From Paucisalibacillus globulus (GTDB taxonomy: Bacteria > Bacillota > Bacilli > Bacillales > Amphibacillaceae), in contig NZ_LT855384.1 of the NCBI RefSeq assembly GCF_900184735.1, positions 106,939 through 170,938 of the forward strand: DNA of 64,000 nt, written 5' to 3'. The notes beneath the pieces were generated by a model that saw nothing but the letters and a program-made list of their open reading frames with translations, had not been told where the DNA came from and did not search any database. A program made the position numbers and the translations under genes. Of this stretch, positions 1 to 64,000 are shown piece after piece (the first letter of the stretch is position 1; every line of letters begins with the position of its first letter).

Positions 1-3
1 GAA

Positions 4-111
4 GGAAATACACGGAGACTCCTGCGGGAGGATAGGCATCGGTGAGACCCCGCAAGAGCTTTAGCTCTGAGGAGGCTCACCAGCCGCCCGCGGAAAGCGG
101 AGTGTATTTCC
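4..111. repeat. Intergenic structured repeat of the Bacillaceae type
   Basis: The ends of this stretch are perfect 10-nt inverted repeats (GGAAATACAC at 4-13 and GTGTATTTCC at 102-111). Between them is GC-rich sequence with a small GAGC/GCTC hairpin and the words CCTGCGGGA and GCGGAAAGCG. The segment is far richer in GC than its surroundings. From memory, elements with these words are scattered between genes in many Bacillaceae genomes and behave as REP-like or RNA-forming repeats. The function is unknown, and only one copy lies in this window. A second small hairpin (GTAGCG/CGCTAC, near 112-134) follows. Confidence 0.6.
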
Positions 112-223
112 GTAGCGGGTATGTTGCGCTACCATAATCCTTAGTTAGCGCGCAGTTTTCTATCAACCATGAAAATTCAATACCAGCCATTAATTATTAT
201 TAACAAATTTAGGGGGTAGTAAA

Positions 224-1882
224 ATGGGGGAATTTTCTAGTTATAAACGTGCAGAGATTTACCGAGAAATGAAAAATGAAGAACTAGATTTACTGGTGAT
301 TGGTGGTGGGATTACTGGTTCAGGAATTGCTTTAGATGCTGTGACAAGAGGATTGAAAGTTGCATTAGTAGAGATGCAAGACTTTGCAGCTGGTACCTCA
401 AGCCGTTCTACCAAGTTAGTTCATGGCGGACTTCGATACTTAAAGCAATTCGAGGTGAAAATGGTAGCAGAAGTTGGAAAGGAAAGGGCTATCGTGTATG
501 AAAATGGCCCACATGTTACAACTCCTGAATGGATGTTATTACCTTTTCATAAAGGTGGGACGTTTGGACCGTTTACAACCAATCTTGGTTTGCGGGTTTA
601 TGATTATCTAGCTGATGTAAAGCGTAATGAACGGAGAAGAATGCTATCCCCTGAAGCAGCATTGCAGATGGAACCACTTATCCGAAAAGAAGGTCTAAGG
701 GGTGCTGGTCATTATGTGGAATATAAAACAGATGATGCCAGACTGACCATTGAAGTGGTTAAAAAAGCAGTGGAAAAAGGCGCACATGCTATAAACTACG
801 CAAAGGTTATATCCTTTCTATATAATGGTGGGAGAATAATTGGAGCAGTAGTTAAAGATCAAACAAACGGAAAGCAACATGAAATTTATGCCAAAAAAAT
901 AATAAATGCTGGTGGCCCTTTTGTTGATCAACTACGTGAATTAGATGGTTCCAAACAGGGAAAACATCTCCATTTAACAAAAGGGGTTCATTTAGTGTTT
1001 TCAAAGGAAAAATTTCCATTGAAGCAAGCTATCTATTTTGATACACCGGATGGCCGAATGGTATTCGCCATTCCCCGGGATGATAAGACTTACGTCGGGA
1101 CAACAGATACTACATATGAGGGAGACATCAACCATCCGACCATGACAATGGAAGATCGGGATTATATCATAGACGCTGTTAATTATATGTTCCCTTCTCT
1201 TCACATTACGGCAAACGACCTGGAATCAAGCTGGGCCGGTTTACGTCCTTTAATTGCAGAAGATGGAAAAAAGCCAGGTGAAATCTCTCGAAAGGATGAA
1301 ATCTTCATTTCTAATTCGGGGCTAATCTCCATGGCAGGCGGGAAATTAACAGGATATCGTAAAATGGCGGAACAGGCTGTAAATACTGTTACCAATCAAT
1401 TAAAAGAAGAACTGGGAATTATATATTCTAATTCTGAAACGAAGCATCTACCTATTTCAGGAGGGGATGTGGGTGGTTCACAGGGATTTGAGCAATTTAT
1501 TAAAAAGAAAGCCAAAGAGGGCGTTATGCTTGGGTTAGAGCATGAAGAAGCGGTGAAACTAATTCAAAAATACGGTTCAAATGTGGATAAAGTATTTGAA
1601 CTCTACGATTCAAGAAGAGAAGAAGCGCAACATGAACAAATTGATCCTATTGTATTTGCACAATTAAACTACTCTCTGGAATATGAACTTGCATATAAAC
1701 CAACAGATTTCTTTATTAGAAGAACAGGGGCATTATTTTTCAACATTTCCATGGTAAGAGAACAAAAGGATAGAGTCATAGCCTATCTACAGAAAAAATT
1801 AAACTGGAATGATCAACAGCTATTAAGTTATACGGTGGAATTAGAAACATTGCTGAAGGAAGCGGTAATACCAACAGAATGA
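224..1882 (+). CDS. glpD: Aerobic glycerol-3-phosphate dehydrogenase
   Basis: This 552-residue FAD enzyme oxidises sn-glycerol 3-phosphate to dihydroxyacetone phosphate and passes electrons to the quinone pool at the membrane. The N terminus carries the dinucleotide-binding glycine motif (GGGITGSG, about residues 26-33), followed by the family pattern SSRSTKLVHGGLRYL. The length matches the usual 550-555 residues. An AGGGGG ribosome site lies 8 nt before the ATG. No glpF or glpK is visible upstream, where only the structured repeat and about 110 nt of spacer remain, so the gene is read alone here. A strong hairpin follows the stop codon. Confidence 0.96.
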   Translation: MGEFSSYKRAEIYREMKNEELDLLVIGGGITGSGIALDAVTRGLKVALVEMQDFAAGTSSRSTKLVHGGLRYLKQFEVKMVAEVGKERAIVYENGPHVTTPEWMLLPFHKGGTFGPFTTNLGLRVYDYLADVKRNERRRMLSPEAALQMEPLIRKEGLRGAGHYVEYKTDDARLTIEVVKKAVEKGAHAINYAKVISFLYNGGRIIGAVVKDQTNGKQHEIYAKKIINAGGPFVDQLRELDGSKQGKHLHLTKGVHLVFSKEKFPLKQAIYFDTPDGRMVFAIPRDDKTYVGTTDTTYEGDINHPTMTMEDRDYIIDAVNYMFPSLHITANDLESSWAGLRPLIAEDGKKPGEISRKDEIFISNSGLISMAGGKLTGYRKMAEQAVNTVTNQLKEELGIIYSNSETKHLPISGGDVGGSQGFEQFIKKKAKEGVMLGLEHEEAVKLIQKYGSNVDKVFELYDSRREEAQHEQIDPIVFAQLNYSLEYELAYKPTDFFIRRTGALFFNISMVREQKDRVIAYLQKKLNWNDQQLLSYTVELETLLKEAVIPTE

Positions 1883-1895
1883 CATGTAAACGATA

Positions 1896-1945
1896 TCAAG
1901 GGTCTATTCATGGAAATGCTACAATTTCCAAGGATAGACCCTTGT
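1896..1945 (+). terminator. Terminator after glpD
   Basis: A long hairpin with arms AAGGGTCTAT and ATAGACCCTT has a second pairing block inside (ATGGAAAT with ATTTCCA). It stands 13 nt after the glpD stop. The T run behind it is weak (TTGTCCAATTATT), so termination may be partial. Confidence 0.75.
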
Positions 1946-2040
1946 CCAATTATTCATTTAGATGTATGAATAAGGTGTATAATTATAGGTTCAAGTGTGG
2001 TATACTTTGGTTCTATATGTGAAAAAATAGGGGGATATGC

Positions 2041-3051
2041 ATGCAACCAGTAGAAAAGAAGGAAAACACAGCAAAATCTAATAATGTTATCCCTTTTATC
2101 CCTACAGGTGATTTTTATTTTGCGAAAGGTGTTGAAGCTTTTCGGAAAAGAAAGTTTGATATTGCATTAAAATGGTTAACAAAAGCGGTCGAAATCGCAC
2201 CAGATAACCCTTTGTATCAATGTCAAATGTCAATCATCTATACTGAAACAGGTGCTTTTCATAAAGCAAATCAAATCTTAACGAATGTATTGCAAGCTAC
2301 AGGCGATCAATATGTGGATTGTTATTATTTACTTGCCAATAATTATGCCCATTTGGGTTTATTAAATGATGCGAAAAAGTTTGCCGTTTCTTATCTAGAT
2401 AAAGAACCGAACGGTGATTTTAGTGATGATGCTAAAACATTGTTGGATTTAATTGAAATAGATGATGATTTCGATGGGGAAGACTGGGAGCTTGAGGAAG
2501 AAGATGAGCTGCTCGTTTATCAAGAAACAGTCTTTCATCATTTAGAAAATAAAGAGTGGGATAAAGCTTTAGCTTTATTAGAAGAGATGATATTAATTTT
2601 CCCAGAACATAAGATAGCTCATCATGAATATACTTTTGCGCTATTCTTTTCTGGAAGACAAGATGAAGCAATTGAAAAAGAGCTAGAATTGTTGAAGGAT
2701 GATCCTAATAATTTATATAGCCATACAAATTTGGCTGTGTTTTATTATGAGACAAATGCTACTAAAGAATATGAAACTCATATAAGAGCATTACTAAATA
2801 TATATCCAATTCATGAACAACAAAAGCTCCGAGTTGCAGTAACATTAGCTAGGACGGGCTTTGAAAAAGAAGCGTATCCTCGATTCCGTATGCTTGATAA
2901 AGCAGTAGTGAAAAGCCATGTTTCCTATTATCGTTGGTTCAGCATGACAGCCTATCGTTTAGGTGAGCCTTCTAGGGCATTAAGTTTATGGGAAGAAGGT
3001 TGTCGTCGTCATCCAAACTTATCAAATGAACCAGGACCTTGGAAACAGTAA
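2041..3051 (+). CDS. Tetratricopeptide-repeat protein (YvcD-like)
   Basis: This 336-residue soluble protein is built of TPR helices. Typical units are seen at about residues 22-55 (AKGVEAFRKRKFDIALKWL), 56-90 and again after an acidic linker (residues 140-160, rich in D and E). No signal peptide or membrane segment is present. TPR proteins act as protein-binding scaffolds. The gene sits directly upstream of trxB, as the TPR gene yvcD does in B. subtilis, which supports orthology. AGGGGG lies about 6 nt before the ATG. Its molecular role is not known to me. Confidence 0.85.
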   Translation: MQPVEKKENTAKSNNVIPFIPTGDFYFAKGVEAFRKRKFDIALKWLTKAVEIAPDNPLYQCQMSIIYTETGAFHKANQILTNVLQATGDQYVDCYYLLANNYAHLGLLNDAKKFAVSYLDKEPNGDFSDDAKTLLDLIEIDDDFDGEDWELEEEDELLVYQETVFHHLENKEWDKALALLEEMILIFPEHKIAHHEYTFALFFSGRQDEAIEKELELLKDDPNNLYSHTNLAVFYYETNATKEYETHIRALLNIYPIHEQQKLRVAVTLARTGFEKEAYPRFRMLDKAVVKSHVSYYRWFSMTAYRLGEPSRALSLWEEGCRRHPNLSNEPGPWKQ

Positions 3052-3110
3052 GCAGATAATTAGACGGAAATTCATAAATCTTATACCCTTTAAGTAGAAA
3101 GTATTAATTG

Positions 3111-3183
3111 GCAGATAGGAAAGAATAAAAATCTTTCCCGCCTGCATAAGAAAAACTAAAACATTCACTATTTTAGCGAATGT
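3111..3183 (+). promoter_or_regulatory. Two hairpins in the trxB leader
   Basis: Two inverted repeats precede trxB. The first, at 3111-3145, has GGAAAGA pairing with TCTTTCC plus an outer GCAG/CTGC. The second, at 3161-3183, has ACATTC pairing with GAATGT and an inner CTA/TAG. Neither has a long T run. They may end transcription of the TPR gene weakly or form a structured trxB leader. Confidence 0.4.
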
Positions 3184-3217
3184 GAGTTTATCTAAACACA
3201 GAAAGGGGCGTTTATAA

Positions 3218-4168
<951 letters not shown>

Positions 4169-4282
4169 GAAAAATTGGTAAAGTAAAAACATCTTAACGT
4201 TGTTGTAACACGCACGAAATATAAATAAGGTACAATGAACTTAACTAATTGACCCCCTTTTTAATAGATAGATTAGTTATTG

Positions 4283-4312
4283 GCGCAGATCATAGGATCT
4301 GCGCATTTTTTT
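4283..4312 (+). terminator. Strong intrinsic terminator after trxB
   Basis: A perfect 9-bp stem (GCGCAGATC / GATCTGCGC) with loop ATAG is followed by seven T residues after one A. It closes the trxB transcript before the repeat array that starts at 4351. Confidence 0.93.
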
Positions 4313-4350
4313 GGTTATTTATTGTGTTGATTTGAAATTGGAGGGCTTTT

Positions 4351-4792
4351 GGTTAGAAGGATATTGAGGAAGGTCGTAAGGTGACGGATGTTGGGCACAA
4401 GGAAAGTGCAGCCGGTCGCAAGCTGATGGATGTTGGTCACAAGGAAAGCGCGCCCGGTCGCAAGCTGATGGATGTTGGTCACAAGGAAAGCGCAGCCGGT
4501 CGCAAGCTGATGGAACTTGGTCACAAGGAAAGCGCAGCCGGTCGCAAGCTGATGGATGTTGGTCACAAGGAAGGTTCACCCGGTCGTAAGCTGATGGAAC
4601 TTGGTCACAAGGAAAGCACAGCCGGTCGCAAGCTGATGGATGTTGGTCACAAGGAAAGTACACACGGTCACAAGGAATGAGCATATGGTCACAAGAAATT
4701 CAATACTGGGCACAAGGCTGTGAAATCCCAGTCTCAAGAATGAAGCGCTCAGTCCCAAGCTAACAAATCCAAGTCACATATTCTCTAATAAC
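4351..4792. repeat. Minisatellite: 21 units of exactly 21 nt
   Basis: From 4351 to 4792 the sequence divides into 21-nt units without one gap. Most units open with GGTC(A/G)CAAG. In the middle (4372-4680) two unit types alternate (GGTCACAAGGAAAG... and GGTCGCAAGCTGATG...), giving a 42-bp higher-order repeat of about seven copies. To the right the units have diverged but keep the register, with starts at 4687, 4708, 4729, 4750 and 4771. Because 21 is a multiple of three, open frames appear on both strands, but none has a convincing ribosome site or family. The array occupies the gap where B. subtilis has yvcI (Nudix hydrolase). Confidence 0.95.
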
Positions 4793-4882
4793 GGTCACAT
4801 AATCAAGCCCCATCATAACATCCACACACTCCAACATACCCCACTTCACTCATTTCCCCCAAAAGGAAAAATAATCATTTCC

Positions 4883-4912
4883 TTGTAGCATTAAATGGCT
4901 TACATGTATAAT
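4883..4912 (+). promoter_or_regulatory. Probable sigma-A promoter of rapZ-yvcK-whiA
   Basis: TTGTAG at 4883-4888 and a consensus TATAAT at 4907-4912 are separated by 18 nt. A second TATAAT at 4960-4965 is closer to rapZ but has no clear -35 box. Either could start the rapZ transcript. Confidence 0.5.
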
Positions 4913-4996
4913 AGATATAGTATTATAAACAAAACTATCTTACGAGATGTAGTTCGTGATATAATAGATTTTTTAGAACGCTAAGAGGTGATACGA

Positions 4997-5881
4997 TTGG
5001 CAAATGTAGAACAAGAGACAAAGATGGTTATAATAACAGGGATGTCTGGTGCGGGTAAAACTGTTGCAATCCAAAGTTTTGAGGACCTTGGGTACTATTG
5101 CGTCGATAACTTACCACCGGCATTACTTCCTAAATTTCTTGAATTAATGCGAGATTCAACTAATAACATACACAAAGTAGCACTCGTCATGGATCTTCGT
5201 GGCCGAGAATTTTTTGATTCCTTATTTGAGGCACTTGATTTACTAAGTGAAGAAGAATGGTTAGATGAACATATTCTTTTCCTAGATGCCAATGATGAAA
5301 AGCTTGTAACCAGATATAAAGAGACAAGAAGATCTCATCCATTAGCAATCGGTGACTTACCTCTAAAAGGAATTAAACATGAAAGAAAAATTCTGGATGA
5401 AATGCGTGGTCGTGCTAATAAAATAATTGATACTTCAAACTTGAAGCCTCGTGAACTGCGTGAAAAGATTTTGAAGTATTACTCTGAAGAAAAACAGGAA
5501 ATATTCTCTGTAAATATGGTATCGTTTGGATTTAAGTATGGTATTCCAATCGATGCAGATTTAGTATTTGATGTACGATTCCTGCCAAATCCACATTATG
5601 TTGCACATCTGCAGCCTTTAACAGGATTGAATCCGGATGTATCTTCTTATGTTTTTAAATGGTCTGAAACGCAAAAGTTCCAAGAAAAAGTATTAGATTT
5701 ATTGCAATTTATGCTTCCTCAATATAAGAAGGAAGGTAAATCACAGCTAGTTGTTGGTATAGGATGTACTGGCGGACAACATCGTTCCGTGGCATTGGCT
5801 GAGTATTTTTCTAAGAAATTGGCTGGAAATTATATAACACATGTGTCTCATCGTGACATAAACAAAAGAAAGGTCCATTAA
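4997..5881 (+). CDS. rapZ: RNase adapter / P-loop nucleotide-binding protein RapZ (YvcJ)
   Basis: This 294-residue P-loop protein has a Walker A GMSGAGKT (residues 15-22) and a C-terminal domain with GCTGGQHRS (near residue 255), as in RapZ/YvcJ. In E. coli RapZ guides RNase E to the GlmZ small RNA. In B. subtilis YvcJ hydrolyses GTP and affects competence. The TTG at 4997 is preferred because AAGAGGTG lies 6 nt before it. A GTG at 4988 would sit inside that ribosome site. It is the first gene of a tight group with yvcK (3-nt gap) and whiA. Confidence 0.93.
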
Positions 5882-5884
5882 AAG

Positions 5885-6844
5885 ATGACAGAACAGAATC
5901 TTCCAAGGATAGTGGTTATTGGTGGAGGGACTGGTATGCCAGTTCTTTTGCGTGGCCTTAAAAATTTACCAATTAAATTAACTGCATTAGTTACGGTTGC
6001 AGATGATGGTGGAAGTACAGGGAGAATCAGGCAAGACATGGCTATTCCTGCGCCAGGTGACATCCGAAATGTAATTGCCGCATTATCTGAAGTTGAACCA
6101 ATGCTTGTTCAATTATTTCAACATCGTTTTGCAGATGGTAATGATTTATCTGGCCATTCGATGGGGAACTTGCTTTTAGCAGCGATGACGTCCATTACAG
6201 GAGACTTCTATACAGGGATAAAGGAGATTTCCAGAGTACTTAATGTAAAAGGGAAAATATATCCGATATCCAATGAGAATATCTCACTTTGTGCAGAAAT
6301 GATGGACGGTACGATTGTCCAAGGAGAATCTAATATCCCACTTCAAGGTAAACAAATTAAACGGGTATTTTTGGATCCAGAAGATGTTACCCCATTACCG
6401 AATGCAATTAAAGCGATTGAGAAAGCAGACTTAATAGTCATCTCACCTGGTAGTTTGTTTACGAGCATTATGCCCAACCTAATCATTCCACATATTGATG
6501 AAGCTCTGCGCCAAGCAGATGCAAAAATTGTTTATGTATGTAACGTAATGACACAAAACGGTGAGACAACTGGTTTCACTGCGAGTGATCATGTGCAAGC
6601 AATTATTAACCACGTTGGCAATGAGGTAATTGATGCTGTTGTCGTCAATAACAAAACAATCGATCCTGAAATTCAGCATGTATATGCAAATGAGAATGCT
6701 GAACCGGTTGTATATGATATAGACAGATTATTAGAGCTGGGATTAGAAATTATTGAGGGTGACATTATTGACGATACCAGAACAACGATTCGTCACGACA
6801 CTAATAAAATTGCTAAGCTTCTATTTTCATTGATACAAAAATAA
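5885..6844 (+). CDS. yvcK: Gluconeogenesis factor YvcK (CofD/YvcK family)
   Basis: This 319-residue protein opens with the family glycine motif ([17 protein letters not shown], residues 9-25) and keeps ADDGGSTGR and PAPGDIRN. YvcK binds UDP-sugars and is needed for growth on gluconeogenic carbon sources and for normal cell-wall synthesis in B. subtilis. It starts 3 nt after rapZ and 22 nt before whiA, so the three genes are surely one operon. B. subtilis has the same order. Confidence 0.95.
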
Positions 6845-6866
6845 AAAGGTAAAGGAGGGGAAAAAT

Positions 6867-7814
6867 ATGTCCTTTGCTTCTGAGATAAAAAAGGAGTTAA
6901 CCACTGCAGAAATTGAAAGTTGTTGCGGTAATGCAGAGTTAGCTGCTTTGATTCGAATGAATGGTACAGTCTCTGTATCACAATTTAGATACACCTTAGA
7001 TGTGCAGACGGAAAATGCAGCAATTGCAAGACGTATTTATATGCTAATAAAGGCAAGCTTTTCTTCAATACCAGTTGAACTACTGGTTCGAAAGAAAATG
7101 AAGTTGAAGAAGAATAATGTGTATATTGTCCGATTAAAGGAAGATGTACATGAAATGTTAACGGAGCTCGGGATAATGAAGGACTCGTATACATTTGTTC
7201 GAGAGATTTCCGACCAATACCTTGAAAAAGATTGTTGCAAGAGAGCGTATCTACGGGGAGCTTTTCTTGCTGGGGGTTCTGTTAATAATCCGGAAACTTC
7301 TTCCTACCACCTAGAAATTTCAAATTCTAGTGAAGAGCATAATGAAGGTTTATGTGAGCTTCTGAATTCCTTTGGTTTACGTGCAAGAGTACTTGACCGA
7401 AAAAAAGGATTTATCGTATATATTAAAGAAGCAGAAAAGATTACTGAATTCTTAAGTGTCATTGGAGCAAATATCGCATTATTTAAATTTGAGGATGTCC
7501 GTATTGTCCGAGATATGCGTAACTCAGTAAACCGACTGGTAAACTGTGAAACAGCTAATTTAAATAAAACAATTGGAGCAGCTATTCGTCAAATCGAAAA
7601 TATTAAATATATTGAAAGAACGGTTGGACTAGAGGCGTTACCAGAAAAACTACGTGAAGTGGCGATACTTAGAGTACAGCATGAAGAAGTTTCCCTGAAG
7701 GAACTCGGAGAACTCGTGTCCAGTGGACAGATCTCGAAATCCGGAATCAATCACAGACTTAAGAAAATTGATGAATTTGCAGAAAAAATTAAATTAGGTG
7801 AAATATTACCATAA
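6867..7814 (+). CDS. whiA: Sporulation/cell-division regulator WhiA
   Basis: DNA-binding protein of 315 residues. The N-terminal part is the degenerate LAGLIDADG-like domain ([17 protein letters not shown], about residues 126-142). The C-terminal part is a helix-turn-helix ([21 protein letters not shown], near residue 275). WhiA influences cell division and chromosome segregation in Bacillus and sporulation in Streptomyces. AAAGGAGGGG lies 7 nt before the ATG. A perfect terminator hairpin follows, separating it from crh. Confidence 0.95.
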
Positions 7815-7831
7815 CAATAATTGTTATTTAA

Positions 7832-7870
7832 AATATTCATGATATAATTAACTATCATGAATATTTTTTT
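7832..7870 (+). terminator. Terminator after whiA
   Basis: A 12-bp inverted repeat (ATATTCATGATA / TATCATGAATAT) is followed directly by a run of T. It ends the rapZ-yvcK-whiA transcript, so crh probably has its own promoter in the 110-nt gap. Confidence 0.88.
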
Positions 7871-7982
7871 ATTTAATAAGTATTATTAATGGAGCGCAAT
7901 AGAAAGGAATGCGTCTATCGTTAATACTTTTTTTAAAATGAGTAATGTTACCGCTTACTTTTTGGGGGAGGATGAAGAGAAC

Positions 7983-8237
7983 ATGGTTGAGAGAGTTGTT
8001 ACAGTTGAGCTAGAGACAGGATTGCAAGCTAGGCCTGCCGCACAATTTGTTCAGGAAGCCAACCGCTATGCTGCGCATTTGTTTTTAGAAAAAGAAGGTA
8101 AACGAGTAAATGCAAAAAGTATTATGGGACTAATGAGCTTAGCCATTACTACTGGTGAGTCTATCAAACTAATAGCTGATGGATCTGATGAGGATATTGC
8201 AATGAATCACTTAATCTCTTTTGTTAGCAGAAAATAA
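7983..8237 (+). CDS. crh: Catabolite repression HPr-like protein Crh
   Basis: HPr paralogue of 84 residues. Position 15 is Gln (GLQARPA) where true HPr has the phosphorylatable His, and Ser46 is present in AKSIMGLMS. This is the signature of Crh, which HPr kinase phosphorylates at Ser46 and which then acts as a CcpA co-repressor. It cannot carry PTS phosphate. The ATG at 7983 gives the family length. An in-frame ATG at 7938 would add 15 residues that the family does not have. It follows whiA as in B. subtilis. Confidence 0.95.
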   Translation: MVERVVTVELETGLQARPAAQFVQEANRYAAHLFLEKEGKRVNAKSIMGLMSLAITTGESIKLIADGSDEDIAMNHLISFVSRK

Positions 8238-8291
8238 TTTATATATAAGATTATGTGAAAAAGATTACATGGATTACGACAAACGTTGAAA

Positions 8292-8321
8292 AGAGGGTGG
8301 ACCCAAAAGGATCCACCCTCT
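8292..8321. terminator. Bidirectional terminator between crh and clpP
   Basis: GAGGGTGGA pairs with TCCACCCTC around a 10-nt centre. Convergent genes flank it (crh from the left, clpP from the right), and it can serve both. Confidence 0.88.
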
Positions 8322-8332
8322 ATTTACCATTA

Positions 8333-8920
8333 CTATTCTGGTTTGCGTTCTAATACTTTATCGATTAGACCATAATCCACTGCATCAGCAGCTGTCATAA
8401 AGTTATCACGTTCTGTATCACGGTCAATAACATCAATTGGTTGGCCAGTACGTTCAGAAAGAATCTTGTTTAAGCTTTCTCTCATTTTGATGATACGCTT
8501 AGCATGTATCTCAATATCAGTTGCTTGACCTTGTGTTCCACCTAAAGGTTGGTGAATCATAACTTCACTGTTTGGTAACGCATAGCGTTTCCCTTTCTCA
8601 CCAGCTGCTAAAAGGAATGCTCCCATAGAAGCTGCCATACCAGTACAAATTGTAGATACATCAGATTTAATAAACTGCATTGTATCATAAATTGCCATCC
8701 CAGCAGTAATGGAGCCACCTGGTGAGTTAATGTATAAGGAGATATCTTTTCCAGGATCTTCAGCTTCTAGGAAAAGTAACTGTGCAACGATTGAATTTGC
8801 AACATTATCGTCAATTGCACTTCCTAACATAATAATTCTGTCTTTCAAAAGTCTAGAATAAATATCATATGCGCGTTCACCACGGTTTGTTTGTTCAATA
8901 ACTGTAGGTATTAAATTCAT
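8333..8920 (-). CDS. clpP: ATP-dependent Clp protease proteolytic subunit
   Basis: Serine protease of 195 residues. Catalytic Ser lies in GMAASMGA (about residue 98), His in MIHQP (about 123) and Asp in DRDTERDNF (about 172). It assembles as a tetradecamer that degrades proteins fed by ClpC, ClpX or ClpE. The start has a good AAGGAGG. It is transcribed leftward, away from the tRNA-Arg gene. A CtsR box overlaps its promoter, so heat and protein stress should induce it. Confidence 0.97.
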
Positions 8921-8955
8921 GGAAATTCCTCCTTAAAAATCTATTTCTAATATCA

Positions 8956-8976
8956 AATATCCAAACTTTGGATATT
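8956..8976. promoter_or_regulatory. Perfect 21-nt palindrome in the clpP leader
   Basis: AATATCCAAA and TTTGGATATT flank a single central base. The centre (8966) lies about 45 nt upstream of the clpP start and just downstream of the predicted -10 box. It could be a hairpin at the 5' end of the mRNA or a second operator. It does not match the CtsR heptads. Confidence 0.5.
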
Positions 8977-8979
8977 TTC

Positions 8980-9009
8980 ATCATATACCAATGGTCAATG
9001 AAGGTCAAA
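8980..9009 (-). promoter_or_regulatory. clpP promoter with CtsR operator
   Basis: On the given strand GGTCAAT-GAA-GGTCAAA (8993-9009) is the tandem-heptad CtsR box. Read leftward, TTGACC (9008-9003) and TATGAT (8985-8980) form a sigma-A promoter with 17-nt spacing whose -35 lies inside the box. CtsR would block RNA polymerase until heat shock inactivates it. Confidence 0.85.
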
Positions 9010-9111
9010 CAAAAACGTTCGACAAAATTACAAGGTATGTATATGGCGTAAAATCACACTCTTCATCATGCCCGTTAGGCTATAGATATAAACCTTTTCA
9101 ACTAAAAATAC

Positions 9112-9140
9112 TTGTTTAATGAGAATTCTGGGGTTATAAT
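9112..9140 (+). promoter_or_regulatory. Promoter of the tRNA-Arg gene
   Basis: TTGTTT at 9112-9117 and TATAAT at 9135-9140 have 17-nt spacing, ending 40 nt before the tRNA. The prophage inserts downstream of it, so tRNA transcription stays under host control. Confidence 0.7.
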
Positions 9141-9180
9141 AGCCTATGTGTCAATTAATTTAAGAACAATTATATACTAT

Positions 9181-9256
9181 GCGCCCATAGCTCAGTTGGA
9201 TAGAGCACTGGTTTCCGGTACCAGGTTTGTCGGGGGTTCGAATCCCTCTGGGCGCG
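9181..9256 (+). tRNA. tRNA-Arg (anticodon CCG)
   Basis: Cloverleaf read by hand: acceptor stem GCGCCCA / TGGGCGC, D stem GCTC/GAGC, anticodon stem CTGGT/ACCAG with loop TTCCGGT giving anticodon CCG, T stem GGGGG/CCCTC with TTCGAAT loop, discriminator G. CCA is not encoded. The tRNA is intact because the prophage att core supplies its 3' two thirds. A tRNA-Arg next to clpP matches the trnQ-Arg locus of B. subtilis as I recall it. Confidence 0.95.
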
Positions 9257-9258
9257 TC
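9209..9258 (+). other. attL core (50 bp)
   Basis: Runs from the anticodon stem of tRNA-Arg to two bases past its end and is identical to 48130-48179. Sequence diverges immediately on both sides of the two copies, which fixes the length of the shared core. Confidence 0.95.
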
Positions 9259-9272
9259 CATCAAGTCAATAG

Positions 9273-9315
9273 TAGCAAGGGTTTGAGTGATTCTCATCCC
9301 CTTGCTATTTTCTTT
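9273..9315 (+). terminator. tRNA terminator supplied by the phage
   Basis: A perfect 9-bp stem (TAGCAAGGG / CCCTTGCTA) is followed by a T-rich tract. It lies inside the prophage end. A related hairpin stands at the same distance beyond the right att copy (48194-48227), so the phage appears to replace the tRNA terminator when it integrates. Confidence 0.8.
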
Positions 9316-9318
9316 GAT

Positions 9319-9336
9319 TGCTAACGAACTGCAAAC
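9319..9336 (+). other. Putative integrase arm sites, left
   Basis: Two copies of TGC(T/A)AAC, at 9319-9325 and 9330-9336, start 11 nt apart just inside attL. Three more copies with 12-nt spacing lie inside attR at 48009-48039. Short direct repeats at both ends of a prophage are the usual arm-type sites bound by the N-terminal domain of a tyrosine integrase. Confidence 0.5.
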
Positions 9337-9355
9337 CTTCGTATTTCGAAATAAA

Positions 9356-10522
9356 TTATTTATCGTTTTTCTTAGTGATTGGAATGATATTATTTGGGTC
9401 TGATTCATTTTTACGATATAACGATTTTTGAATGCTAGTTGCTGCAATTTCTTGTATACCTGGAATCACATGTGAATAGGTATCCAAGGTTGTTTGAATA
9501 GATCTATGTCCTAATCTTTCTTGAACGACTTTCGGGTGCACACCATCTCTTAATAACAAAGTGGCATGTGTATGTCGTAATCCATGGAAACTAATCTTTT
9601 TCACTCCACTTTTTTCAACCGTTCGATTGAATACTGTTCGTAAATAAGTTGGTCGAATCACACCACCTGAAGAAGTAGCACAAACCAAATTATTATTTTC
9701 ATAATCAGGACCACATTTTAGTTTATCTTTTTCTTGCTGCGCTTTATGACTTTTTAATATTTCAATGGTTTCATCGTCTATGTCGATGGTCCGGTAACTA
9801 GTTGATGTTTTTAGCTGAGAAGATAAATTCCATTTTCCTTTGTTATCCTTTTTAAGTTGCTGATTTACAGAAATCTTTTTCTTTTCAAAATCAATATGAG
9901 ACCATCTTAACCCTAATATTTCTCCTCTTCGCATACCTGTAGCTAACGCAAGAATAATTGGCATAGCATGATTTTTACTATTTAGGTTACTCATAAATGA
10001 GTGAACTTCATCCTCTGTCCAATATTCAATTTCTTTTCTATCCACCTTAGGAGCTTGTATATCCTCCATAATAGATTCTTTAATGCCATATCTCCTTCCA
10101 CTTTTTAAAGCGCTTGAGAGTATCCTGAAGATATGTTTCTTGCTACGTTGTGATAATTCTTTCTCATTTACCTCTACTAAGAATGATTCAACATGATGAG
10201 ATTCAAGTTTGTTAATTTTCCATTTGCCAAGACCAGGAATAATATGTTTCCTCATATAGGACTCATAATGTTCAAATGTACCAGGAGCAACTGTACTTTT
10301 CTTTTGATCTAACCATTTATTAAAAAATTCTTCAATGGACATATCCGCAGGTTCGGTATATCCTTTCTCAAGTTTTGAGATTATCTTTGGTAGATCCTTT
10401 TCAGCATCCCTTTTTCTTTCATACCCACTAAACCACTTTTGCTTTCTTTTATTTCTATGGTCGCGACCTACATCGATTACAATTGCATATTTATTTCCTC
10501 TTTTTCTAATATGCCCTCGCAT
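9356..10522 (-). CDS. int: Phage tyrosine integrase
   Basis: Site-specific recombinase of 388 residues. The N-terminal AP2-like arm-binding domain (residues 1-55, starting MRGHIRKRG), the SAM-like core-binding domain and the C-terminal catalytic domain are all present. The catalytic residues are visible: Arg in ATGMRRGE, HGLRH, the LGH motif and the nucleophile Tyr in DTYSH. It lies next to attL. The ATG at 10522 is chosen because AGGTGG lies 8 nt upstream. The start overlaps the end of the ImmA-like gene by 17 nt. Confidence 0.95.
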   Translation of the reverse strand: MRGHIRKRGNKYAIVIDVGRDHRNKRKQKWFSGYERKRDAEKDLPKIISKLEKGYTEPADMSIEEFFNKWLDQKKSTVAPGTFEHYESYMRKHIIPGLGKWKINKLESHHVESFLVEVNEKELSQRSKKHIFRILSSALKSGRRYGIKESIMEDIQAPKVDRKEIEYWTEDEVHSFMSNLNSKNHAMPIILALATGMRRGEILGLRWSHIDFEKKKISVNQQLKKDNKGKWNLSSQLKTSTSYRTIDIDDETIEILKSHKAQQEKDKLKCGPDYENNNLVCATSSGGVIRPTYLRTVFNRTVEKSGVKKISFHGLRHTHATLLLRDGVHPKVVQERLGHRSIQTTLDTYSHVIPGIQEIAATSIQKSLYRKNESDPNNIIPITKKNDK

Positions 10523-10958
10523 TTTCAAAACCACCTATCAATTTATTTTGATACATCTCTAATCTCCTTAAAGCAAAATCAAATTCCACATTAAAAAGAT
10601 TCATAATGTCAGTAACCGTAAAGATGTACAGCTTGTCTAGCATGAAGGTCGGAATACAGAAATGATATGCAAAGTTATTAGCTTGCCATTCCTGTAAATC
10701 CCTAAAGGAATCTTTCATTCTTAATTGATTACCATAATGCCTGAGATAATGACATACTTCATGGCCAAAGAGCTGCCATTGTCTTTGTTTAGTTGTAAAT
10801 TGAATAATGATGTTATCACCGAAGCGATAAGTAGATTCCCCATAGTGTAGCTTTATGCCCAGGCTAAGTGCTATTTTCCCTATTTCTAATTGTTCAGGAT
10901 TGTTTATTGATAGATTTTTGTACAATTCTATAATGTAATCCTCGATGTGTGTATACAT
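10506..10958 (-). CDS. ImmA/IrrE-type metallopeptidase
   Basis: Zinc peptidase of 150 residues with the HExxH motif in FGHEVCHYLRHYG (about residues 85-97). Proteins of this family (ImmA of ICEBs1) cleave the neighbouring HTH repressor and so trigger induction. It lies between the repressor gene and int, in the same leftward transcript. An AGGGGG ribosome site precedes the ATG, and a LexA-like box lies 17-30 nt upstream of the start. Confidence 0.9.
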   Translation of the reverse strand: MYTHIEDYIIELYKNLSINNPEQLEIGKIALSLGIKLHYGESTYRFGDNIIIQFTTKQRQWQLFGHEVCHYLRHYGNQLRMKDSFRDLQEWQANNFAYHFCIPTFMLDKLYIFTVTDIMNLFNVEFDFALRRLEMYQNKLIGGFENARAY

Positions 10959-10974
10959 AAAAACCCCCTATATA

Positions 10975-10988
10975 CGAATATATGTTCT
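10975..10988 (-). promoter_or_regulatory. LexA-like (SOS) box upstream of the ImmA-type gene
   Basis: The sequence CGAATATATGTTCT matches 8 of the 10 fixed positions of the Bacillus LexA/DinR box (CGAAC-N4-GTTCG). It stands 17 nt before the start of the predicted repressor-cleaving protease. A single imperfect match in AT-rich DNA could be chance. Confidence 0.4.
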
Positions 10989-11027
10989 GTTTTAAGTTAT
11001 AAAATATGGTGCACAAGAGATGTACAC

Positions 11028-11387
11028 CTATTTTTTATGTAATTTGAATTTTATAAAGTCGTATACTTCTTCTAGTTGTTCAGCAGTCATGTTAGCAAGG
11101 TCGTTAAACATTAGATCAGCATCAGGGAATTCCTCAGATATCTTTTCAATAATAGCCTTTTTGGAATTATCCTCATTTCTCCCCATTAAATAATCCGTTG
11201 TCACATCAAATAGTTCTGCTATTCTATTGACAGTATCAAAAGGAGGCATCTTAGTTCCATTCTCATAAGCTGTATAAGTAACTCTAGCAACCCCAATTTG
11301 ATCTGCTACATATTGCTGGGTCCACTTTTTGTTCGTCTCTTTTAGTTTTTCTCTATAGTTTCGTAATCTACTACCAAACTCAATCAT
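11028..11387 (-). CDS. Phage repressor (XRE family, ImmR-like)
   Basis: DNA-binding protein of 119 residues. An XRE helix-turn-helix fills the first 70 residues (QQYVADQIGVARVTYTAYENG) and the short C-terminal part is helical. It has no LexA-like self-cleavage domain, which fits removal by the ImmA-type protease next door. It is divergent from the early rightward genes and should bind the operators at 11499-11549. The ATG at 11387 has AAGTGG 8 nt upstream. An alternative start at 11420 lacks a ribosome site. Confidence 0.88.
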   Translation of the reverse strand: MIEFGSRLRNYREKLKETNKKWTQQYVADQIGVARVTYTAYENGTKMPPFDTVNRIAELFDVTTDYLMGRNEDNSKKAIIEKISEEFPDADLMFNDLANMTAEQLEEVYDFIKFKLHKK

Positions 11388-11490
11388 ATAAGATCCACTT
11401 CTTTCCCCAACTTGTACCATTCATTATATATGTTTCCGAGAGTAACTTCATTAATTGTTCCTAAAAGTATAACTTTTTTATAAATATATG

Positions 11491-11519
11491 TTGACATGTT
11501 CCTTTAAAGAACATATAAT
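11491..11519 (+). promoter_or_regulatory. Early rightward promoter
   Basis: TTGACA at 11491-11496 and TATAAT at 11514-11519 with 17-nt spacing is a consensus sigma-A promoter. Operator 11499-11513 fills the spacer, so repressor binding would block it directly. Confidence 0.9.
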
Positions 11520-11549
11520 GTGAATTAATAAGAGGTTCCTATTAGGAAC
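11499..11549. promoter_or_regulatory. Repressor operators O1 and O2
   Basis: Two 15-bp inverted repeats of the form GTTCC-N5-GGAAC lie at 11499-11513 (imperfect, inside the promoter spacer) and 11535-11549 (perfect, ahead of the first early gene). The centres are 36 bp apart. Confidence 0.75.
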
Positions 11550-11563
11550 TAAGGAGGTGCAAC

Positions 11564-11791
11564 ATGAGAGCTTGGTTAAAAGAAATGCGAGATAAAAGAT
11601 TAATGACTCAAGAAGAGGTAGCTAGATTATCAGGCATTTCAAGAAGTCACTACACCCATATCGAGCAAGGTAACAAAACACCATCTGTTGAAGTTGCAAA
11701 GGCAATTGCTAAAACATTGAAGTTTAATTGGGTGCTTTTTTTTGAAAGCAATAGTTCCTTTAGGGAACAAACAGAAATGGAGGTAGTTTAA
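11564..11791 (+). CDS. Cro-like XRE regulator
   Basis: First rightward gene, 75 residues, nearly all XRE helix-turn-helix (MTQEEVARLSGISRSHYTHIEQG). AAGGAGGTG precedes the ATG. By position opposite the repressor it is the likely Cro that commits the phage to lytic growth. An operator copy lies inside its 3' end at 11754-11768. Confidence 0.85.
   Translation: MRAWLKEMRDKRLMTQEEVARLSGISRSHYTHIEQGNKTPSVEVAKAIAKTLKFNWVLFFESNSSFREQTEMEVV
11754..11768. promoter_or_regulatory. Intragenic operator O3
   Basis: GTTCCTTTAGGGAAC is a further 15-bp copy of the switch operator, inside the coding region of the Cro-like gene and 24 nt before the antirepressor start. It could act as a roadblock or looping site. 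Confidence 0.6.
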
Positions 11792-12565
11792 TTGGTCCAA
11801 CTTACTAAATTATTTGATGGTCAACAACTCAGAATGCTAAACCCAAAAGATAATGAAACATTCTTCTTGTTAAACGATGTCTGCAGCATTTTAAGCCTTG
11901 CACCCAGAACAGTAAGGCAACGATTAACCGATGATGTATGTTCAACATACCCCATACGAGACTCTCTTGGGAGAACTCAACAGGCAACATTTGTAAATGA
12001 AGATGGTTTATATGATGTCATTCTTGATAGCCGAAAGCCAGAAGCTAAACGCTTCAGAAAGTGGGTTACATCGGAAGTAATTCCATCTATTAGAAAACAC
12101 GGTGCTTACATGACACCAGAAAAGATTGAAGAAGTACTTCTTAATCCAGACACCATCATCAAACTAGCTACTGAATTAAAGACAGAGCGCGAGCAACGAC
12201 AACAACTAGAACACCAACAACAGATAGATGCTCCATACACTACATTTGGTAAAGTTGTATCCAGCTCAGATGCTTCTATCAATATCGGAGCGTTTGCAAA
12301 AATGATGTACGACAAACACGGTATTAAATTAGGTCGAAATAAAATGTTCGAATGGCTACGTCAAAAAGGATTCCTTATTAGAGCTGGTCGTGAAAGAAAC
12401 AATCCAAAGCAAAAGTATATCGAGCAAGGACTATTCGAAACAACTGTGACGCTAGTAAGCAGAACTCAAGGTGATGTTGAAAGTATAACGACATTAATAA
12501 CCGGTAAAGGACAAGTACGAATCGCTGAGATGCTTACAAAAGAATACGGGGTGATGATCTCATGA
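11792..12565 (+). CDS. Phage antirepressor (BRO-N plus C-terminal KilA-C-type domain)
   Basis: Protein of 257 residues. Residues 5-110 form a BRO-N domain (FFLLNDVCSIL ... RKWVTSEVIPSIRKHGAY). Residues 145-250 form the antirepressor C-terminal domain (FAKMMYDKHGIKLGRNKMFEWLR). Such proteins inactivate repressors or modulate early transcription. The TTG start has GGAGGT 6 nt upstream and follows the Cro-like gene immediately. Confidence 0.9.
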   Translation: MVQLTKLFDGQQLRMLNPKDNETFFLLNDVCSILSLAPRTVRQRLTDDVCSTYPIRDSLGRTQQATFVNEDGLYDVILDSRKPEAKRFRKWVTSEVIPSIRKHGAYMTPEKIEEVLLNPDTIIKLATELKTEREQRQQLEHQQQIDAPYTTFGKVVSSSDASINIGAFAKMMYDKHGIKLGRNKMFEWLRQKGFLIRAGRERNNPKQKYIEQGLFETTVTLVSRTQGDVESITTLITGKGQVRIAEMLTKEYGVMIS

Positions 12566-12846
12566 CATTCGAGGACACCATCCGTCAAATCATCCGAGAA
12601 GAAAATGAGAAGCACTTACAAGACATTAAAGTACTTCTCGAATCTCACGGTTACAAAGAAGTGCCTAGATTCTTAAAGGTCCAGGAGGCTGCTAAGATAC
12701 TTCGGATTGGAATCACAGCAACCTATGAGTTATGCAGACAGTCAGAGCATAATGGATTCCCAGCAATACGTGAAGGTAAAAAGATTCGAATACCTTACAC
12801 TTCATTGATGAATTGGATAGAACAACAGGCAAAGCAAGCAATCTAA
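12562..12846 (+). CDS. Excisionase-family HTH protein
   Basis: Small protein of 94 residues. Its C-terminal half is a MerR/excisionase-type winged helix (FLKVQEAAKILRIGITATYELC ... GKKIRIPYTSLMNWIEQQ). It overlaps the antirepressor by 4 nt (ATGA). It may be the directionality factor (Xis) for the integrase, although it lies in the early operon rather than beside int, or another early regulator. Confidence 0.8.
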   Translation: MTFEDTIRQIIREENEKHLQDIKVLLESHGYKEVPRFLKVQEAAKILRIGITATYELCRQSEHNGFPAIREGKKIRIPYTSLMNWIEQQAKQAI

Positions 12847-12851
12847 CAAAC

Positions 12852-12870
12852 TACCGAGTAGGGGTCGGTA
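12852..12870 (+). terminator. Short hairpin before the second operator pair
   Basis: TACCGA pairs with TCGGTA around GTAGGGG, with AATTTC behind it. It is a weak candidate for an attenuator between two early transcription segments. Confidence 0.3.
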
Positions 12871-12903
12871 ATTTCATCATAAAACAAACTTCATAGATTT
12901 ACT

Positions 12904-12935
12904 GTTCACCCTCGGAACATGTTCCGTAATGGAAC
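12904..12935. promoter_or_regulatory. Operator pair O4/O5 before the second XRE gene
   Basis: Two 15-bp GTTC-N7-GAAC elements stand 2 nt apart (12904-12918 and 12921-12935). Their junction makes the perfect 12-mer GGAACATGTTCC (12914-12925). They match the operators at the main switch and lie 19 nt upstream of the next XRE gene. Confidence 0.65.
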
Positions 12936-12953
12936 GAGAGGGAGGTGAAAAAT

Positions 12954-13229
12954 GTGGAAATGGGTGCAGTATTAAAGCGAATGCGAAGGAGGTCAGGACT
13001 TAGCCAGGAAGCACTAGCGGAAAAGATACATATGTCACGAAGCAATATTTCAAAGTTAGAAAGTGGCAAGTTAGATGTTCGAGGCAAGGACCTAATTCGC
13101 TGGGCGCAAGAAACAAGTTCACAGGATATCTTAGTTGCATTGGTTTGTAATGTTGATATCGCAACAGCAACCGATATGTTCATGCAAGTAACAAGGATAG
13201 CAGGAACTATATTGATAGGGTGGTTTTAA
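12954..13229 (+). CDS. XRE-family regulator
   Basis: Protein of 91 residues with an N-terminal XRE helix-turn-helix (SGLSQEALAEKIHMSRSNISKLESG) and a hydrophobic C-terminal tail (IAGTILIGWF) that could touch the membrane or an oligomer interface. The GTG at 12954 has GGAGGTG at good distance. A GTG at 12945 overlaps that site. Two operator copies lie just upstream, so it is probably under phage repressor control or autoregulated. Confidence 0.8.
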   Translation: MEMGAVLKRMRRRSGLSQEALAEKIHMSRSNISKLESGKLDVRGKDLIRWAQETSSQDILVALVCNVDIATATDMFMQVTRIAGTILIGWF

Positions 13230-13303
13230 TGAAAAAAAATGATAATTATTTAGTCGTTTTAGGGTTTATCCCATTGATTGGTATCATCATTAGCTATTTT
13301 TAG
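13229..13303 (+). CDS. Tiny membrane protein (24 residues)
   Basis: Starts on the last base of the preceding stop codon (TAATG). After a short charged start (MKKND) almost the whole peptide is one hydrophobic segment with a Pro-Leu-Ile-Gly centre, so it would be a single-pass membrane peptide. The role is unknown. Confidence 0.5.
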   Translation: MKKNDNYLVVLGFIPLIGIIISYF

Positions 13304-13314
13304 GAGGTCAACTA

Positions 13315-13593
13315 ATGAAGCAATTATTTCTACAAGAGCACCAAGACAAAGCAGATAAAGAACAAGATTGTTACGGATACTTGTTATTAGAATCAATTGG
13401 GTTATATATGCAAGCAGACTTTGACAAAGCAGCTGCATATCACGAAAACATAGCTAGATCATTAAAAGAATTAGGTCGTATGAAGAAAGTTAAGGAAAAA
13501 CACGATAGGGATTGGCTCAAATACAAGCAGATCGAGGCAGACAGGCAACAAAAAGAATTACTTTATAAGGTTCCGGTGAACATCTATGAGTAA
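13315..13593 (+). CDS. Hypothetical early phage protein
   Basis: Helical, charged protein of 92 residues with no motif I recognise. TAGGAGGT precedes the ATG. It overlaps the next small gene by 8 nt. Confidence 0.7.
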   Translation: MKQLFLQEHQDKADKEQDCYGYLLLESIGLYMQADFDKAAAYHENIARSLKELGRMKKVKEKHDRDWLKYKQIEADRQQKELLYKVPVNIYE

Positions 13594-13690
13594 GATGAAA
13601 AAATTGTATGTATCAGCTACCGATCCAGATGGTTTTATCTTCCCTGTAGTATTGATTGTCATTACTTTAATAGTTCTTTTCAGTATTTAA
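13586..13690 (+). CDS. Small membrane protein (34 residues)
   Basis: Overlaps the end of the previous gene. The first 18 residues are polar (MSKMKKLYVSATDPDG) and the last 16 form one membrane segment (VVLIVITLIVLFSI). It is the second tiny membrane protein in this early operon. No homologue is recognised. Confidence 0.5.
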   Translation: MSKMKKLYVSATDPDGFIFPVVLIVITLIVLFSI

Positions 13691-13712
13691 AAAAGGAAGG
13701 AAGTGAAACAAC

Positions 13713-14018
13713 TTGTATAAATCAATAACGCTCACTAAGTTTGAAAAACAGGATTATTGTCAGTTAGGAGAGGACGAAACAGAATCAGTAAAAAAGGAAG
13801 TTGAATATATCGTAAATATACTTAATGAAGGGATGAAAAAGGGAAGAGATTTTTCCGGATCATATATGCAAAGCTATAACAATCAATTGGTTGGAATTAG
13901 AAGTATCTGTTCAATGATTGGGATTCATTTAGTGATTAATTACCAAGAAGTAAAGCAAAATAGTGCAAAAAAAATAACTCGTGCAGCAACACGAGTAAGT
14001 AATAACCTATCTCTATAA
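13713..14018 (+). CDS. Hypothetical early phage protein
   Basis: A 101-residue helical protein starting with TTG after AAGGAAGG. Residues 20-60 look like an amphipathic helix followed by a turn. No family is recognised. Confidence 0.65.
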   Translation: MYKSITLTKFEKQDYCQLGEDETESVKKEVEYIVNILNEGMKKGRDFSGSYMQSYNNQLVGIRSICSMIGIHLVINYQEVKQNSAKKITRAATRVSNNLSL

Positions 14019-14064
14019 TACTTTATTTCTCTCAATTTAACAAGATAAACAGGGAGGAAAACCA

Positions 14065-14292
14065 ATGAATCAAACTATGATTTATGACTACTTGGGATTC
14101 GATACTGATCCAATGTATAAGAAGTTGAAACAACTCAAAAAAGGGCAGCAGATTAGCCTAGGTAGTCTTACTGTTTTATTTAATAATTCAGGCCTATATG
14201 AGGTCATTACAGAGGATTTACATGATGGATTCATCAATATTAAGGAATGCTACAAGTTTCTATTGGATGTAGCAGGTGATAAACAATGCTAG
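14065..14292 (+). CDS. Hypothetical early phage protein
   Basis: A 75-residue protein with AGGGAGG before its ATG and a 7-nt overlap with the next gene. No motif is recognised. Confidence 0.65.
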   Translation: MNQTMIYDYLGFDTDPMYKKLKQLKKGQQISLGSLTVLFNNSGLYEVITEDLHDGFINIKECYKFLLDVAGDKQC

Positions 14293-14465
14293 TACCATTT
14301 CGAGTCTTGCTACCTAAACGAATATTTGAAGATGCAAAGACCGAACAAGAGGTACAAGCTCTTACTAAAGAGTATATGCAACGTTATCCGCATTATTTCT
14401 TAATTTATATAGAAAATGGTTTTGCGATTTGTGAACGAAATAATAAAAATCCAAATGGAGGTTAA
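14286..14465 (+). CDS. Hypothetical small phage protein (59 residues)
   Basis: Its ATG overlaps the end of the previous gene, which indicates translational coupling. The middle (EEVQALTKEYMQRYPHYFLIYIENG, with Gln before the first Glu pair) reads as helix then strands. The family is unknown. Confidence 0.55.
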   Translation: MLVPFRVLLPKRIFEDAKTEQEVQALTKEYMQRYPHYFLIYIENGFAICERNNKNPNGG

Positions 14466-14471
14466 TTTAGA

Positions 14472-15107
14472 ATGCAAAATAATATTGAGTATTTACATGC
14501 AGATAAATATGGACAAGCAATGAAGATTGCTAGGAAGTTCACAGGTGATGGAAAAACGCGTCCTATACTATCTTTTGTTTTTCATGACAAGGACGGATCA
14601 ATTGTTGCTACTGATTCTCATAGGGCTATCCGCATTAAAAACATTCACGGATTTAAAGAGGATTATTTAATTCATCCAAACACGATTGATTTTGCAAAAG
14701 CTGATTACCCAGATACAAAGAAGGTGTTTGGAGAGAAAGGAAATATTTCCATCACATTGAATAAAGAACAAATAAAGATATGGTTACAAATGCATAAATC
14801 AATTAATCAGTTAATTGAAAAAGTTTATGGAAGATATACTCATGTAACATTGGCGTTCGATGAAAAAATCACTTTCAAAATTAAGAATGAAAACGAAATT
14901 GAATTTACGCTTCCTTACTCAGATTTCGATAAACCGGATACTAATAAGGTTACGTACGACCCAAAATACATGCGAGATGCATTGGAAGCTCATACAACCA
15001 TGGGTTCTGAAATAGTTAATATCATCATTAATGGTCAAATGAGACCAATGATAATTGAAAATGGCTTGGATGTCGAAGCTGTTGTATTACCGGTGAGAAC
15101 TTATTAG
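14472..15107 (+). CDS. Sliding-clamp (DnaN beta)-like phage protein
   Basis: Protein of 211 residues, about half the length of the host clamp. The stretch PILSFVFHDKDGSIVATDSHRA (residues 32-53) resembles the beta-clamp core pattern with ATDGHRLA. The C terminus (NGQMRPMIIEN ... AVVLPVRTY) resembles the clamp end, where the pattern closes with PVR or PMR. It lies directly before the replisome organiser and helicase loader. It may be a phage processivity factor or a decoy for host clamp partners. The assignment rests on motif resemblance only. Confidence 0.65.
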   Translation: MQNNIEYLHADKYGQAMKIARKFTGDGKTRPILSFVFHDKDGSIVATDSHRAIRIKNIHGFKEDYLIHPNTIDFAKADYPDTKKVFGEKGNISITLNKEQIKIWLQMHKSINQLIEKVYGRYTHVTLAFDEKITFKIKNENEIEFTLPYSDFDKPDTNKVTYDPKYMRDALEAHTTMGSEIVNIIINGQMRPMIIENGLDVEAVVLPVRTY

Positions 15108-15122
15108 AACAGGAGGGTAATA

Positions 15123-15929
15123 ATGGCTAAGTTTAGAATGGTACACACGGAGTTCTGGGATGATCCAAAGGTAGTGGAGGAAATGACTCCAGAAGATAAA
15201 TTGTTTTTCCTTTATCTTCTTACAAACTCAAATACTACACAAATAGGTATCTATCAGATTACTAAAAAGCAGATGGCCTTTGATACTGGGTATTCAATCG
15301 AAAGCATCAACTCTCTATTAGACAGATTTATCAAACATCACAAATTAATTATTTATAACCAAGAGACAAGAGAAATAGCAATCAAAAATTGGGGACGATA
15401 TAACCTAAATCGAGGTGGAAAACCTATGATTGATTGTGTAACTTCTGAATTAAAAAGTGTGAAAGACGAATCATTAATTAATTTTGTGGCTGAGAACATA
15501 AAACACAGTGATATCAAGGGCTTGTACGATACGTACACGAGTCGGGGACAATATAAAGAAAAAGAAGAAGAAAAAGAAGAAGAAGATAAAGATAAAGAAA
15601 ACCCGGTACGTGCTCTATTCGAGCACTATATATCCAAAAATATCATTGCTCATAAAAAGTTAACAAGTCCAATGAAAACCGCAATTAAATCTAGATTAAA
15701 AGATTACGAGTTTGATGAATTAATAAAAGCCATTGATAACTATGCATTTGTGCTAAACAGCCCAAATCATTGGTTTACTCATAAATACCCATTAGCAGAC
15801 TTCATGAGAGATAAGGACGTAAGAAGATTTCTTGATGAAGCAGATCCTTTAAATAACTTCATGGAAAAGAGTTTTAGGCAAACAGATGGACAGGCATTCA
15901 GTTACGACCCTAATAAAGATGCATTTTAG
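15123..15929 (+). CDS. Replisome organiser / DnaD-like initiator
   Basis: Protein of 268 residues. The N-terminal winged helix (FWDDPKVVEEMTPEDKLFFLYLLTN) is typical of phage replisome organisers. An acidic-basic linker follows (residues 141-157, runs of E and K) and then a helical C-terminal domain with the W-rich end (NHWFTHKYPLADFM). It probably binds the phage origin, often located within the gene or its AT-rich linker, and hands over to the DnaC-like loader next door. Confidence 0.85.
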   Translation: MAKFRMVHTEFWDDPKVVEEMTPEDKLFFLYLLTNSNTTQIGIYQITKKQMAFDTGYSIESINSLLDRFIKHHKLIIYNQETREIAIKNWGRYNLNRGGKPMIDCVTSELKSVKDESLINFVAENIKHSDIKGLYDTYTSRGQYKEKEEEKEEEDKDKENPVRALFEHYISKNIIAHKKLTSPMKTAIKSRLKDYEFDELIKAIDNYAFVLNSPNHWFTHKYPLADFMRDKDVRRFLDEADPLNNFMEKSFRQTDGQAFSYDPNKDAF

Positions 15930-15941
15930 GAGGCTCAAATT

Positions 15942-16736
15942 ATGAAAGCATTTGGTGAATTGGTTAAAGAAAGCTTTCCAGTTGAAGAAGCAGGAGAGAA
16001 GACTTGTGAGGAATGCGGTGATTCTTACAAACTTTACAAGACACCTAGAGGAGTACTAGGAACTTGTAAAACATGTTCTAACAGGGAAGTTTTGAAGAAG
16101 TTTAATATTCCTACGCCTGAAGAGTATCGAAAGGGCAAAGAATTACATTTTATCGCAAGTTTTGAAAGAGTTCCACATGATTTAAAAGCAGCAACAGTTA
16201 ATTCTTATCAACCTAATAACGACTCACAAATTAAGGCGAAACAAGCAGCAATTCAATATGTAAAAGAATTTGATGGTTATAAATCTATGACACTAGCAGG
16301 TACACCTGGTCTCGGTAAAAGTCATCTAGCTTATGCCATTTCTAAAGCAATTAAAGATAAAAAGCAAAAATCACTCTTTATCAAGGTTACGGATTTATTC
16401 GACCATATCAAGTCGACATACAGTCATCATTCAAATATTACAGAAGAACAGATATTTACCATGATAAATAATTTAGATTTGCTAGTGCTAGATGACATTG
16501 GTTCAGAATACGTGAAATCAAATGATACTGGTCATGAAACTTGGGCATCTGATGTACTATACAAAATATTTGATATGAGACTTACTAAAGCAACGGTATG
16601 CACTACTAATTATTCTGAAAGTGAATTGATTAAAAAATACGGAAATAACGGTCCCAGAATCATGTCTCGAATGATGAATAACGCTGTTGGGATTCGATTA
16701 GAGGGTGAGGATCACCGGAGAAAGGAGCGATTCTAA
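15942..16736 (+). CDS. DnaC/DnaI-like helicase loader
   Basis: AAA+ ATPase of 264 residues. An N-terminal zinc-binding region with two CxxC pairs (CEECG and CKTCS) is followed by Walker A GTPGLGKS (about residues 122-129) and Walker B LLVLDDIGSE. It loads the replicative helicase at the origin marked by the preceding organiser. The gene pair is the standard replication module of this phage type. Confidence 0.93.
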   Translation: MKAFGELVKESFPVEEAGEKTCEECGDSYKLYKTPRGVLGTCKTCSNREVLKKFNIPTPEEYRKGKELHFIASFERVPHDLKAATVNSYQPNNDSQIKAKQAAIQYVKEFDGYKSMTLAGTPGLGKSHLAYAISKAIKDKKQKSLFIKVTDLFDHIKSTYSHHSNITEEQIFTMINNLDLLVLDDIGSEYVKSNDTGHETWASDVLYKIFDMRLTKATVCTTNYSESELIKKYGNNGPRIMSRMMNNAVGIRLEGEDHRRKERF

Positions 16737-16900
16737 TGTTTGGTATGAAATCAGTTATGGTATTTGACCCAAATGACTCTCAAACAGAAACAGAACGTAA
16801 ATGGATTGAATGGAATCAACATAAAAGTGCTGTACAAGATAAGGCAGTTCCTACTGCAGAAGAGACAAGAAGGTATTTGCAAGAGCGTGGTCTAGCATGA
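16736..16900 (+). CDS. Hypothetical small phage protein (54 residues)
   Basis: The ATG overlaps the last base of the helicase-loader stop codon and its own stop overlaps the next start (ATGA), so the three are translationally coupled. It is rich in charged residues and has no recognised family. Confidence 0.6.
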   Translation: MFGMKSVMVFDPNDSQTETERKWIEWNQHKSAVQDKAVPTAEETRRYLQERGLA

Positions 16901-17148
16901 TAAACACTTTAATCAAAACACCACTGCATATCAAACAAACTGGAGATTATGTGATTCTCCTGGAAGATTTAGAGTTTGCCATGCCAAAAGATCAACTTAG
17001 AGAAATTACGCAACTGCATAATAACGGAATGAAACTAGAGGATATATCACAAGAAGTAAAGCGCAATGAATACGAGGTGTTAATTGCGCTGATGCATCAA
17101 GCGAAACGAGGGGTAAGAGTTAGGCCATTTGCCTATAGGAGGGGTTGA
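16897..17148 (+). CDS. Hypothetical phage protein with a possible HTH
   Basis: An 83-residue protein. Residues 45-72 (LHNNGMKLEDISQEVKRNEYEVLIALMHQ) read like a helix-turn-helix of the kind in small phage DNA-binding proteins, after an N-terminal beta part. It overlaps the previous gene by 4 nt. Confidence 0.6.
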   Translation: MINTLIKTPLHIKQTGDYVILLEDLEFAMPKDQLREITQLHNNGMKLEDISQEVKRNEYEVLIALMHQAKRGVRVRPFAYRRG

Positions 17149-17331
17149 ATGAAAACCATCTACCTAAAACGCAGAATAGAGAAGTTCTTTACTGATGGGA
17201 TTAGCGAAGTCTTTGCTTTGTATGAAGATGTTGATGGTTATATTCACTTTAAAAATTGCTATGCAGATGCAGAAAAAGAGCAATTAGTAGAATCTCAGTT
17301 TTATAAAGAATATCGGGAAGTGGAGGGGTAA
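17149..17331 (+). CDS. Hypothetical small phage protein (60 residues)
   Basis: Starts immediately after the previous stop codon, with AGGAGGGG in the end of the upstream gene as ribosome site. No family is recognised. Confidence 0.6.
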   Translation: MKTIYLKRRIEKFFTDGISEVFALYEDVDGYIHFKNCYADAEKEQLVESQFYKEYREVEG

Positions 17332-17333
17332 AG

Positions 17334-17627
17334 GTGACTGAGCAGGAGAGGTTGAAAGAGATTAAAGAGCTACTTGCAGAGCGTGATAAGTATGCGAATG
17401 TTGATGGTGAAACCGATTATTCGAATTACGACAAGTACATTACCATCTTGAATGATGATGGTCATATTGATTGGATGGTTGAACGATTAGAACATTGGAA
17501 GTCAGCATTTGAGAGCGAAAATAAAATTGCTGGTAAGTTACAAAGTAAATTAGAAAAGATGGAGAAAGAATTACTCTTCACTCAGGAAAGCTTGCATCAA
17601 ACCTTAGCAGGTGATTCCAATGCCTAG
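17334..17627 (+). CDS. Hypothetical coiled-coil phage protein
   Basis: A 97-residue protein. The first part is helical and charged, and residues 55-88 form a likely coiled coil (FESENKIAGKLQSKLEKMEKEL). The GTG start has GGAGGGG upstream. Confidence 0.6.
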   Translation: MTEQERLKEIKELLAERDKYANVDGETDYSNYDKYITILNDDGHIDWMVERLEHWKSAFESENKIAGKLQSKLEKMEKELLFTQESLHQTLAGDSNA

Positions 17628-17754
17628 AATCTTCTTCAAGGGCGAGAAATACCGTCCAGTGGTCACGATTAAGAAGCTTAAAGGCAAGACTCCTACAGTT
17701 CTTGAAGTTAGTGGAAGAAGGTATGTACTAGAACCTGAAGGAAAGCGCAGGTGA
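17620..17754 (+). CDS. Small basic phage protein (44 residues)
   Basis: Overlaps the previous gene. It is strongly basic, with many Lys and Arg over its whole length, and could bind nucleic acid. Its start context, GGTGATTCCAATG, is repeated exactly at the start of the next gene. Confidence 0.5.
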   Translation: MPRIFFKGEKYRPVVTIKKLKGKTPTVLEVSGRRYVLEPEGKRR

Positions 17755-17759
17755 TTCCA

Positions 17760-17969
17760 ATGGCGCTCGAATGGAAGAAGAAAGAGTGGGGCGTTTACAA
17801 AGGTGATGAGTTTCTATTTATTGGATCTACGAAAGAATGCGCTAATAGGTTAGGGGTTTCAGAGAATACGATTTATTTTTACACCACAAACGCATATAAA
17901 AGGCGCATTGAAAAACGAAATGCTAAGAATCCTATCATTTTGGTGGATTTGGGGATTGAGGGTGATTGA
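17760..17969 (+). CDS. Hypothetical phage protein with an HTH-like segment
   Basis: A 69-residue protein. Residues 22-44 (STKECANRLGVSENTIYFYTT) look like a helix-turn-helix of the kind found in small HNH-associated or NUMOD1-type domains. The ATG at 17760 has AGGTGATT upstream. A GTG at 17751 would lie inside that ribosome site. Confidence 0.6.
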   Translation: MALEWKKKEWGVYKGDEFLFIGSTKECANRLGVSENTIYFYTTNAYKRRIEKRNAKNPIILVDLGIEGD

Positions 17970-18323
17970 ATGAATCGTGATCAAATGAAAGAAGTAATGC
18001 TAAGCACGTTTTATGAATCATCGTATCGGCACTACATTGATAAAGGTTGGTTGATACCTGATGACTTCGAATCATTCCAAAACGCTGTCTACCGTATGCA
18101 CAAAAATTCAGCTAGATCATTCAGGTATAACGGAAAACTGATTTCAGTAGACTTCGCAGCTGGTAGTGGTTGTGCAGTAGGCTGCCCAACTGATGAAAGG
18201 CGTATAACTGTCTATCTTGAAAGTGACGGAAAGTATGTGTTTGAGAAGTTTACTTTTACAGATTTTATTAAATCAATGTGGGAACGATTGAAAAATCAGG
18301 TTAAACAGTTAAGTCTCTTTTGA
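17970..18323 (+). CDS. Unknown phage protein ending in a clamp-binding motif
   Basis: A 117-residue protein with a mixed helical and beta body and no recognised domain. Its last five residues are QLSLF, which is the consensus bacterial sliding-clamp-binding pentapeptide (QL[S/D]LF). The position at the extreme C terminus, after a Lys-rich helix, is where such motifs usually stand. It should bind host DnaN or the phage clamp-like protein encoded at 14472. It begins directly after the preceding gene. Confidence 0.7.
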   Translation: MNRDQMKEVMLSTFYESSYRHYIDKGWLIPDDFESFQNAVYRMHKNSARSFRYNGKLISVDFAAGSGCAVGCPTDERRITVYLESDGKYVFEKFTFTDFIKSMWERLKNQVKQLSLF

Positions 18324-18361
18324 GACAAAATATGCGGTAAAAATTTGAGAGGAGAATGAAA

Positions 18362-18850
18362 ATGCCAAATTGGGCAGAGGGAGTACTAAAAGTTAGAGGT
18401 ACTAGGCAGGACATTAGAAAGTTTTTAGTTGAGGGGTTGGAACCATTAAATCCAAGAGCAGGAATATCAATGCTTAGGGGTGGGGAAATCGAACAACTTA
18501 AATCTGAAATCCAAGAAGATGACTGGGACTTAACAATGAAAGCTCCACATGGTTTCTATATTAAAGGCACCAGAAGAGCATTTATTGAAAGTGATATCTA
18601 TTGGGAATTTGACGATAAGCATACCGAGGTATTAACAATTGAAGACTTTAAGCAAGCATGGGCGGTAATTCCTGAAAACTTTGTGGAAATTTCTAAAAAG
18701 TTCAACTTGGATATAAAGATATATACCTTCGAAAAGGGTATGGAGTTCAACCAAGACGTTGAGATTCATAAGGGTGAAATTGTTAAAAATAACGAAATAA
18801 CATTTGATGATTATGAATGGGAATGTTTAATGCCACACTTAGGTGGTTAA
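18362..18850 (+). CDS. YubB-like ferredoxin-fold protein
   Basis: A 162-residue protein that starts MPNWAEGVLKVRG, as proteins of the YubB/DUF1281 ferredoxin-like family do (typically MPNWC...N.L.V.G). A second repeat-like part follows after residue 90. These proteins are common on phages and plasmids and their function is unknown. The second of two nearby ATGs is chosen because GAGGAG lies 6-7 nt upstream of it. Confidence 0.7.
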   Translation: MPNWAEGVLKVRGTRQDIRKFLVEGLEPLNPRAGISMLRGGEIEQLKSEIQEDDWDLTMKAPHGFYIKGTRRAFIESDIYWEFDDKHTEVLTIEDFKQAWAVIPENFVEISKKFNLDIKIYTFEKGMEFNQDVEIHKGEIVKNNEITFDDYEWECLMPHLGG

Positions 18851-18909
18851 CTGTACAGTTCGGATAAAAAACGCTGAGTCAAAATGCGAAGCAGAGGAGG
18901 AAAATAATT

Positions 18910-19251
18910 ATGTTTAGTGATACGGTTGAATGTCCTTATTGTGAACATGAAAATGATATGTCAGAGGGAACAGTTGACTTACCAAGTGATAATAAATTTG
19001 ATCACGAATGCGAGAATTGCGAAAGAGAATTTGAGGTATTTGTTGAGTTCTATCCTTCTTACAGTAGTGGGGAAATAGAGTATGTTAATTGTGAGAAGTG
19101 CGGTAAAGAAACAAGAGATCCTGCTAAGAGAGGAAAGATATTCCCATTCCCCGAATCTCTTGATGGAAATGTATATTGTAAGTCTTGTTTTTTCAAAGGA
19201 CACCATCTTGATGATGTTAGAAAGTTCGGCGAGGGTGGAATAAATGTTTAA
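18910..19251 (+). CDS. Zinc-ribbon phage protein
   Basis: A 113-residue protein with four Cys pairs: CPYC, CENC, CEKC and CKSC. They could bind two zinc ions. The family is not recognised. AGGAGG precedes the ATG. Its end overlaps the next gene by 8 nt. Confidence 0.65.
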   Translation: MFSDTVECPYCEHENDMSEGTVDLPSDNKFDHECENCEREFEVFVEFYPSYSSGEIEYVNCEKCGKETRDPAKRGKIFPFPESLDGNVYCKSCFFKGHHLDDVRKFGEGGINV

Positions 19252-19441
19252 AAAAGATTGGTTAGTAATTGCAGTATACAGAAAACAAGGCAAATTAAAA
19301 GCCTATGAAACAATAGTAAAAAATTCAACTAAAAAACAAGCAATCAACTCTGTTTATGACTATCTTTGTTGGAACAAATCGGGGTTGAAAACAGGCTTTA
19401 GAGATGTTGAAAAAGTGTTTGCAAGAAAACATACAGCTTAA
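19244..19441 (+). CDS. Hypothetical small basic phage protein
   Basis: A 65-residue basic protein overlapping the zinc-ribbon gene. No motif is recognised. Confidence 0.55.
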   Translation: MFKKDWLVIAVYRKQGKLKAYETIVKNSTKKQAINSVYDYLCWNKSGLKTGFRDVEKVFARKHTA

Positions 19442-19477
19442 CGCACAGATCGGAGAAAAAGCGAGGGAGGGAAAAAC

Positions 19478-19600
19478 TTGAAAACTAGTAAAGAAATCTT
19501 AATCGAAATTGGTTACAAACCAGAAGAAGTAAAAAACTGGACAGAAGAGGAATGTGAATCGGAATTGAGTTATGCAAGTGAAGGACAAGATAGCATATAG
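19478..19600 (+). CDS. Small acidic phage protein (40 residues)
   Basis: TTG start after GAGGGAGGG. The last 20 residues are strongly acidic (EEVKNWTEEECESELSYASEG). The family is unknown. A small acidic protein could be a DNA mimic or inhibitor, but nothing beyond composition supports that. Confidence 0.5.
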   Translation: MKTSKEILIEIGYKPEEVKNWTEEECESELSYASEGQDSI

Positions 19601-19611
19601 GAGGTAAATCT

Positions 19612-19917
19612 ATGAATCTAATTGATTTAACTGAACACATTGAGCAATGGGCTATAGACAGAAAGTTAAACAATGCAGATCCACACAAGCAAGTATTGAA
19701 GCTAGGTGAAGAGTTTGGGGAGCTCTGCCAAGGTATAGTAAAGAACAACCCTATACAAGTATCTGACTCTATTGGTGACATGTATGTGGTATTAGTAATT
19801 TTATCAATGCAACTCGGGTTGAACATGGAAGATTGTGTAGAGCAAGCTTACGAAGAAATCAAAGACCGCAAAGGGAAAATGGTAAATGGCATCTATGTAA
19901 AAGAATCAGACCTATGA
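19612..19917 (+). CDS. MazG-like nucleotide pyrophosphohydrolase
   Basis: A 101-residue all-helical protein with the metal-binding pattern of the MazG superfamily: EEFGEL near residue 33 and DSIGDMYVVL near residue 57. Phage MazG-like enzymes hydrolyse (d)NTPs or alarmones and are thought to keep the infected cell metabolically active. AGGAGGT precedes the ATG. Confidence 0.85.
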   Translation: MNLIDLTEHIEQWAIDRKLNNADPHKQVLKLGEEFGELCQGIVKNNPIQVSDSIGDMYVVLVILSMQLGLNMEDCVEQAYEEIKDRKGKMVNGIYVKESDL

Positions 19918-20069
19918 TTAGGACATTGTACAAAACTCAAGAAGGGCAACTGTTGATTGCTACTGGCCATTTCACCAAAGAAGAAATTAAATCACTCATG
20001 AGAGCCGGTTATCGTTTTAGGGAACCAAATGTAAATAAACACGGAATAAGAGTGGAGGTGGCAAGGTGA
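19914..20069 (+). CDS. Hypothetical small phage protein (51 residues)
   Basis: Overlaps the MazG-like gene by ATGA. It reads as a short beta-helix-beta protein. The family is unknown. Confidence 0.55.
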   Translation: MIRTLYKTQEGQLLIATGHFTKEEIKSLMRAGYRFREPNVNKHGIRVEVAR

Positions 20070-20317
20070 GTTTAGAAGCATTAGACGAGCAATTGAAGCA
20101 AACAGAGATTACTGCTAGAAAAAATTACTTGATTCGTCAACTTAGAATTTTAGGGCTTGAACTAGCACCAGACGGTAGAATGCTAGAAGATTTGTCTCTG
20201 TACACTTTGGAATGGATGCATGTGGAGGAAAAGAATAAGGCTGCTAAGGCTTACGGAGAGACAGAACAGTTATTAAGAAGTAAATACATAGGGGGGATAG
20301 ATGATGAAACCTTGTAA
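20066..20317 (+). CDS. Hypothetical phage protein
   Basis: An 83-residue helical protein starting at GTG with GGAGGTG just upstream, overlapping the previous gene by 4 nt and the next by 17 nt. The family is unknown. Confidence 0.6.
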   Translation: MSLEALDEQLKQTEITARKNYLIRQLRILGLELAPDGRMLEDLSLYTLEWMHVEEKNKAAKAYGETEQLLRSKYIGGIDDETL

Positions 20318-20396
20318 AGTTTGTCAGAAAAATCCGCAAAACCAAAGAAGCTGCTTATGTGATTCTTGTTTAAAACAAGCGATTAAAGAAGATTAA
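20301..20396 (+). CDS. Mini zinc-finger protein (31 residues)
   Basis: A very short protein with two Cys pairs (CKVC and CDSC) plus one more Cys between them, enough for one zinc site. GGGGGG lies upstream of the ATG. It may bind nucleic acid or protein. No family is recognised. Confidence 0.5.
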   Translation: MMKPCKVCQKNPQNQRSCLCDSCLKQAIKED

Positions 20397-20413
20397 CAAC
20401 AGGGGGTCTTGAA

Positions 20414-20575
20414 TTGAACAATAAGGCAGAAGTCAATCTAGAAGAAGAAGCTCTTTACCGGGTGAAAAATGGCAAACTAGAAAAACTAGATAAGCCAATA
20501 ACAGGATTTGGGGAAGTAATTCAGAAGTGGCAGGATGGAAAGCTTGGAAGGTATGAGGTGAAGTATACAAAATGA
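20414..20575 (+). CDS. Hypothetical small phage protein (53 residues)
   Basis: TTG start with AGGGGG upstream. It contains the phrase VKNGKLEKLDKPITGFGEVIQKWQDGK, which reads as beta strands in a small fold. It overlaps the next gene by ATGA. Confidence 0.55.
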   Translation: MNNKAEVNLEEEALYRVKNGKLEKLDKPITGFGEVIQKWQDGKLGRYEVKYTK

Positions 20576-20727
20576 AATATAAAGAATTACAGATAGTAAA
20601 ACATTCATTGCAGCATTACATCACCCGACAAGGTGCTACACCAAAAGATGTTGAGCAAGAAAAACGTTTATTAGCAAAAGTCACTAATGAAGTTGATGAA
20701 ATGAAAAATAAATACAATATAAAATAA
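20572..20727 (+). CDS. Hypothetical small helical phage protein (51 residues)
   Basis: Helical and charged, coupled to the previous gene. It is the last early gene before a terminator-like hairpin. The family is unknown. Confidence 0.55.
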   Translation: MKYKELQIVKHSLQHYITRQGATPKDVEQEKRLLAKVTNEVDEMKNKYNIK

Positions 20728-20744
20728 GGCTACTGGAACAACCA

Positions 20745-20791
20745 GGGCACTGATGAAGACTAATACTGGTCTTTGTTGGTGTCTTTTTTTT
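20745..20791 (+). terminator. Terminator at the end of the early region
   Basis: AAGAC pairs with GTCTT and an outer GGCAC pairs with GTGTC, followed by eight T. It lies between the early genes and ArpU, where a control point for late transcription is expected. Confidence 0.65.
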
Positions 20792-20818
20792 AATATACCA
20801 AAAGGGGTGTCGGAAGTT

Positions 20819-21271
20819 ATGCAGATGTCATTTAGATTACCAACTATTGATAAGGATGCAACAAGAGATGCAGTAGATAGAGAACTAGGAAAATATAGAA
20901 TGTACTTGTTAATGGATCCAGAGGAGAATGAGCCAAAAATCACGTCACAATTTAAATTGGTAGCATCTGCACCAAGTAATGCATTTCATTCCACCACAGA
21001 AGACACAGCAATAAGAAGAATAGACCAGGAAAGAAAGCGACAGGAGTTCATTAGTAAGATACAAAGGGCAGTTAATCGATTATCGTACCAGGAAAGAGAA
21101 ATAATGATTAAACGGTACCTTACTGAAGATGAAGTATATGATTATGAAGTATATAACGACATTGGAATTAGTGAAAGAAAGTATTACCGTATCAAATCAA
21201 GAGCATTTTACAAGCTTGCTCTTATTCTAAAAATAGAGGTTTATCTTGAAGAAAGTGGTGAGGCGAGTTGA
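20819..21271 (+). CDS. ArpU-family late transcription regulator
   Basis: A 150-residue protein ending in a sigma-factor-like helix-turn-helix (LSYQEREIMIKRYL ... YNDIGISERKYYRIKSRAFYKLA). This is typical of ArpU/RinA-type activators that switch on late structural genes in phages of Gram-positive bacteria. The ATG at 20819 follows AAAGGGG. An upstream ATG at 20753 lies inside the terminator and is unlikely. Late genes begin downstream. Confidence 0.88.
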   Translation: MQMSFRLPTIDKDATRDAVDRELGKYRMYLLMDPEENEPKITSQFKLVASAPSNAFHSTTEDTAIRRIDQERKRQEFISKIQRAVNRLSYQEREIMIKRYLTEDEVYDYEVYNDIGISERKYYRIKSRAFYKLALILKIEVYLEESGEAS

Positions 21272-21810
21272 ATTTCGTACAGCCAATTAGAGACCCAGAA
21301 GTCATAAGAGAAGTTAAGAAATATCTAAAAGAACAGAATGAACGGAATTACATGTTATTTGTTACTGGTATCAATTCAGGACTACGTATATCTGATATCC
21401 TTCCTTTACGTGTATCAGATGCTAAAAAATCTTACTTCAAGATTACTGAGATTAAAACTGGAAAAGACAAATATCTAGATATGACTCCTCAGTTGCAGAG
21501 AGAATTTAAGAAGTATATTGAAGGTAAAGAGGACCATGAATTTCTTTTTAAGAGCCGAGAAGGTATTAATAAACCAATCGGTAGGAGTATGGCCTACAAG
21601 ATACTTCGAAAGGCTGCAAACCATGTTGATTTGATTGATATAGGCACTCACACATTACGAAAGACATTCGGTTATCACTTATATAAACAAACAGGAGACG
21701 TCGCATTACTCCAAAAGATATTAAATCACTCTGATCCAGCATTCACATTAAGGTATATCGGAATTGACCAGGACGAACAAAATAAAGCAATAAGAAACTT
21801 TAAAATATAA
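21268..21810 (+). CDS. Second tyrosine recombinase (short, XerD-like)
   Basis: A 180-residue catalytic domain with the active-site set: Arg in SGLRISD, Lys in a KTGK turn, HTLRKT, NHSD in place of the usual LGH, and Tyr in TLRYIG. It has no arm-binding domain. Such compact recombinases often follow ArpU in Firmicute phages. They may resolve dimers or act in late gene control rather than integrate. The TTG start overlaps the arpU stop. Confidence 0.9.
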   Translation: MNFVQPIRDPEVIREVKKYLKEQNERNYMLFVTGINSGLRISDILPLRVSDAKKSYFKITEIKTGKDKYLDMTPQLQREFKKYIEGKEDHEFLFKSREGINKPIGRSMAYKILRKAANHVDLIDIGTHTLRKTFGYHLYKQTGDVALLQKILNHSDPAFTLRYIGIDQDEQNKAIRNFKI

Positions 21811-21836
21811 GCCATCCATTCAATTGGAGGCTTTTT
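21810..21836 (+). terminator. Terminator after the short recombinase
   Basis: AGCC/GGCT and TCCA/TGGA pair around a short loop and are followed by five T. It marks the left edge of the first accessory cassette. Confidence 0.7.
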
Positions 21837-21852
21837 ACTTTGTCTCTTAACC

Positions 21853-21974
21853 TATCAGTTATCCATATTTTATTAACGTGTAACTCATTTTAGTAGATTG
21901 TGATAGAATTATGATTATCAAGGGGTCTAGCCTTTCGGCTAGTTCAACACAATATAAGATATGGGTAACTGATA
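21853..21974 (+). promoter_or_regulatory. Structured leader of the SieB-like gene
   Basis: The ends pair over 16 nt with one mismatch: TATCAGTTATCCATAT at 21853-21868 against ATATGGGTAACTGATA at 21959-21974. Inside is a perfect tetraloop-like hairpin, CTAGCC-TTTC-GGCTAG (21927-21942). The outer right arm ends at the ribosome site (AAGGGGAG) of the next gene. If transcribed, this could fold into a closed domain controlling that gene, or be a small RNA. Confidence 0.5.
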
Positions 21975-21987
21975 AGGGGAGATAGAT

Positions 21988-22545
21988 ATGGGTTCAGGAG
22001 TGAAGTTTGACGTAATTGAATTTTTAAAGTTAGCACCTAAATACTTTTTACCATTACTGTTATTTTCGGCAATGATAATATTTATACCTGGTAACTGGTT
22101 AGAGTATCTTCATCTTGATTCAATTGTTGCAGAATATAGATGGATACCTTCGATATTATTTATATTCTCACTATCAATGTTTATTGGCGGTATATTACTA
22201 AAAGTTTATGACGAAATGAATAAAAAAATTAGAAACAAAAGATTAAATAAAAACATAAAGAATAAATTAAAAAATCTATCGAATACTCAAAGAAATATTT
22301 TATTAAGATTTGTGGAAGAAGACGTGAATAGCGTGCCCTTACCGGTGTCTAACGGGGAAGTTGCTGATTTAGAAAATAATTTAATAGTATATAGAGCTAC
22401 ACGCATTTCTAATGATATAGGTGAAGATGGGTATTATTTTGATTACTGTTTGCAGCCGTTAGCTGAGAAAATAATCAAAAATAATATAAGATTAATTAAA
22501 AGTGGCAGACAAATGGCAGAAAAAAAGCAGAGCATTTACAAATAA
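21988..22545 (+). CDS. SieB-like membrane protein (superinfection exclusion candidate)
   Basis: A 185-residue protein with two membrane segments (about residues 17-35, YFLPLLLFSAMIIFIPG, and 52-72, IPSILFIFSLSMFIGGILL). A basic stretch follows and then a cytoplasmic helical domain (LSNTQRNILLRFVEED). This layout is that of the super-infection exclusion protein B family, which blocks development of related phages. The gene has its own leader and terminators on both sides, the mark of a moron expressed from the lysogen. The family assignment is by architecture, not by search. Confidence 0.6.
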   Translation: MGSGVKFDVIEFLKLAPKYFLPLLLFSAMIIFIPGNWLEYLHLDSIVAEYRWIPSILFIFSLSMFIGGILLKVYDEMNKKIRNKRLNKNIKNKLKNLSNTQRNILLRFVEEDVNSVPLPVSNGEVADLENNLIVYRATRISNDIGEDGYYFDYCLQPLAEKIIKNNIRLIKSGRQMAEKKQSIYK

Positions 22546-22582
22546 ATAAGATATGATTGTATTGTAGGAAAGTTTATATGAA

Positions 22583-22617
22583 GGCATCTCACTATTATAG
22601 CGGTGAGGTGCCTTTTT
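22583..22617 (+). terminator. Terminator of the SieB-like cassette
   Basis: A perfect 10-bp stem (GGCATCTCAC / GTGAGGTGCC) with five T. Its stem sequence recurs in the terminators at 23263 and 24178. Confidence 0.9.
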
Positions 22618-22684
22618 CTATGGGTAGCGTTTGAGGGATATTGGAGCGTTGGTGGGGACGCTTGATTATATGAGGTGATGATAT

Positions 22685-22849
22685 ATGAAACTAGCAGATC
22701 ATCTTAGCAAAGAACAACGCAAGAAGCTAAATAAACATAGACATAAAAAGCAACAAAAAGAAAAAGTTAACTGGCACGACATTATGGGTGTGAATAGAGA
22801 TACCTATAAGCGTGGTCGTGGTGGGGCATATCGTTCTAATAAAAAATAA
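22685..22849 (+). CDS. Small basic phage protein (54 residues)
   Basis: Very basic: the first half is Lys/Arg/His-rich helix (LSKEQRKKLNKHRHKKQQKEK) and the second half carries a GRGGAYR-type tail. AGGTGATG precedes the ATG. Similar small basic proteins with a VNWHDIMGV core are common in Bacillus phages as far as I recall. The function is unknown. Confidence 0.65.
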   Translation: MKLADHLSKEQRKKLNKHRHKKQQKEKVNWHDIMGVNRDTYKRGRGGAYRSNKK

Positions 22850-22900
22850 AGGAATATCCTTCTTTTTGTCGAACTAAGTAGATGGAAAGGAGGTCTAATA

Positions 22901-23263
22901 ATGAGAAGAGATATGGAATTGGTTAGAAAAATCTTGATTGAAATATCCGAGGGTAAATATAAAATGGATATTAAGTTGAACTCCGATGAAAACAGACTAT
23001 ATTATTATCACTTGGAAATTATGAGAGATGCAGGGTTAATCTCCTTTAGAGACAGTGGTTATAAAGGAGGAGTGTTAATATCCAATGATCCTAAACTTAC
23101 CTGGTTAGGTAATGATTATCTAGATTCCATTTCAAACGAAGGTGTTTGGTCAAAAACTAAAAATGTAATAAAAGAAAGAGGAATGGAATTATCAAATGTT
23201 CCTTTTGAGATTGTATCAGAACTTGCGAAAATGCAACTAAAAAAGTGGATAGGAATGGAATAA
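22901..23263 (+). CDS. DUF2513-family protein
   Basis: A 120-residue protein opening MRRDMELVRKILIEI, the recognisable start of the DUF2513 family, which is widespread in prophages. The fold is probably a winged helix (YYYHLEIMRDAGLI ... LTWLGNDYLDSI). The role is unknown. It ends in a terminator that overlaps its stop codon. Confidence 0.8.
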   Translation: MRRDMELVRKILIEISEGKYKMDIKLNSDENRLYYYHLEIMRDAGLISFRDSGYKGGVLISNDPKLTWLGNDYLDSISNEGVWSKTKNVIKERGMELSNVPFEIVSELAKMQLKKWIGME

Positions 23264-23288
23264 GCATCTCATTATGAGGTGCTTTTTT
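23263..23288 (+). terminator. Terminator after the DUF2513 gene
   Basis: AGCATCTCAT pairs with ATGAGGTGCT around a single T and is followed by six T. It begins on the stop codon of the gene. Confidence 0.9.
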
Positions 23289-23318
23289 ATATTTAGAAAA
23301 TAAAAAGGAGTGTTGATC

Positions 23319-23897
23319 ATGGCTGACTATAAGTCGAGCGAAGGTAAAAGGATGAGCGTTATATATTACTGTATTGATTGCAATCACGAGTATCGAGAAA
23401 TTACATTCGATAAAAAGGAATATAAAGAAGTGTTGGTTTGTCCTAATTGCAAAGGTAAGGTAGTTGATAGGTGGAAAGTTTCTAAATACGCTGGTGGAGC
23501 TGATTTTGCACATAGTAAAGACTTTACTGTTGAAACACAATTAGACATTAACGGAACAATCAAAGGATTAAAAGCAATCCAACGAGAAGCTAAGAAAGCA
23601 ACTGCTTCATTGAAGGAACTGGAAGAACAAAAGAAAGAAAGTAATCGAGATGTGTTGATTAAAACACTTGCTGGATTACATGGTGTTCCAAAAGAGAAAT
23701 TGAATAACACTGAAATAAAATTTACACCTTTGTCAAAAGTTGAAGGATTTAAACCGAATGAAGTTGTCTTTGATGAAATGCATTCAACTTGCCCTAAATG
23801 TGGTAGTACTAATACTGAAATCATTGAAGTAAAGTCTGCACCAAAAGAACTTTATGCAAGAGAATCGAAGTGCTTAGATTGTGGGTATTCAATATGA
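23319..23897 (+). CDS. Zinc-ribbon protein of unknown function
   Basis: A 192-residue protein with a zinc ribbon at each end (YYCIDC ... CPNC near residues 15-45 and CPKC ... CLDC near 163-188) joined by a helical, charged middle part. AAGGAG precedes the ATG at 23319. It overlaps the next gene by ATGA. The family is not recognised. Confidence 0.65.
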   Translation: MADYKSSEGKRMSVIYYCIDCNHEYREITFDKKEYKEVLVCPNCKGKVVDRWKVSKYAGGADFAHSKDFTVETQLDINGTIKGLKAIQREAKKATASLKELEEQKKESNRDVLIKTLAGLHGVPKEKLNNTEIKFTPLSKVEGFKPNEVVFDEMHSTCPKCGSTNTEIIEVKSAPKELYARESKCLDCGYSI

Positions 23898-24187
23898 CTA
23901 AACCATTAACCGGACTATGTGATTTCTGTGGAAAAATAACAGATATCAAATTCAAAGTAGAAAAGTACCCGAACAAATTAGAAGAAACATACTTCGAATG
24001 TGAGTTTTGTCATTTTCATTTCACCTGTTTTGTAACTGATGCTTGGGTAAGGAAAAAGCAAAAGGAAATTAAAAATCTTAGAACATCATTAGGAATTACA
24101 ACTGAACAACTTGAAGAGAAGCAAGAGAAGATTAATAGTCGAATGAAACTATTGAAACAACAAATAGCAAAGAAAAAGAGCATCTAA
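23894..24187 (+). CDS. Zinc-binding phage protein with C-terminal coiled coil
   Basis: A 97-residue protein. CDFC and CEFC pairs (residues 9-45) can bind one zinc. The second half is a long charged helix (LGITTEQLEEKQEKINSRMK). I associate this arrangement with small proteins next to HNH and terminase genes in Bacillus phages. The ATG at 23894 is coupled to the previous stop. Confidence 0.65.
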   Translation: MTKPLTGLCDFCGKITDIKFKVEKYPNKLEETYFECEFCHFHFTCFVTDAWVRKKQKEIKNLRTSLGITTEQLEEKQEKINSRMKLLKQQIAKKKSI

Positions 24188-24206
24188 TTCTATTAGGTGT
24201 TTTTAT
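24178..24206 (+). terminator. Terminator before the HNH/terminase module
   Basis: CTAAT pairs with ATTAG, flanked by CAT/GTG, with five T. It overlaps the stop codon of the upstream gene and resembles the stems at 22583 and 23263. Confidence 0.7.
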
Positions 24207-24223
24207 TTTGGTGGTGAGATTGC

Positions 24224-24529
24224 ATGGTTGAATATAAAACTGCTAAACAAAAAAAGACCTTTTATAATTCAGGCTCTTGGAAATCGCTACGTAAACAGGC
24301 ATTGGAGAGGGACAACTATGAGTGCCAGGTGTGCAAGCGTGCAGGGAGTTATAACCATGGACAGAACGTCCATCACATTAAGGAGATAGAGTTCTTCCCA
24401 AAGCTTGCACTTGAACTAGATAACTTGGAGACACTTTGCATTAACTGTCATAACCAGGAACACGGTCGAACATTTGATAAGTTACGACAGAATCCGAACA
24501 AGAAGCAGTGGAATGACGAGAAATGGTAG
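24224..24529 (+). CDS. HNH endonuclease
   Basis: A 101-residue HNH nuclease with two CxxC zinc knuckles (CQVC and CINC), the catalytic VHHIKEI (about residues 46-52) and the closing HNQEH. In cos-type HK97-like phages an HNH protein encoded beside the terminases is needed for cos cleavage and packaging. It stands immediately before the putative cos region and the small terminase. Confidence 0.93.
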   Translation: MVEYKTAKQKKTFYNSGSWKSLRKQALERDNYECQVCKRAGSYNHGQNVHHIKEIEFFPKLALELDNLETLCINCHNQEHGRTFDKLRQNPNKKQWNDEKW

Positions 24530-24641
24530 ACCCCCCGGTCAAAAGATTCGACAATATTTTCGTTAATGGAGACCGGGGAGTGGGGTCAACTCTGCAGATG
24601 AAACAGAAAAAATATACCCCTCCTACCCCCTGGGGGAGTGC
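24529..24641. other. Putative cos region
   Basis: The only long GC-rich stretch of the structural side lies between HNH and the small terminase. It holds GACCCCCCGGTC (24529-24540) and its partial inverse GACCGGGGAGTGGGGTC (24571-24587), then a CCCCCTGGGGG palindrome near 24627-24637. Cohesive-end sites of HNH-dependent phages are normally in this gap. The exact nicks cannot be read from sequence alone. Confidence 0.5.
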
Positions 24642-24659
24642 AGAAAGAAGGTGATTGGT

Positions 24660-25199
24660 TTGGATAAACAAAAAGTTGGTTTTCGAATGCGCGATAAAAG
24701 AAAAGAAAAAAAGATGACACAAGTTGATTTTGCAAAGAAAGTAGGTATATCAACAAATTATTATGCCAGTATCGAACAGGGAAAAAACTCACCAAGTTTA
24801 GATGTTTTGGCAAGAGTGGCAAAAGCATTGGATGTATCTGTACTTTATTTATTAAACGACAGAATTGATGATATGGAAAATCGAGTGGAATCAGAAGCTA
24901 AAAGATTAAAAAATCTTTTCAAAAACATTCCTAAAACTCAACTGGATGTTGCAGAAGGATTAATCACTCAAGCTGCGCGATTGAGAATTTTACTGGATGA
25001 TAACTGGAAAGATATCCTTGAAAACGGGGAATATGAAAAGTTTTCTCAAAGTGAAAACCAAGTTCCTTATGATCGTAAGAGGCCTATTGTTGAGAATTAT
25101 GATAACCGCGATAAAACATATCAATCAATCATTAAACAACTAAACGATTTATTGCCACAATCCAAACCGGATAGGAAATCAAAGCTGTTGGGTCGATAG
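24660..25199 (+). CDS. Small terminase subunit with N-terminal XRE domain
   Basis: A 179-residue protein. Residues 5-65 are a typical XRE helix-turn-helix (MTQVDFAKKVGISTNYYASIEQG). The remainder is the C-terminal part of a P27-type small terminase (LITQAARLRILLDDNWKDI ... VPYDRKRPI ... IIKQLNDLLP). The subunit recognises the packaging site and recruits TerL. The TTG at 24660 has AAGGTGAT 5 nt upstream. A GTG at 24651 lies inside that ribosome site. Confidence 0.8.
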   Translation: MDKQKVGFRMRDKRKEKKMTQVDFAKKVGISTNYYASIEQGKNSPSLDVLARVAKALDVSVLYLLNDRIDDMENRVESEAKRLKNLFKNIPKTQLDVAEGLITQAARLRILLDDNWKDILENGEYEKFSQSENQVPYDRKRPIVENYDNRDKTYQSIIKQLNDLLPQSKPDRKSKLLGR

Positions 25200-25202
25200 C
25201 TT

Positions 25203-26873
25203 ATGCTCCATAACAAGTACGTTGAAGATTATATAAAAAAATGGAAATGTGGCAAGATTTTACTTAATAAAAAGAGAATACTCTTAATCGCATTGATTGA
25301 AAAACATATACTACCTCGAGATGATCTTTATTATTTTGATGATGAACAAATTGAAAACTATATAGAGTTTAGTGAGACCTGGTACTTCGAACTAGATGAA
25401 TGGGAAACCTTTATAGCCCCATTCATTTTTTTGTTTCAAAAAGAAGATGATGAACCTGTATTTGATGAGTTTGTTATAAATATGGGTCGTGGTGGTGGGA
25501 AGAATGGTTTTATTTCCACTCTTGCTAACTATTTTATTAGTCCTTTACATGGGATAGATTATTATGATGTATCTATTGTTGCTAACTCTGAAAAACAAGC
25601 TAAACGCAGTTTCCAAGAATGTTACCGGGTGATAAATAAAAAAGGTAATGAAGATTTGCTTGAAGAATTTGAAGCTTATAAAAGCAGCATAACTGGCATA
25701 GATACACAGTCCGTATTTGAATATAAAACAAGTAATGCTGGTTCCCAAGATGGTGGTCGTGAAGGTGCTGTTATTTATGATGAATATCACGAAATGGAAA
25801 CAACCGAAATTGTAGATGTTTTCTCTGGCGGTCTAGGTAAGGTTGATTGTGGCCGTCAATTCTTTATAGGTACCAAAGGTTTTGTCAGAGATGGTTACTT
25901 TGACATTAAGTATCGTGAATGTGAGGACATCTTAAACGGAGTAACAGAATTTAAAGGCGTATTTCCTTATATTTGTGAATTGGATGCAATTGAGGAAATG
26001 GACGATCCTGCAAATTGGGCAAAAGCAAATCCAGCATTACAAGAGCCATTGAATAAACGCGGTAAGCGACTCTTTACAAAAGTTATGAAACAGTATAAAA
26101 AATTGGCAACAGAACCCTCTGGTCGCGCAGCGTTTGTAACAAAGCGTATGAACTTCTTAGAAGAAGACATGGAGCATTCTGTTGCGAGTTGGGAAGAAAT
26201 AAAGGCTACTAACAGACCTTTTTTTAAACTCGATACAAAGCCAATCGGCTCCCTAGATTTTGGTAGCGTAAGAGATTTCGCATCCTGCGGATTATTATTT
26301 AGAAAAGGTGATGAGTACGCCTTTAAAACGTTTAGTTTTGCAATCAAGCATTTTTGTGATGTGCATTACGGGTACTCTAACTCCGCCAATAATTCAGGAA
26401 CAGAAAAGAAAGCACCGATAAAGGAATGGGAAAAGCAAGGTTTAATGAAGGTTATTGATGAACCATCATTAAATCCAATGCATATTGTTAATTGGTTTAT
26501 CGATGCGCGTGAACAATATGGAGTTGAGAAAATAATAGCTGATAATTACAAATTGGATATATTGAGACCTTTACTTGAGGAACAAGGTTTTGAAGTGGAA
26601 AGTATTAGGCGTCCAACCAGTATTCATCCTTTATTAGCCCCTCGAGTAGAAGATGGATTTGCAAATCACAAGTTTATTTTTGGGGACAATCCATTAATGC
26701 GCTGGTATACAAATAATGTTTATGTTAAGGAAACAAGTGCTGGAAAGATATTTGAGAAAAAAGAAGAAGTAAAACGTAAAACAGATGGATTCCAGGCTTT
26801 TATCCATGCACTATACCGAGCTGGTGAATTAGACGAGGGTGAGGAATTTATCGTGGATGATATTGACTTTTAG
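25203..26873 (+). CDS. terL: Large terminase subunit
   Basis: Packaging motor and nuclease of 556 residues. ATPase Walker A appears as GRGGGKNG (about residues 96-103) and Walker B as VIYDEYHE (about 188-195). The nuclease part starts at GSLDFGSVRDF (about 348) with further Asp in IIADN and near the C terminus. It is of the HK97/cos type (Terminase_1 family). It starts 3 nt after the small subunit. Confidence 0.95.
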   Translation: MLHNKYVEDYIKKWKCGKILLNKKRILLIALIEKHILPRDDLYYFDDEQIENYIEFSETWYFELDEWETFIAPFIFLFQKEDDEPVFDEFVINMGRGGGKNGFISTLANYFISPLHGIDYYDVSIVANSEKQAKRSFQECYRVINKKGNEDLLEEFEAYKSSITGIDTQSVFEYKTSNAGSQDGGREGAVIYDEYHEMETTEIVDVFSGGLGKVDCGRQFFIGTKGFVRDGYFDIKYRECEDILNGVTEFKGVFPYICELDAIEEMDDPANWAKANPALQEPLNKRGKRLFTKVMKQYKKLATEPSGRAAFVTKRMNFLEEDMEHSVASWEEIKATNRPFFKLDTKPIGSLDFGSVRDFASCGLLFRKGDEYAFKTFSFAIKHFCDVHYGYSNSANNSGTEKKAPIKEWEKQGLMKVIDEPSLNPMHIVNWFIDAREQYGVEKIIADNYKLDILRPLLEEQGFEVESIRRPTSIHPLLAPRVEDGFANHKFIFGDNPLMRWYTNNVYVKETSAGKIFEKKEEVKRKTDGFQAFIHALYRAGELDEGEEFIVDDIDF

Positions 26874-26878
26874 GGGAG

Positions 26879-28021
26879 GTGAGGAACATAGGACTATTTG
26901 ATGTTTTCAAAAAAAATAGCGAATTGGAATTAATGCTTGATTTGGATTTACTCGAAGGTGTTTCCGATAGAATACAGATGAAGCAGATGGCTATTCAAAC
27001 CTGTATAAATTTAATAGCAAAAACTATTAGTATGTCTGAATTTCGGGTGAAAAAAAGGAAGGAATATATTAAAAACGAAACTTATTATCGTTTAAATGTA
27101 AAGCCAAATTTAAACCAAGCCGCAGCAACATTTTGGGAGCAAGTCATCTACAAATACGTTTATGATAATGAATGTTTAATTATCATTACTGATACGCAAG
27201 ATCTATTGGTAGCTGACTCATTCACCAAAAAGGAATATGCGGTCTATGGCGATGTTTTTACAGACGTTGTAGTTAAAGGTCATGAGTTTAGGCGCTCATT
27301 TAAACGTGATGAGGTCTTCTATATTGAATTTAACAATAAAAATCTCACCCCAATTATGGATGGCCTATATGCCGATTATGGTGAACTATTTGGAAGAACA
27401 ATAAACGCTCATAAGCGAAAAAGCCAAATACGTGGGACGGTTGATATTGAAGGACTATCTGGTACCACTGATGAGAAAAGAGAAAAAATCCAAAAGTTTG
27501 TCGATAAAGTATACAAGGCTTTTACGGATAAAGACATTGCGGTTGTGCCGCAACAAAAAGGGTTTAAATACCAGGAACATAGCAAATATCAACAATCGTT
27601 GTCTGTAGATGAAGTGGACAAAGTGGCGGATGGTTTTCTGAAAAAAGTTGCTAGGGCATTGAATATTCCCCCGGCATTAGTTCTTGGTGAAATGGCAGAT
27701 GTTGAAAAACCAACAAGAAACTTTATGCTTTTTTGCATTGATCCCATTGTGAAGAAAATTAAAGACGAGTTTACAGGAAAGATGTTTACTAGAACTGAAT
27801 TCTTTGAAGGAGAGCAAATTGATATCCGTAGACCTTCTTACCGTGATATTTTCGACCTTGCAGCTGCAGTTGATAAGCTACGAGCAGGTGGAATGTACAA
27901 CGGTAATGAATTACGAGACAAGTTAGGGGATGAACCAGTTGATGATCCAATTCTTGAGAGATATTATATCACGAAAAACTACACTGAGGATTCACTAGAA
28001 GGGGGTGGTACAGATGAATGA
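26879..28021 (+). CDS. Portal protein
   Basis: HK97-type portal of 380 residues, recognisable by position and by the pattern of a long helical core (CINLIAKTISMSEFRV) and the C-terminal AAAVDKLRAGGMYNGNELRD. Twelve copies form the DNA gate of the head. The start is unusual: the only canonical codon before the conserved IGLFDVFKK is a GTG at 26879 that lies inside the ribosome site. The ATA at 26888 stands at proper distance. Confidence 0.9.
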   Translation: MRNIGLFDVFKKNSELELMLDLDLLEGVSDRIQMKQMAIQTCINLIAKTISMSEFRVKKRKEYIKNETYYRLNVKPNLNQAAATFWEQVIYKYVYDNECLIIITDTQDLLVADSFTKKEYAVYGDVFTDVVVKGHEFRRSFKRDEVFYIEFNNKNLTPIMDGLYADYGELFGRTINAHKRKSQIRGTVDIEGLSGTTDEKREKIQKFVDKVYKAFTDKDIAVVPQQKGFKYQEHSKYQQSLSVDEVDKVADGFLKKVARALNIPPALVLGEMADVEKPTRNFMLFCIDPIVKKIKDEFTGKMFTRTEFFEGEQIDIRRPSYRDIFDLAAAVDKLRAGGMYNGNELRDKLGDEPVDDPILERYYITKNYTEDSLEGGGTDE

Positions 28022-28217
28022 TCAGATTGAAAACAATTTCAGGTATCATGCTCCGAAACCTGGACAAGTAGAGTTGTATACAGAAATCAGAGAGCAAACG
28101 AAACAATTAGCTTTGTATATAGATATACATTGTCCCAATTCAAGAGAAAAGTCATTAGCAATAACAAAGCTAGAAGAAGCAGTAATGTGGGCTAATGCTT
28201 CTATTGCTAGGAATTAA
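28014..28217 (+). CDS. Acb2/Tad1-like hairpin protein (predicted signal-nucleotide sponge)
   Basis: A 67-residue protein made of two helices. The pattern FRYHAP ... Q ... Y ... IR ... CPNSREKSLA ... LEEAVMWANASIAR is, from memory, the Acb2/Tad1 hairpin domain. Acb2 sequesters cyclic di- and trinucleotides of CBASS, and Tad1 sequesters gcADPR made by Thoeris. Tyr11 and Arg26 fall where I recall ligand contacts (Tyr11, Lys26) of PaMx33 Acb2. The gene overlaps the portal by 8 nt (ATG at 28014) and is co-translated with the head genes, so the protein would appear late in infection or act in the lysogen at low level. Confidence 0.8.
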   Translation: MNDQIENNFRYHAPKPGQVELYTEIREQTKQLALYIDIHCPNSREKSLAITKLEEAVMWANASIARN

Positions 28218-28232
28218 AGGGGGTGAATATAC

Positions 28233-28949
28233 GTGAAGCATAAAATCAAAGGCGATATTATTAGTTGGAATTCTAGTATTTGGGATTTTAATTACAAAAT
28301 GAAATCAATAAAAGAGGATGAAGATATCGAACTTGCTATTAATTCTTATGGCGGAGATATGTTTTTAGGGATTGATATTGGCAATACATTAAAAGAACAT
28401 AAAGGATTTGTTACTGTAGTAATTACTGGAATTGCAGCAAGCGCAGCGGGAGTAATAGCTATGGGGGCGAATAAAATAAAAATGTATTCCAATACCCAAT
28501 TCATGCTACATGAACCTTGGACTATCGCTAGAGGTAATTCTAAGCAATTGAGAAAAGTCGCAGATGATTTAGAAAAACATAATCACTCTGCACTAAAGTC
28601 CTATACTCATAGAGTAGATGAAGATACGGTCAAGAAATTAATGGAGAAGGAAAGTTACTTAACTGCAGAGGAAGCTCTTCAATATGGTTTTATTGATGAG
28701 ATTATTGATGGTGAACCTGAAAAAGTTGAGTCACAGTTGTTCCAGAATAAAGCGATGGAGTTTAATAATAAAATTATTTCTTCTCCACCAGCTGCAGCAT
28801 CGTCAATTGAATCGTTAGATGCAGATATGATTAAGTCAATGTTTGAAGAAATGGAAAAAAAGTTAATAAACAAGCTTAAACCAAAAGAGCCTGAACAAGA
28901 ACCTGTTCCAAAGCAGAGTCTATCAGCGCTCTTTTTAAATTTAAAATAG
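28233..28949 (+). CDS. ClpP-like prohead protease
   Basis: A 238-residue serine protease of the ClpP/crotonase fold. The family motif SYGGDMFLG (about residues 37-45), catalytic Ser in GIAASAAGV and His in MLHEPW are visible. A C-terminal Pro/Glu-rich tail follows. It matures the head by processing capsid or scaffold. GTG start after AAGGGGGTG. It lies between portal and capsid as in HK97-like phages. Confidence 0.93.
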   Translation: MKHKIKGDIISWNSSIWDFNYKMKSIKEDEDIELAINSYGGDMFLGIDIGNTLKEHKGFVTVVITGIAASAAGVIAMGANKIKMYSNTQFMLHEPWTIARGNSKQLRKVADDLEKHNHSALKSYTHRVDEDTVKKLMEKESYLTAEEALQYGFIDEIIDGEPEKVESQLFQNKAMEFNNKIISSPPAAASSIESLDADMIKSMFEEMEKKLINKLKPKEPEQEPVPKQSLSALFLNLK

Positions 28950-28961
28950 AGGAGAATGAAA

Positions 28962-30113
28962 ATGCCAATTAAATTTACAAATTTTGAAGAACAAAAATTA
29001 GCTTTTGCTAAAGCAACACAGGAGGGTACTCCAGAGGAACAAACAGAAGCATTAAACGGTATGCTTAATGCACTTGCTGCAGATGTACAAAAGGACATTC
29101 TAAACGAAGTTAATACACGCATGGCTGATAATAGTGTTCTTCAGTCTCGTGGTCAAAACGTTTTAACAAGTGAAGAGCACAAGTTCTTTAATGCGGTAGT
29201 TGAAGATGGCGGTTTTAAAGAAACTGAAACTCTACCGAAAACAACTCAAGAGAGAATTTTTGACGAGTTAGTCAAGGAGCACCCATTATTAAATCATCTA
29301 GGTTTACAAAACCTTGGTGCTGTAACAGAATTTATTTTCTCTGATCCATCAGGTGCAGCAATTTGGGGTCCATTATTTGGGGATATTAAAGGTCAATTAA
29401 ATGCTGCATTTAGAAAAGAATCTATCACTCAACTTAAATTAACAGCGTTTATTCCATTAGCAAATGACATGTTAAAACTAGGTCCAGCTTGGGTAGAGCG
29501 TTACGTTAGAACTATTATTAAAGAGGCAATGGCTGTTGGACTTGAAAAAGGTTTTGTTGCTGGAACAGGCAAAGAAGAACCTATTGGATTATTGAAAAAC
29601 CCTGCGGGAAGTGTTGTTGATGGAGTTTATCCTGATAAAGCATCTGCTGGAACACTTACATTTGAGCCAGGGCGCAAGACAATTAATGAACTGCGTGATG
29701 TTATGAAGCTTCTTGCTAAAAAGTTAAAGGGTGATGGAACAACTGACGCAGATGAACCTAAAAAGATTGCTGGGAAAGTGGTTATGGTGACAAACCCATT
29801 TGATACATTTGATGTTCAAGCGAATGCTACAATTCAAAATGCATCTGGAGCTTATGTGACTAACTTACCATTCAACCCAATTCCAACTGAATCAATCTTT
29901 GTACCACAAGGAAAAATCCTATTCTTTGTTAAAGGTGAGTATACAGCCGCACTAGGTGGAAGTGAGCCAGTTAAAAAATACACTGAGACTATGGCTTTAG
30001 AAGACGCTACACTATTTATCCAAAAGCAATATGCTACAGGTAAACCAAAAGATAAATATGCTTCTCAAGTATATGATTTGAATTTAGCACTTGAAGAACC
30101 AGTAGGAGTATAA
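28962..30113 (+). CDS. Major capsid protein (HK97 fold)
   Basis: A 383-residue capsid protein with a helical N-terminal delta domain of about 90 residues (probably removed by the protease) and the HK97 body (residues 105-380, with AGTGKEEPIGLL and the P-domain). The second of two close ATGs is chosen because GAGGAG is 7 nt upstream. It is the most abundant virion protein. Confidence 0.93.
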   Translation: MPIKFTNFEEQKLAFAKATQEGTPEEQTEALNGMLNALAADVQKDILNEVNTRMADNSVLQSRGQNVLTSEEHKFFNAVVEDGGFKETETLPKTTQERIFDELVKEHPLLNHLGLQNLGAVTEFIFSDPSGAAIWGPLFGDIKGQLNAAFRKESITQLKLTAFIPLANDMLKLGPAWVERYVRTIIKEAMAVGLEKGFVAGTGKEEPIGLLKNPAGSVVDGVYPDKASAGTLTFEPGRKTINELRDVMKLLAKKLKGDGTTDADEPKKIAGKVVMVTNPFDTFDVQANATIQNASGAYVTNLPFNPIPTESIFVPQGKILFFVKGEYTAALGGSEPVKKYTETMALEDATLFIQKQYATGKPKDKYASQVYDLNLALEEPVGV

Positions 30114-30127
30114 GAGAGGTGATCTAA

Positions 30128-30424
30128 TTGGTCACACCAACAATAGTAGAAGAATTTAAAGAGCGAATGCATATTGCCCATAGTGGAGAGGATGACAATC
30201 TTAAAAGGATGTTGTCCTCTTCATTTGCTTATATCAAAAGTGTGTGTGGTGAGTTTAATCTATCGGGTGAACTCGATACAGATTTAAGAGCAAAAGAGTT
30301 AGTCTTTGAGCGTGCGCGATATGCCTATAACGATGCATTAGAATACTTCGACAAGAATTTTCTGAGTGATATTCACACCTTATCATTCGATATGTTAAAG
30401 GATGATGACCATGCAACCGTTTGA
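30128..30424 (+). CDS. Head-tail connector (gp6-like adaptor)
   Basis: A 98-residue helical protein after the capsid gene, with the usual adaptor pattern (LKRMLSSSFAYIKSVCGEF ... ELVFERARYAYNDALEYF). It joins the portal to the neck. TTG start after AGAGAGGTG. Its end overlaps the next gene. Confidence 0.8.
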   Translation: MVTPTIVEEFKERMHIAHSGEDDNLKRMLSSSFAYIKSVCGEFNLSGELDTDLRAKELVFERARYAYNDALEYFDKNFLSDIHTLSFDMLKDDDHATV

Positions 30425-30779
30425 GTATAAACCACCACGTATCAAAACAGGTGATTTACGGGTCCCTGTAACGTTTTTTGAGTATGCCCCTAATGATGGT
30501 CCCGAACCCGGCGAAAATGCCAAGAAAGTATTATTTCAATGTCTTGCAAAGGTCGATAATGTTTGGATGAAGGACTTGGAGCAAGCCAAAACAAACGGAA
30601 CTATTGAGGATGTCACTATCACCATTCGGGATCCATTGGACGATTATTTGCCATCCAATAAACACTATATCGAAATCGATGCTAGAGGATACCGGGACAA
30701 ACACTTTAATGTTAAGGCTGATTTTCCAGATCCTCAAAATAGTGCATTCATTAAGATTGTTGGTGGTATAAGGTCATGA
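30411..30779 (+). CDS. Head closure protein (SPP1 gp16-like)
   Basis: A 122-residue beta-rich protein in the position of the head-closure or stopper protein. Typical elements are GDLRVPVTFFEY near the start and a central TIEDVTITIRDP. Three ATGs are in frame. The last (30411) has AAAGGA about 9 nt upstream. It overlaps its neighbours on both sides. Confidence 0.8.
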   Translation: MQPFEYKPPRIKTGDLRVPVTFFEYAPNDGPEPGENAKKVLFQCLAKVDNVWMKDLEQAKTNGTIEDVTITIRDPLDDYLPSNKHYIEIDARGYRDKHFNVKADFPDPQNSAFIKIVGGIRS

Positions 30780-31168
30780 GTGTAAAGATTAGAGGACTCG
30801 ACAAGCTGCTAAACGAACTGGAAACAAGACTTGGAAAAGATGGTATGCAGCGTATAAGCGATAAAGCTTTAATAGATGCAGCCAATGAATTTGTCAAAAC
30901 CCTTAAATCTGAATTCGAAAGCTTTAAGGACCAGGGCTACAGTATTGAAGAAATCACTATCACAGGACCCGAATGGATTAATAATGTTCGAACAGTAAAA
31001 GTTCATTGGAAGGGCCCACATGGGCGTTACCGCATAATCCACTTAAATGAGTGGGGCACAATTAGGAACCCTAATCCTCGAGGTAAAGGTGCTATTGCCC
31101 GTGCTATGAAAAACAGTGAAAAGGCTTATCGTGATGCAGTGCGTAAGGCATTAAGGAGTGGTCTCTAA
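30776..31168 (+). CDS. HK97 gp10-like tail-completion protein
   Basis: A 130-residue protein with the gp10 pattern: an N-terminal GLDKLLNELE helix, a central VHWKGPHGRYRIIHLNEWGT and a C-terminal helix rich in Arg and Lys. It helps attach the tail to the filled head. Overlaps the head-closure gene by 4 nt. Confidence 0.87.
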   Translation: MSVKIRGLDKLLNELETRLGKDGMQRISDKALIDAANEFVKTLKSEFESFKDQGYSIEEITITGPEWINNVRTVKVHWKGPHGRYRIIHLNEWGTIRNPNPRGKGAIARAMKNSEKAYRDAVRKALRSGL

Positions 31169-31551
31169 TGGATATTTTATCGATAGTTTACAATCGATTA
31201 ATAGCTGATAATTTCATCAAAGAAAAGGCATTTGGTAGAATCAAATATTACGAATATCCAGAGACTGGTGAAGTAGATAAGCCTTTCATTATCATTGATC
31301 CACTTGATGACGGTAGCCCTATTAATTTTGCAGATAATACCTGGACTAAGTTGGATTTCCTAATTCAAATGGATGTATGGTCATCTAATCGATTAGATAC
31401 TTTGAATCTAGCAAATGCGATTAGAGATTTAATGTGGAATGAGTTTGGTTTCAAACAAATTAAGGGACCAAATGAATATGATGATGGTGTTTTCAGAAAA
31501 GCAGATAGATACCGAGGTACACTGTACCGAGAAAATTTTGATAATTTATAA
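31168..31551 (+). CDS. Tail terminator / completion protein
   Basis: A 127-residue protein between the gp10-like gene and the tail tube gene, the position of the tail terminator that caps the tube. The centre (KPFIIIDPLDD ... FLIQMDVWSSNR) is a beta sandwich pattern. The ATG overlaps the previous stop codon. Confidence 0.8.
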   Translation: MDILSIVYNRLIADNFIKEKAFGRIKYYEYPETGEVDKPFIIIDPLDDGSPINFADNTWTKLDFLIQMDVWSSNRLDTLNLANAIRDLMWNEFGFKQIKGPNEYDDGVFRKADRYRGTLYRENFDNL

Positions 31552-31563
31552 GGAGTGATTAAT

Positions 31564-32172
31564 TTGGCAGGCGAAGAAAAAAACTACCGCGCTTCCACAG
31601 GCGTTGAAGAGTTTTACTATGGACCTATTGGTGCAAATAACGTTGCTACGGCAATTGAGCGCGTTAAGTTTTTACAAAATATAAACGTAGAAATGCCTCA
31701 AGAAATAGTACGTGCTTATGGTGATAATACAACTGCGGAAATGGCTGTTACAAGTGGAAATGTTTCCGTCACATCTGATTTTCATAAAGTTCCGATTGAG
31801 GATAAACAAAAGTTACTAGGCTGGGAAACAGTTGAAGGATTGACTGCAGCTGGAAGCAATGACAACCCACCTTATGTTGCGGTTATTTTTGCAAAAACAT
31901 TCGAAGATGGGTCTCGGGAATACGTGGGATTACCAAAAGGTATGTTTACACGTCCAAATATTAATGGAGCAACAAAAGGAGAAACAACAACATTTTCAAC
32001 TGAGCAAATTGTAGCTCAATTCATGGACCGTAAAGTTGATGGGTTTTCAGATGAGAAATCTGTAATTTTTGCTCAAGATGCAAAAGGGGAAACTACCAAT
32101 CGTGATGCGCTATTCTTAAAAGTATTTGGATTACCATATCCTACTGAAGCAGCAGCACCAGAGGGGGCGTAA
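31564..32172 (+). CDS. Major tail tube protein
   Basis: A 202-residue protein by position the tube subunit of a long flexible tail. The pattern EEFYYGPIG ... VSVTSDFHKVP ... GMFTRPNI fits the family of siphovirus tail proteins. The TTG at 31564 has AAGGAGTG upstream at proper distance. A GTG at 31555 lies within it. Confidence 0.85.
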   Translation: MAGEEKNYRASTGVEEFYYGPIGANNVATAIERVKFLQNINVEMPQEIVRAYGDNTTAEMAVTSGNVSVTSDFHKVPIEDKQKLLGWETVEGLTAAGSNDNPPYVAVIFAKTFEDGSREYVGLPKGMFTRPNINGATKGETTTFSTEQIVAQFMDRKVDGFSDEKSVIFAQDAKGETTNRDALFLKVFGLPYPTEAAAPEGA

Positions 32173-32174
32173 GA

Positions 32175-32525
32175 ATGACGGTACCAGAGATTAAAGAGAA
32201 GCTAACTGAATTAGGCGTAGAGTTTGATGATAAGTTGAACAAGCCTGAGCTACTTGAATTATTGGAAAAAGAGCAATCTAAAGTAACAAATGAATCTGAA
32301 GTAGACTCAGAAGGATCTGAAGAATCTGTTGAGGAAGAACTACAAAAACCAAAACAGTATGTAGTGATTCATGATTTTAAAGATTTAAAGGACAATGACA
32401 CGATTTATATTAAAGATGACATTTATCCAAGACGAGCTGGTGCAATTGTTGATGAGGCTAGAGTCAAAGAGTTAATGTCATCTTACAACAAGATTGGTAA
32501 ACCATTAATTAAGGAGCAGGACTAA
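32175..32525 (+). CDS. HeH/SAP-type domain phage protein
   Basis: A 116-residue protein. Residues 1-33 form a HeH/LEM-like helix-extension-helix (MTVPEIKEKLTELG ... KPELLELLEK). An acidic linker follows, then a small beta domain (YVVIHDFKDLKDNDTIYIKDD). Proteins like this occur next to tail tube genes. The role is unknown. Confidence 0.7.
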   Translation: MTVPEIKEKLTELGVEFDDKLNKPELLELLEKEQSKVTNESEVDSEGSEESVEEELQKPKQYVVIHDFKDLKDNDTIYIKDDIYPRRAGAIVDEARVKELMSSYNKIGKPLIKEQD

Positions 32526-32540
32526 TCCCCTGCTCTTTTT
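32514..32540 (+). terminator. Hairpin with T run inside the structural operon
   Basis: GAGCAGG pairs with CCTGCTC and is followed by TTTTT. It overlaps the stop codon of the HeH-type gene and precedes the tail chaperone. As an internal attenuator it would lower the dose of downstream tail genes relative to capsid and tube. Confidence 0.75.
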
Positions 32541-32559
32541 CATTTAGGAGGAATTATAC

Positions 32560-32916
32560 ATGGCGAATTTAAAGCGAAACATGTTAGAGCTTGTTAAAAA
32601 TCCCGAAGCTATTGCAAAAGGCGAAGAGCCTGAAATTGAAAAAGTTTGGACCCCTGCTTTTATCTCCCTCCGAGTTGCTAGAAATGCGATTCAGTTTATC
32701 AATGACATCGAATTGGAAGTATCGGAGTCAGACAAATTCGATAAACTAGTCGACTTTGTGGCCAATGAAATCTACGCTGGAAAAATCACAAAAGATGATA
32801 TTTACAACCGTATGCATGCTCCAGGAGGAAAAGAAGTATTGTGGGACCAAGTTGTTTTCGTTGCACAAGGTCAACAAAGTGATGAAACAAAAAACTTTTT
32901 GGCGAAGAAAGGTTAA
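32560..32916 (+). CDS. Tail assembly chaperone, short form (gpG-like)
   Basis: A 118-residue protein in the place of lambda gpG, directly before the tape measure gene. It is translated in the zero frame and stops at 32916. A slippery heptamer A-AAA-AAC lies at 32889-32895, eight codons before the stop. Short and long chaperones coat the tape measure during tail assembly. Confidence 0.85.
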   Translation: MANLKRNMLELVKNPEAIAKGEEPEIEKVWTPAFISLRVARNAIQFINDIELEVSESDKFDKLVDFVANEIYAGKITKDDIYNRMHAPGGKEVLWDQVVFVAQGQQSDETKNFLAKKG

Positions 32917-33102
32917 CGGATGAGGACTTTTCTATCGCAAAGCAAGCAGAGCATATGGACAATCTCATCCTCAATCTAATGAATAATGGCAAAGACATCA
33001 ATGAAGTGCTTGATATGCCAATCCATTTTGTTGTAGAGCTTATGAAAGATAAAAATAAACCAAAACAAGAAAAGTCTTTAATCGCTGCATTCGGTGGTTA
33101 AG
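32560..33102 (+). CDS. Tail assembly chaperone, -1 frameshift product (gpGT-like)
   Basis: In the zero frame the codons ACA AAA AAC at 32887-32895 contain A-AAA-AAC. Slipping back one base opens a frame that continues to TAA at 33100-33102 and adds about 70 residues after residue 111 (KLFGEERLTDED ... DMPIHFVVELMKDK ... LIAAFGG). The extension has no ribosome site of its own. This is the conserved lambda G-GT arrangement. Confidence 0.85.
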
Positions 33103-33140
33103 GACTTTTTTATTTATCTCCAAAGGAAGGAGGTAGTTAA

Positions 33141-36100
33141 TTGGAACGTATAGAAGGCTTATCCATTGGGCTTGACCTGGAAACTGTAAAGGTTGATAGC
33201 GGATTAAAAGACTTAAAGTCTAAATTGACTTTAGTGAATAGTGAAATGAAGGCAAATTTATCTGCCTTTGATCGTAGCGAGAGATCTGTCGGAAAATATG
33301 AAACACGCTTGAATGGCCTCAATAAAAAGATAGAGGTTCAAAGAGCAGTTACAGAAAACGCTAGAAAAACTTATTCAAAAATGGTTGATGAATTTGGAGA
33401 AGGATCTAAAGAAGCAGAAAAGGCAGCATCTGAATATAACAAACAATCTTCCAACTTACAGAACTTGGAACGCTATATTGATAGAACAAAAGATGCATTA
33501 GAAAAGCTTAAAGAAGAACAACGCATAGCCAACTCGAATTGGACTAAAATGGGCGACCAGATGACTGTTGCTGGGGATAAAATGCAGAAGTTTGGTAGGG
33601 GTATGACCGACTTTGGTAAATCATACACCATGGGAGTAACTGCTCCAATTGTAGCTTCAGGTGTTGCTGTATTCAAAACTGCCAGTGACTATGAAAGTGC
33701 ATTTGCAGGTGTTGCTAAGACGTTTTCAGGAACAGAAGAACAATTAGCCGCATTACGTGTTGGCATTCGGGACATGGCGAAAGAAATACCAGCATCCACA
33801 ACAGAAATAGCTGCAGTCGCTGAAGCTGCTGGACAACTTGGTATTAAAGCTGAATCTATAGAAGAATTTACTCGCACCATGATAGACCTTGGTGAAGCTA
33901 CTAATATGACAAGTGATCAAGCAGCAACTGAGTTTGCAAGATTCGCTAACATCGTTGGAATGTCTCAAGAGGATTTCGATAAAATGGGTTCCAGTATTGT
34001 AGCTTTAGGTAACTCTATGGCAACTACCGAAAGTGAAATATCATCTATGGCTATGAGATTAGCTGCACAAGGTAAACAAATCGGGATGACCGAAGCACAA
34101 ATATTGGCTCTTAGCGGAACTATGTCAAGTTTGGGTATTGAAGCAGAAGCTGGTGGTACTGCTATGACATCAGTTCTCAAGAAGATTGATTCAGCAGTTG
34201 GAGAATCGGGTGTGGAATTAGATGCTTTTGCAAAGGCTGCTGGAACATCATCAAGTGAATTTGCTAAAGTTTGGGAAGACGAACCTATTGAAGCACTAGA
34301 TATGTTCATCAAAGGGTTAGCAGAATCTAGTAGCGAAGGTGAAAACCTTACTGCAATTTTAGGAGACTTAGGAATAAAGGGTATTCGTGAGTCTGATACA
34401 ATTCTACGTTTAGCTGGTGCAAGTGATTTGTTATCAGATGCAGTTAATACATCAACAAAGGCATGGGAAGAAAACACTGCATTATCTGATGAGGCGGCTC
34501 AACGATATGAAACAACAGAATCAAAGTTAAAGATACTTTGGAACCGTGCAAAGGATATGGCTATAACAACCGGAGAAGCACTAGTACCCGCGGTAATGGA
34601 TTTGCTAGATGCAGCTGAACCCTTAATTAAGAAAATTGAAGATGGTGCCCAAGCATTTGCGGATATGTCAGAAGAAGAGCAACAGGCCATATTAAAAACA
34701 ATTGCTCTTGTTGCCGCCATTGGTCCTGCGGCGATTGGGATTGGAACCTTATCATCTGGGATTGGTGGGTTGCTTAAAATAGGTGGCGGCGTAGCTACAA
34801 TGCTAGGAAAAGCTGGTGGGACAGGATTACTTGGCCGTATTGGTTTAATGGGAGTAGGTGCAGGTCCTGTTGGTTTAGCTGTAGGCGGATTAACTGCGTT
34901 GGGCGTAGGTCTGGTAGCAACTAAAAAATACTTTGAAGAAACAAACGAAGCCACTTTTGATACAGTAAGGGCAATGAATGAAGAAATCGAAGCAACAGAT
35001 GAGTTAATTGCTAGATTTGAAGAACTACAAAATCAGAATATGCTAACGTCACAAGAAATGCTTGAGTACATGGATATTTTAGATAATTTATCAAGCACAT
35101 CATCACCAGAAAAGATTGCTGAATTAAGAGACAGACAAGCTGAGCTACTCGAAAAGTCCGGATATACCAACGAAGAAATGGAAGAGTTCCTTGGTTTAAA
35201 TGATAAAATCATCCAGCAAGCTCCTAACGCCACAAGCGCTATAAGTGATCAAGGTAATGCTTATGCAGATAATCTACAAGCATTAAAAGAGTTAAACGAA
35301 GCAAAACGTGAAGAAATGATGATGATAGCAGAACGTGAAATTATGGAAGGGTTGCAGAAGGAAGCTGAACTCTTATTAAAACAGTCTGAATTGGAAAGAG
35401 AACTCTTTGATTTGCGAAAACAACGGAGTGACGCCCAAGATAAATACATTTCATCATTAAGTAAAGAAACGGAAATAGAAGGCCAGATTACCGAAATTAA
35501 AGCTGAAATGTTCGCTTTAGAACAGCAGGGTTATGAAATCACCGATGAAAAGATGAAATTATTGGCTGAAGAAATTGGTGATTTGCAAATTAAAAAACAA
35601 GCGTTATCTGAAGAAACAGATGAATATCGTGAGCAACTAGATGAACAAGAGAAGATTGTTGGAGAAAAAGAAGAAAGTCTCAACACTACTAACGAAGAAC
35701 TTAAACGCCTTGATGATTTGAAGTACGAGTACGAAGCACTTTGGCTCGCTCAACTAGACATAAATTCCGAAAAAGGTAAAAGCTTAATTGCAATCGATGA
35801 GGAAATTCAGAAGCAAAAAGATTTACTCAAACATATGGAAGATAATTATAGTGAGTCTCAAAAAAACACCCAAGAATATCAAGATGCGAAAAAAGAAATA
35901 GAAAACCAAATTGCTGGGTTAGAAGAAGCCAAAGGTGAGTTAGAGCAGATTAACAAACTTGCTGCCGAAACAGCTTATGAGAAGAATATCAATATCTCAA
36001 CTAACCCTTCAATTGCAAAAATAAATCAAGAAATAGCATCTGATGTTTATAAGAGAGTAACTGTCGGAGTAGATGCCCGATACGCTCAAAGACTGGCATA

Positions 36101-36596
36101 TGCAAAAGGGACCCCACCGGGAGGACATCCAGGAGGATTAGCAGTTGTGGGCGATGGTGGAGGAAGTGAATTAATTACTACACCTGATGGAAAATCATTC
36201 TTATCACCACCTACTGATACAATTATGGACTTGCCAAAGGGTACTCATGTAATACCGCATGAAAAGACGAAAAGACTTTTAAAGTTCGCTCCAAAGTATG
36301 CTACGGGGACAAGGAACTGGGAAAGTCTTTTTAATTTGGAGAATGCTAGTGGTTTTATGAAGTTATTGGCGTTACTTGGAAAGAGTTCTGATATACCGGA
36401 AATGCTAAGTGGTTCAGGTACTTCTCAACTTAATAACGACAATAGTGAAATTGTATTGCTTTTACAACAATTAATTCAAGCTGTTAGAGAAGGAAAAAAT
36501 CTCATTGTTAATGATCGGGTTTTGGGACAGGTTGCAGAACCTATTGTAACTGAAATTCAAGAAAGAAATAAGAGAGTGAGGGGTAGCTTTGCATAG
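33141..36596 (+). CDS. Tape measure protein (TP901 type)
   Basis: The longest gene of the window, 1151 residues. It has an N-terminal coiled coil (residues 20-125), the TP901 core (about 175-480, repeated Ala/Ser/Gly-rich helices), a hydrophobic membrane-like stretch (about 520-600), a long second coiled coil (700-950) and a small C-terminal part. It sets tail length and is ejected ahead of DNA. No peptidase or transglycosylase domain is evident. TTG start after AAGGAGGT. Confidence 0.95.
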   Translation: MERIEGLSIGLDLETVKVDSGLKDLKSKLTLVNSEMKANLSAFDRSERSVGKYETRLNGLNKKIEVQRAVTENARKTYSKMVDEFGEGSKEAEKAASEYNKQSSNLQNLERYIDRTKDALEKLKEEQRIANSNWTKMGDQMTVAGDKMQKFGRGMTDFGKSYTMGVTAPIVASGVAVFKTASDYESAFAGVAKTFSGTEEQLAALRVGIRDMAKEIPASTTEIAAVAEAAGQLGIKAESIEEFTRTMIDLGEATNMTSDQAATEFARFANIVGMSQEDFDKMGSSIVALGNSMATTESEISSMAMRLAAQGKQIGMTEAQILALSGTMSSLGIEAEAGGTAMTSVLKKIDSAVGESGVELDAFAKAAGTSSSEFAKVWEDEPIEALDMFIKGLAESSSEGENLTAILGDLGIKGIRESDTILRLAGASDLLSDAVNTSTKAWEENTALSDEAAQRYETTESKLKILWNRAKDMAITTGEALVPAVMDLLDAAEPLIKKIEDGAQAFADMSEEEQQAILKTIALVAAIGPAAIGIGTLSSGIGGLLKIGGGVATMLGKAGGTGLLGRIGLMGVGAGPVGLAVGGLTALGVGLVATKKYFEETNEATFDTVRAMNEEIEATDELIARFEELQNQNMLTSQEMLEYMDILDNLSSTSSPEKIAELRDRQAELLEKSGYTNEEMEEFLGLNDKIIQQAPNATSAISDQGNAYADNLQALKELNEAKREEMMMIAEREIMEGLQKEAELLLKQSELERELFDLRKQRSDAQDKYISSLSKETEIEGQITEIKAEMFALEQQGYEITDEKMKLLAEEIGDLQIKKQALSEETDEYREQLDEQEKIVGEKEESLNTTNEELKRLDDLKYEYEALWLAQLDINSEKGKSLIAIDEEIQKQKDLLKHMEDNYSESQKNTQEYQDAKKEIENQIAGLEEAKGELEQINKLAAETAYEKNINISTNPSIAKINQEIASDVYKRVTVGVDARYAQRLAYAKGTPPGGHPGGLAVVGDGGGSELITTPDGKSFLSPPTDTIMDLPKGTHVIPHEKTKRLLKFAPKYATGTRNWESLFNLENASGFMKLLALLGKSSDIPEMLSGSGTSQLNNDNSEIVLLLQQLIQAVREGKNLIVNDRVLGQVAEPIVTEIQERNKRVRGSFA

Positions 36597-38031
36597 ATCA
36601 TTTACCTTTAACGGAACTCGTAAAGATTGGTTGTATCTGTTAAGGGGAAGGCAAGAATCCCCTTACGCTCCAATTAATCACACAATGGTTCATGTTCCTG
36701 GTATGGCCGGAGCTCATTTTGTATCAACAGAAACCGATGTATTGTATGTAAGTCAGCCTGTAGGTTTTAAAGTTGAAAACGAGGAACATGAACAGGAATT
36801 ATTAGATGAATTGAAAAAATGGCTTATTACAACTGATGATGTTGAAATACAGTTTGATAATGTTCCTGGAAAGACATATATTGGCAGAGTCACAGCAAGC
36901 ATGAATGATTATAGCAGGCAAGGCAATCTAAGGTCTGGAACTCTTACATTCTTATGCAAGCCTTACAAATACGGTCCAGAACTATCCTTCCAGGTTCCAA
37001 GTCATAACATAAGCCTAACAAACAACGGCACAGCTGAAGCAACCCCAATCTTTGAATTAGAGGTACTAGCACCAATTACATTTGCCATGATTCAGAACCA
37101 AAACAATGAATACATGATGATTGGTAGACCGTTTGACGAATCTGAGTCCCCGATAGAACGATATACCTCCGTGTTTGTCGACAACGCTTCTACTTTAACT
37201 GGTTGGGCAGTGGTACCAGGAGGAACCCAAATTGACGGTGGTATCGTTGGAGGAAACATGGGTGTTCAAGGTGGTTATGCATTTTACGCTCAAACGTTTG
37301 GAGAAAATCCAAATGGTTGGGTAGGACCAGCAATAAAAAAGAGCCTTACAAAACCTGTTCAAGACTTTCGAATGGTAATGGACATGGAGATGTTAAATCG
37401 TCAAGGGAACGTGGGGAAAGTAGTTATAGCTTTACTTGATGAATTGGATAACGTCATTTGTTCAGTTCAAATGGTGGATGCAGCCAATAGCGCATGGAAA
37501 AACCGGGCAATAGTTAGAGTGGGCAATAGTCAAAACGGAACTAATTTGATTGATCATGCTCCAGAGCAAGGTGGATGGAATGATTTTAGGGGCATTCTGA
37601 GGATGGAGCGCATCGGTAATCAGTTCCTTGCCTATGTTGCTAGAGTGCAAGAAGATGGTAATCATACTGGGAGGTTAAATTCACAACCATATTATGACAC
37701 TTTGGGAGAATTTCAAGCACCAGTAGCACAGGTTAGGGTGTATATTGCAAAATCGAAGTCTTATGCACCATTTCCAATGTTTTTCCATGGCGGGAATGTT
37801 TGGGAAATCAACGATCTAGGAGTAAATCAAGTTCCTTATATTGCAGATATTGGTGACAAGATAGTATTTGACCATACGAAGAATGGTGAAGTATTACTCA
37901 ATGGAGAACCTTTTGAGGATATTGATTTTGGTTCAAGCTTTTTTAAGTTGGAAAAAGGAACAAATCAGTTAGTCACCCAACCGAGTAATGCAATAAAAAC
38001 AAAGGTAAGATATAGGGAACGATATAGATAG
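36589..38031 (+). CDS. Distal tail protein (Dit), evolved form with an inserted module
   Basis: The first 150 residues are the sipho-tail Dit domain (MHRSFTFNGTRKDWLYLLRG ... LTFLCKPYKYGPE). The ring-forming Dit is normally about 250 residues, and this one has 480. Residues 190-405 form an added beta-rich module (ASTLTGWAVVPGG ... NGWVGPAI ... FRMVMDMEM ... FFHGGNVWEI) that looks like a lectin-type carbohydrate-binding domain. The Dit fold then resumes. Such evolved Dits add receptor binding. The TTG start overlaps the tape measure stop. Confidence 0.85.
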   Translation: MHRSFTFNGTRKDWLYLLRGRQESPYAPINHTMVHVPGMAGAHFVSTETDVLYVSQPVGFKVENEEHEQELLDELKKWLITTDDVEIQFDNVPGKTYIGRVTASMNDYSRQGNLRSGTLTFLCKPYKYGPELSFQVPSHNISLTNNGTAEATPIFELEVLAPITFAMIQNQNNEYMMIGRPFDESESPIERYTSVFVDNASTLTGWAVVPGGTQIDGGIVGGNMGVQGGYAFYAQTFGENPNGWVGPAIKKSLTKPVQDFRMVMDMEMLNRQGNVGKVVIALLDELDNVICSVQMVDAANSAWKNRAIVRVGNSQNGTNLIDHAPEQGGWNDFRGILRMERIGNQFLAYVARVQEDGNHTGRLNSQPYYDTLGEFQAPVAQVRVYIAKSKSYAPFPMFFHGGNVWEINDLGVNQVPYIADIGDKIVFDHTKNGEVLLNGEPFEDIDFGSSFFKLEKGTNQLVTQPSNAIKTKVRYRERYR

Positions 38032-38042
38032 GAGGGGAAACC

Positions 38043-40778
38043 TTGTCTAAAATACACATAGCAGATGGTCAAACCGATAAATTACTAGGTCATATTAGCT
38101 TTGATTATTTGCTTTTTAACAACCATGAACGGTCAAAGCAAGACAACCTAGAATTATTTCCGTTTACCACATTTGCAGATATGGATTTTTCCAAGCATCT
38201 AACTAAGCGTAATCGAATTGTCATACCTGGTGAAGACGGTGAACTTCGTGAGTTTACTATTTTTGAAGTTCATGTTGATCGTATCTCAAAACAGGTAGAA
38301 GTTTTCACCAAAGCAAGTTATCTCGATATAAAAAAGGCGAAGGTTATTGCACCACACACTACTGCTCCTGAATCAGCCGAACGGCATGCCCAAATAGCCT
38401 TGTCAGGTACAGAAATTAATGTTGGACAAGTGGATTTCAAAGGTGTAAGAACAATTGTGTTTGAGAGTTATACCAATCCTTTTGCCTATTTAAAACGAAT
38501 TGCCAGTGAATTTGATTTAGAATTAGATTTTCGAGTCGTAATCGAGAAAGGAAAGCTTACTAGATATGCAGATTTAGTTGAACGTGTTGGAATGTGGAGA
38601 GGTCGCACAGTTGAATTAGGTCGAGACTTACTTGAGTTGAAGCGTATCGAAAAGACCGATGATATTGTGACAGCTTTACGTGTTGTTGGACCTGAAAGAG
38701 AGGACGGAACACGTTTAGAAGTCCTTGTAGAGGATAAAGAAGCACTTGAAAGATGGGGACGTAATGGTCAACATTTAATAGATGTTTATGAGCCAATAAG
38801 TACAGACCAAGATATTACCAAAGCTAGATTAAGGCAATTAGGAGAAGCCGAATTAAAAAAGCGAATTAATGCTTCGGTATCCTATGTTGGAGGAATTGCA
38901 GATTTAGAAAATGTAGAAGGCATGGAAAATAAGAAAATACGATACGGTGACACCATTCGGATTAAAGATACATCTTATGATCCGTATTTGTATTTGGAAG
39001 CTAGGGTTCACAAACAGAATCGTGACATAAAGGTTAAAGGACAAAAGCACATTGAGCTGGGAGACTACATCGAATACACCGAGGATGAAGTAAAGGCTAT
39101 GTGGAAGTCACTACAAGCTGATATTAGAAATAAAATCAGTGAAGCCGAACAACGTAATCAAGCATTTGTTGAAGATTATGCAGAAAAGATTATCCCGGAA
39201 CAGGATACACCACCAAACCCAACAGAACATCCTAAGTGGATAGATACTAGTGGAGCAATTCCACAAATGAAGCTATGGGATGAGATCAACACACAATGGA
39301 CTACAGTTAAAGGTGAGAAGGGTGAACCTGGTGAACAAGGAGAGCAAGGCCCAAAAGGGGAAGATGGCTATACACCCATTAAGGGCGTAGACTATTTTGA
39401 TGGGGTAGATGGTCAAGACGGAAACTCATCATATTTATGGGTTCGTTATTCTCAAAATGCTGATGGAAGCAATATGGTCACTGACCCAACAGGAGCATTA
39501 TATATTGGGGTTGCAACAACATCAACACCTAGCGCACCCACATCTAACACTTCTTATCAATGGTCGAAGTATAAGGGGGAAGATGGTATTCCGGGAGAAC
39601 CTGGAAGTGACGGGCGTTCAAGCTATTTACACATTAAATATAGTAATGATGGTGGAAACACTTTTACTGCTATGGCTGGAAAAACTGTGGGTGACTGGAT
39701 TGGTACTTACGTAGATTTTAATCAAGCTGACAGTACAAACGTATCCTCTTATACGTGGAATAAAGTTAAGGGGGACCGTGGAGAAAAGGGTGATACTGGA
39801 CCAAAAGGAGATCCTGGTCCACAAGGTCCTGCCGGTAAAGATGGGATAGCGTATATGGGTCAAACTGCACCAAGTAATCCAGCTACAAATAGTACTTGGT
39901 TCCAGACTAATTCTTCTGATGAAGTAATTGCTATTAAGAAGTGGAACGGCAGTACATGGGTAACGAACCCAATGACTGCAGATGTACTTAATGTATTGAA
40001 GTTATCTGCATTAAGTGCAGATTTAGGAAACGTTAATGCCGGACATCTTCAAGGTGTAACTATGGACTTGGGAAATGGGAAATTCATAGTTGATGAGAAT
40101 GGTAACATTATATTTGCAGGTAATTTAGACGGCGCAAGTGGTACGTTTAGTGGTGAATTAATTGTTAGTAATATCGGGAGCACAGTAATAATAAAAGACG
40201 GATATATATTAAATGTGACTAATCCTCTCGATATAATTAATTCCGATAGAAGCTACTTGCAAGACGGTTATTTATTAGTTAGAAAACCAGGAGATCGTAA
40301 GTTCACTGAATATCAACAAGATGCAATTGCTCATAACGATTTAGATTCCGTTGAAAAGTTTCGCTTTAGAAGTAATATGGGTTTTGTATTTGAAGAGGAC
40401 TTAGAATTGGAAGGTGACTTAATAATAAATGGCTCAAAAATAATTGAGCGAGGTTCGAATTCCAACGGTGAATATATACGTTTTGCTGACGGAACACAAA
40501 TCTGTCGGAGGAAATGGACTTGGCCGACATTAGCAATCACAACAGCAATTGGACCATTATTCCGATCCGCGACAATAACATGGGATTTCCCTGCAGCCTT
40601 TATTGATGAGGGTGTTGTAGCAACTTCGAATATCCATCGTTTTGGAAATCTGTGGTCCGTTTCTAGTTCTGAAAGCACAAGTAGGTTTTCAGCCGGTCAA
40701 AGGGTTATGTCTACTGCTAGTGCAAGTTACTCTAATGTTGAATTAAGTTTATTGGCAATTGGTAGGTGGAAACTTTGA
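38043..40778 (+). CDS. Tail-associated protein (Tal) with collagen-like repeats
   Basis: A 911-residue tail-tip protein. Residues 1-350 form the N-terminal hub domain of the prophage tail endopeptidase family (FTTFADMDFSKHLTKRNRIVIPGEDGEL). A linker then carries two Gly-X-Y collagen-like runs, near residues 424-446 and 576-600. A beta-rich C-terminal part (residues 610-911) probably binds the receptor. TTG start after AGGAGGGG. It recognises the cell surface and leads DNA entry. Confidence 0.88.
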   Translation: MSKIHIADGQTDKLLGHISFDYLLFNNHERSKQDNLELFPFTTFADMDFSKHLTKRNRIVIPGEDGELREFTIFEVHVDRISKQVEVFTKASYLDIKKAKVIAPHTTAPESAERHAQIALSGTEINVGQVDFKGVRTIVFESYTNPFAYLKRIASEFDLELDFRVVIEKGKLTRYADLVERVGMWRGRTVELGRDLLELKRIEKTDDIVTALRVVGPEREDGTRLEVLVEDKEALERWGRNGQHLIDVYEPISTDQDITKARLRQLGEAELKKRINASVSYVGGIADLENVEGMENKKIRYGDTIRIKDTSYDPYLYLEARVHKQNRDIKVKGQKHIELGDYIEYTEDEVKAMWKSLQADIRNKISEAEQRNQAFVEDYAEKIIPEQDTPPNPTEHPKWIDTSGAIPQMKLWDEINTQWTTVKGEKGEPGEQGEQGPKGEDGYTPIKGVDYFDGVDGQDGNSSYLWVRYSQNADGSNMVTDPTGALYIGVATTSTPSAPTSNTSYQWSKYKGEDGIPGEPGSDGRSSYLHIKYSNDGGNTFTAMAGKTVGDWIGTYVDFNQADSTNVSSYTWNKVKGDRGEKGDTGPKGDPGPQGPAGKDGIAYMGQTAPSNPATNSTWFQTNSSDEVIAIKKWNGSTWVTNPMTADVLNVLKLSALSADLGNVNAGHLQGVTMDLGNGKFIVDENGNIIFAGNLDGASGTFSGELIVSNIGSTVIIKDGYILNVTNPLDIINSDRSYLQDGYLLVRKPGDRKFTEYQQDAIAHNDLDSVEKFRFRSNMGFVFEEDLELEGDLIINGSKIIERGSNSNGEYIRFADGTQICRRKWTWPTLAITTAIGPLFRSATITWDFPAAFIDEGVVATSNIHRFGNLWSVSSSESTSRFSAGQRVMSTASASYSNVELSLLAIGRWKL

Positions 40779-41050
40779 GAGTACTATATAGCCCACAACG
40801 AAATGACGATAAGATAAATTATTCATTTGAAAAAGATAAAATAATTGCAGAATATAAAGGTCTAGAGGATATTTTTGATTTTTCACTTTTGCCAGATGGC
40901 AAGCTTGATTATGTTGAAACAACACTAGAAGTCAACCCTGTCAGAGCAGCAGAAAGAATAAACGGGGAATTACAAGTAATACTCCTATACTTTCATGGCC
41001 CCAATGCTACCGTGGAAGAATTAAACCCAGATTGGCAGGTGGTTGAATAA
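40775..41050 (+). CDS. Hypothetical tail-region protein
   Basis: A 91-residue protein read from a TTG that overlaps the Tal stop codon, with AGGTGG 7 nt upstream. It ends exactly at the next start (TAATGG). By position it belongs to the tail or baseplate group (XkdW-like place). The family is uncertain. Confidence 0.65.
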   Translation: MRVLYSPQRNDDKINYSFEKDKIIAEYKGLEDIFDFSLLPDGKLDYVETTLEVNPVRAAERINGELQVILLYFHGPNATVEELNPDWQVVE

Positions 41051-41220
41051 TGGCTAAGATAAATTGGAAAACCAAAGAGGAAATTGAGGCTGAGAATAAT
41101 GCACCTAAACCACCTTCAGAAATGGAATTACTTAAGCAAGAAAATGAGAAGTTAAAAGCAGATAGTGAAATGAACGCAATTGCAATTATGGAATTAACTC
41201 AGATAGTATTGGGGAGGTGA
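41050..41220 (+). CDS. Small tail-region coiled-coil protein (56 residues)
   Basis: The ATG overlaps the previous stop. The C-terminal half is a helix that looks like a coiled coil (EMELLKQENEKLKADSEMN). Proteins of this kind stand before XkdX/CD1375-like genes in Firmicute phages. The role is unknown. Confidence 0.6.
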   Translation: MAKINWKTKEEIEAENNAPKPPSEMELLKQENEKLKADSEMNAIAIMELTQIVLGR

Positions 41221-41224
41221 GTAA

Positions 41225-41356
41225 ATGTTGGCTATGTTATTTGCAACATACATTATTCGTGGTAAATGGGTTTATGCAGATGTACCTGCGGAATTAAAGC
41301 CTGATGTTGATAAAATCTTAAGAGCAGAAGGTAGAGAAGATTTGATAGGCGCCTAA
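41225..41356 (+). CDS. CD1375/XkdX-like small protein
   Basis: A 43-residue protein with a hydrophobic start, a WVYADVPAELKPDVDKIL middle and a charged end, a pattern I associate with the CD1375-like family found between tail and lysis genes. GGGGAGGTG precedes its ATG. A hairpin with T run overlaps its stop. Confidence 0.65.
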   Translation: MLAMLFATYIIRGKWVYADVPAELKPDVDKILRAEGREDLIGA

Positions 41357-41370
41357 TAGGCGTATTTTTT
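41351..41370 (+). terminator. Short terminator before the lysis genes
   Basis: CGCCT pairs with AGGCG around AAT and is followed by TATTTTTT. A similar hairpin (ACGCC/GGCGT plus T run) stands at 41751-41772, so the lysis module is entered through two weak attenuators. Confidence 0.65.
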
Positions 41371-41400
41371 ATGTCTATATTAATGAGAGGGGATCAAGAA

Positions 41401-41760
41401 ATGAAAATTAAAGGAAGAGTATTGTTAATTACCCTGGTTTTGATGTTAGTGGGTATTGGCACAGCTAGTGCATTAGTTTATCACATCAATGATTCTGCTA
41501 AAGCTCTAAAGGAAGACTATCAAGAACAAATTGAGGTCTACCAATCTGAAAAAGATTTTAAAATTAAAAATGATGTATCTCATCTAACTCAGATGGAAAT
41601 AAAACGAATGCAGACAGAGACTCAAGAATATTTGACTCAAAAGTTAGGGCAAGATTATCAAAACTCATTGAATGAGAAGACAGATGAAATAATAGCTACA
41701 ACTGATGAAAAAATTGAAGAAATTAAACTATTTATAGATGGATTGATAAACGCCAATTAA
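41401..41760 (+). CDS. Membrane-anchored coiled-coil protein of the lysis region
   Basis: A 119-residue protein with an N-terminal membrane or signal segment (LLITLVLMLVGIGTASALV, residues 7-25) and a long charged helix. It may be a spanin-like or holin-accessory protein, or a cell-envelope protein. No family is recognised. The ATG at 41401 has GAGAGGGG upstream. An ATG at 41371 lies in the preceding terminator. Confidence 0.6.
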   Translation: MKIKGRVLLITLVLMLVGIGTASALVYHINDSAKALKEDYQEQIEVYQSEKDFKIKNDVSHLTQMEIKRMQTETQEYLTQKLGQDYQNSLNEKTDEIIATTDEKIEEIKLFIDGLINAN

Positions 41761-41772
41761 GGCGTTATTTTT
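41751..41772 (+). terminator. Attenuator before the holin
   Basis: ACGCC pairs with GGCGT around AATTAA, followed by TATTTTTAT. It overlaps the end of the upstream gene. Confidence 0.6.
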
Positions 41773-41798
41773 ATGTCCAAAATTAGGAGGGTATACAT

Positions 41799-42200
41799 TT
41801 GGAAAACTTCATTAAAATCGTTGTGGGAATTGGGGGCGGATTAGCCTCCTTTTTATGGGGAGGATGGTCAGCTATGATCCAAACATTAATCTTATTCATA
41901 GTCATTGATTACGTCTTAGCTGTATTAGTCGCTGCAAGTTTTGGAGAGTTAAGCAGCAAAAAAGGATTTAGAGGTATTGCCAAGAAAGTTGCTATTTTAG
42001 TACTTGTAGCAGTAGCACATTCAATCGATTCAATATTGGGAGATGGCCATCTAATTCGTGATGCAGTCATCTTCTTTTATTTAGCGAATGAATTACTATC
42101 AATTTTAGAAACAGTAGGGAGAACAAACTTACCGATTCCTTCAGTATTGAAAAAGGCTGTTGAAACACTTAACTCGAAAGGGGGTGACAAGTATGACTAA
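41799..42200 (+). CDS. Phage holin (toxin secretion/lysis family)
   Basis: A 133-residue membrane protein with about three membrane segments (residues 3-20, 26-48 and 68-85) and the family pattern LILFIVIDYVLAVLVA ... KKGFRGIAKKVAILVLVAVAHSID. It times lysis by opening the membrane to the amidase next door. TTG start after AGGAGGG. Overlaps the endolysin start by 8 nt. Confidence 0.92.
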   Translation: MENFIKIVVGIGGGLASFLWGGWSAMIQTLILFIVIDYVLAVLVAASFGELSSKKGFRGIAKKVAILVLVAVAHSIDSILGDGHLIRDAVIFFYLANELLSILETVGRTNLPIPSVLKKAVETLNSKGGDKYD

Positions 42201-43011
42201 ACCAATCTTAATTATCGACCCTGGCCATGGTGGTAAAGATCCAGGCGGCGGTACTAATAAACACTGGAAAGAAAAAGATAAAGTACTTGATATTTCTCTT
42301 TACCAATACAAACGATTCAAAGAATTAGGCGTTCTGGTAGCTATCACTAGAACAACTGACAAATACCTATCACCTGATGAGCGCACTGGAATTGTCCGTA
42401 ATAGTGGTGCCGAATATTGTATTTCTAATCATCTTAATGCTGGGAAAGGCGACGGTGCTGAAGTCATTCATTCCATCTATGATGATGGTGAATTAGCAAA
42501 TAGAATCGCAAAAGCTATTAAAGAAACAGGTCAAAACGTGCGAAGGGTATTTACTCGTACGCTTCCTGGTAACTCAAAGTTAGATTACTATTTTATGAAT
42601 CGTGATACCGGGAAAGTTAAAACGAATATAATTGAGTATGGTTTTGCAGATTCTCCAAAAGACGACGTACAACAATTGATGGATCATATCGATGAAGCAG
42701 AATCAGTTGTAAAAGCATTCTGTGAACATATTGGCCATAAATATGAGGCTCCTAGTCAAAAGAAAAAGGTACAACCAAAAGCAAAAGAAGGCAGGCACAT
42801 TAGAACAGGTGGATTGACACCAGAAATGCTCGCAGCCTTCACTGCATTTTTACAATCCAAGAATTGGTTTGCTGAAGCAAGGATTCGCGAAGATAAAGAT
42901 AAGAGCACCTATGTTATCACCGGTGGGTTATCATCTGGTATGAAGAAGGAAGCTGAAGCTTGGCTTGATTCTCGTGGTTGGTGGTACACGTACGAAAATA
43001 ATATGAGTTAA
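42193..43011 (+). CDS. Endolysin: N-acetylmuramoyl-L-alanine amidase
   Basis: A 272-residue amidase_3 enzyme. Zinc ligands are seen in IDPGHGGKDPG (residue 11 region) and SNHLNAG, and catalytic Glu in IIEYGFADS. A Lys-rich linker leads to a C-terminal binding domain with two related halves (LTPEMLAAFTAFLQSKNWF ... LSSGMKKEAEAWLDSRGWW). It cuts the peptide off peptidoglycan at lysis. The ATG at 42193 has GGGGGTGAC upstream. Confidence 0.93.
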   Translation: MTKPILIIDPGHGGKDPGGGTNKHWKEKDKVLDISLYQYKRFKELGVLVAITRTTDKYLSPDERTGIVRNSGAEYCISNHLNAGKGDGAEVIHSIYDDGELANRIAKAIKETGQNVRRVFTRTLPGNSKLDYYFMNRDTGKVKTNIIEYGFADSPKDDVQQLMDHIDEAESVVKAFCEHIGHKYEAPSQKKKVQPKAKEGRHIRTGGLTPEMLAAFTAFLQSKNWFAEARIREDKDKSTYVITGGLSSGMKKEAEAWLDSRGWWYTYENNMS

Positions 43012-43078
43012 GTAAGAATAAAATAAAACTAAAATAAGCATAGACAACTTATTCTAGTATCTAGAAATTACATTGCTA

Positions 43079-43110
43079 AAGCCCTCTTGCGGGAACAGGA
43101 GGGCTTTTTA
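43079..43110 (+). terminator. Terminator after the endolysin
   Basis: AGCCCTC pairs with GAGGGCT followed by TTTTT. The 70 nt ending here are nearly identical to 49209-49279, downstream of the truncated lysin of the older prophage. Confidence 0.93.
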
Positions 43111-43779
43111 AAAGCTGCAATATTGTAATGCTTTAGGACAATAAACTGAAATTGGATTATTTATTATTCTATTATCAGTATACTTCCAAACAATCCTAAA
43201 TTCTTTTTGATATGAATACCTTTTGTCCTTAACTAAAAAGGGAGCATTATATATAAAATCTTTGTCCTTTTCGGTAAAAATAATTTTTCTATCAATAATG
43301 TATTGAATTGCTTGAGCAGTAACAAATTCGAGTCCTTTCTTTTTCATTTTATTATTTAAACGAGCTATAAATTGTGGAAAGTTCTCAATAACCATTGTAC
43401 TTCCACCAAACTCTTCTTTGACTGTTTCATCACAATCTAGGGAAACACAGTAAACTAAATAATTTTTATCATTGAAATTGGTACGGAAAGTGCTATTTGA
43501 TATGTCAACTGTAGAAGTATTGTCTACTTTAATAAAATTCAATCTTTCCAAGGTATTTTCTAAGTGGGGATTATAAAACTCACCTTGATTGTATTTATAA
43601 TTTTCTATGGCAAATTCTGCTTTTAGAATACCTTCAAAATCATCACCAATTTCACTACCATATTTGTCTTCTCGAAAATTATTTAAGTGATTAATATATA
43701 TACATTTATCTTTTTGTATTTTGTTATAAAACTGAGGCTTCATAAATTTGTATACCTTCTTGGGTAGAATAATATTCAT
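43108..43779 (-). CDS. Unknown accessory protein (remotely DUF2971-like)
   Basis: A 223-residue protein on the opposite strand to the lysis genes. The layout (VYKFMKPQFY near the start, NHLNNFREDKYGSEIGDDFEG, then YCVSLD, and finally SYQKEFRIVWKY) resembles DUF2971-type proteins, which also open with YK(Y/F) and close with a Y-x-E-FR motif. The function of that family is unclear. It is the last gene of a leftward cassette in a region where phages often carry defence or lysogenic-conversion genes. Function unknown. Confidence 0.7.
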   Translation of the reverse strand: MNIILPKKVYKFMKPQFYNKIQKDKCIYINHLNNFREDKYGSEIGDDFEGILKAEFAIENYKYNQGEFYNPHLENTLERLNFIKVDNTSTVDISNSTFRTNFNDKNYLVYCVSLDCDETVKEEFGGSTMVIENFPQFIARLNNKMKKKGLEFVTAQAIQYIIDRKIIFTEKDKDFIYNAPFLVKDKRYSYQKEFRIVWKYTDNRIINNPISVYCPKALQYCSF

Positions 43780-43798
43780 AAAATGCTCCTCTTAGTAA

Positions 43799-44146
43799 TT
43801 AATCATTCCATATCCTATCTTTTCGTTCAAACTCTGCAGCATTATCACCATACAAATAATCACTCATAACATTTTCAGTAAACTTTTTTAATTCCTCCGG
43901 AGAAAACTCCATAATTTCTTTATTAATTTCATACTTACCCTTTTCAATGCGTTTTATATCTACATGATGCTTGGTTAATAATTCAGTTTTAATTTTAAAA
44001 TAATCCTGCTGCATTCGCTCAATAATCGAATCAATCATATCTTCGTAAAGATTCCTCAATTGGTATTCACTAAACTTCTCTTTATCCTGTTTAAAAACTG
44101 TTATGGCCATAGGTATGGCGATGTACATTTTGATTAGTTTTTCCAT
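43799..44146 (-). CDS. Unknown accessory protein
   Basis: A 115-residue helical protein with no recognised motif. The start (ATG at 44146) has GGAAGTG 6 nt upstream. The N-terminal part is mildly hydrophobic (LIKMYIAIPMAITVF). It overlaps the preceding gene by 56 nt and is followed after 19 nt by the 223-residue gene, so the three form one operon. Confidence 0.65.
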   Translation of the reverse strand: MEKLIKMYIAIPMAITVFKQDKEKFSEYQLRNLYEDMIDSIIERMQQDYFKIKTELLTKHHVDIKRIEKGKYEINKEIMEFSPEELKKFTENVMSDYLYGDNAAEFERKDRIWND

Positions 44147-44297
44147 TGGATACACTTCCGTTTTCAAAATATCGCTTTAATAAAGGATCTCTTCTGTCGA
44201 GGTATTCAAACGCTTCTTGTTCAGAGCGTGTAGCTCCTGGGTAAACAATTCTATTTCCGTCAAAGTATGGTTGGAATTCTTCTTTTTCTTTTTCCAT
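44091..44297 (-). CDS. Unknown accessory protein, first gene of the leftward cassette
   Basis: A 68-residue protein, acidic at the start (MEKEKEEFQPYFDGN), later ARSEQEAFEYLDRRDPLL-like helix (read TRSEQEAFEYLDRRDP). AAGGAG lies 9 nt before the second of two close ATGs. The long overlap with the next gene, in another frame, points to coupled translation. The family is unknown. Confidence 0.6.
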   Translation of the reverse strand: MEKEKEEFQPYFDGNRIVYPGATRSEQEAFEYLDRRDPLLKRYFENGSVSNGKTNQNVHRHTYGHNSF

Positions 44298-44494
44298 TGT
44301 CATTCACTCCTTAATTATCTTAGTATAATAATTCGATAATTTGAAGCCTTAACCCTGCATAGAAAAGGGGTTTTCAACTTATTTTGAAATTAGTGATTTT
44401 GTACTTGTTTTACATTGTTATTCTGGAAATATTTCTTAGAACCGTTGATAAATGCACAAAAAATCTCCACTAATGAAAGTGGAGATAAGGATGG

Positions 44495-44701
44495 TTATTC
44501 TACTTTAAATAAATCATCCACTGTACAATCTAATATTACAGACAGCCTAAACGCATTTTCTAACGATGGTTTACTATGATTATTAATCCATCTGGATAGA
44601 ACTACAACACTTACCCCTAAGCGGTCTGCCACATATTTCTTCTTAAATCCTCTTTGTTCTATGCAATATTCAATATTACTTACTAACTTAATTTCCATCA
44701 T
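44495..44701 (-). CDS. XRE-family regulator of the accessory region
   Basis: A 68-residue Cro-like protein that is nearly all helix-turn-helix (KKYVADRLGVSVVVLSRWINN). AGGTGAT precedes the start. It is leftward, upstream of the three-gene cassette and divergent from the FtsK module, so it could control either. An inverted repeat (TTACTTTAA at 44730-44738 and TTAAAGTAA at 44768-44776) lies in its promoter region. Confidence 0.8.
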   Translation of the reverse strand: MMEIKLVSNIEYCIEQRGFKKKYVADRLGVSVVVLSRWINNHSKPSLENAFRLSVILDCTVDDLFKVE

Positions 44702-45025
44702 TTATCACCTATTAAACTATTCCACATTGTTACTTTAAAACCCTTTATACAATTAGTTTAAATTTTATTAAAGTAATTTGTAATCAATACAAGCATATCT
44801 GCATAGACTCTTATCAAACGGAGCGAAAACATTATCCCCCCTCGCCAGGTTCCCTGGTCCCACTCCCCCCCTTTTCACTTCGTTTGTATGTTAAGAAAAA
44901 TATACTTGTCTATAACTAGTAAACTATTGATACAGCAATAACGGAATATACCAAATAAAATTCCAAGCCGGAAGTTTAAAAGGAAATAAGAACGGAAGAT
45001 GGAACGGAAGGGAGGGTGGAAGAAA
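44702..45025. other. Intergenic region with a GC-rich pyrimidine tract
   Basis: This 324-nt gap has no gene I can support. It holds the TTACTTTAA/TTAAAGTAA inverted repeat (44730-44776). At 44836-44871 is an abrupt C-rich tract in AT-rich surroundings (runs of six and seven C), with a CCAGG-TTC-CCTGG hairpin at 44845-44857 and the words CCCACTCCCC. The last word also occurs, inverted, in the putative cos region (24571-24587). It could hold promoters for both flanking genes and a recognition site for the DNA-handling genes that follow. Confidence 0.5.
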
Positions 45026-45346
45026 ATGCGTTTAGTAATCGGATCTAAAGTTCCTAGTTGGTGGATTGATCCAAAACCAAGAACTATAGAACAATGGTGG
45101 AATGGATTGGAATGGCAAGATCATGTGCCACAAGCAGAAATGATGTACTTTAACGGTTGCAATAGTGATAGTCTCACACAAGAACTAATGTGTAATGTGG
45201 ATGTATTAGGGTGGAGACTAACAGATTTATTTGGAGTTGAATGGTTATATAAAATACCAGCACATGCAGGGGAAAAGATGAGAAAGGGATTTGAAACAGA
45301 GTATCAAAACATCTTAGAGGTGGTGAGCTCATGGACGTTATATTAG
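45026..45346 (+). CDS. Unknown protein, first gene of the FtsK module
   Basis: A 106-residue Trp-rich protein (PSWWIDPKPRTIEQWWNGLEW). AAGGGAGGG lies 8 nt before the ATG at 45026. An ATG at 44999 would place the ribosome site inside the gene. It overlaps the FtsK-like gene by 16 nt. The family is unknown. Confidence 0.65.
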   Translation: MRLVIGSKVPSWWIDPKPRTIEQWWNGLEWQDHVPQAEMMYFNGCNSDSLTQELMCNVDVLGWRLTDLFGVEWLYKIPAHAGEKMRKGFETEYQNILEVVSSWTLY

Positions 45347-46497
45347 GTGGAGGAATTGCAGCAGTTACCATGTATGCAGCTGCAAGATGGAATCCAACGG
45401 TAAGTGAGAAAAAGAAGATCCTTCAGACATTAATCAATATTGGCTTTACTGTGAAGGACCAGGAACCAAGATTATTCAAGACCACAAAAGAGGATGACTG
45501 GATCGACTATATTTTTAATGTTCCTTTTGGAAAGGTTGATGATGAAAACACACAACCAATACTTGAAAAAACTTTAGGCAAACCAGTGAAAGTAAACTTT
45601 AAGCAAAAACTATATATCCGGGTATACAATGATCAACTTCAGAGGGAAACAAAATACAAAGACTTCCCTGCATTGGAAGGGTGGAATATTCCAGTTGGAA
45701 AAACTCAAGAAAAATTACTTTACCATGATTTTGATGAGATACCACACATGACAGTTGCAGGAGCTACACGTTGGGGAAAAACGGTATTCATGAAAAGCAT
45801 GATCACGCACTTAATTGAAAATCACCCAGATGATGTGGAGTTTTATATCCTCGATTTAAAAGGCGGTTTATCTTTCCACAGATACTCTAATTTAAAACAA
45901 GTAAAAGTAGTTGCTGATGATTATAAAAGCTCAGCCAAGGCGCTTAAAGAAGTTGAGAAGGATATCAAAGAAACCATGAAAGAGTTCAAACCCAATTACT
46001 ATGAAAATATTGTAGATACAGATATACCAACACGAAAATTTATTATCATAGATGAAGCCGGTGAACTTATGCCTAATAAAAGCATGAGTGAATCAGATAA
46101 GGAACATGCTAGGACCTGTAAAAAAATTATGAGTCATATCGTAAGAGTTGCCGGAGGGCTTGGTTATCGTTTGATTTTTGGAACCCAGTATCCAACTAAA
46201 GAGGTTATGGATAATCAGATAAAAGCAAATGCTTCAGCAAAGATTACATTTAGACTTCAAACAAGTGTTCAATCAGGAGTTGCAATTGATGAGAGTGGTG
46301 CCGAGAAATTAGAGTATCCAGGTAGAGCAATTTATAAAACAGTTGATCATCATATTGTGCAAACACCTTATATAAGTAATGATGAAATGTGGAAGAGATT
46401 AAGGAGGTATGAAGAAAAGAATGTTACAGCAAGAGAGAAGACTAAAGAGGGAGGAACAGATTCTATCCAGTTTGGAAATAATGACGTACTGCACTAG
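45331..46497 (+). CDS. FtsK/SpoIIIE-type DNA translocase
   Basis: A 388-residue motor ATPase. An N-terminal hydrophobic segment (ILGGGIAAVTMYAAA) is followed by the FtsK domain with Walker A GATRWGKT (about residues 145-152) and Walker B KFIIIDEAGEL (about 233-243). Similar coupling-protein-like ATPases are found in ICEs (YdcQ of ICEBs1), plasmids and Bacillus siphophages such as the gamma/Wbeta group. Together with the relaxation protein it suggests a DNA-handling module inherited from a plasmid-like element. Confidence 0.9.
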   Translation: MDVILGGGIAAVTMYAAARWNPTVSEKKKILQTLINIGFTVKDQEPRLFKTTKEDDWIDYIFNVPFGKVDDENTQPILEKTLGKPVKVNFKQKLYIRVYNDQLQRETKYKDFPALEGWNIPVGKTQEKLLYHDFDEIPHMTVAGATRWGKTVFMKSMITHLIENHPDDVEFYILDLKGGLSFHRYSNLKQVKVVADDYKSSAKALKEVEKDIKETMKEFKPNYYENIVDTDIPTRKFIIIDEAGELMPNKSMSESDKEHARTCKKIMSHIVRVAGGLGYRLIFGTQYPTKEVMDNQIKANASAKITFRLQTSVQSGVAIDESGAEKLEYPGRAIYKTVDHHIVQTPYISNDEMWKRLRRYEEKNVTAREKTKEGGTDSIQFGNNDVLH

Positions 46498-47011
46498 AGA
46501 ACAACTTCAGGTAATTGAACAACTGGGAGGCGACCGCAACGCCAGAAGAATTCTGCTCGAGATGGAAAAAAAGAATTTAATTAAAAGTATCCGTTACGAA
46601 AAGAAAGTTTATTATATATCCAACAAAGGAAGTGAACGAATTGGAAAAGGGGGAGTGAATCTAAAAAGGTCCTGGATTCAACACACATTAATGCGTAATG
46701 ACTTATATATTTTATTAGGCCAACCAGACGATTGGAAAAAAGAAGTGCCGGTAGTACGCAATGAAGAAACTCTTTTAATACCTGATGCAATGTATAAACA
46801 ACATGGAATATTTCACTTTGTCGAAATCGACAATACTCAGACTATGAAAACAAACTTAGAAAAGATAAAAAAGTATAAGGATCTCTTTATAAATATGGAA
46901 AAACAATTCAAGCATAAGCCTGTTTTAATTTGGTATTCACTTTCACCAATCCGAAAAGAAAAGTTAAGAGCTGCTTGTGAGAAGGCTGGATTAAAATTCA
47001 ATATATATTAA
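46421..47011 (+). CDS. Replication-relaxation family protein
   Basis: A 196-residue protein with an N-terminal winged helix (TREQLQVIEQLGGDRNARRILLEMEKKNLI) and a C-terminal part with FHFVEIDNTQTM, the pattern of the replication-relaxation family (nuclease-like fold, Glu and Asp in the core). It overlaps the FtsK gene by 77 nt. Two starts are possible, ATG 46409 directly on the ribosome site AAGGAGG or ATG 46421 at wider spacing; the latter is given. Confidence 0.83.
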   Translation: MLQQERRLKREEQILSSLEIMTYCTREQLQVIEQLGGDRNARRILLEMEKKNLIKSIRYEKKVYYISNKGSERIGKGGVNLKRSWIQHTLMRNDLYILLGQPDDWKKEVPVVRNEETLLIPDAMYKQHGIFHFVEIDNTQTMKTNLEKIKKYKDLFINMEKQFKHKPVLIWYSLSPIRKEKLRAACEKAGLKFNIY

Positions 47012-47023
47012 GGGGAGATACTA

Positions 47024-47176
47024 ATGGAAAAGATTTGGAAGGTAACAGAAACATTAATAAAGGTGATTGATGAAGAGACAAATCCGGAAAGGAAAGTACG
47101 CTTAATAGGTGTCGTAAAAGAATTAAAAAGCATTCATCAGAGTTGCATGAATGAATTGATTGAGGTGACAGAATGA
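47024..47176 (+). CDS. Small helical protein (50 residues)
   Basis: A helical protein of the FtsK operon with AAGGGGAG before its ATG. It overlaps the next small gene by ATGA. The family is unknown. Confidence 0.55.
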   Translation: MEKIWKVTETLIKVIDEETNPERKVRLIGVVKELKSIHQSCMNELIEVTE

Positions 47177-47283
47177 CCTATCTAACTGTCATAGCGTTAT
47201 TATGGGGAGTAGTGGCCACAGAGAGAGCTTTCTATTGGAATGGGGAATATAAGTATAAGGAGTGTGAGTTCTGTGGAAAGTAA
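47173..47283 (+). CDS. Small membrane-anchored protein (36 residues)
   Basis: The first 16 residues are hydrophobic (YLTVIALLWGVVAT) and the last part carries a CEFC pair. It may be a membrane-tethered peptide. The family is unknown. Confidence 0.5.
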   Translation: MTYLTVIALLWGVVATERAFYWNGEYKYKECEFCGK

Positions 47284-47345
47284 AGAAGGATTTCGACAAG
47301 TTTTGTAGAATAGATATAGTAAAAAGATACTAGGGGGATTTAGTT

Positions 47346-47978
47346 TTGAAACGAATTTTAGTAATGATCGGATTACTGTTTTTACTAGCTGGGTGTGGAC
47401 CTGAAACTGTAGATGTTGATGGGGAAGCTTTAAATTACGCGGAGTTAATGGATAAGGTAAGGGAAACTGAAAGTAAACTATCTGAAGCAGAACAGAATTT
47501 AAAAAGTGTTGAAAACCAAATAACTTCTAGAGAGGTAGATCTGAAAAACTTAGAAACACAATACAAAAATGAAGTTGAAGGATTTGAAGAAGTTGCAGCA
47601 TTAATCAATGATAAAGAATCAATCGAAAGCGAAATTAGTACAGTTGAAACTAAATTATCTATATTAAATAATGATATCAAAACCGCAGAGGATAAACTCG
47701 CTAAATTAAAAGGAGATATTATTAAAGCAGAAGGTGAACCGACAAAATTAGGAGCTGGACATTACGTAGTAGGAGATGACTTATCACCTGGGAGGTATGA
47801 AATCACCCCAACACAAGGTTCCGGGAATGTTTTTATCGAAGACTCTAGCGGTAATAATAAAGTGAGAACTATTTTAGGCCCTAACCCTGACCATCATGTT
47901 CCAAGTTATGTTTTCACCGCCGAAACTGGAGATACTATGGAACTACTTTTACCAGTTACATTCACCCCCGTAGAATAA
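47346..47978 (+). CDS. Coiled-coil lipoprotein (lysogenic conversion candidate)
   Basis: A 210-residue lipoprotein with a signal peptide ending in the lipobox LAGC (Cys at about residue 17). A long coiled coil follows (residues 33-130), then a C-terminal beta domain with GHYVVGDDLSPGRYEI, a pattern seen in secreted Bacillus proteins. It would be anchored on the outer face of the membrane. It lies at the right end of the prophage with its own terminator, as genes expressed in the lysogen often do. TTG start after TAGGGGG. Confidence 0.8.
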   Translation: MKRILVMIGLLFLLAGCGPETVDVDGEALNYAELMDKVRETESKLSEAEQNLKSVENQITSREVDLKNLETQYKNEVEGFEEVAALINDKESIESEISTVETKLSILNNDIKTAEDKLAKLKGDIIKAEGEPTKLGAGHYVVGDDLSPGRYEITPTQGSGNVFIEDSSGNNKVRTILGPNPDHHVPSYVFTAETGDTMELLLPVTFTPVE

Positions 47979-48009
47979 AATAAGAGCAGATTAATTTCTG
48001 CTCTTATTT
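47978..48009. terminator. Strong terminator after the lipoprotein gene
   Basis: AAATAAGAGCAGA pairs with TCTGCTCTTATTT around a short loop, usable in both directions. It closes the prophage gene set. Confidence 0.92.
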
Positions 48010-48039
48010 GCTAACATAATTGCAAACGAGACTGCTAAC
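48009..48039 (+). other. Putative integrase arm sites, right
   Basis: TGCTAAC, TGCAAAC and TGCTAAC start at 48009, 48021 and 48033, exactly 12 nt apart, 90 nt inside attR. They match the pair at 9319-9336. Confidence 0.55.
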
Positions 48040-48129
48040 ACGAATTAATACAAACCATTATAATTCAATAAAACTTATTGTTAGAATAATAGATTGATAT
48101 GATTTGAAATCGAATGAAATCGTATTTAT

Positions 48130-48179
48130 TGGTTTCCGGTACCAGGTTTGTCGGGGGTTCGAATCCCTCTGGGCGCGTC
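48130..48179 (+). other. attR core (50 bp)
   Basis: Identical to 9209-9258. It contains the tRNA-Arg sequence from the anticodon stem onward but lacks the 5' third, so it is not a tRNA gene. Confidence 0.95.
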
Positions 48180-48193
48180 ATCTAAATCAAGTA

Positions 48194-48236
48194 TGGCAAG
48201 AGATTGATTAATAATCATCCTTTGCCATTTTTATTT
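48194..48236 (+). terminator. Ancestral tRNA-adjacent terminator
   Basis: TGGCAA pairs with TTGCCA, followed by a T-rich tail, at the same distance from the att core as the hairpin at 9273-9315. It was probably the tRNA terminator before the younger prophage entered. Confidence 0.65.
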
Positions 48237-48303
48237 GAATTCTAACTAAATTCTAATGGTTGGATTCTTAATTTTTCCAAAGATAAAAAAATAAAATGGC
48301 TGG

Positions 48304-48342
48304 AAGCTACTTTTTACCCATTTGGGTAGAGGTAGCTTTTTA
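48304..48342 (+). terminator. Terminator inside the remnant
   Basis: AGCTAC...ACCC pairs with GGGT...GTAGCT and is followed by TTTTT. It precedes the truncated lysin frame, so that frame probably has no transcript of its own. Confidence 0.75.
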
Positions 48343-48356
48343 TATTTACTGTTTGA

Positions 48357-49199
48357 AAGAATAAATTAAATAAGAAGGTTAAAAGCATTTTTGGATTTGC
48401 ATTAATAATAAGTACTGATCCTATAACTAGAGAAAAAAATACGTTTCACGACGGGATTGATTTAGTTAAAAGTCACAAAGCACCAATAGGAGCATTTGTC
48501 AGTGGGGTAGTATTATACGCTGGGAATGGTGTCTCTGGAACAGGAGTGGGTGGCTACGGGAATGTAGTTGTTATTCAGGATAAAAACAATCGTGCACATG
48601 TGTATGCTCACTTAGATAGTGTGGCTGTAAAAAGAGGGCAAGCTGTTGGACAAGGCGATATTATTGGTAATCAAGGGGCAACTGGTATACGGGTAACTGG
48701 ATCGCATTTACATTATGAGGTCCGTAAAACGTCAAGTCCATTGTTAGGTTGGATTGATGATCCACAAGCTAGGACTATGGATCCTACAAAATATTTAGAG
48801 AATTATTATGCAGCAGAAAGTAATGGGGTGCATATTGTTAAACCTGGTGATACTCTATGGGGGATTTCTCAAAAGTACGGTACAACTGTAGTTGTTCTGA
48901 AGCAATTAAACGGTCTTAAGGATGATTTAATTCATCCAGGAGATAAAATTAAATTACCAGGTGGAAAGAAAACGGAAACTCTTTATCTACCTAAAAGCGA
49001 ATCTAGTTGGAGAGTGTACCCAACAAATGTTGCACCAGTAAAAGGGAATGAAAAGGGATTCTTAAATCCCAAGAAGTTTGGTGGATTACAGTATGAAGTC
49101 TTAGGAAAGCCACAAGCACATGTTGTAACCATTAAAACACAAGATTTTGGCAAGGTTAATATTTATGTACATCCTTCAACGGGTGCTATTATAAAATAG
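48357..49199 (+). pseudogene. 5'-truncated M23-LysM endolysin
   Basis: The open frame begins after a TGA at 48354-48356 with no ATG, GTG or TTG before the catalytic domain. It keeps the M23 zinc motifs (HDGID, where H and D are ligands, and HLHYEVR), a LysM domain (VHIVKPGDTLWGISQKYGTT) and a C-terminal binding domain (SSWRVYP ... VNIYVHPSTGA). A GTG at 48546 could start a shortened protein, but it would lack the first zinc ligands. It was the endolysin or tail lysin of the older prophage. Confidence 0.85.
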
Positions 49200-49248
49200 A
49201 ACTATACGAAGCATAAACAACTTATTCTGGTATCTAGATTACATTATA

Positions 49249-49280
49249 AAAGCCCTCTTGCAGAAACTGGAGGGCTTTTA
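49249..49280 (+). terminator. Terminator after the truncated lysin
   Basis: AGCCCTC pairs with GAGGGCT and is followed by TTTT. It is homologous to the terminator at 43079-43110. Confidence 0.85.
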
Positions 49281-49370
49281 GCATAGATATATTTAAAAAA
49301 ATGGTGCCAGCCACATAGTCTTTGATAAGCAGTTTATAGATGGACATTGTACTAATGTTTATATCTGGCT

Positions 49371-49420
49371 TGGATTTCCGGTACCAGGTTTGCCGCGGTT
49401 CAAATTCATCTGGACGCGTC
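49371..49420 (+). other. Decayed third copy of the att core
   Basis: Aligns with the 50-bp core over its whole length at roughly 80 percent identity with one insertion and one deletion. It marks the right end of the older prophage. A short ACCCTA/TAGGGT inverted repeat follows at 49424-49446. Confidence 0.85.
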
Positions 49421-49476
49421 CAACCCTATTTGTTATGGCTAGGGTCTATTATTATGATTGTATTACAGTATACTAA

Positions 49477-49504
49477 AATACTTACCAAACGGTAACTAAG
49501 TATT
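49477..49504. promoter_or_regulatory. Inverted repeat upstream of the glutaredoxin gene
   Basis: AATACTTA (49477-49484) and TAAGTATT (49497-49504) pair perfectly around 12 nt that contain ACC/GGT. It lies 145 nt upstream of the gene and could be an operator or a terminator for readthrough from the phage remnant. Confidence 0.4.
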
Positions 49505-49584
49505 CCAATTTATTTATAATTTTTCTTAATTAGCAGAAACAGTCCAAAACACATACATCACCCCTTAACAGCATATCCAAAAAA

Positions 49585-49613
49585 TTGCTCCCAACCACAC
49601 CATCCTTTATACT
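49585..49613 (+). promoter_or_regulatory. Promoter of the glutaredoxin-like gene
   Basis: TTGCTC at 49585-49590 and TATACT at 49608-49613 have 17-nt spacing, 35 nt upstream of the start codon. Confidence 0.6.
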
Positions 49614-49648
49614 ATATTCGAGTACTACATAAAGAAGGTGACAAATAA

Positions 49649-49906
49649 ATGGAAAAAGTAATTTTCTACACGAAAGAGATCTGTTCCTTATGTGATGATG
49701 CGGAAGCACTTCTAGAAATGTTCCAACAAGACTATGAATTCGAAATTGAAAAGCGTGATATATATACTAATGATGAATGGCTGGAAGAATTTCAACTATT
49801 AATTCCGGTGGTTGAAGTTAAAGGAATTCAACTAGATTGTGAGCATGTAGATTTTTTTACAATGGAAAAAACACTCAAAGAACATCTTCCTACTCGTAAA
49901 AAGTAA
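49649..49906 (+). CDS. Glutaredoxin-family protein
   Basis: An 85-residue thioredoxin-fold protein with the redox pair CSLC (residues 11-14) and cis-Pro in LIPVVEV. It probably reduces disulfides or mixed thiols in the cytoplasm. AGAAGGTG precedes the ATG. A gene of this type stands before cggR in several Bacillaceae as I recall. Confidence 0.85.
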   Translation: MEKVIFYTKEICSLCDDAEALLEMFQQDYEFEIEKRDIYTNDEWLEEFQLLIPVVEVKGIQLDCEHVDFFTMEKTLKEHLPTRKK

Positions 49907-49986
49907 AATCAATTTGTTTGTATATTTTCCTCAGTATGGTAAGATAATAATGTACATAGGATTCTATGTGTATTTTTTTGGGACAT

Positions 49987-50026
49987 GTGGGACAATTTTT
50001 GAACAAGTGGGACGATATTGTACCCG
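49987..50026 (+). promoter_or_regulatory. CggR operator
   Basis: Two direct repeats of GTGGGAC start 20 nt apart (49987 and 50007), each followed by AT-rich sequence and TTGnAC. This resembles the known CggR operator with repeated GGGAC...TGTC blocks. It lies 20 nt upstream of cggR, so the repressor controls its own operon. Fructose 1,6-bisphosphate releases it. Confidence 0.75.
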
Positions 50027-50045
50027 ATGCTGAAGGAGAAATATC

Positions 50046-51074
50046 ATGAGAGCATTAATCGACTTACAAAAGAAGCTTATTCCAGACTTGTTAGATGTAA
50101 TGCATGTAAGATATTCTCTATTACACAGTGTGAACCTTTATCAACCAATCGGGCGCAGAGGGCTTGCTGAAAGTAGTAATTTAACAGAAAGACAAGTTCG
50201 GAGTGAGATCGATTTACTTCATGAACAAGGTTTAATAGAAGTTACTACGAAGGGAATGCTTATTACAGAACAAGGAAAAGATACCCTCGAGCAGCTAACA
50301 AAGGTCATGAGTGAAATTAGTGGGTTACATGTTTTAGAAAAACAAATTAAGGAAACATTACAAATAGAGAATGTAATTGTTGTTGCTGGAAATAGTGATC
50401 AAGCGGATTGGGTAAAGCAAGAAATGGGTAAAGCTTGTGTGGCTATCCTTAAAAAAACAATTAAGCCTAGCGCAACCATTGCTGTAACCGGTGGAACAAC
50501 GATGGCTTCTGTAGCAAGTGTCATGACTCCATTTGATAATGATGACAACTACATGTTTGTACCAGCACGTGGTGGGATTGGTGAAAAAGTAGAAAATCAA
50601 GCCAATACAATTGCATCACAAATGTCCCTAAAAGCTCAAGGAAACTATCGATTATTGTATGTGCCAGATCCACTGAGCGAAACATCCTATCAGAATTTAA
50701 TTGAAGAACCTTCCATTATTGAAGTTCTAGAATTGATTCGAAATTCCGATATTGTACTACACGGTATTGGAGATGCCTTAACAATGGCTGAACGTCGGAA
50801 AACTCCGGAAGAAATTAGGACGAAGCTGATTGAAAACAGAGCAGTGAGTGAGGCATTTGGTTATTATTTTGACCAACAAGGTAATGTGGTTCATAAGGTT
50901 CGAACTGTAGGATTACAGTTAGAGGATTTAAATGAAAAGAAATATGTGATTACGGTCGCCGGCGGTAAATCTAAGGCTAAGGCTATTGAATCCTATTTCA
51001 AACATGCAAAAAGCAATCTGCTCATAACCGATGAAGCAGCAGCGGAACAGATTTTAAGGGATTCTTCCCTTTAA
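50046..51074 (+). CDS. cggR: Central glycolytic genes regulator CggR
   Basis: A 342-residue SorC/DeoR-type repressor: N-terminal winged helix (RRGLAESSNLTERQVRSEIDLLHEQGLIEVT, residues 36-66) and C-terminal sugar-phosphate-binding domain (VAVTGGTTMASVA with the later GIGDAL and VTVAGGKSKAKAI). It represses the gapA operon until fructose 1,6-bisphosphate accumulates. GAAGGAGAA precedes the ATG. It is the first gene of the operon, followed by gapA. Confidence 0.95.
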   Translation: MRALIDLQKKLIPDLLDVMHVRYSLLHSVNLYQPIGRRGLAESSNLTERQVRSEIDLLHEQGLIEVTTKGMLITEQGKDTLEQLTKVMSEISGLHVLEKQIKETLQIENVIVVAGNSDQADWVKQEMGKACVAILKKTIKPSATIAVTGGTTMASVASVMTPFDNDDNYMFVPARGGIGEKVENQANTIASQMSLKAQGNYRLLYVPDPLSETSYQNLIEEPSIIEVLELIRNSDIVLHGIGDALTMAERRKTPEEIRTKLIENRAVSEAFGYYFDQQGNVVHKVRTVGLQLEDLNEKKYVITVAGGKSKAKAIESYFKHAKSNLLITDEAAAEQILRDSSL

Positions 51075-51102
51075 ATATATTAATAAATTCAAGATTTTTT
51101 AG

Positions 51103-52122
<1,020 letters not shown>

Positions 52123-52143
52123 GAACAAACTTAGAATAAGTAC

Positions 52144-52190
52144 AGAAAAGGTGGAGATGAGATGATTCTCCTCCTTTTCTCATGTTTTTT
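52144..52190 (+). terminator. Terminator or attenuator between gapA and pgk
   Basis: A 14-nt stem with one mismatch (AGAAAAGGTGGAGA / TCTCCTCCTTTTCT) is followed by CATG and six T. Partial readthrough would give more gapA than pgk mRNA. Confidence 0.8.
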
Positions 52191-52271
52191 CTTCATTTAT
52201 TTTGAGTATTTAGCTGTTCTTTTAGGAAACCTATAAAGTAATGCATACATATAGTTTGGGAGGAAATTCAA

Positions 52272-57077
<4,806 letters not shown>

Positions 57078-57091
57078 TTAAGATCTTGGAG

Positions 57092-57121
57092 AGAGGCTGT
57101 CTATAATGGGCAGCCTCTTTT
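57092..57121 (+). terminator. Terminator of the glycolytic operon
   Basis: AGAGGCTG pairs with CAGCCTCT around an 11-nt loop, followed by TTTT, 15 nt after eno. Confidence 0.9.
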
Positions 57122-57219
57122 GCGTATTAGGGGAACATCTAGGTTGTTATTAGCTTTTAGAGGCAAAATATACGGAGTGTTGACTAATATAATACACTTG
57201 TGGATAGAAATTAAGGATA

Positions 57220-57530
57220 AACCTGAACATGGTCTATTAGAAGTATTCTCATGGACAGATATCGTAGAAAAACATGAACACTGTCTAATAGAAGTGTTCT
57301 CATGGACAGAAATCGTAGAAAAACGTAAACACTGTCTAATAGAAGTGTTCTCATGGACAGAAATCGTAGAAAAACGTAAACACTGTCTAATAGAAGTGTT
57401 CTCATGGACAGAAATCGTAGAAAAACGTAAACACTGTCTAATAGAAGTGTTCTCATGGACAGAAGACGTACAAAAATGTAAACATTGTCTAATAGAAGCA
57501 TACTCCCATGGACAGAACTAGTAGATAAAC
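57220..57530. repeat. Minisatellite: six 51-bp units
   Basis: About six tandem copies of a 51-nt unit. Three central copies are nearly identical and the outer ones are diverged. Each unit contains an inverted repeat (AACACT ... AGTGTT) able to form a small hairpin. As 51 is a multiple of three the array is open in frames on both strands, but no ribosome site or known protein supports translation. It fills the gap between eno and the nucleoside hydrolase gene. The remaining flanks (57122-57219 and 57531-57702) show no gene. Confidence 0.95.
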
Positions 57531-57702
57531 GTAAATGCGGTTTCCATGATATACCATAAACCTTGTCTTTTAGCACCTACATTATGTATACAATCCACTA
57601 ATCTCATTTCCATTTTTGTTCACCTATAAATAATCCGTCACAAGACAAGCCCCATTAGAAATAACCTATATAGACAACTAAATCCTGAAGGAGAGAGACA
57701 AG

Positions 57703-58683
57703 TTGGCGAAAAAGGTATTGCTTTTCGGAGATATTGGAATTGATGATATTGTAGCGATTATCTATGGCTATTTGAATGATGAAATTGATATTGTGGGTGT
57801 TGTTACGGAATATGGTAATATTCCACAAAAAAATGCACTTGCAACTGTACGTTATTTAAACGAACAGGTACTAACTATAGAAGAATCCCAACGAGCAACA
57901 CTCATTGCCGGGGCGGAAAATCCCATGACTGCTGAACCTGTTGAGTTTTTTCCGGAAATTCATGGTGAATATGGAATGGGACCGATTACTCCTGAGAATG
58001 TCCAAGATGGGTTTGAATTGGAAAACTTCTTTACTATTATCGACCTTATTGATGAATATGGCGATGAGTTATATATTGTGAATATAGGTAGATTGACATC
58101 ACTTGCAACAATGTTCTTGTTATATCCTGAGAGAATGAAAAAAATAAAGCAGATTTATATTATGGGTGGAGCTTTTTGGGAACCTGGAAATGTTACGGCT
58201 GTTTCAGAAGCTAATATTCATGGTGATCCAGTTGCAGCGCAGATTGTACTAACTTACGCAGAACAAGTTACTATCATACCTTTGAATGTTACTAAAAATG
58301 CAATTGTCACACCAGAAATGGTGAATTATATTGATCAAAATGGTTCCGTTGATATCGTTAAACCAATGATTGATTACTATTATGATTTCTACAAAAAACG
58401 TGATTCATCTGTACAAGGAAGTCCACTCCATGACGTATTAACTCTGATGGCTGTTAACAATGAAGAAATGTTTACCTTCGAGGAATATCCTGTTCATGTT
58501 GTGCAAGCAACTAAAGGTACGGAACGAGGTCAAACGATTGCTGATATTCGTCCTTTTGGAAATCTTGAAGAGGAAACAGAAAAGGAAATTATGAAACATC
58601 GAATTGCTTTTGAATTTGATTATCGTGAATTTTTTCGGGACTTTATGACAACCATGTCTAGACAACGATTCAAGTTAAAATAG
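57703..58683 (+). CDS. Nucleoside hydrolase (inosine-uridine preferring family)
   Basis: A 326-residue enzyme expected to split ribonucleosides into base and ribose. The calcium-binding N-terminal motif is GDIGIDDIVA (residues 9-18), where the family normally has DxDPGxDDA, so the second Asp and the Pro-Gly differ. Later motifs are present (MGGAFWEPGNVT ... EANIHGDP and PLHDVLTLM). The TTG start has AAGGAGAG upstream. It has no obvious operon partner. Confidence 0.87.
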   Translation: MAKKVLLFGDIGIDDIVAIIYGYLNDEIDIVGVVTEYGNIPQKNALATVRYLNEQVLTIEESQRATLIAGAENPMTAEPVEFFPEIHGEYGMGPITPENVQDGFELENFFTIIDLIDEYGDELYIVNIGRLTSLATMFLLYPERMKKIKQIYIMGGAFWEPGNVTAVSEANIHGDPVAAQIVLTYAEQVTIIPLNVTKNAIVTPEMVNYIDQNGSVDIVKPMIDYYYDFYKKRDSSVQGSPLHDVLTLMAVNNEEMFTFEEYPVHVVQATKGTERGQTIADIRPFGNLEEETEKEIMKHRIAFEFDYREFFRDFMTTMSRQRFKLK

Positions 58684-58710
58684 GGTGCTGTATATTCAGT
58701 ACTCTTTTTT
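58682..58710 (+). terminator. Terminator after the nucleoside hydrolase
   Basis: GGGTGCTG pairs with CAGTACTC through two G-U pairs, followed by six T. It overlaps the stop codon. Confidence 0.8.
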
Positions 58711-58749
58711 CTTGCTATAATAGATGGAAAATAGGTGAGAGGGATTAAT

Positions 58750-59322
58750 TTGTTAGAGACGATAAAAGCACGTCGAAGCATTCATACATTCCAAGAAAAA
58801 GAAGTAGATTTAGAGGTTTTAAAAGAAATTTTTACATATGGTTCATATGCCCCTACTCATTATATGAACGAACCTTGGAAAATCAAATTGTACCAGGGAT
58901 CTGGCAAAGGAGTGTTAATTGACGCAATTATTCATAGTTACCAACGAATTGGTATGATTAAGAATAATCTGGAACCAAAGACAACGAAGATGATAGAATC
59001 CATGAAGAAATTCCTGCACGCTATTCCACATCATGCTGTGATTTATTTTGAAAAAGAAGATGACCCCATTCGATATGAGGAAGAATATGCTGCTGTCTGT
59101 GCATTTATTCAAAACTCGCAACTAGCGGCGTGGGAATATGGTGTTGGTATGCTTTGGACAATCACTCCATATATGCATGACCCTAAGTTTTACACAGAGA
59201 TTGGACTGGATACGGATCTGGTGAAGATAGCTGCCGTCATGCAAATTGGCTATCCAAAAAAGGTTCCACCTAGCAAAGGAAGAGTTTCCATCGAGGAAAA
59301 AATGGAGATTATTAATAAATAG
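58750..59322 (+). CDS. Nitroreductase-family protein
   Basis: A 190-residue flavoprotein. FMN contacts are seen in ARRSIHTF (near residue 7) and in the later GYPKKVPPSKGR. The SYAPTHYMNEPWKI stretch is the usual substrate and FMN region. The substrate cannot be told. TTG at 58750 follows GAGAGGG. A GTG at 58735 would sit upstream of that site. Confidence 0.87.
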   Translation: MLETIKARRSIHTFQEKEVDLEVLKEIFTYGSYAPTHYMNEPWKIKLYQGSGKGVLIDAIIHSYQRIGMIKNNLEPKTTKMIESMKKFLHAIPHHAVIYFEKEDDPIRYEEEYAAVCAFIQNSQLAAWEYGVGMLWTITPYMHDPKFYTEIGLDTDLVKIAAVMQIGYPKKVPPSKGRVSIEEKMEIINK

Positions 59323-59340
59323 ATTACTGTAAACAAAAAA

Positions 59341-59364
59341 TGAGGATGTCATCTGACATCCTCA
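59341..59364. terminator. Bidirectional terminator between the nitroreductase gene and ptsI
   Basis: An 11-bp perfect stem (TGAGGATGTCA / TGACATCCTCA) with a 2-nt loop. Six A lie on its left side, giving the U run for leftward ptsI transcription. Confidence 0.92.
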
Positions 59365-59371
59365 TTCAGCA

Positions 59372-61084
59372 TTATTTCGTTTTTTCTTTTACAAAATCTA
59401 CCACTTCATCTGCTGTTGACATTGACAACAACTTGTCTTTGTAAGAAGCCATTTCTTTCTTAGAAATGCCTTTCAACAGTGTACGTGCAGGAAGGATGGA
59501 AGTTGCACTCATGCTAAACTCGTCTAATCCAAGACCTAGTAAGATAGGAATAGCAATTGGGTCTCCTGCCATTTCTCCACACATCCCAGCCCATTTTCCT
59601 TCACTGTGAGCTGCTTCAATAACATTATTTACAAGACTTAAGATTGCTGGGTGGTATGGTTGGTACAAGTAGGATACTTGTTCATTCATACGGTCAGCAG
59701 CCATCGTATATTGAATTAAGTCATTTGTTCCAATACTGAAGAAGTCAACCTCTTTCGCAAATTGTTTTGCGATAACAGCAGTTGATGGAATTTCTACCAT
59801 GATTCCAACTTCAATGCTATCTGAAACTTGGTGACCTTCTTTCTTCAAGTTTTCCTTTTCATCAAGCAAGATTTCTTTTGCTTTACGGAATTCTTCCAGT
59901 GTTGCAATCATAGGGAACATGATTTTAAGATTTCCATATACACTTGCACGTAGTAAAGCACGAAGTTGTGGACGGAATACATGTTCATTTTCCAAACAGA
60001 AACGAATAGCTCTAAATCCTAAGAATGGATTCATTTCTTTTGGTAAGTCTAGATATGGAAGCTCTTTATCTCCACCAACATCAAGTGTACGAACAACAAC
60101 AGGCTTGTCTCCCATTTGTTCTAAAACAGATTTATAAGCTTCGTATTGCTCATCCTCAGAAGGTAGTTCATTCTTACCCATGTATAAGAACTCTGTACGG
60201 TAAAGTCCAACACCTTCACCACCGTTATTGATTACTCCAGTAACATCATCAGGTGTACCAATATTAGCTACAAGCTCCACTTGCTCACCGTCAGAAGTGA
60301 ATGTAGGCTCATCCTTTAACTTCGCCCAAAGTTCTTGCTGTTTCGCAAACTCTTCACGCTTCGTTTCATAATGCTTAATCTCTTCATCAGTTGGGTTAAT
60401 CACAACATTTCCATCAATACCATCAATAACAACAATATCACCTTGAGAGACTGTTGTTGTTACATTTTTCGTACCAACTACTGCAGGAATTTCAAGTGAT
60501 CTAGCCATAATAGCAGAGTGAGAAGTGCGGCCACCAATGTCCGTAGCAAAACCTTTTACAAATTGGCGGTTTAATTGTGCAGTATCTGAAGGTGTTAAAT
60601 CATTTGCAACAACGATTACTTCTTCATCAATTAATGCCGGGTTAGGGAAAGATACCCCTAATAAATGTGATAGAATACGTTTCGTCACATCACGAATATC
60701 AGCAGCACGTTCGCGCATATACTCATTTTCCATTGCTTCGAACATTTGAATGAACATATTTGCTACATCCTCTAGTGCAGCCTCTGCCATCATTTTTTCA
60801 TTTTGGATTTTGTCTTTAATAGGATTAATTAGTTCAGGATCTCCTAAAACTAGTAAATGAGCAGAGAAGATTTCCGCGTGCTCAGCACCTAGTTCTTTTA
60901 GTGTATGAGCCTTGATTTTTTCTAGCTCTTGCTTAGAGATGTCGAGTGCGTCATCTAAACGTTTCACTTCATTTTCTGGATTATCAATCGTTTTCTTCGT
61001 ATATGATAAATCAGGTGTAACAAGCTGATATGCTTTTGCAATTGCAATACCCGAAGATGCTGCAATACCTTGGATGTTTGTCAT
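59372..61084 (-). CDS. ptsI: PTS enzyme I (phosphoenolpyruvate-protein phosphotransferase)
   Basis: A 570-residue general PTS enzyme. It takes phosphate from phosphoenolpyruvate on His in [13 protein letters not shown] (about residue 189) and passes it to HPr. The PEP-binding barrel is complete ([28 protein letters not shown]). The ATG at 61084 gives the family start [12 protein letters not shown]. Usually ptsH lies directly upstream in the same operon. Here no HPr gene is present on either side. Confidence 0.95.
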
Positions 61085-61128
61085 AAGAAAGTACCAACCC
61101 TTCAAAAAGTTTTCATTTACTATACTAT

Positions 61129-61202
61129 GTTAACCGTTACACATACTGGTTTCAAGCGTTTCGTCTTTTTTCGACATCTTTTTCATTTTGTAAGCGGTTA
61201 AC
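61129..61202. promoter_or_regulatory. Inverted repeat in the ptsI upstream region
   Basis: GTTAACCGTTAC (61129-61140) pairs with GTAAGCGGTTAAC (61190-61202) with one bulge. The 49-nt centre contains possible leftward promoter elements (TTGAAA and TAACAT on the minus strand). It may be an operator pair, or a hairpin ending transcripts from the hydrolase gene. Confidence 0.45.
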
Positions 61203-61206
61203 CTGT

Positions 61207-62124
61207 CTATTTTGGAAAATTACGTAATATCCAATGGAGAATTCTGTCATAAACTTCTTGTCTATTTATTTCATTCAGCACCTCATGTCGAGCTCCGTCA
61301 AATAATACAGTAGTTATATTTTCTATTCCTAATCGTTCATACATGGATGCCGTTTTCCATATTCCTTTTCCATAACTTCCGACAGGATCATCCTCGCCGC
61401 TAATAAATAGAATGGGCAGGTCTTTTCGGATTTTATCATTGCGTTTAGGGTTATGAATGTAATGAATACCAGTCATTAAGTCATAGAAAAAGCGAGCAGT
61501 TGGAATATATCCAGCATAACGGTCTTGCATATAAGCCTTTACTATTTGGTCGTCTCTCGAAATCCAATCAAATGGAGTTTTTGGATCCTTTATTTTACGG
61601 TTGAAGGTTCCAAAAGCAAGTTTATTCATAAATGGTGACTTTTCTGTTGGATTAAGCTTTGAGGCAATCAATTTACCAAAGGAACTTGTTGCTTTTGGAT
61701 AATATCCTGTTCCAGAAAGAATTACACCTTGGATGATATCACTATGTACTTGAATGTAATTTCTTGCTAAAAAAGATCCCATACTATGGCCGAGTAGAAA
61801 AATTGGAGCTTTGGGGTACTCCTCCTGAATTTTTTGGGTTATGGTCACTAAATCATTTGTTGTCTTATCAAAACCATCTTGATCGGCTAAATACCCCATT
61901 AGACCTTGCTTTTGTCCGGTTTTTCCATGACCACGATGATCGTTACCATATACGAAGATATCGTGCTTTAATAAATACTGAGCAAAGTCATGATAACGTT
62001 GAAAATGCTCCACCATTCCATGGGCTATCTGCACAATTGCTTGTGGTTCTTTATCTGGTTCAAACCACTTTTCTACATAAATTTCCACACCATCCACTGA
62101 GTTTAACCAAAAAGTAGACTTCAA
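61207..62124 (-). CDS. Lysophospholipase-like alpha/beta hydrolase
   Basis: A 305-residue hydrolase of the monoacylglycerol lipase/lysophospholipase group. The nucleophile elbow is GHSMGS (about residue 113), preceded by HGMVEHFQRY and NDHRGHGKT, with acid in SGEDDPVGSYGKG and His in GARHEVLNE. It likely cuts acyl glycerols or lysolipids. TTG at 62124 has GGGAG upstream. No signal peptide. Confidence 0.88.
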   Translation of the reverse strand: MKSTFWLNSVDGVEIYVEKWFEPDKEPQAIVQIAHGMVEHFQRYHDFAQYLLKHDIFVYGNDHRGHGKTGQKQGLMGYLADQDGFDKTTNDLVTITQKIQEEYPKAPIFLLGHSMGSFLARNYIQVHSDIIQGVILSGTGYYPKATSSFGKLIASKLNPTEKSPFMNKLAFGTFNRKIKDPKTPFDWISRDDQIVKAYMQDRYAGYIPTARFFYDLMTGIHYIHNPKRNDKIRKDLPILFISGEDDPVGSYGKGIWKTASMYERLGIENITTVLFDGARHEVLNEINRQEVYDRILHWILRNFPK

Positions 62125-62244
62125 ACTAACCACTCCCTAACCTAGTATTAATTAATATGATATTTTATGATTTATGATATGCTAGTTTACTTATTAAAAT
62201 ATTAATGAGTTAAGTAGTTTATTGAACTAATGTAATCTATTAGG

Positions 62245-62643
62245 TGTTATGTTTTTCTTGAGGATGGTCTTAAGTTCGAGTTTATTGGTAACATGCTTCT
62301 GGGATTTGGTCCTAAGCTCGAGTTTATCGGATCCATGCTTTCTGGATTTGGTCCCAATCTCGAGTTTATCGGTAACATGCTTTTGGGATTTGGTCCTAAT
62401 CTCGAGTTTGTCGGAAGCATGTTTTCTGGATTTGGTCCTAATCTCGAGTTTATCGGTCACATGCTTTTGGGATTCGGTCCTAAGCTCAAGTTTATCGGTA
62501 GCAAGCTTTTTGGATTTGGTGCCAAGCTCAGAATTATCAGTAGCAAGCTTTTTGGATTTGGTCCCAAGCCCAGATTTATCAGTAGCATACTTTTTAGAAT
62601 CAGTCCCAAGCTACGCAGTTCAGGCACAATCTCAAGTTTATCA
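62245..62643. repeat. Minisatellite: 21-nt units alternating as 42-bp pairs
   Basis: From 62266 to 62643 eighteen units of exactly 21 nt follow without a gap, and one degenerate unit precedes. Odd units open GGTCC(T/C)AA(G/T)CT, even units open GG(T/A)(A/T)(A/C)CATG or AGTAGCAAG. The module and register resemble the array at 4351-4792, and both contain CAGTCCCAAGCTA near their ends. It lies between divergent genes (hydrolase and secG). Open frames on both strands result from the 21-nt period and are not accepted as genes. Confidence 0.95.
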
Positions 62644-62815
62644 AGACTAATTATGGTAATGTTTAACCTTATAATAGAACAAACAATAATGAAATGCTAT
62701 TCTTGATAGAGGAAATAGTACTAAATTATAAGAAATAGCTTGATAAAGTATTCAAAATTATGCTAAAGTATGAATAGTTAACTGTCTCATAAGCTTTAGG
62801 AGGTGTCATGGAAAC

Positions 62816-63049
62816 ATGGCTAGTTTTGTAAATGTTCTACTAGTGCTAGATGCAATTATTATGATTATTCTTGTCCTTTTACAAAGTGGTAAAAGTGCTG
62901 GTCTATCAGGAGCTATCTCCGGTGGGGCAGAGCAATTATTTGGTAAGCAAAAAGCTAGAGGGATTGACCTTGTTCTTCATCGAGCAACTGTTGTCACAGG
63001 AGTTCTGTTCTTCATACTAGCTTTCTTGAGTGCTTACGTATTACAATAG
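62816..63049 (+). CDS. secG: Preprotein translocase subunit SecG
   Basis: A 77-residue membrane protein with two membrane segments (residues 3-22 and 54-74) and the family pattern [23 protein letters not shown] between them. It assists SecYE in protein export. AGGAGG stands 12 nt before this ATG. An out-of-frame ATG at 62808 is closer and would make only a 7-codon peptide overlapping the start. Confidence 0.95.
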
Positions 63050-63058
63050 TAAAAAACA

Positions 63059-63089
63059 AACCCTTATCACTAGAGTGGTAAGGGTTTTT
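63059..63089 (+). terminator. Terminator after secG
   Basis: AACCCTTATCACT pairs with AGTGGTAAGGGTT (one G-T pair) and is followed by T residues. Confidence 0.9.
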
Positions 63090-63155
63090 ACATTTTAGTA
63101 AGTGTACTTTGTTGTATAAAGGGTAAAGTATATACTAGAGAAGGAGTAAATTAAC

Positions 63156-63902
63156 ATGAAAGTTATTCAACCAAAGCCATTTACATTTGAAGCAGGACCT
63201 AGAGCTGTACTATTATTACATGGATTTACTGGGCATACCGCAGATGTACGTATGTTAGGTCGATTCTTAGAAAAAAATGGGTACACGACTCATGCGCCGA
63301 TTTATCGTGGACATGGGCTTCCACCTGAGGATTTAATTGTGACACGTCCAGATGAATGGTGGGAGGATGTTGTAAAAGCCCATCACCATTTAAAGGACTT
63401 AGGCTACAACGAAATAGCGGTCTGTGGATTATCCCTTGGTGGTGTACTTAGTTTGAAATTAGCTTTTTCTGAGAATATTAAAGCTGTAATACCAATGTGT
63501 GCACCGATGTTTTTTGATAATGAACAACAACTAACTACCGGATTTAAAGCATTCTCTAAAGAATATAAGCAATTAGAAGGAAAAGAAGAGGAGACCATTA
63601 ATTCTGAAGTAGATTACCTGATGAATCATTCGAAAGAAATGTTCGAAGCGTTAGGGAAATTTATTAAGGATGTAAAGAGTGAGATTGATATGATCTATAC
63701 TCCGACATTAGTTGTTCAGGCTAGATTAGATAAAATGATTAATACAGATAGTGCTACATATATTTATGAGAACGTAGAAGCAGACAGAAAAGAAATAAAG
63801 TGGTATGAGCAATCTGGGCATGTTATTACAATTGATAAAGAAAAAGATCAATTACATAATGATATATTACAGTTTCTAGAATCATTAGAATGGGAAGAAT
63901 AA
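63156..63902 (+). CDS. est: Carboxylesterase (Est30/YvaK type)
   Basis: A 248-residue cytoplasmic alpha/beta hydrolase. Nucleophile Ser is in GLSLGG (about residue 94), oxyanion region in LLHGFTGHTADV, Asp in VVQARLDKMI and His in YEQSGHVITID. It stands between secG and rnr as yvaK does in B. subtilis. AGAAGGAG precedes the ATG. Confidence 0.95.
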   Translation: MKVIQPKPFTFEAGPRAVLLLHGFTGHTADVRMLGRFLEKNGYTTHAPIYRGHGLPPEDLIVTRPDEWWEDVVKAHHHLKDLGYNEIAVCGLSLGGVLSLKLAFSENIKAVIPMCAPMFFDNEQQLTTGFKAFSKEYKQLEGKEEETINSEVDYLMNHSKEMFEALGKFIKDVKSEIDMIYTPTLVVQARLDKMINTDSATYIYENVEADRKEIKWYEQSGHVITIDKEKDQLHNDILQFLESLEWEE

Positions 63903-63944
63903 AAGATAATAAATAATAAGAACGCATAGAAAGAGGGTGTATGT

Positions 63945-64000
63945 ATGGGAGAAATAATGATTGATAAACTGCGAGAGTTTTTTAAGACATATGATTCTAA
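63945..64000 (+). CDS. rnr: Ribonuclease R, N-terminal fragment (cut by window end)
   Basis: Only about 18 codons are visible, starting MGEIMIDKLREFFKTY. RNase R is inferred from synteny (secG-est-rnr-smpB in Bacillus) and from a start resembling the N-terminal helix of that enzyme. AGAGGGTG precedes the ATG. The sequence seen is too short for an independent assignment. Confidence 0.65.
   Translation, partial: MGEIMIDKLREFFKTYDS

Follow-up and report, generated by a model that had tools for sequence, protein, structure and literature searches.

A dormant virus in the Bacillus-like bacterium Paucisalibacillus globulus carries a tiny gene of a known family among its head-building genes. The 67-residue product most probably acts as a stand-alone Acb2-type sponge, a hexamer that would bind the cyclic di- and trinucleotides of CBASS, and its gene would have been inserted into the head module. 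The protein is one more member of a known family, correctly recognised as such in the original prediction, which had named the Acb2/Tad1 domain from the letters alone. In the proposed mechanism, the protein, predicted to fold into a long helical hairpin preceded by a short helix, would probably assemble into a hexamer, as its solved relatives do, and capture, but not break down, cyclic di- and/or trinucleotides that CBASS-type enzymes produce; judging from the family, the cell-killing effector would stay off while its signal is bound. Comparison with empty sites suggests that the gene entered an HK97-type head module between the portal and protease genes, with a ribosome-binding-like site of its own.

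A small gene in the head module of a prophage

The window (the whole 64,000-nucleotide stretch of DNA analysed, in which positions are counted from the first letter) holds a prophage that probably extends from ~9.2 to ~48.2 kb, about 38.9 kb in all, and appears to have integrated in a tRNA-Arg gene (9180-9260). Its borders are suggested by an exact 50-bp direct repeat: the core of the probable left attachment site (9209-9258) lies in the 3' part of the tRNA gene and recurs in the probable right attachment site (48130-48179), both on the plus strand. A third, partial copy of this att-like repeat is found at 49375-49398 (92% of 24 nt), and the host flanks hold tandem repeats with 42-nt and 51-nt units at 4307-4716 and 57150-57505.

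The hairpin gene occupies 28014-28217, running from an ATG at 28014-28016 to a stop codon that ends at 28217, on the same plus strand as its neighbours. Upstream lie the genes for the terminase large subunit (25203-26873; phrog_9, E 1.7e-124) and the portal protein (26879-28021; TIGR01537 portal_HK97, E 4.3e-51; phrog_12, E 2.9e-60); directly 3' is the gene for a ClpP-related head maturation protease (28233-28949; NF045542, E 1.9e-49; phrog_94, E 5.5e-63), followed by that for an HK97-type major capsid protein (28956-30113; TIGR01554, E 8.1e-14; phrog_10, E 4.7e-40). The gene begins within the last portal codons, with an 8-nt overlap, and 15 nt separate its end from the protease gene; the 67-residue frame, the quoted motifs, the portal and protease neighbours and the 8-nt overlap are all as first described. 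Two putative Shine-Dalgarno-like elements can be read on the plus strand, AAGGGGGTGG at 27999-28008, within the 3' end of the portal gene, and AAAGGGGGTG at 28216-28225, ahead of the protease gene. The ATG at 28014 is the likelier start because the alternative, a GTG at 28005, falls inside the first of these elements. In GC content the hairpin gene (0.343) is similar to the portal (0.363) and protease (0.336) genes. An exact 21-nt repeat joins the start region of the major capsid gene (28948-28968) with that of an open reading frame at 18356 (18348-18368).

Membership in the Acb2/Tad1 hairpin family

That the protein belongs to the Acb2/Tad1 hairpin family is firmly supported. The HMM search gave a match to PF24729 (Acb2_Tad1_hairpin) with an E-value of 7.3e-24 and a score of 84.2 bits, well over the curated cut-off of 27, with residues 11-66 aligned to positions 2-58 of the 58-position profile; it is the single match to this model across the 3.92-Mb host assembly. 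The protein also matches phrog_1454, a PHROG listed without function, with an E-value of 5.9e-31, while no match came from NCBIfam at E up to 0.01 or from PADLOC at E up to 1. A single-sequence search of solved chains is weak, with "Acb2 homolog 43" best at E 0.21 and two unrelated acyl-CoA hydrolase chains nearly level at E 0.26. A profile of 85 relatives reaches the same Acb2 homolog 43 (PDB 9ptq) at E 9.7e-9 over profile positions 9-65, Tad1 chains from E 0.004 over the stretch SRE..A.T..EEA.MW.N, and T4 Vs.4 at E 0.076.

The alignment of these relatives, A1, has 85 rows, to whose other members the 67-residue protein is 42-76% identical. It derives from 120 hairpin reading frames (own locus and window included) by exclusion of locus L038, of rows at least 93% alike in ungapped comparison (86 kept) and then of L033, a short frame. 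Codon comparison across the family (Nei-Gojobori, own script) points to a protein that is under purifying selection: among the 135 of 3570 pairs with dS of 0.3-1.5, median dN/dS is 0.27 and the maximum 0.62, 3013 pairs being saturated. Could the gene nevertheless be a decayed or non-functional passenger? Its sparse distribution, with hairpin matches in 8 of 159 host-family genomes, would fit, but a family dN/dS well below 1, an intact frame, a ribosome-binding-like site of its own and retention of the family's conserved positions make this extremely unlikely.

Predicted fold

An AlphaFold2 (AF2) single-chain model (pLDDT 94.8, pTM 0.76) places helices at residues 3-8, 18-39 and 44-65, that is, a short helix followed by two long antiparallel helices. 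The two-helix hairpin anticipated for this protein is thus seen in the predicted structure, and the same short-helix-plus-two-long-helices architecture is given for Acb2 in passages of two reviews (PMC12043709, PMC10419184). Against solved structures, Foldseek ranks T4 Vs.4 with cGAMP first to third (probability 0.98-1.00, TMq 0.67-0.71, E 0.09-0.29) and Tad1 fourth to sixth; Pseudomonas Acb2 appears at ranks 10 and 14, and unrelated helical chains are mixed in from rank 7. Since none of the 146 matches falls below E 0.001, the best being 0.09, the fold search is support rather than proof; such weak E-values may be expected for a hairpin of 67 residues.

Which half of the Acb2/Tad1 name does the protein deserve? 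A Tad1-like sponge that takes up gcADPR to counter Thoeris could account for the C-terminal half, which resembles Tad1 over ~20 residues, and 13 of the 159 host-family genomes have a ThsB-type TIR match. Yet the 67-residue model is all helix, with no strand where Tad1 has its N-terminal β-sheet domain, no ThsB match is present in the host, and T4 Acb2 outranks Tad1 in Foldseek. The Tad1 assignment was rejected because the β domain is missing from the AF2 model, and a Thoeris-directed role is unlikely. For the same reason the gcADPR pocket of Tad1 would not be expected here, and sequestration of CBASS signals in the Acb2 manner is likelier than gcADPR binding. The joint name given originally therefore holds in its Acb2 part, which better fits a protein of 67 residues built of helices, and not in its Tad1 part, for want of the β-sheet.

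The putative ligand pocket

Five positions of A1 are invariant in all 85 rows (P41, R44, E45, A49 and W59), and others nearly so: Tyr11 (81/85), His12 (83/85), Arg26 (84/85), Thr51 (82/85) and Arg66 (82/85). For comparison of the pocket, ten Gram-negative Acb2 proteins were added and aligned in three accuracy-oriented MAFFT modes, with residue numbers counted by hand. All three modes set Y11 opposite Y11 of PaP2 and Y8 of T4, R26 opposite K26 of PaP2, T51 opposite T68 of T4, R44 opposite R67 of PaP2 and A65 opposite F82 of T4. The Tyr11 pairing with T4 also comes from the T4 profile alignment, and a further alignment, A5, likewise pairs the tyrosines. A quick ten-sequence MAFFT alignment (A2) placed His12, not Tyr11, opposite the Acb2 tyrosine; His12 was dropped as the counterpart of the stacking tyrosine, the three accuracy-oriented alignments agreeing on Tyr11.

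Tyr11 and Lys26 are what we take to be ligand contacts of PaMx33 Acb2, and the tyrosine at 11 and basic residue at 26 to which attention had been drawn at the outset are indeed present, the latter as an arginine. The PaP2-type R67, opposite R44, is presumably a trinucleotide contact. For T4 Acb2, one paper calls Y8A binding-deficient and T68M affinity-lowering (PMC12657230), and another describes F82 as stacking on the ligand (PMC12657218). This phenylalanine is not kept: Ala65 stands in its place, as Ala does in all seven aligned PaP2-type proteins, so the stacking Phe82 marks the T4 type and does not characterise Acb2 at large. Position 62 is Arg in 10 of 10 aligned Gram-negative Acb2 proteins, and Ala in the 67-residue protein and in 82 of its 85 aligned relatives. 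Taken together, the alignments suggest that the dinucleotide site is kept and that the trinucleotide site probably is too, with differences.

Host defences and c-di-AMP

If the protein counters CBASS, should its host not carry the system? The presence of such a gene in a phage of this host had been taken to predict CBASS or Thoeris in the host group, and this prediction is weak and finds little support. None of the three defence models tried (SMODS, ThsB_TIR and TIR_2) finds a match in the host assembly. Across 159 genomes of the host family, hairpin matches number 8, SMODS 9 and ThsB_TIR 13, with SMODS or ThsB together in 18; such a match occurs in one of the 8 hairpin carriers (G045) and in 17 of the 151 other genomes, so no association of the hairpin gene with CBASS or Thoeris carriage is seen in this set. 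In favour of the prediction stand findings within the genus, where one genome of 11 has a split SMODS match and three have TIR_2 matches (hairpin 1/11, ThsB 0/11). This SMODS CD-NTase match (G004, contig C10, 89279-91182) is in two parts ~1.4 kb apart and possibly represents an interrupted gene. The absent matches in the host do not refute the proposed function because a lysogen need not carry the defence that its phage meets elsewhere.

The host assembly does have one match to DAC, the c-di-AMP synthase. Might the protein instead be a sponge for c-di-AMP that, late in infection, upsets potassium or cell-wall homeostasis in the host and so aids lysis? The DAC match, next to none for the three defence models, lends itself to this idea, as do the binding of cAA by an Acb2, reported in a passage of a review (PMC12043709), and the few relatives that adjoin holin or endolysin genes. 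It is nonetheless very unlikely: according to a passage of PMC11722364, Acb4 sponges from phages of Gram-positive hosts avoid c-di-AMP, and those from phages of Gram-negative hosts do not. The same Acb4 precedent (PMC11722364) is the ground for another reading, in which the protein would stand for a distinct Acb2 lineage (phrog_1454) whose pocket has been reshaped to take CBASS signals and exclude c-di-AMP, which its hosts make; we regard this as possible but rather doubtful. In any case, members of 67 residues offer a compact system for studying how a cyclic-nucleotide sponge acts in cells filled with c-di-AMP.

Probable insertion into the head module and the surroundings of relatives

How did a gene of this kind come to lie between portal and protease? 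Portal and protease searches yielded ten related head modules, six of them IMG/VR loci (L137-L142) and four from annotated phages (L143-L146); a full-sensitivity profile search found no hairpin gene in any of the ten (best E outside the window 1.4). In L137, L140 and L142 the start codon of the protease gene shares bases with the portal stop codon, as GTGA or ATGA, and in the four annotated phages the two genes overlap by 4, 38, 4 and 44 nt. In L138 and L139, identical to each other across the part of the junction shown, the portal and protease matches are 74 nt apart. The corresponding interval in the window measures 211 nt and contains the hairpin gene. Because the ten related modules do without it, the gene is best read as a lineage-specific insertion at the portal/protease junction, its loss from the other modules being less likely. 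Production together with the late head genes is presumed from the insertion in the head module; the late transcription to which the gene had been tied is therefore plausible, if putative, for this phage and no rule for the family. The apparent insertion shows how a counter-defence gene can drop into a late structural operon.

The position between portal and protease could also mean that a sponge look-alike acts in head assembly with the portal or the ClpP-like protease, and a look at relatives gives this idea something to draw on: some adjoin portal, head morphogenesis, minor head, protease or scaffold genes, and in mycobacteriophage Eureka the gene comes after a ClpP-like protease gene, in a stretch with no annotated head gene. 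But ten related head modules lack the hairpin gene, and other relatives are located elsewhere, beside replication, tail, holin or endolysin genes, with no fixed partner seen; on these two grounds a role in head assembly is highly improbable. An inserted Acb2-type sponge is the reading that we retain.

The neighbourhood set behind this comparison comprises 119 sources, namely the window, the gene's own locus and 117 further loci, all fetched by, and all matching, the hairpin profile. With profiles derived from the head genes of the window, a portal gene turns up in just two of these sources, the window and the own locus, whereas 5 sources yield a protease, 6 a capsid and 8 a terminase; more distant head genes would be missed because the flanks extend 5-8 kb at most and some contigs are shorter. 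A PHROG scan took the nearest same-strand genes of at least 80 residues up to 1.5 kb away in 96 non-redundant loci of the 117, which gave 93 of 94 genes on the upstream side and 86 of 92 on the downstream side. Among the 25 commonest of 135 matched families upstream are portal, head morphogenesis, head protease, minor head, terminase, holin, DNA-binding and transcriptional-regulator families; among the 25 commonest of 179 downstream are tape measure, scaffold, terminase, endolysin, peptidase and minor head families; within these best 25 on each side, no family occurs in more than 6 genes. Single phages vary as widely: the hairpin gene adjoins replication genes in Heath, has a sigma factor gene and a HicAB pair nearby in Hayley, lies left of the terminase genes in Cheetobro and, in cyanophage S-2L, is a reading frame with no annotation of its own (MW334946, 35211-35405) among tail genes that overlaps the start of S2L_48. 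Around the acb2 genes of PaP2 and T4, the stretches viewed carry no head-gene annotation. Placement in a head operon is not a family rule.

The relatives also carry features of their own. In Paenibacillus larvae phages, hairpin genes (KT361655, 42050-42253; MH460826, 35106-35321; others) are labelled "phosphomannomutase," evidently a mislabel. Several predicted reading frames have a cysteine-rich, zinc-ribbon-like N-terminal extension before the hairpin (L020, 7923-8195; L015, 14257-14565; L078, 4899-5204; L075, 4818-5198; L093, 4929-5198). Locus L015 has two hairpin genes ~6 kb apart (7980-8204 and 14257-14565), as does genome G343, at a similar spacing.

With the protein as query, tblastn yields 379 phage records at an E-value limit of 0.01 and 446 once the limit is raised to 1, with named hosts that include Mycobacterium, Gordonia, Paenibacillus, Microbacterium, Streptomyces, Bacillus, Arthrobacter, Lactococcus, Curtobacterium, Brevibacillus and a few others, so that the matches named in the output are mostly phages of Gram-positive bacteria. 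Cyanophage S-2L, a Faecalibacterium phage, a crAss-like phage at E 0.1 and six plasmid records match as well. T4 Acb2 matches 1213 records and PaP2 Acb2 242; their named host groups, beyond which there are 24 and 12 further groups, respectively, are gammaproteobacterial except for one Rhizobium phage (E 7e-3) in the T4 list. Among 37 genome loci with relatives of the 67-residue protein, no host is named as alpha-, beta- or gammaproteobacterial; the hosts include MAGs of Desulfo-, Geobacter- and Acidobacteria type, one from the Bacteroidales and one named only "bacterium." The scan behind these loci was seeded with exact peptide patterns taken from the 67-residue protein, which favours near relatives. 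In the class as a whole, the A1 profile finds a match in 13 of 398 genomes. For phrog_1454, a likely function can be put forward, that of an Acb2-type family in phages of Gram-positive and other bacteria.

Comparison with known anti-defence proteins

Acb2, Tad1 and Acb2-type annotations in Mycobacterium and Microbacterium phages are already in print. By tblastn, the protein matches gp101 of Eureka (Kostyavirus), gp26 of NoodlelyBoi and gp61 of Yotsuba, the last labelled a cyclic-oligonucleotide sequestering protein in its record annotation; identity is 41%, 39% and 28%, respectively, and their genes occupy other genome positions. We take Eureka to belong to cluster E, as does Xandras. Passages on Xandras gp101 and BigBubba gp102 (PMC11953737) and on Statler gp57 (PMC13348362) name these as CBASS antagonists or cyclic-oligonucleotide sequestering proteins. 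Among the matches listed from the open-licence literature, no paper deals with this Acb2-type subfamily in Bacillaceae phages, and none names "Acb2 homolog 43."

Tad1 of a Clostridium botulinum prophage (PDB 7uav) shares the second-helix stretch with the 67-residue protein but has an N-terminal β-sheet domain, which the latter lacks. Acb2 homolog 43, the best solved relative by sequence profile, is of similar size (76 residues) and, in the alignment shown, lacks the YH.P and full MWANASIAR stretches of the 67-residue protein. The Acb2 proteins proper, T4 Vs.4 and gp26 of Pseudomonas phage PaP2 (PDB 7uq2, 8h2j, 8h2x), belong to the same Pfam family, which scores over its cut-off in both phage genomes. 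At 14-23% identity, the 67-residue protein differs from them in lacking their insert between the helices, in having Arg for Lys at 26, Ala65 for the T4 Phe82 and Ala for Arg at 62, and in its SREK turn and R66; like them, it has a short N-terminal helix followed by two long helices, and the pocket tyrosine and basic residue align.
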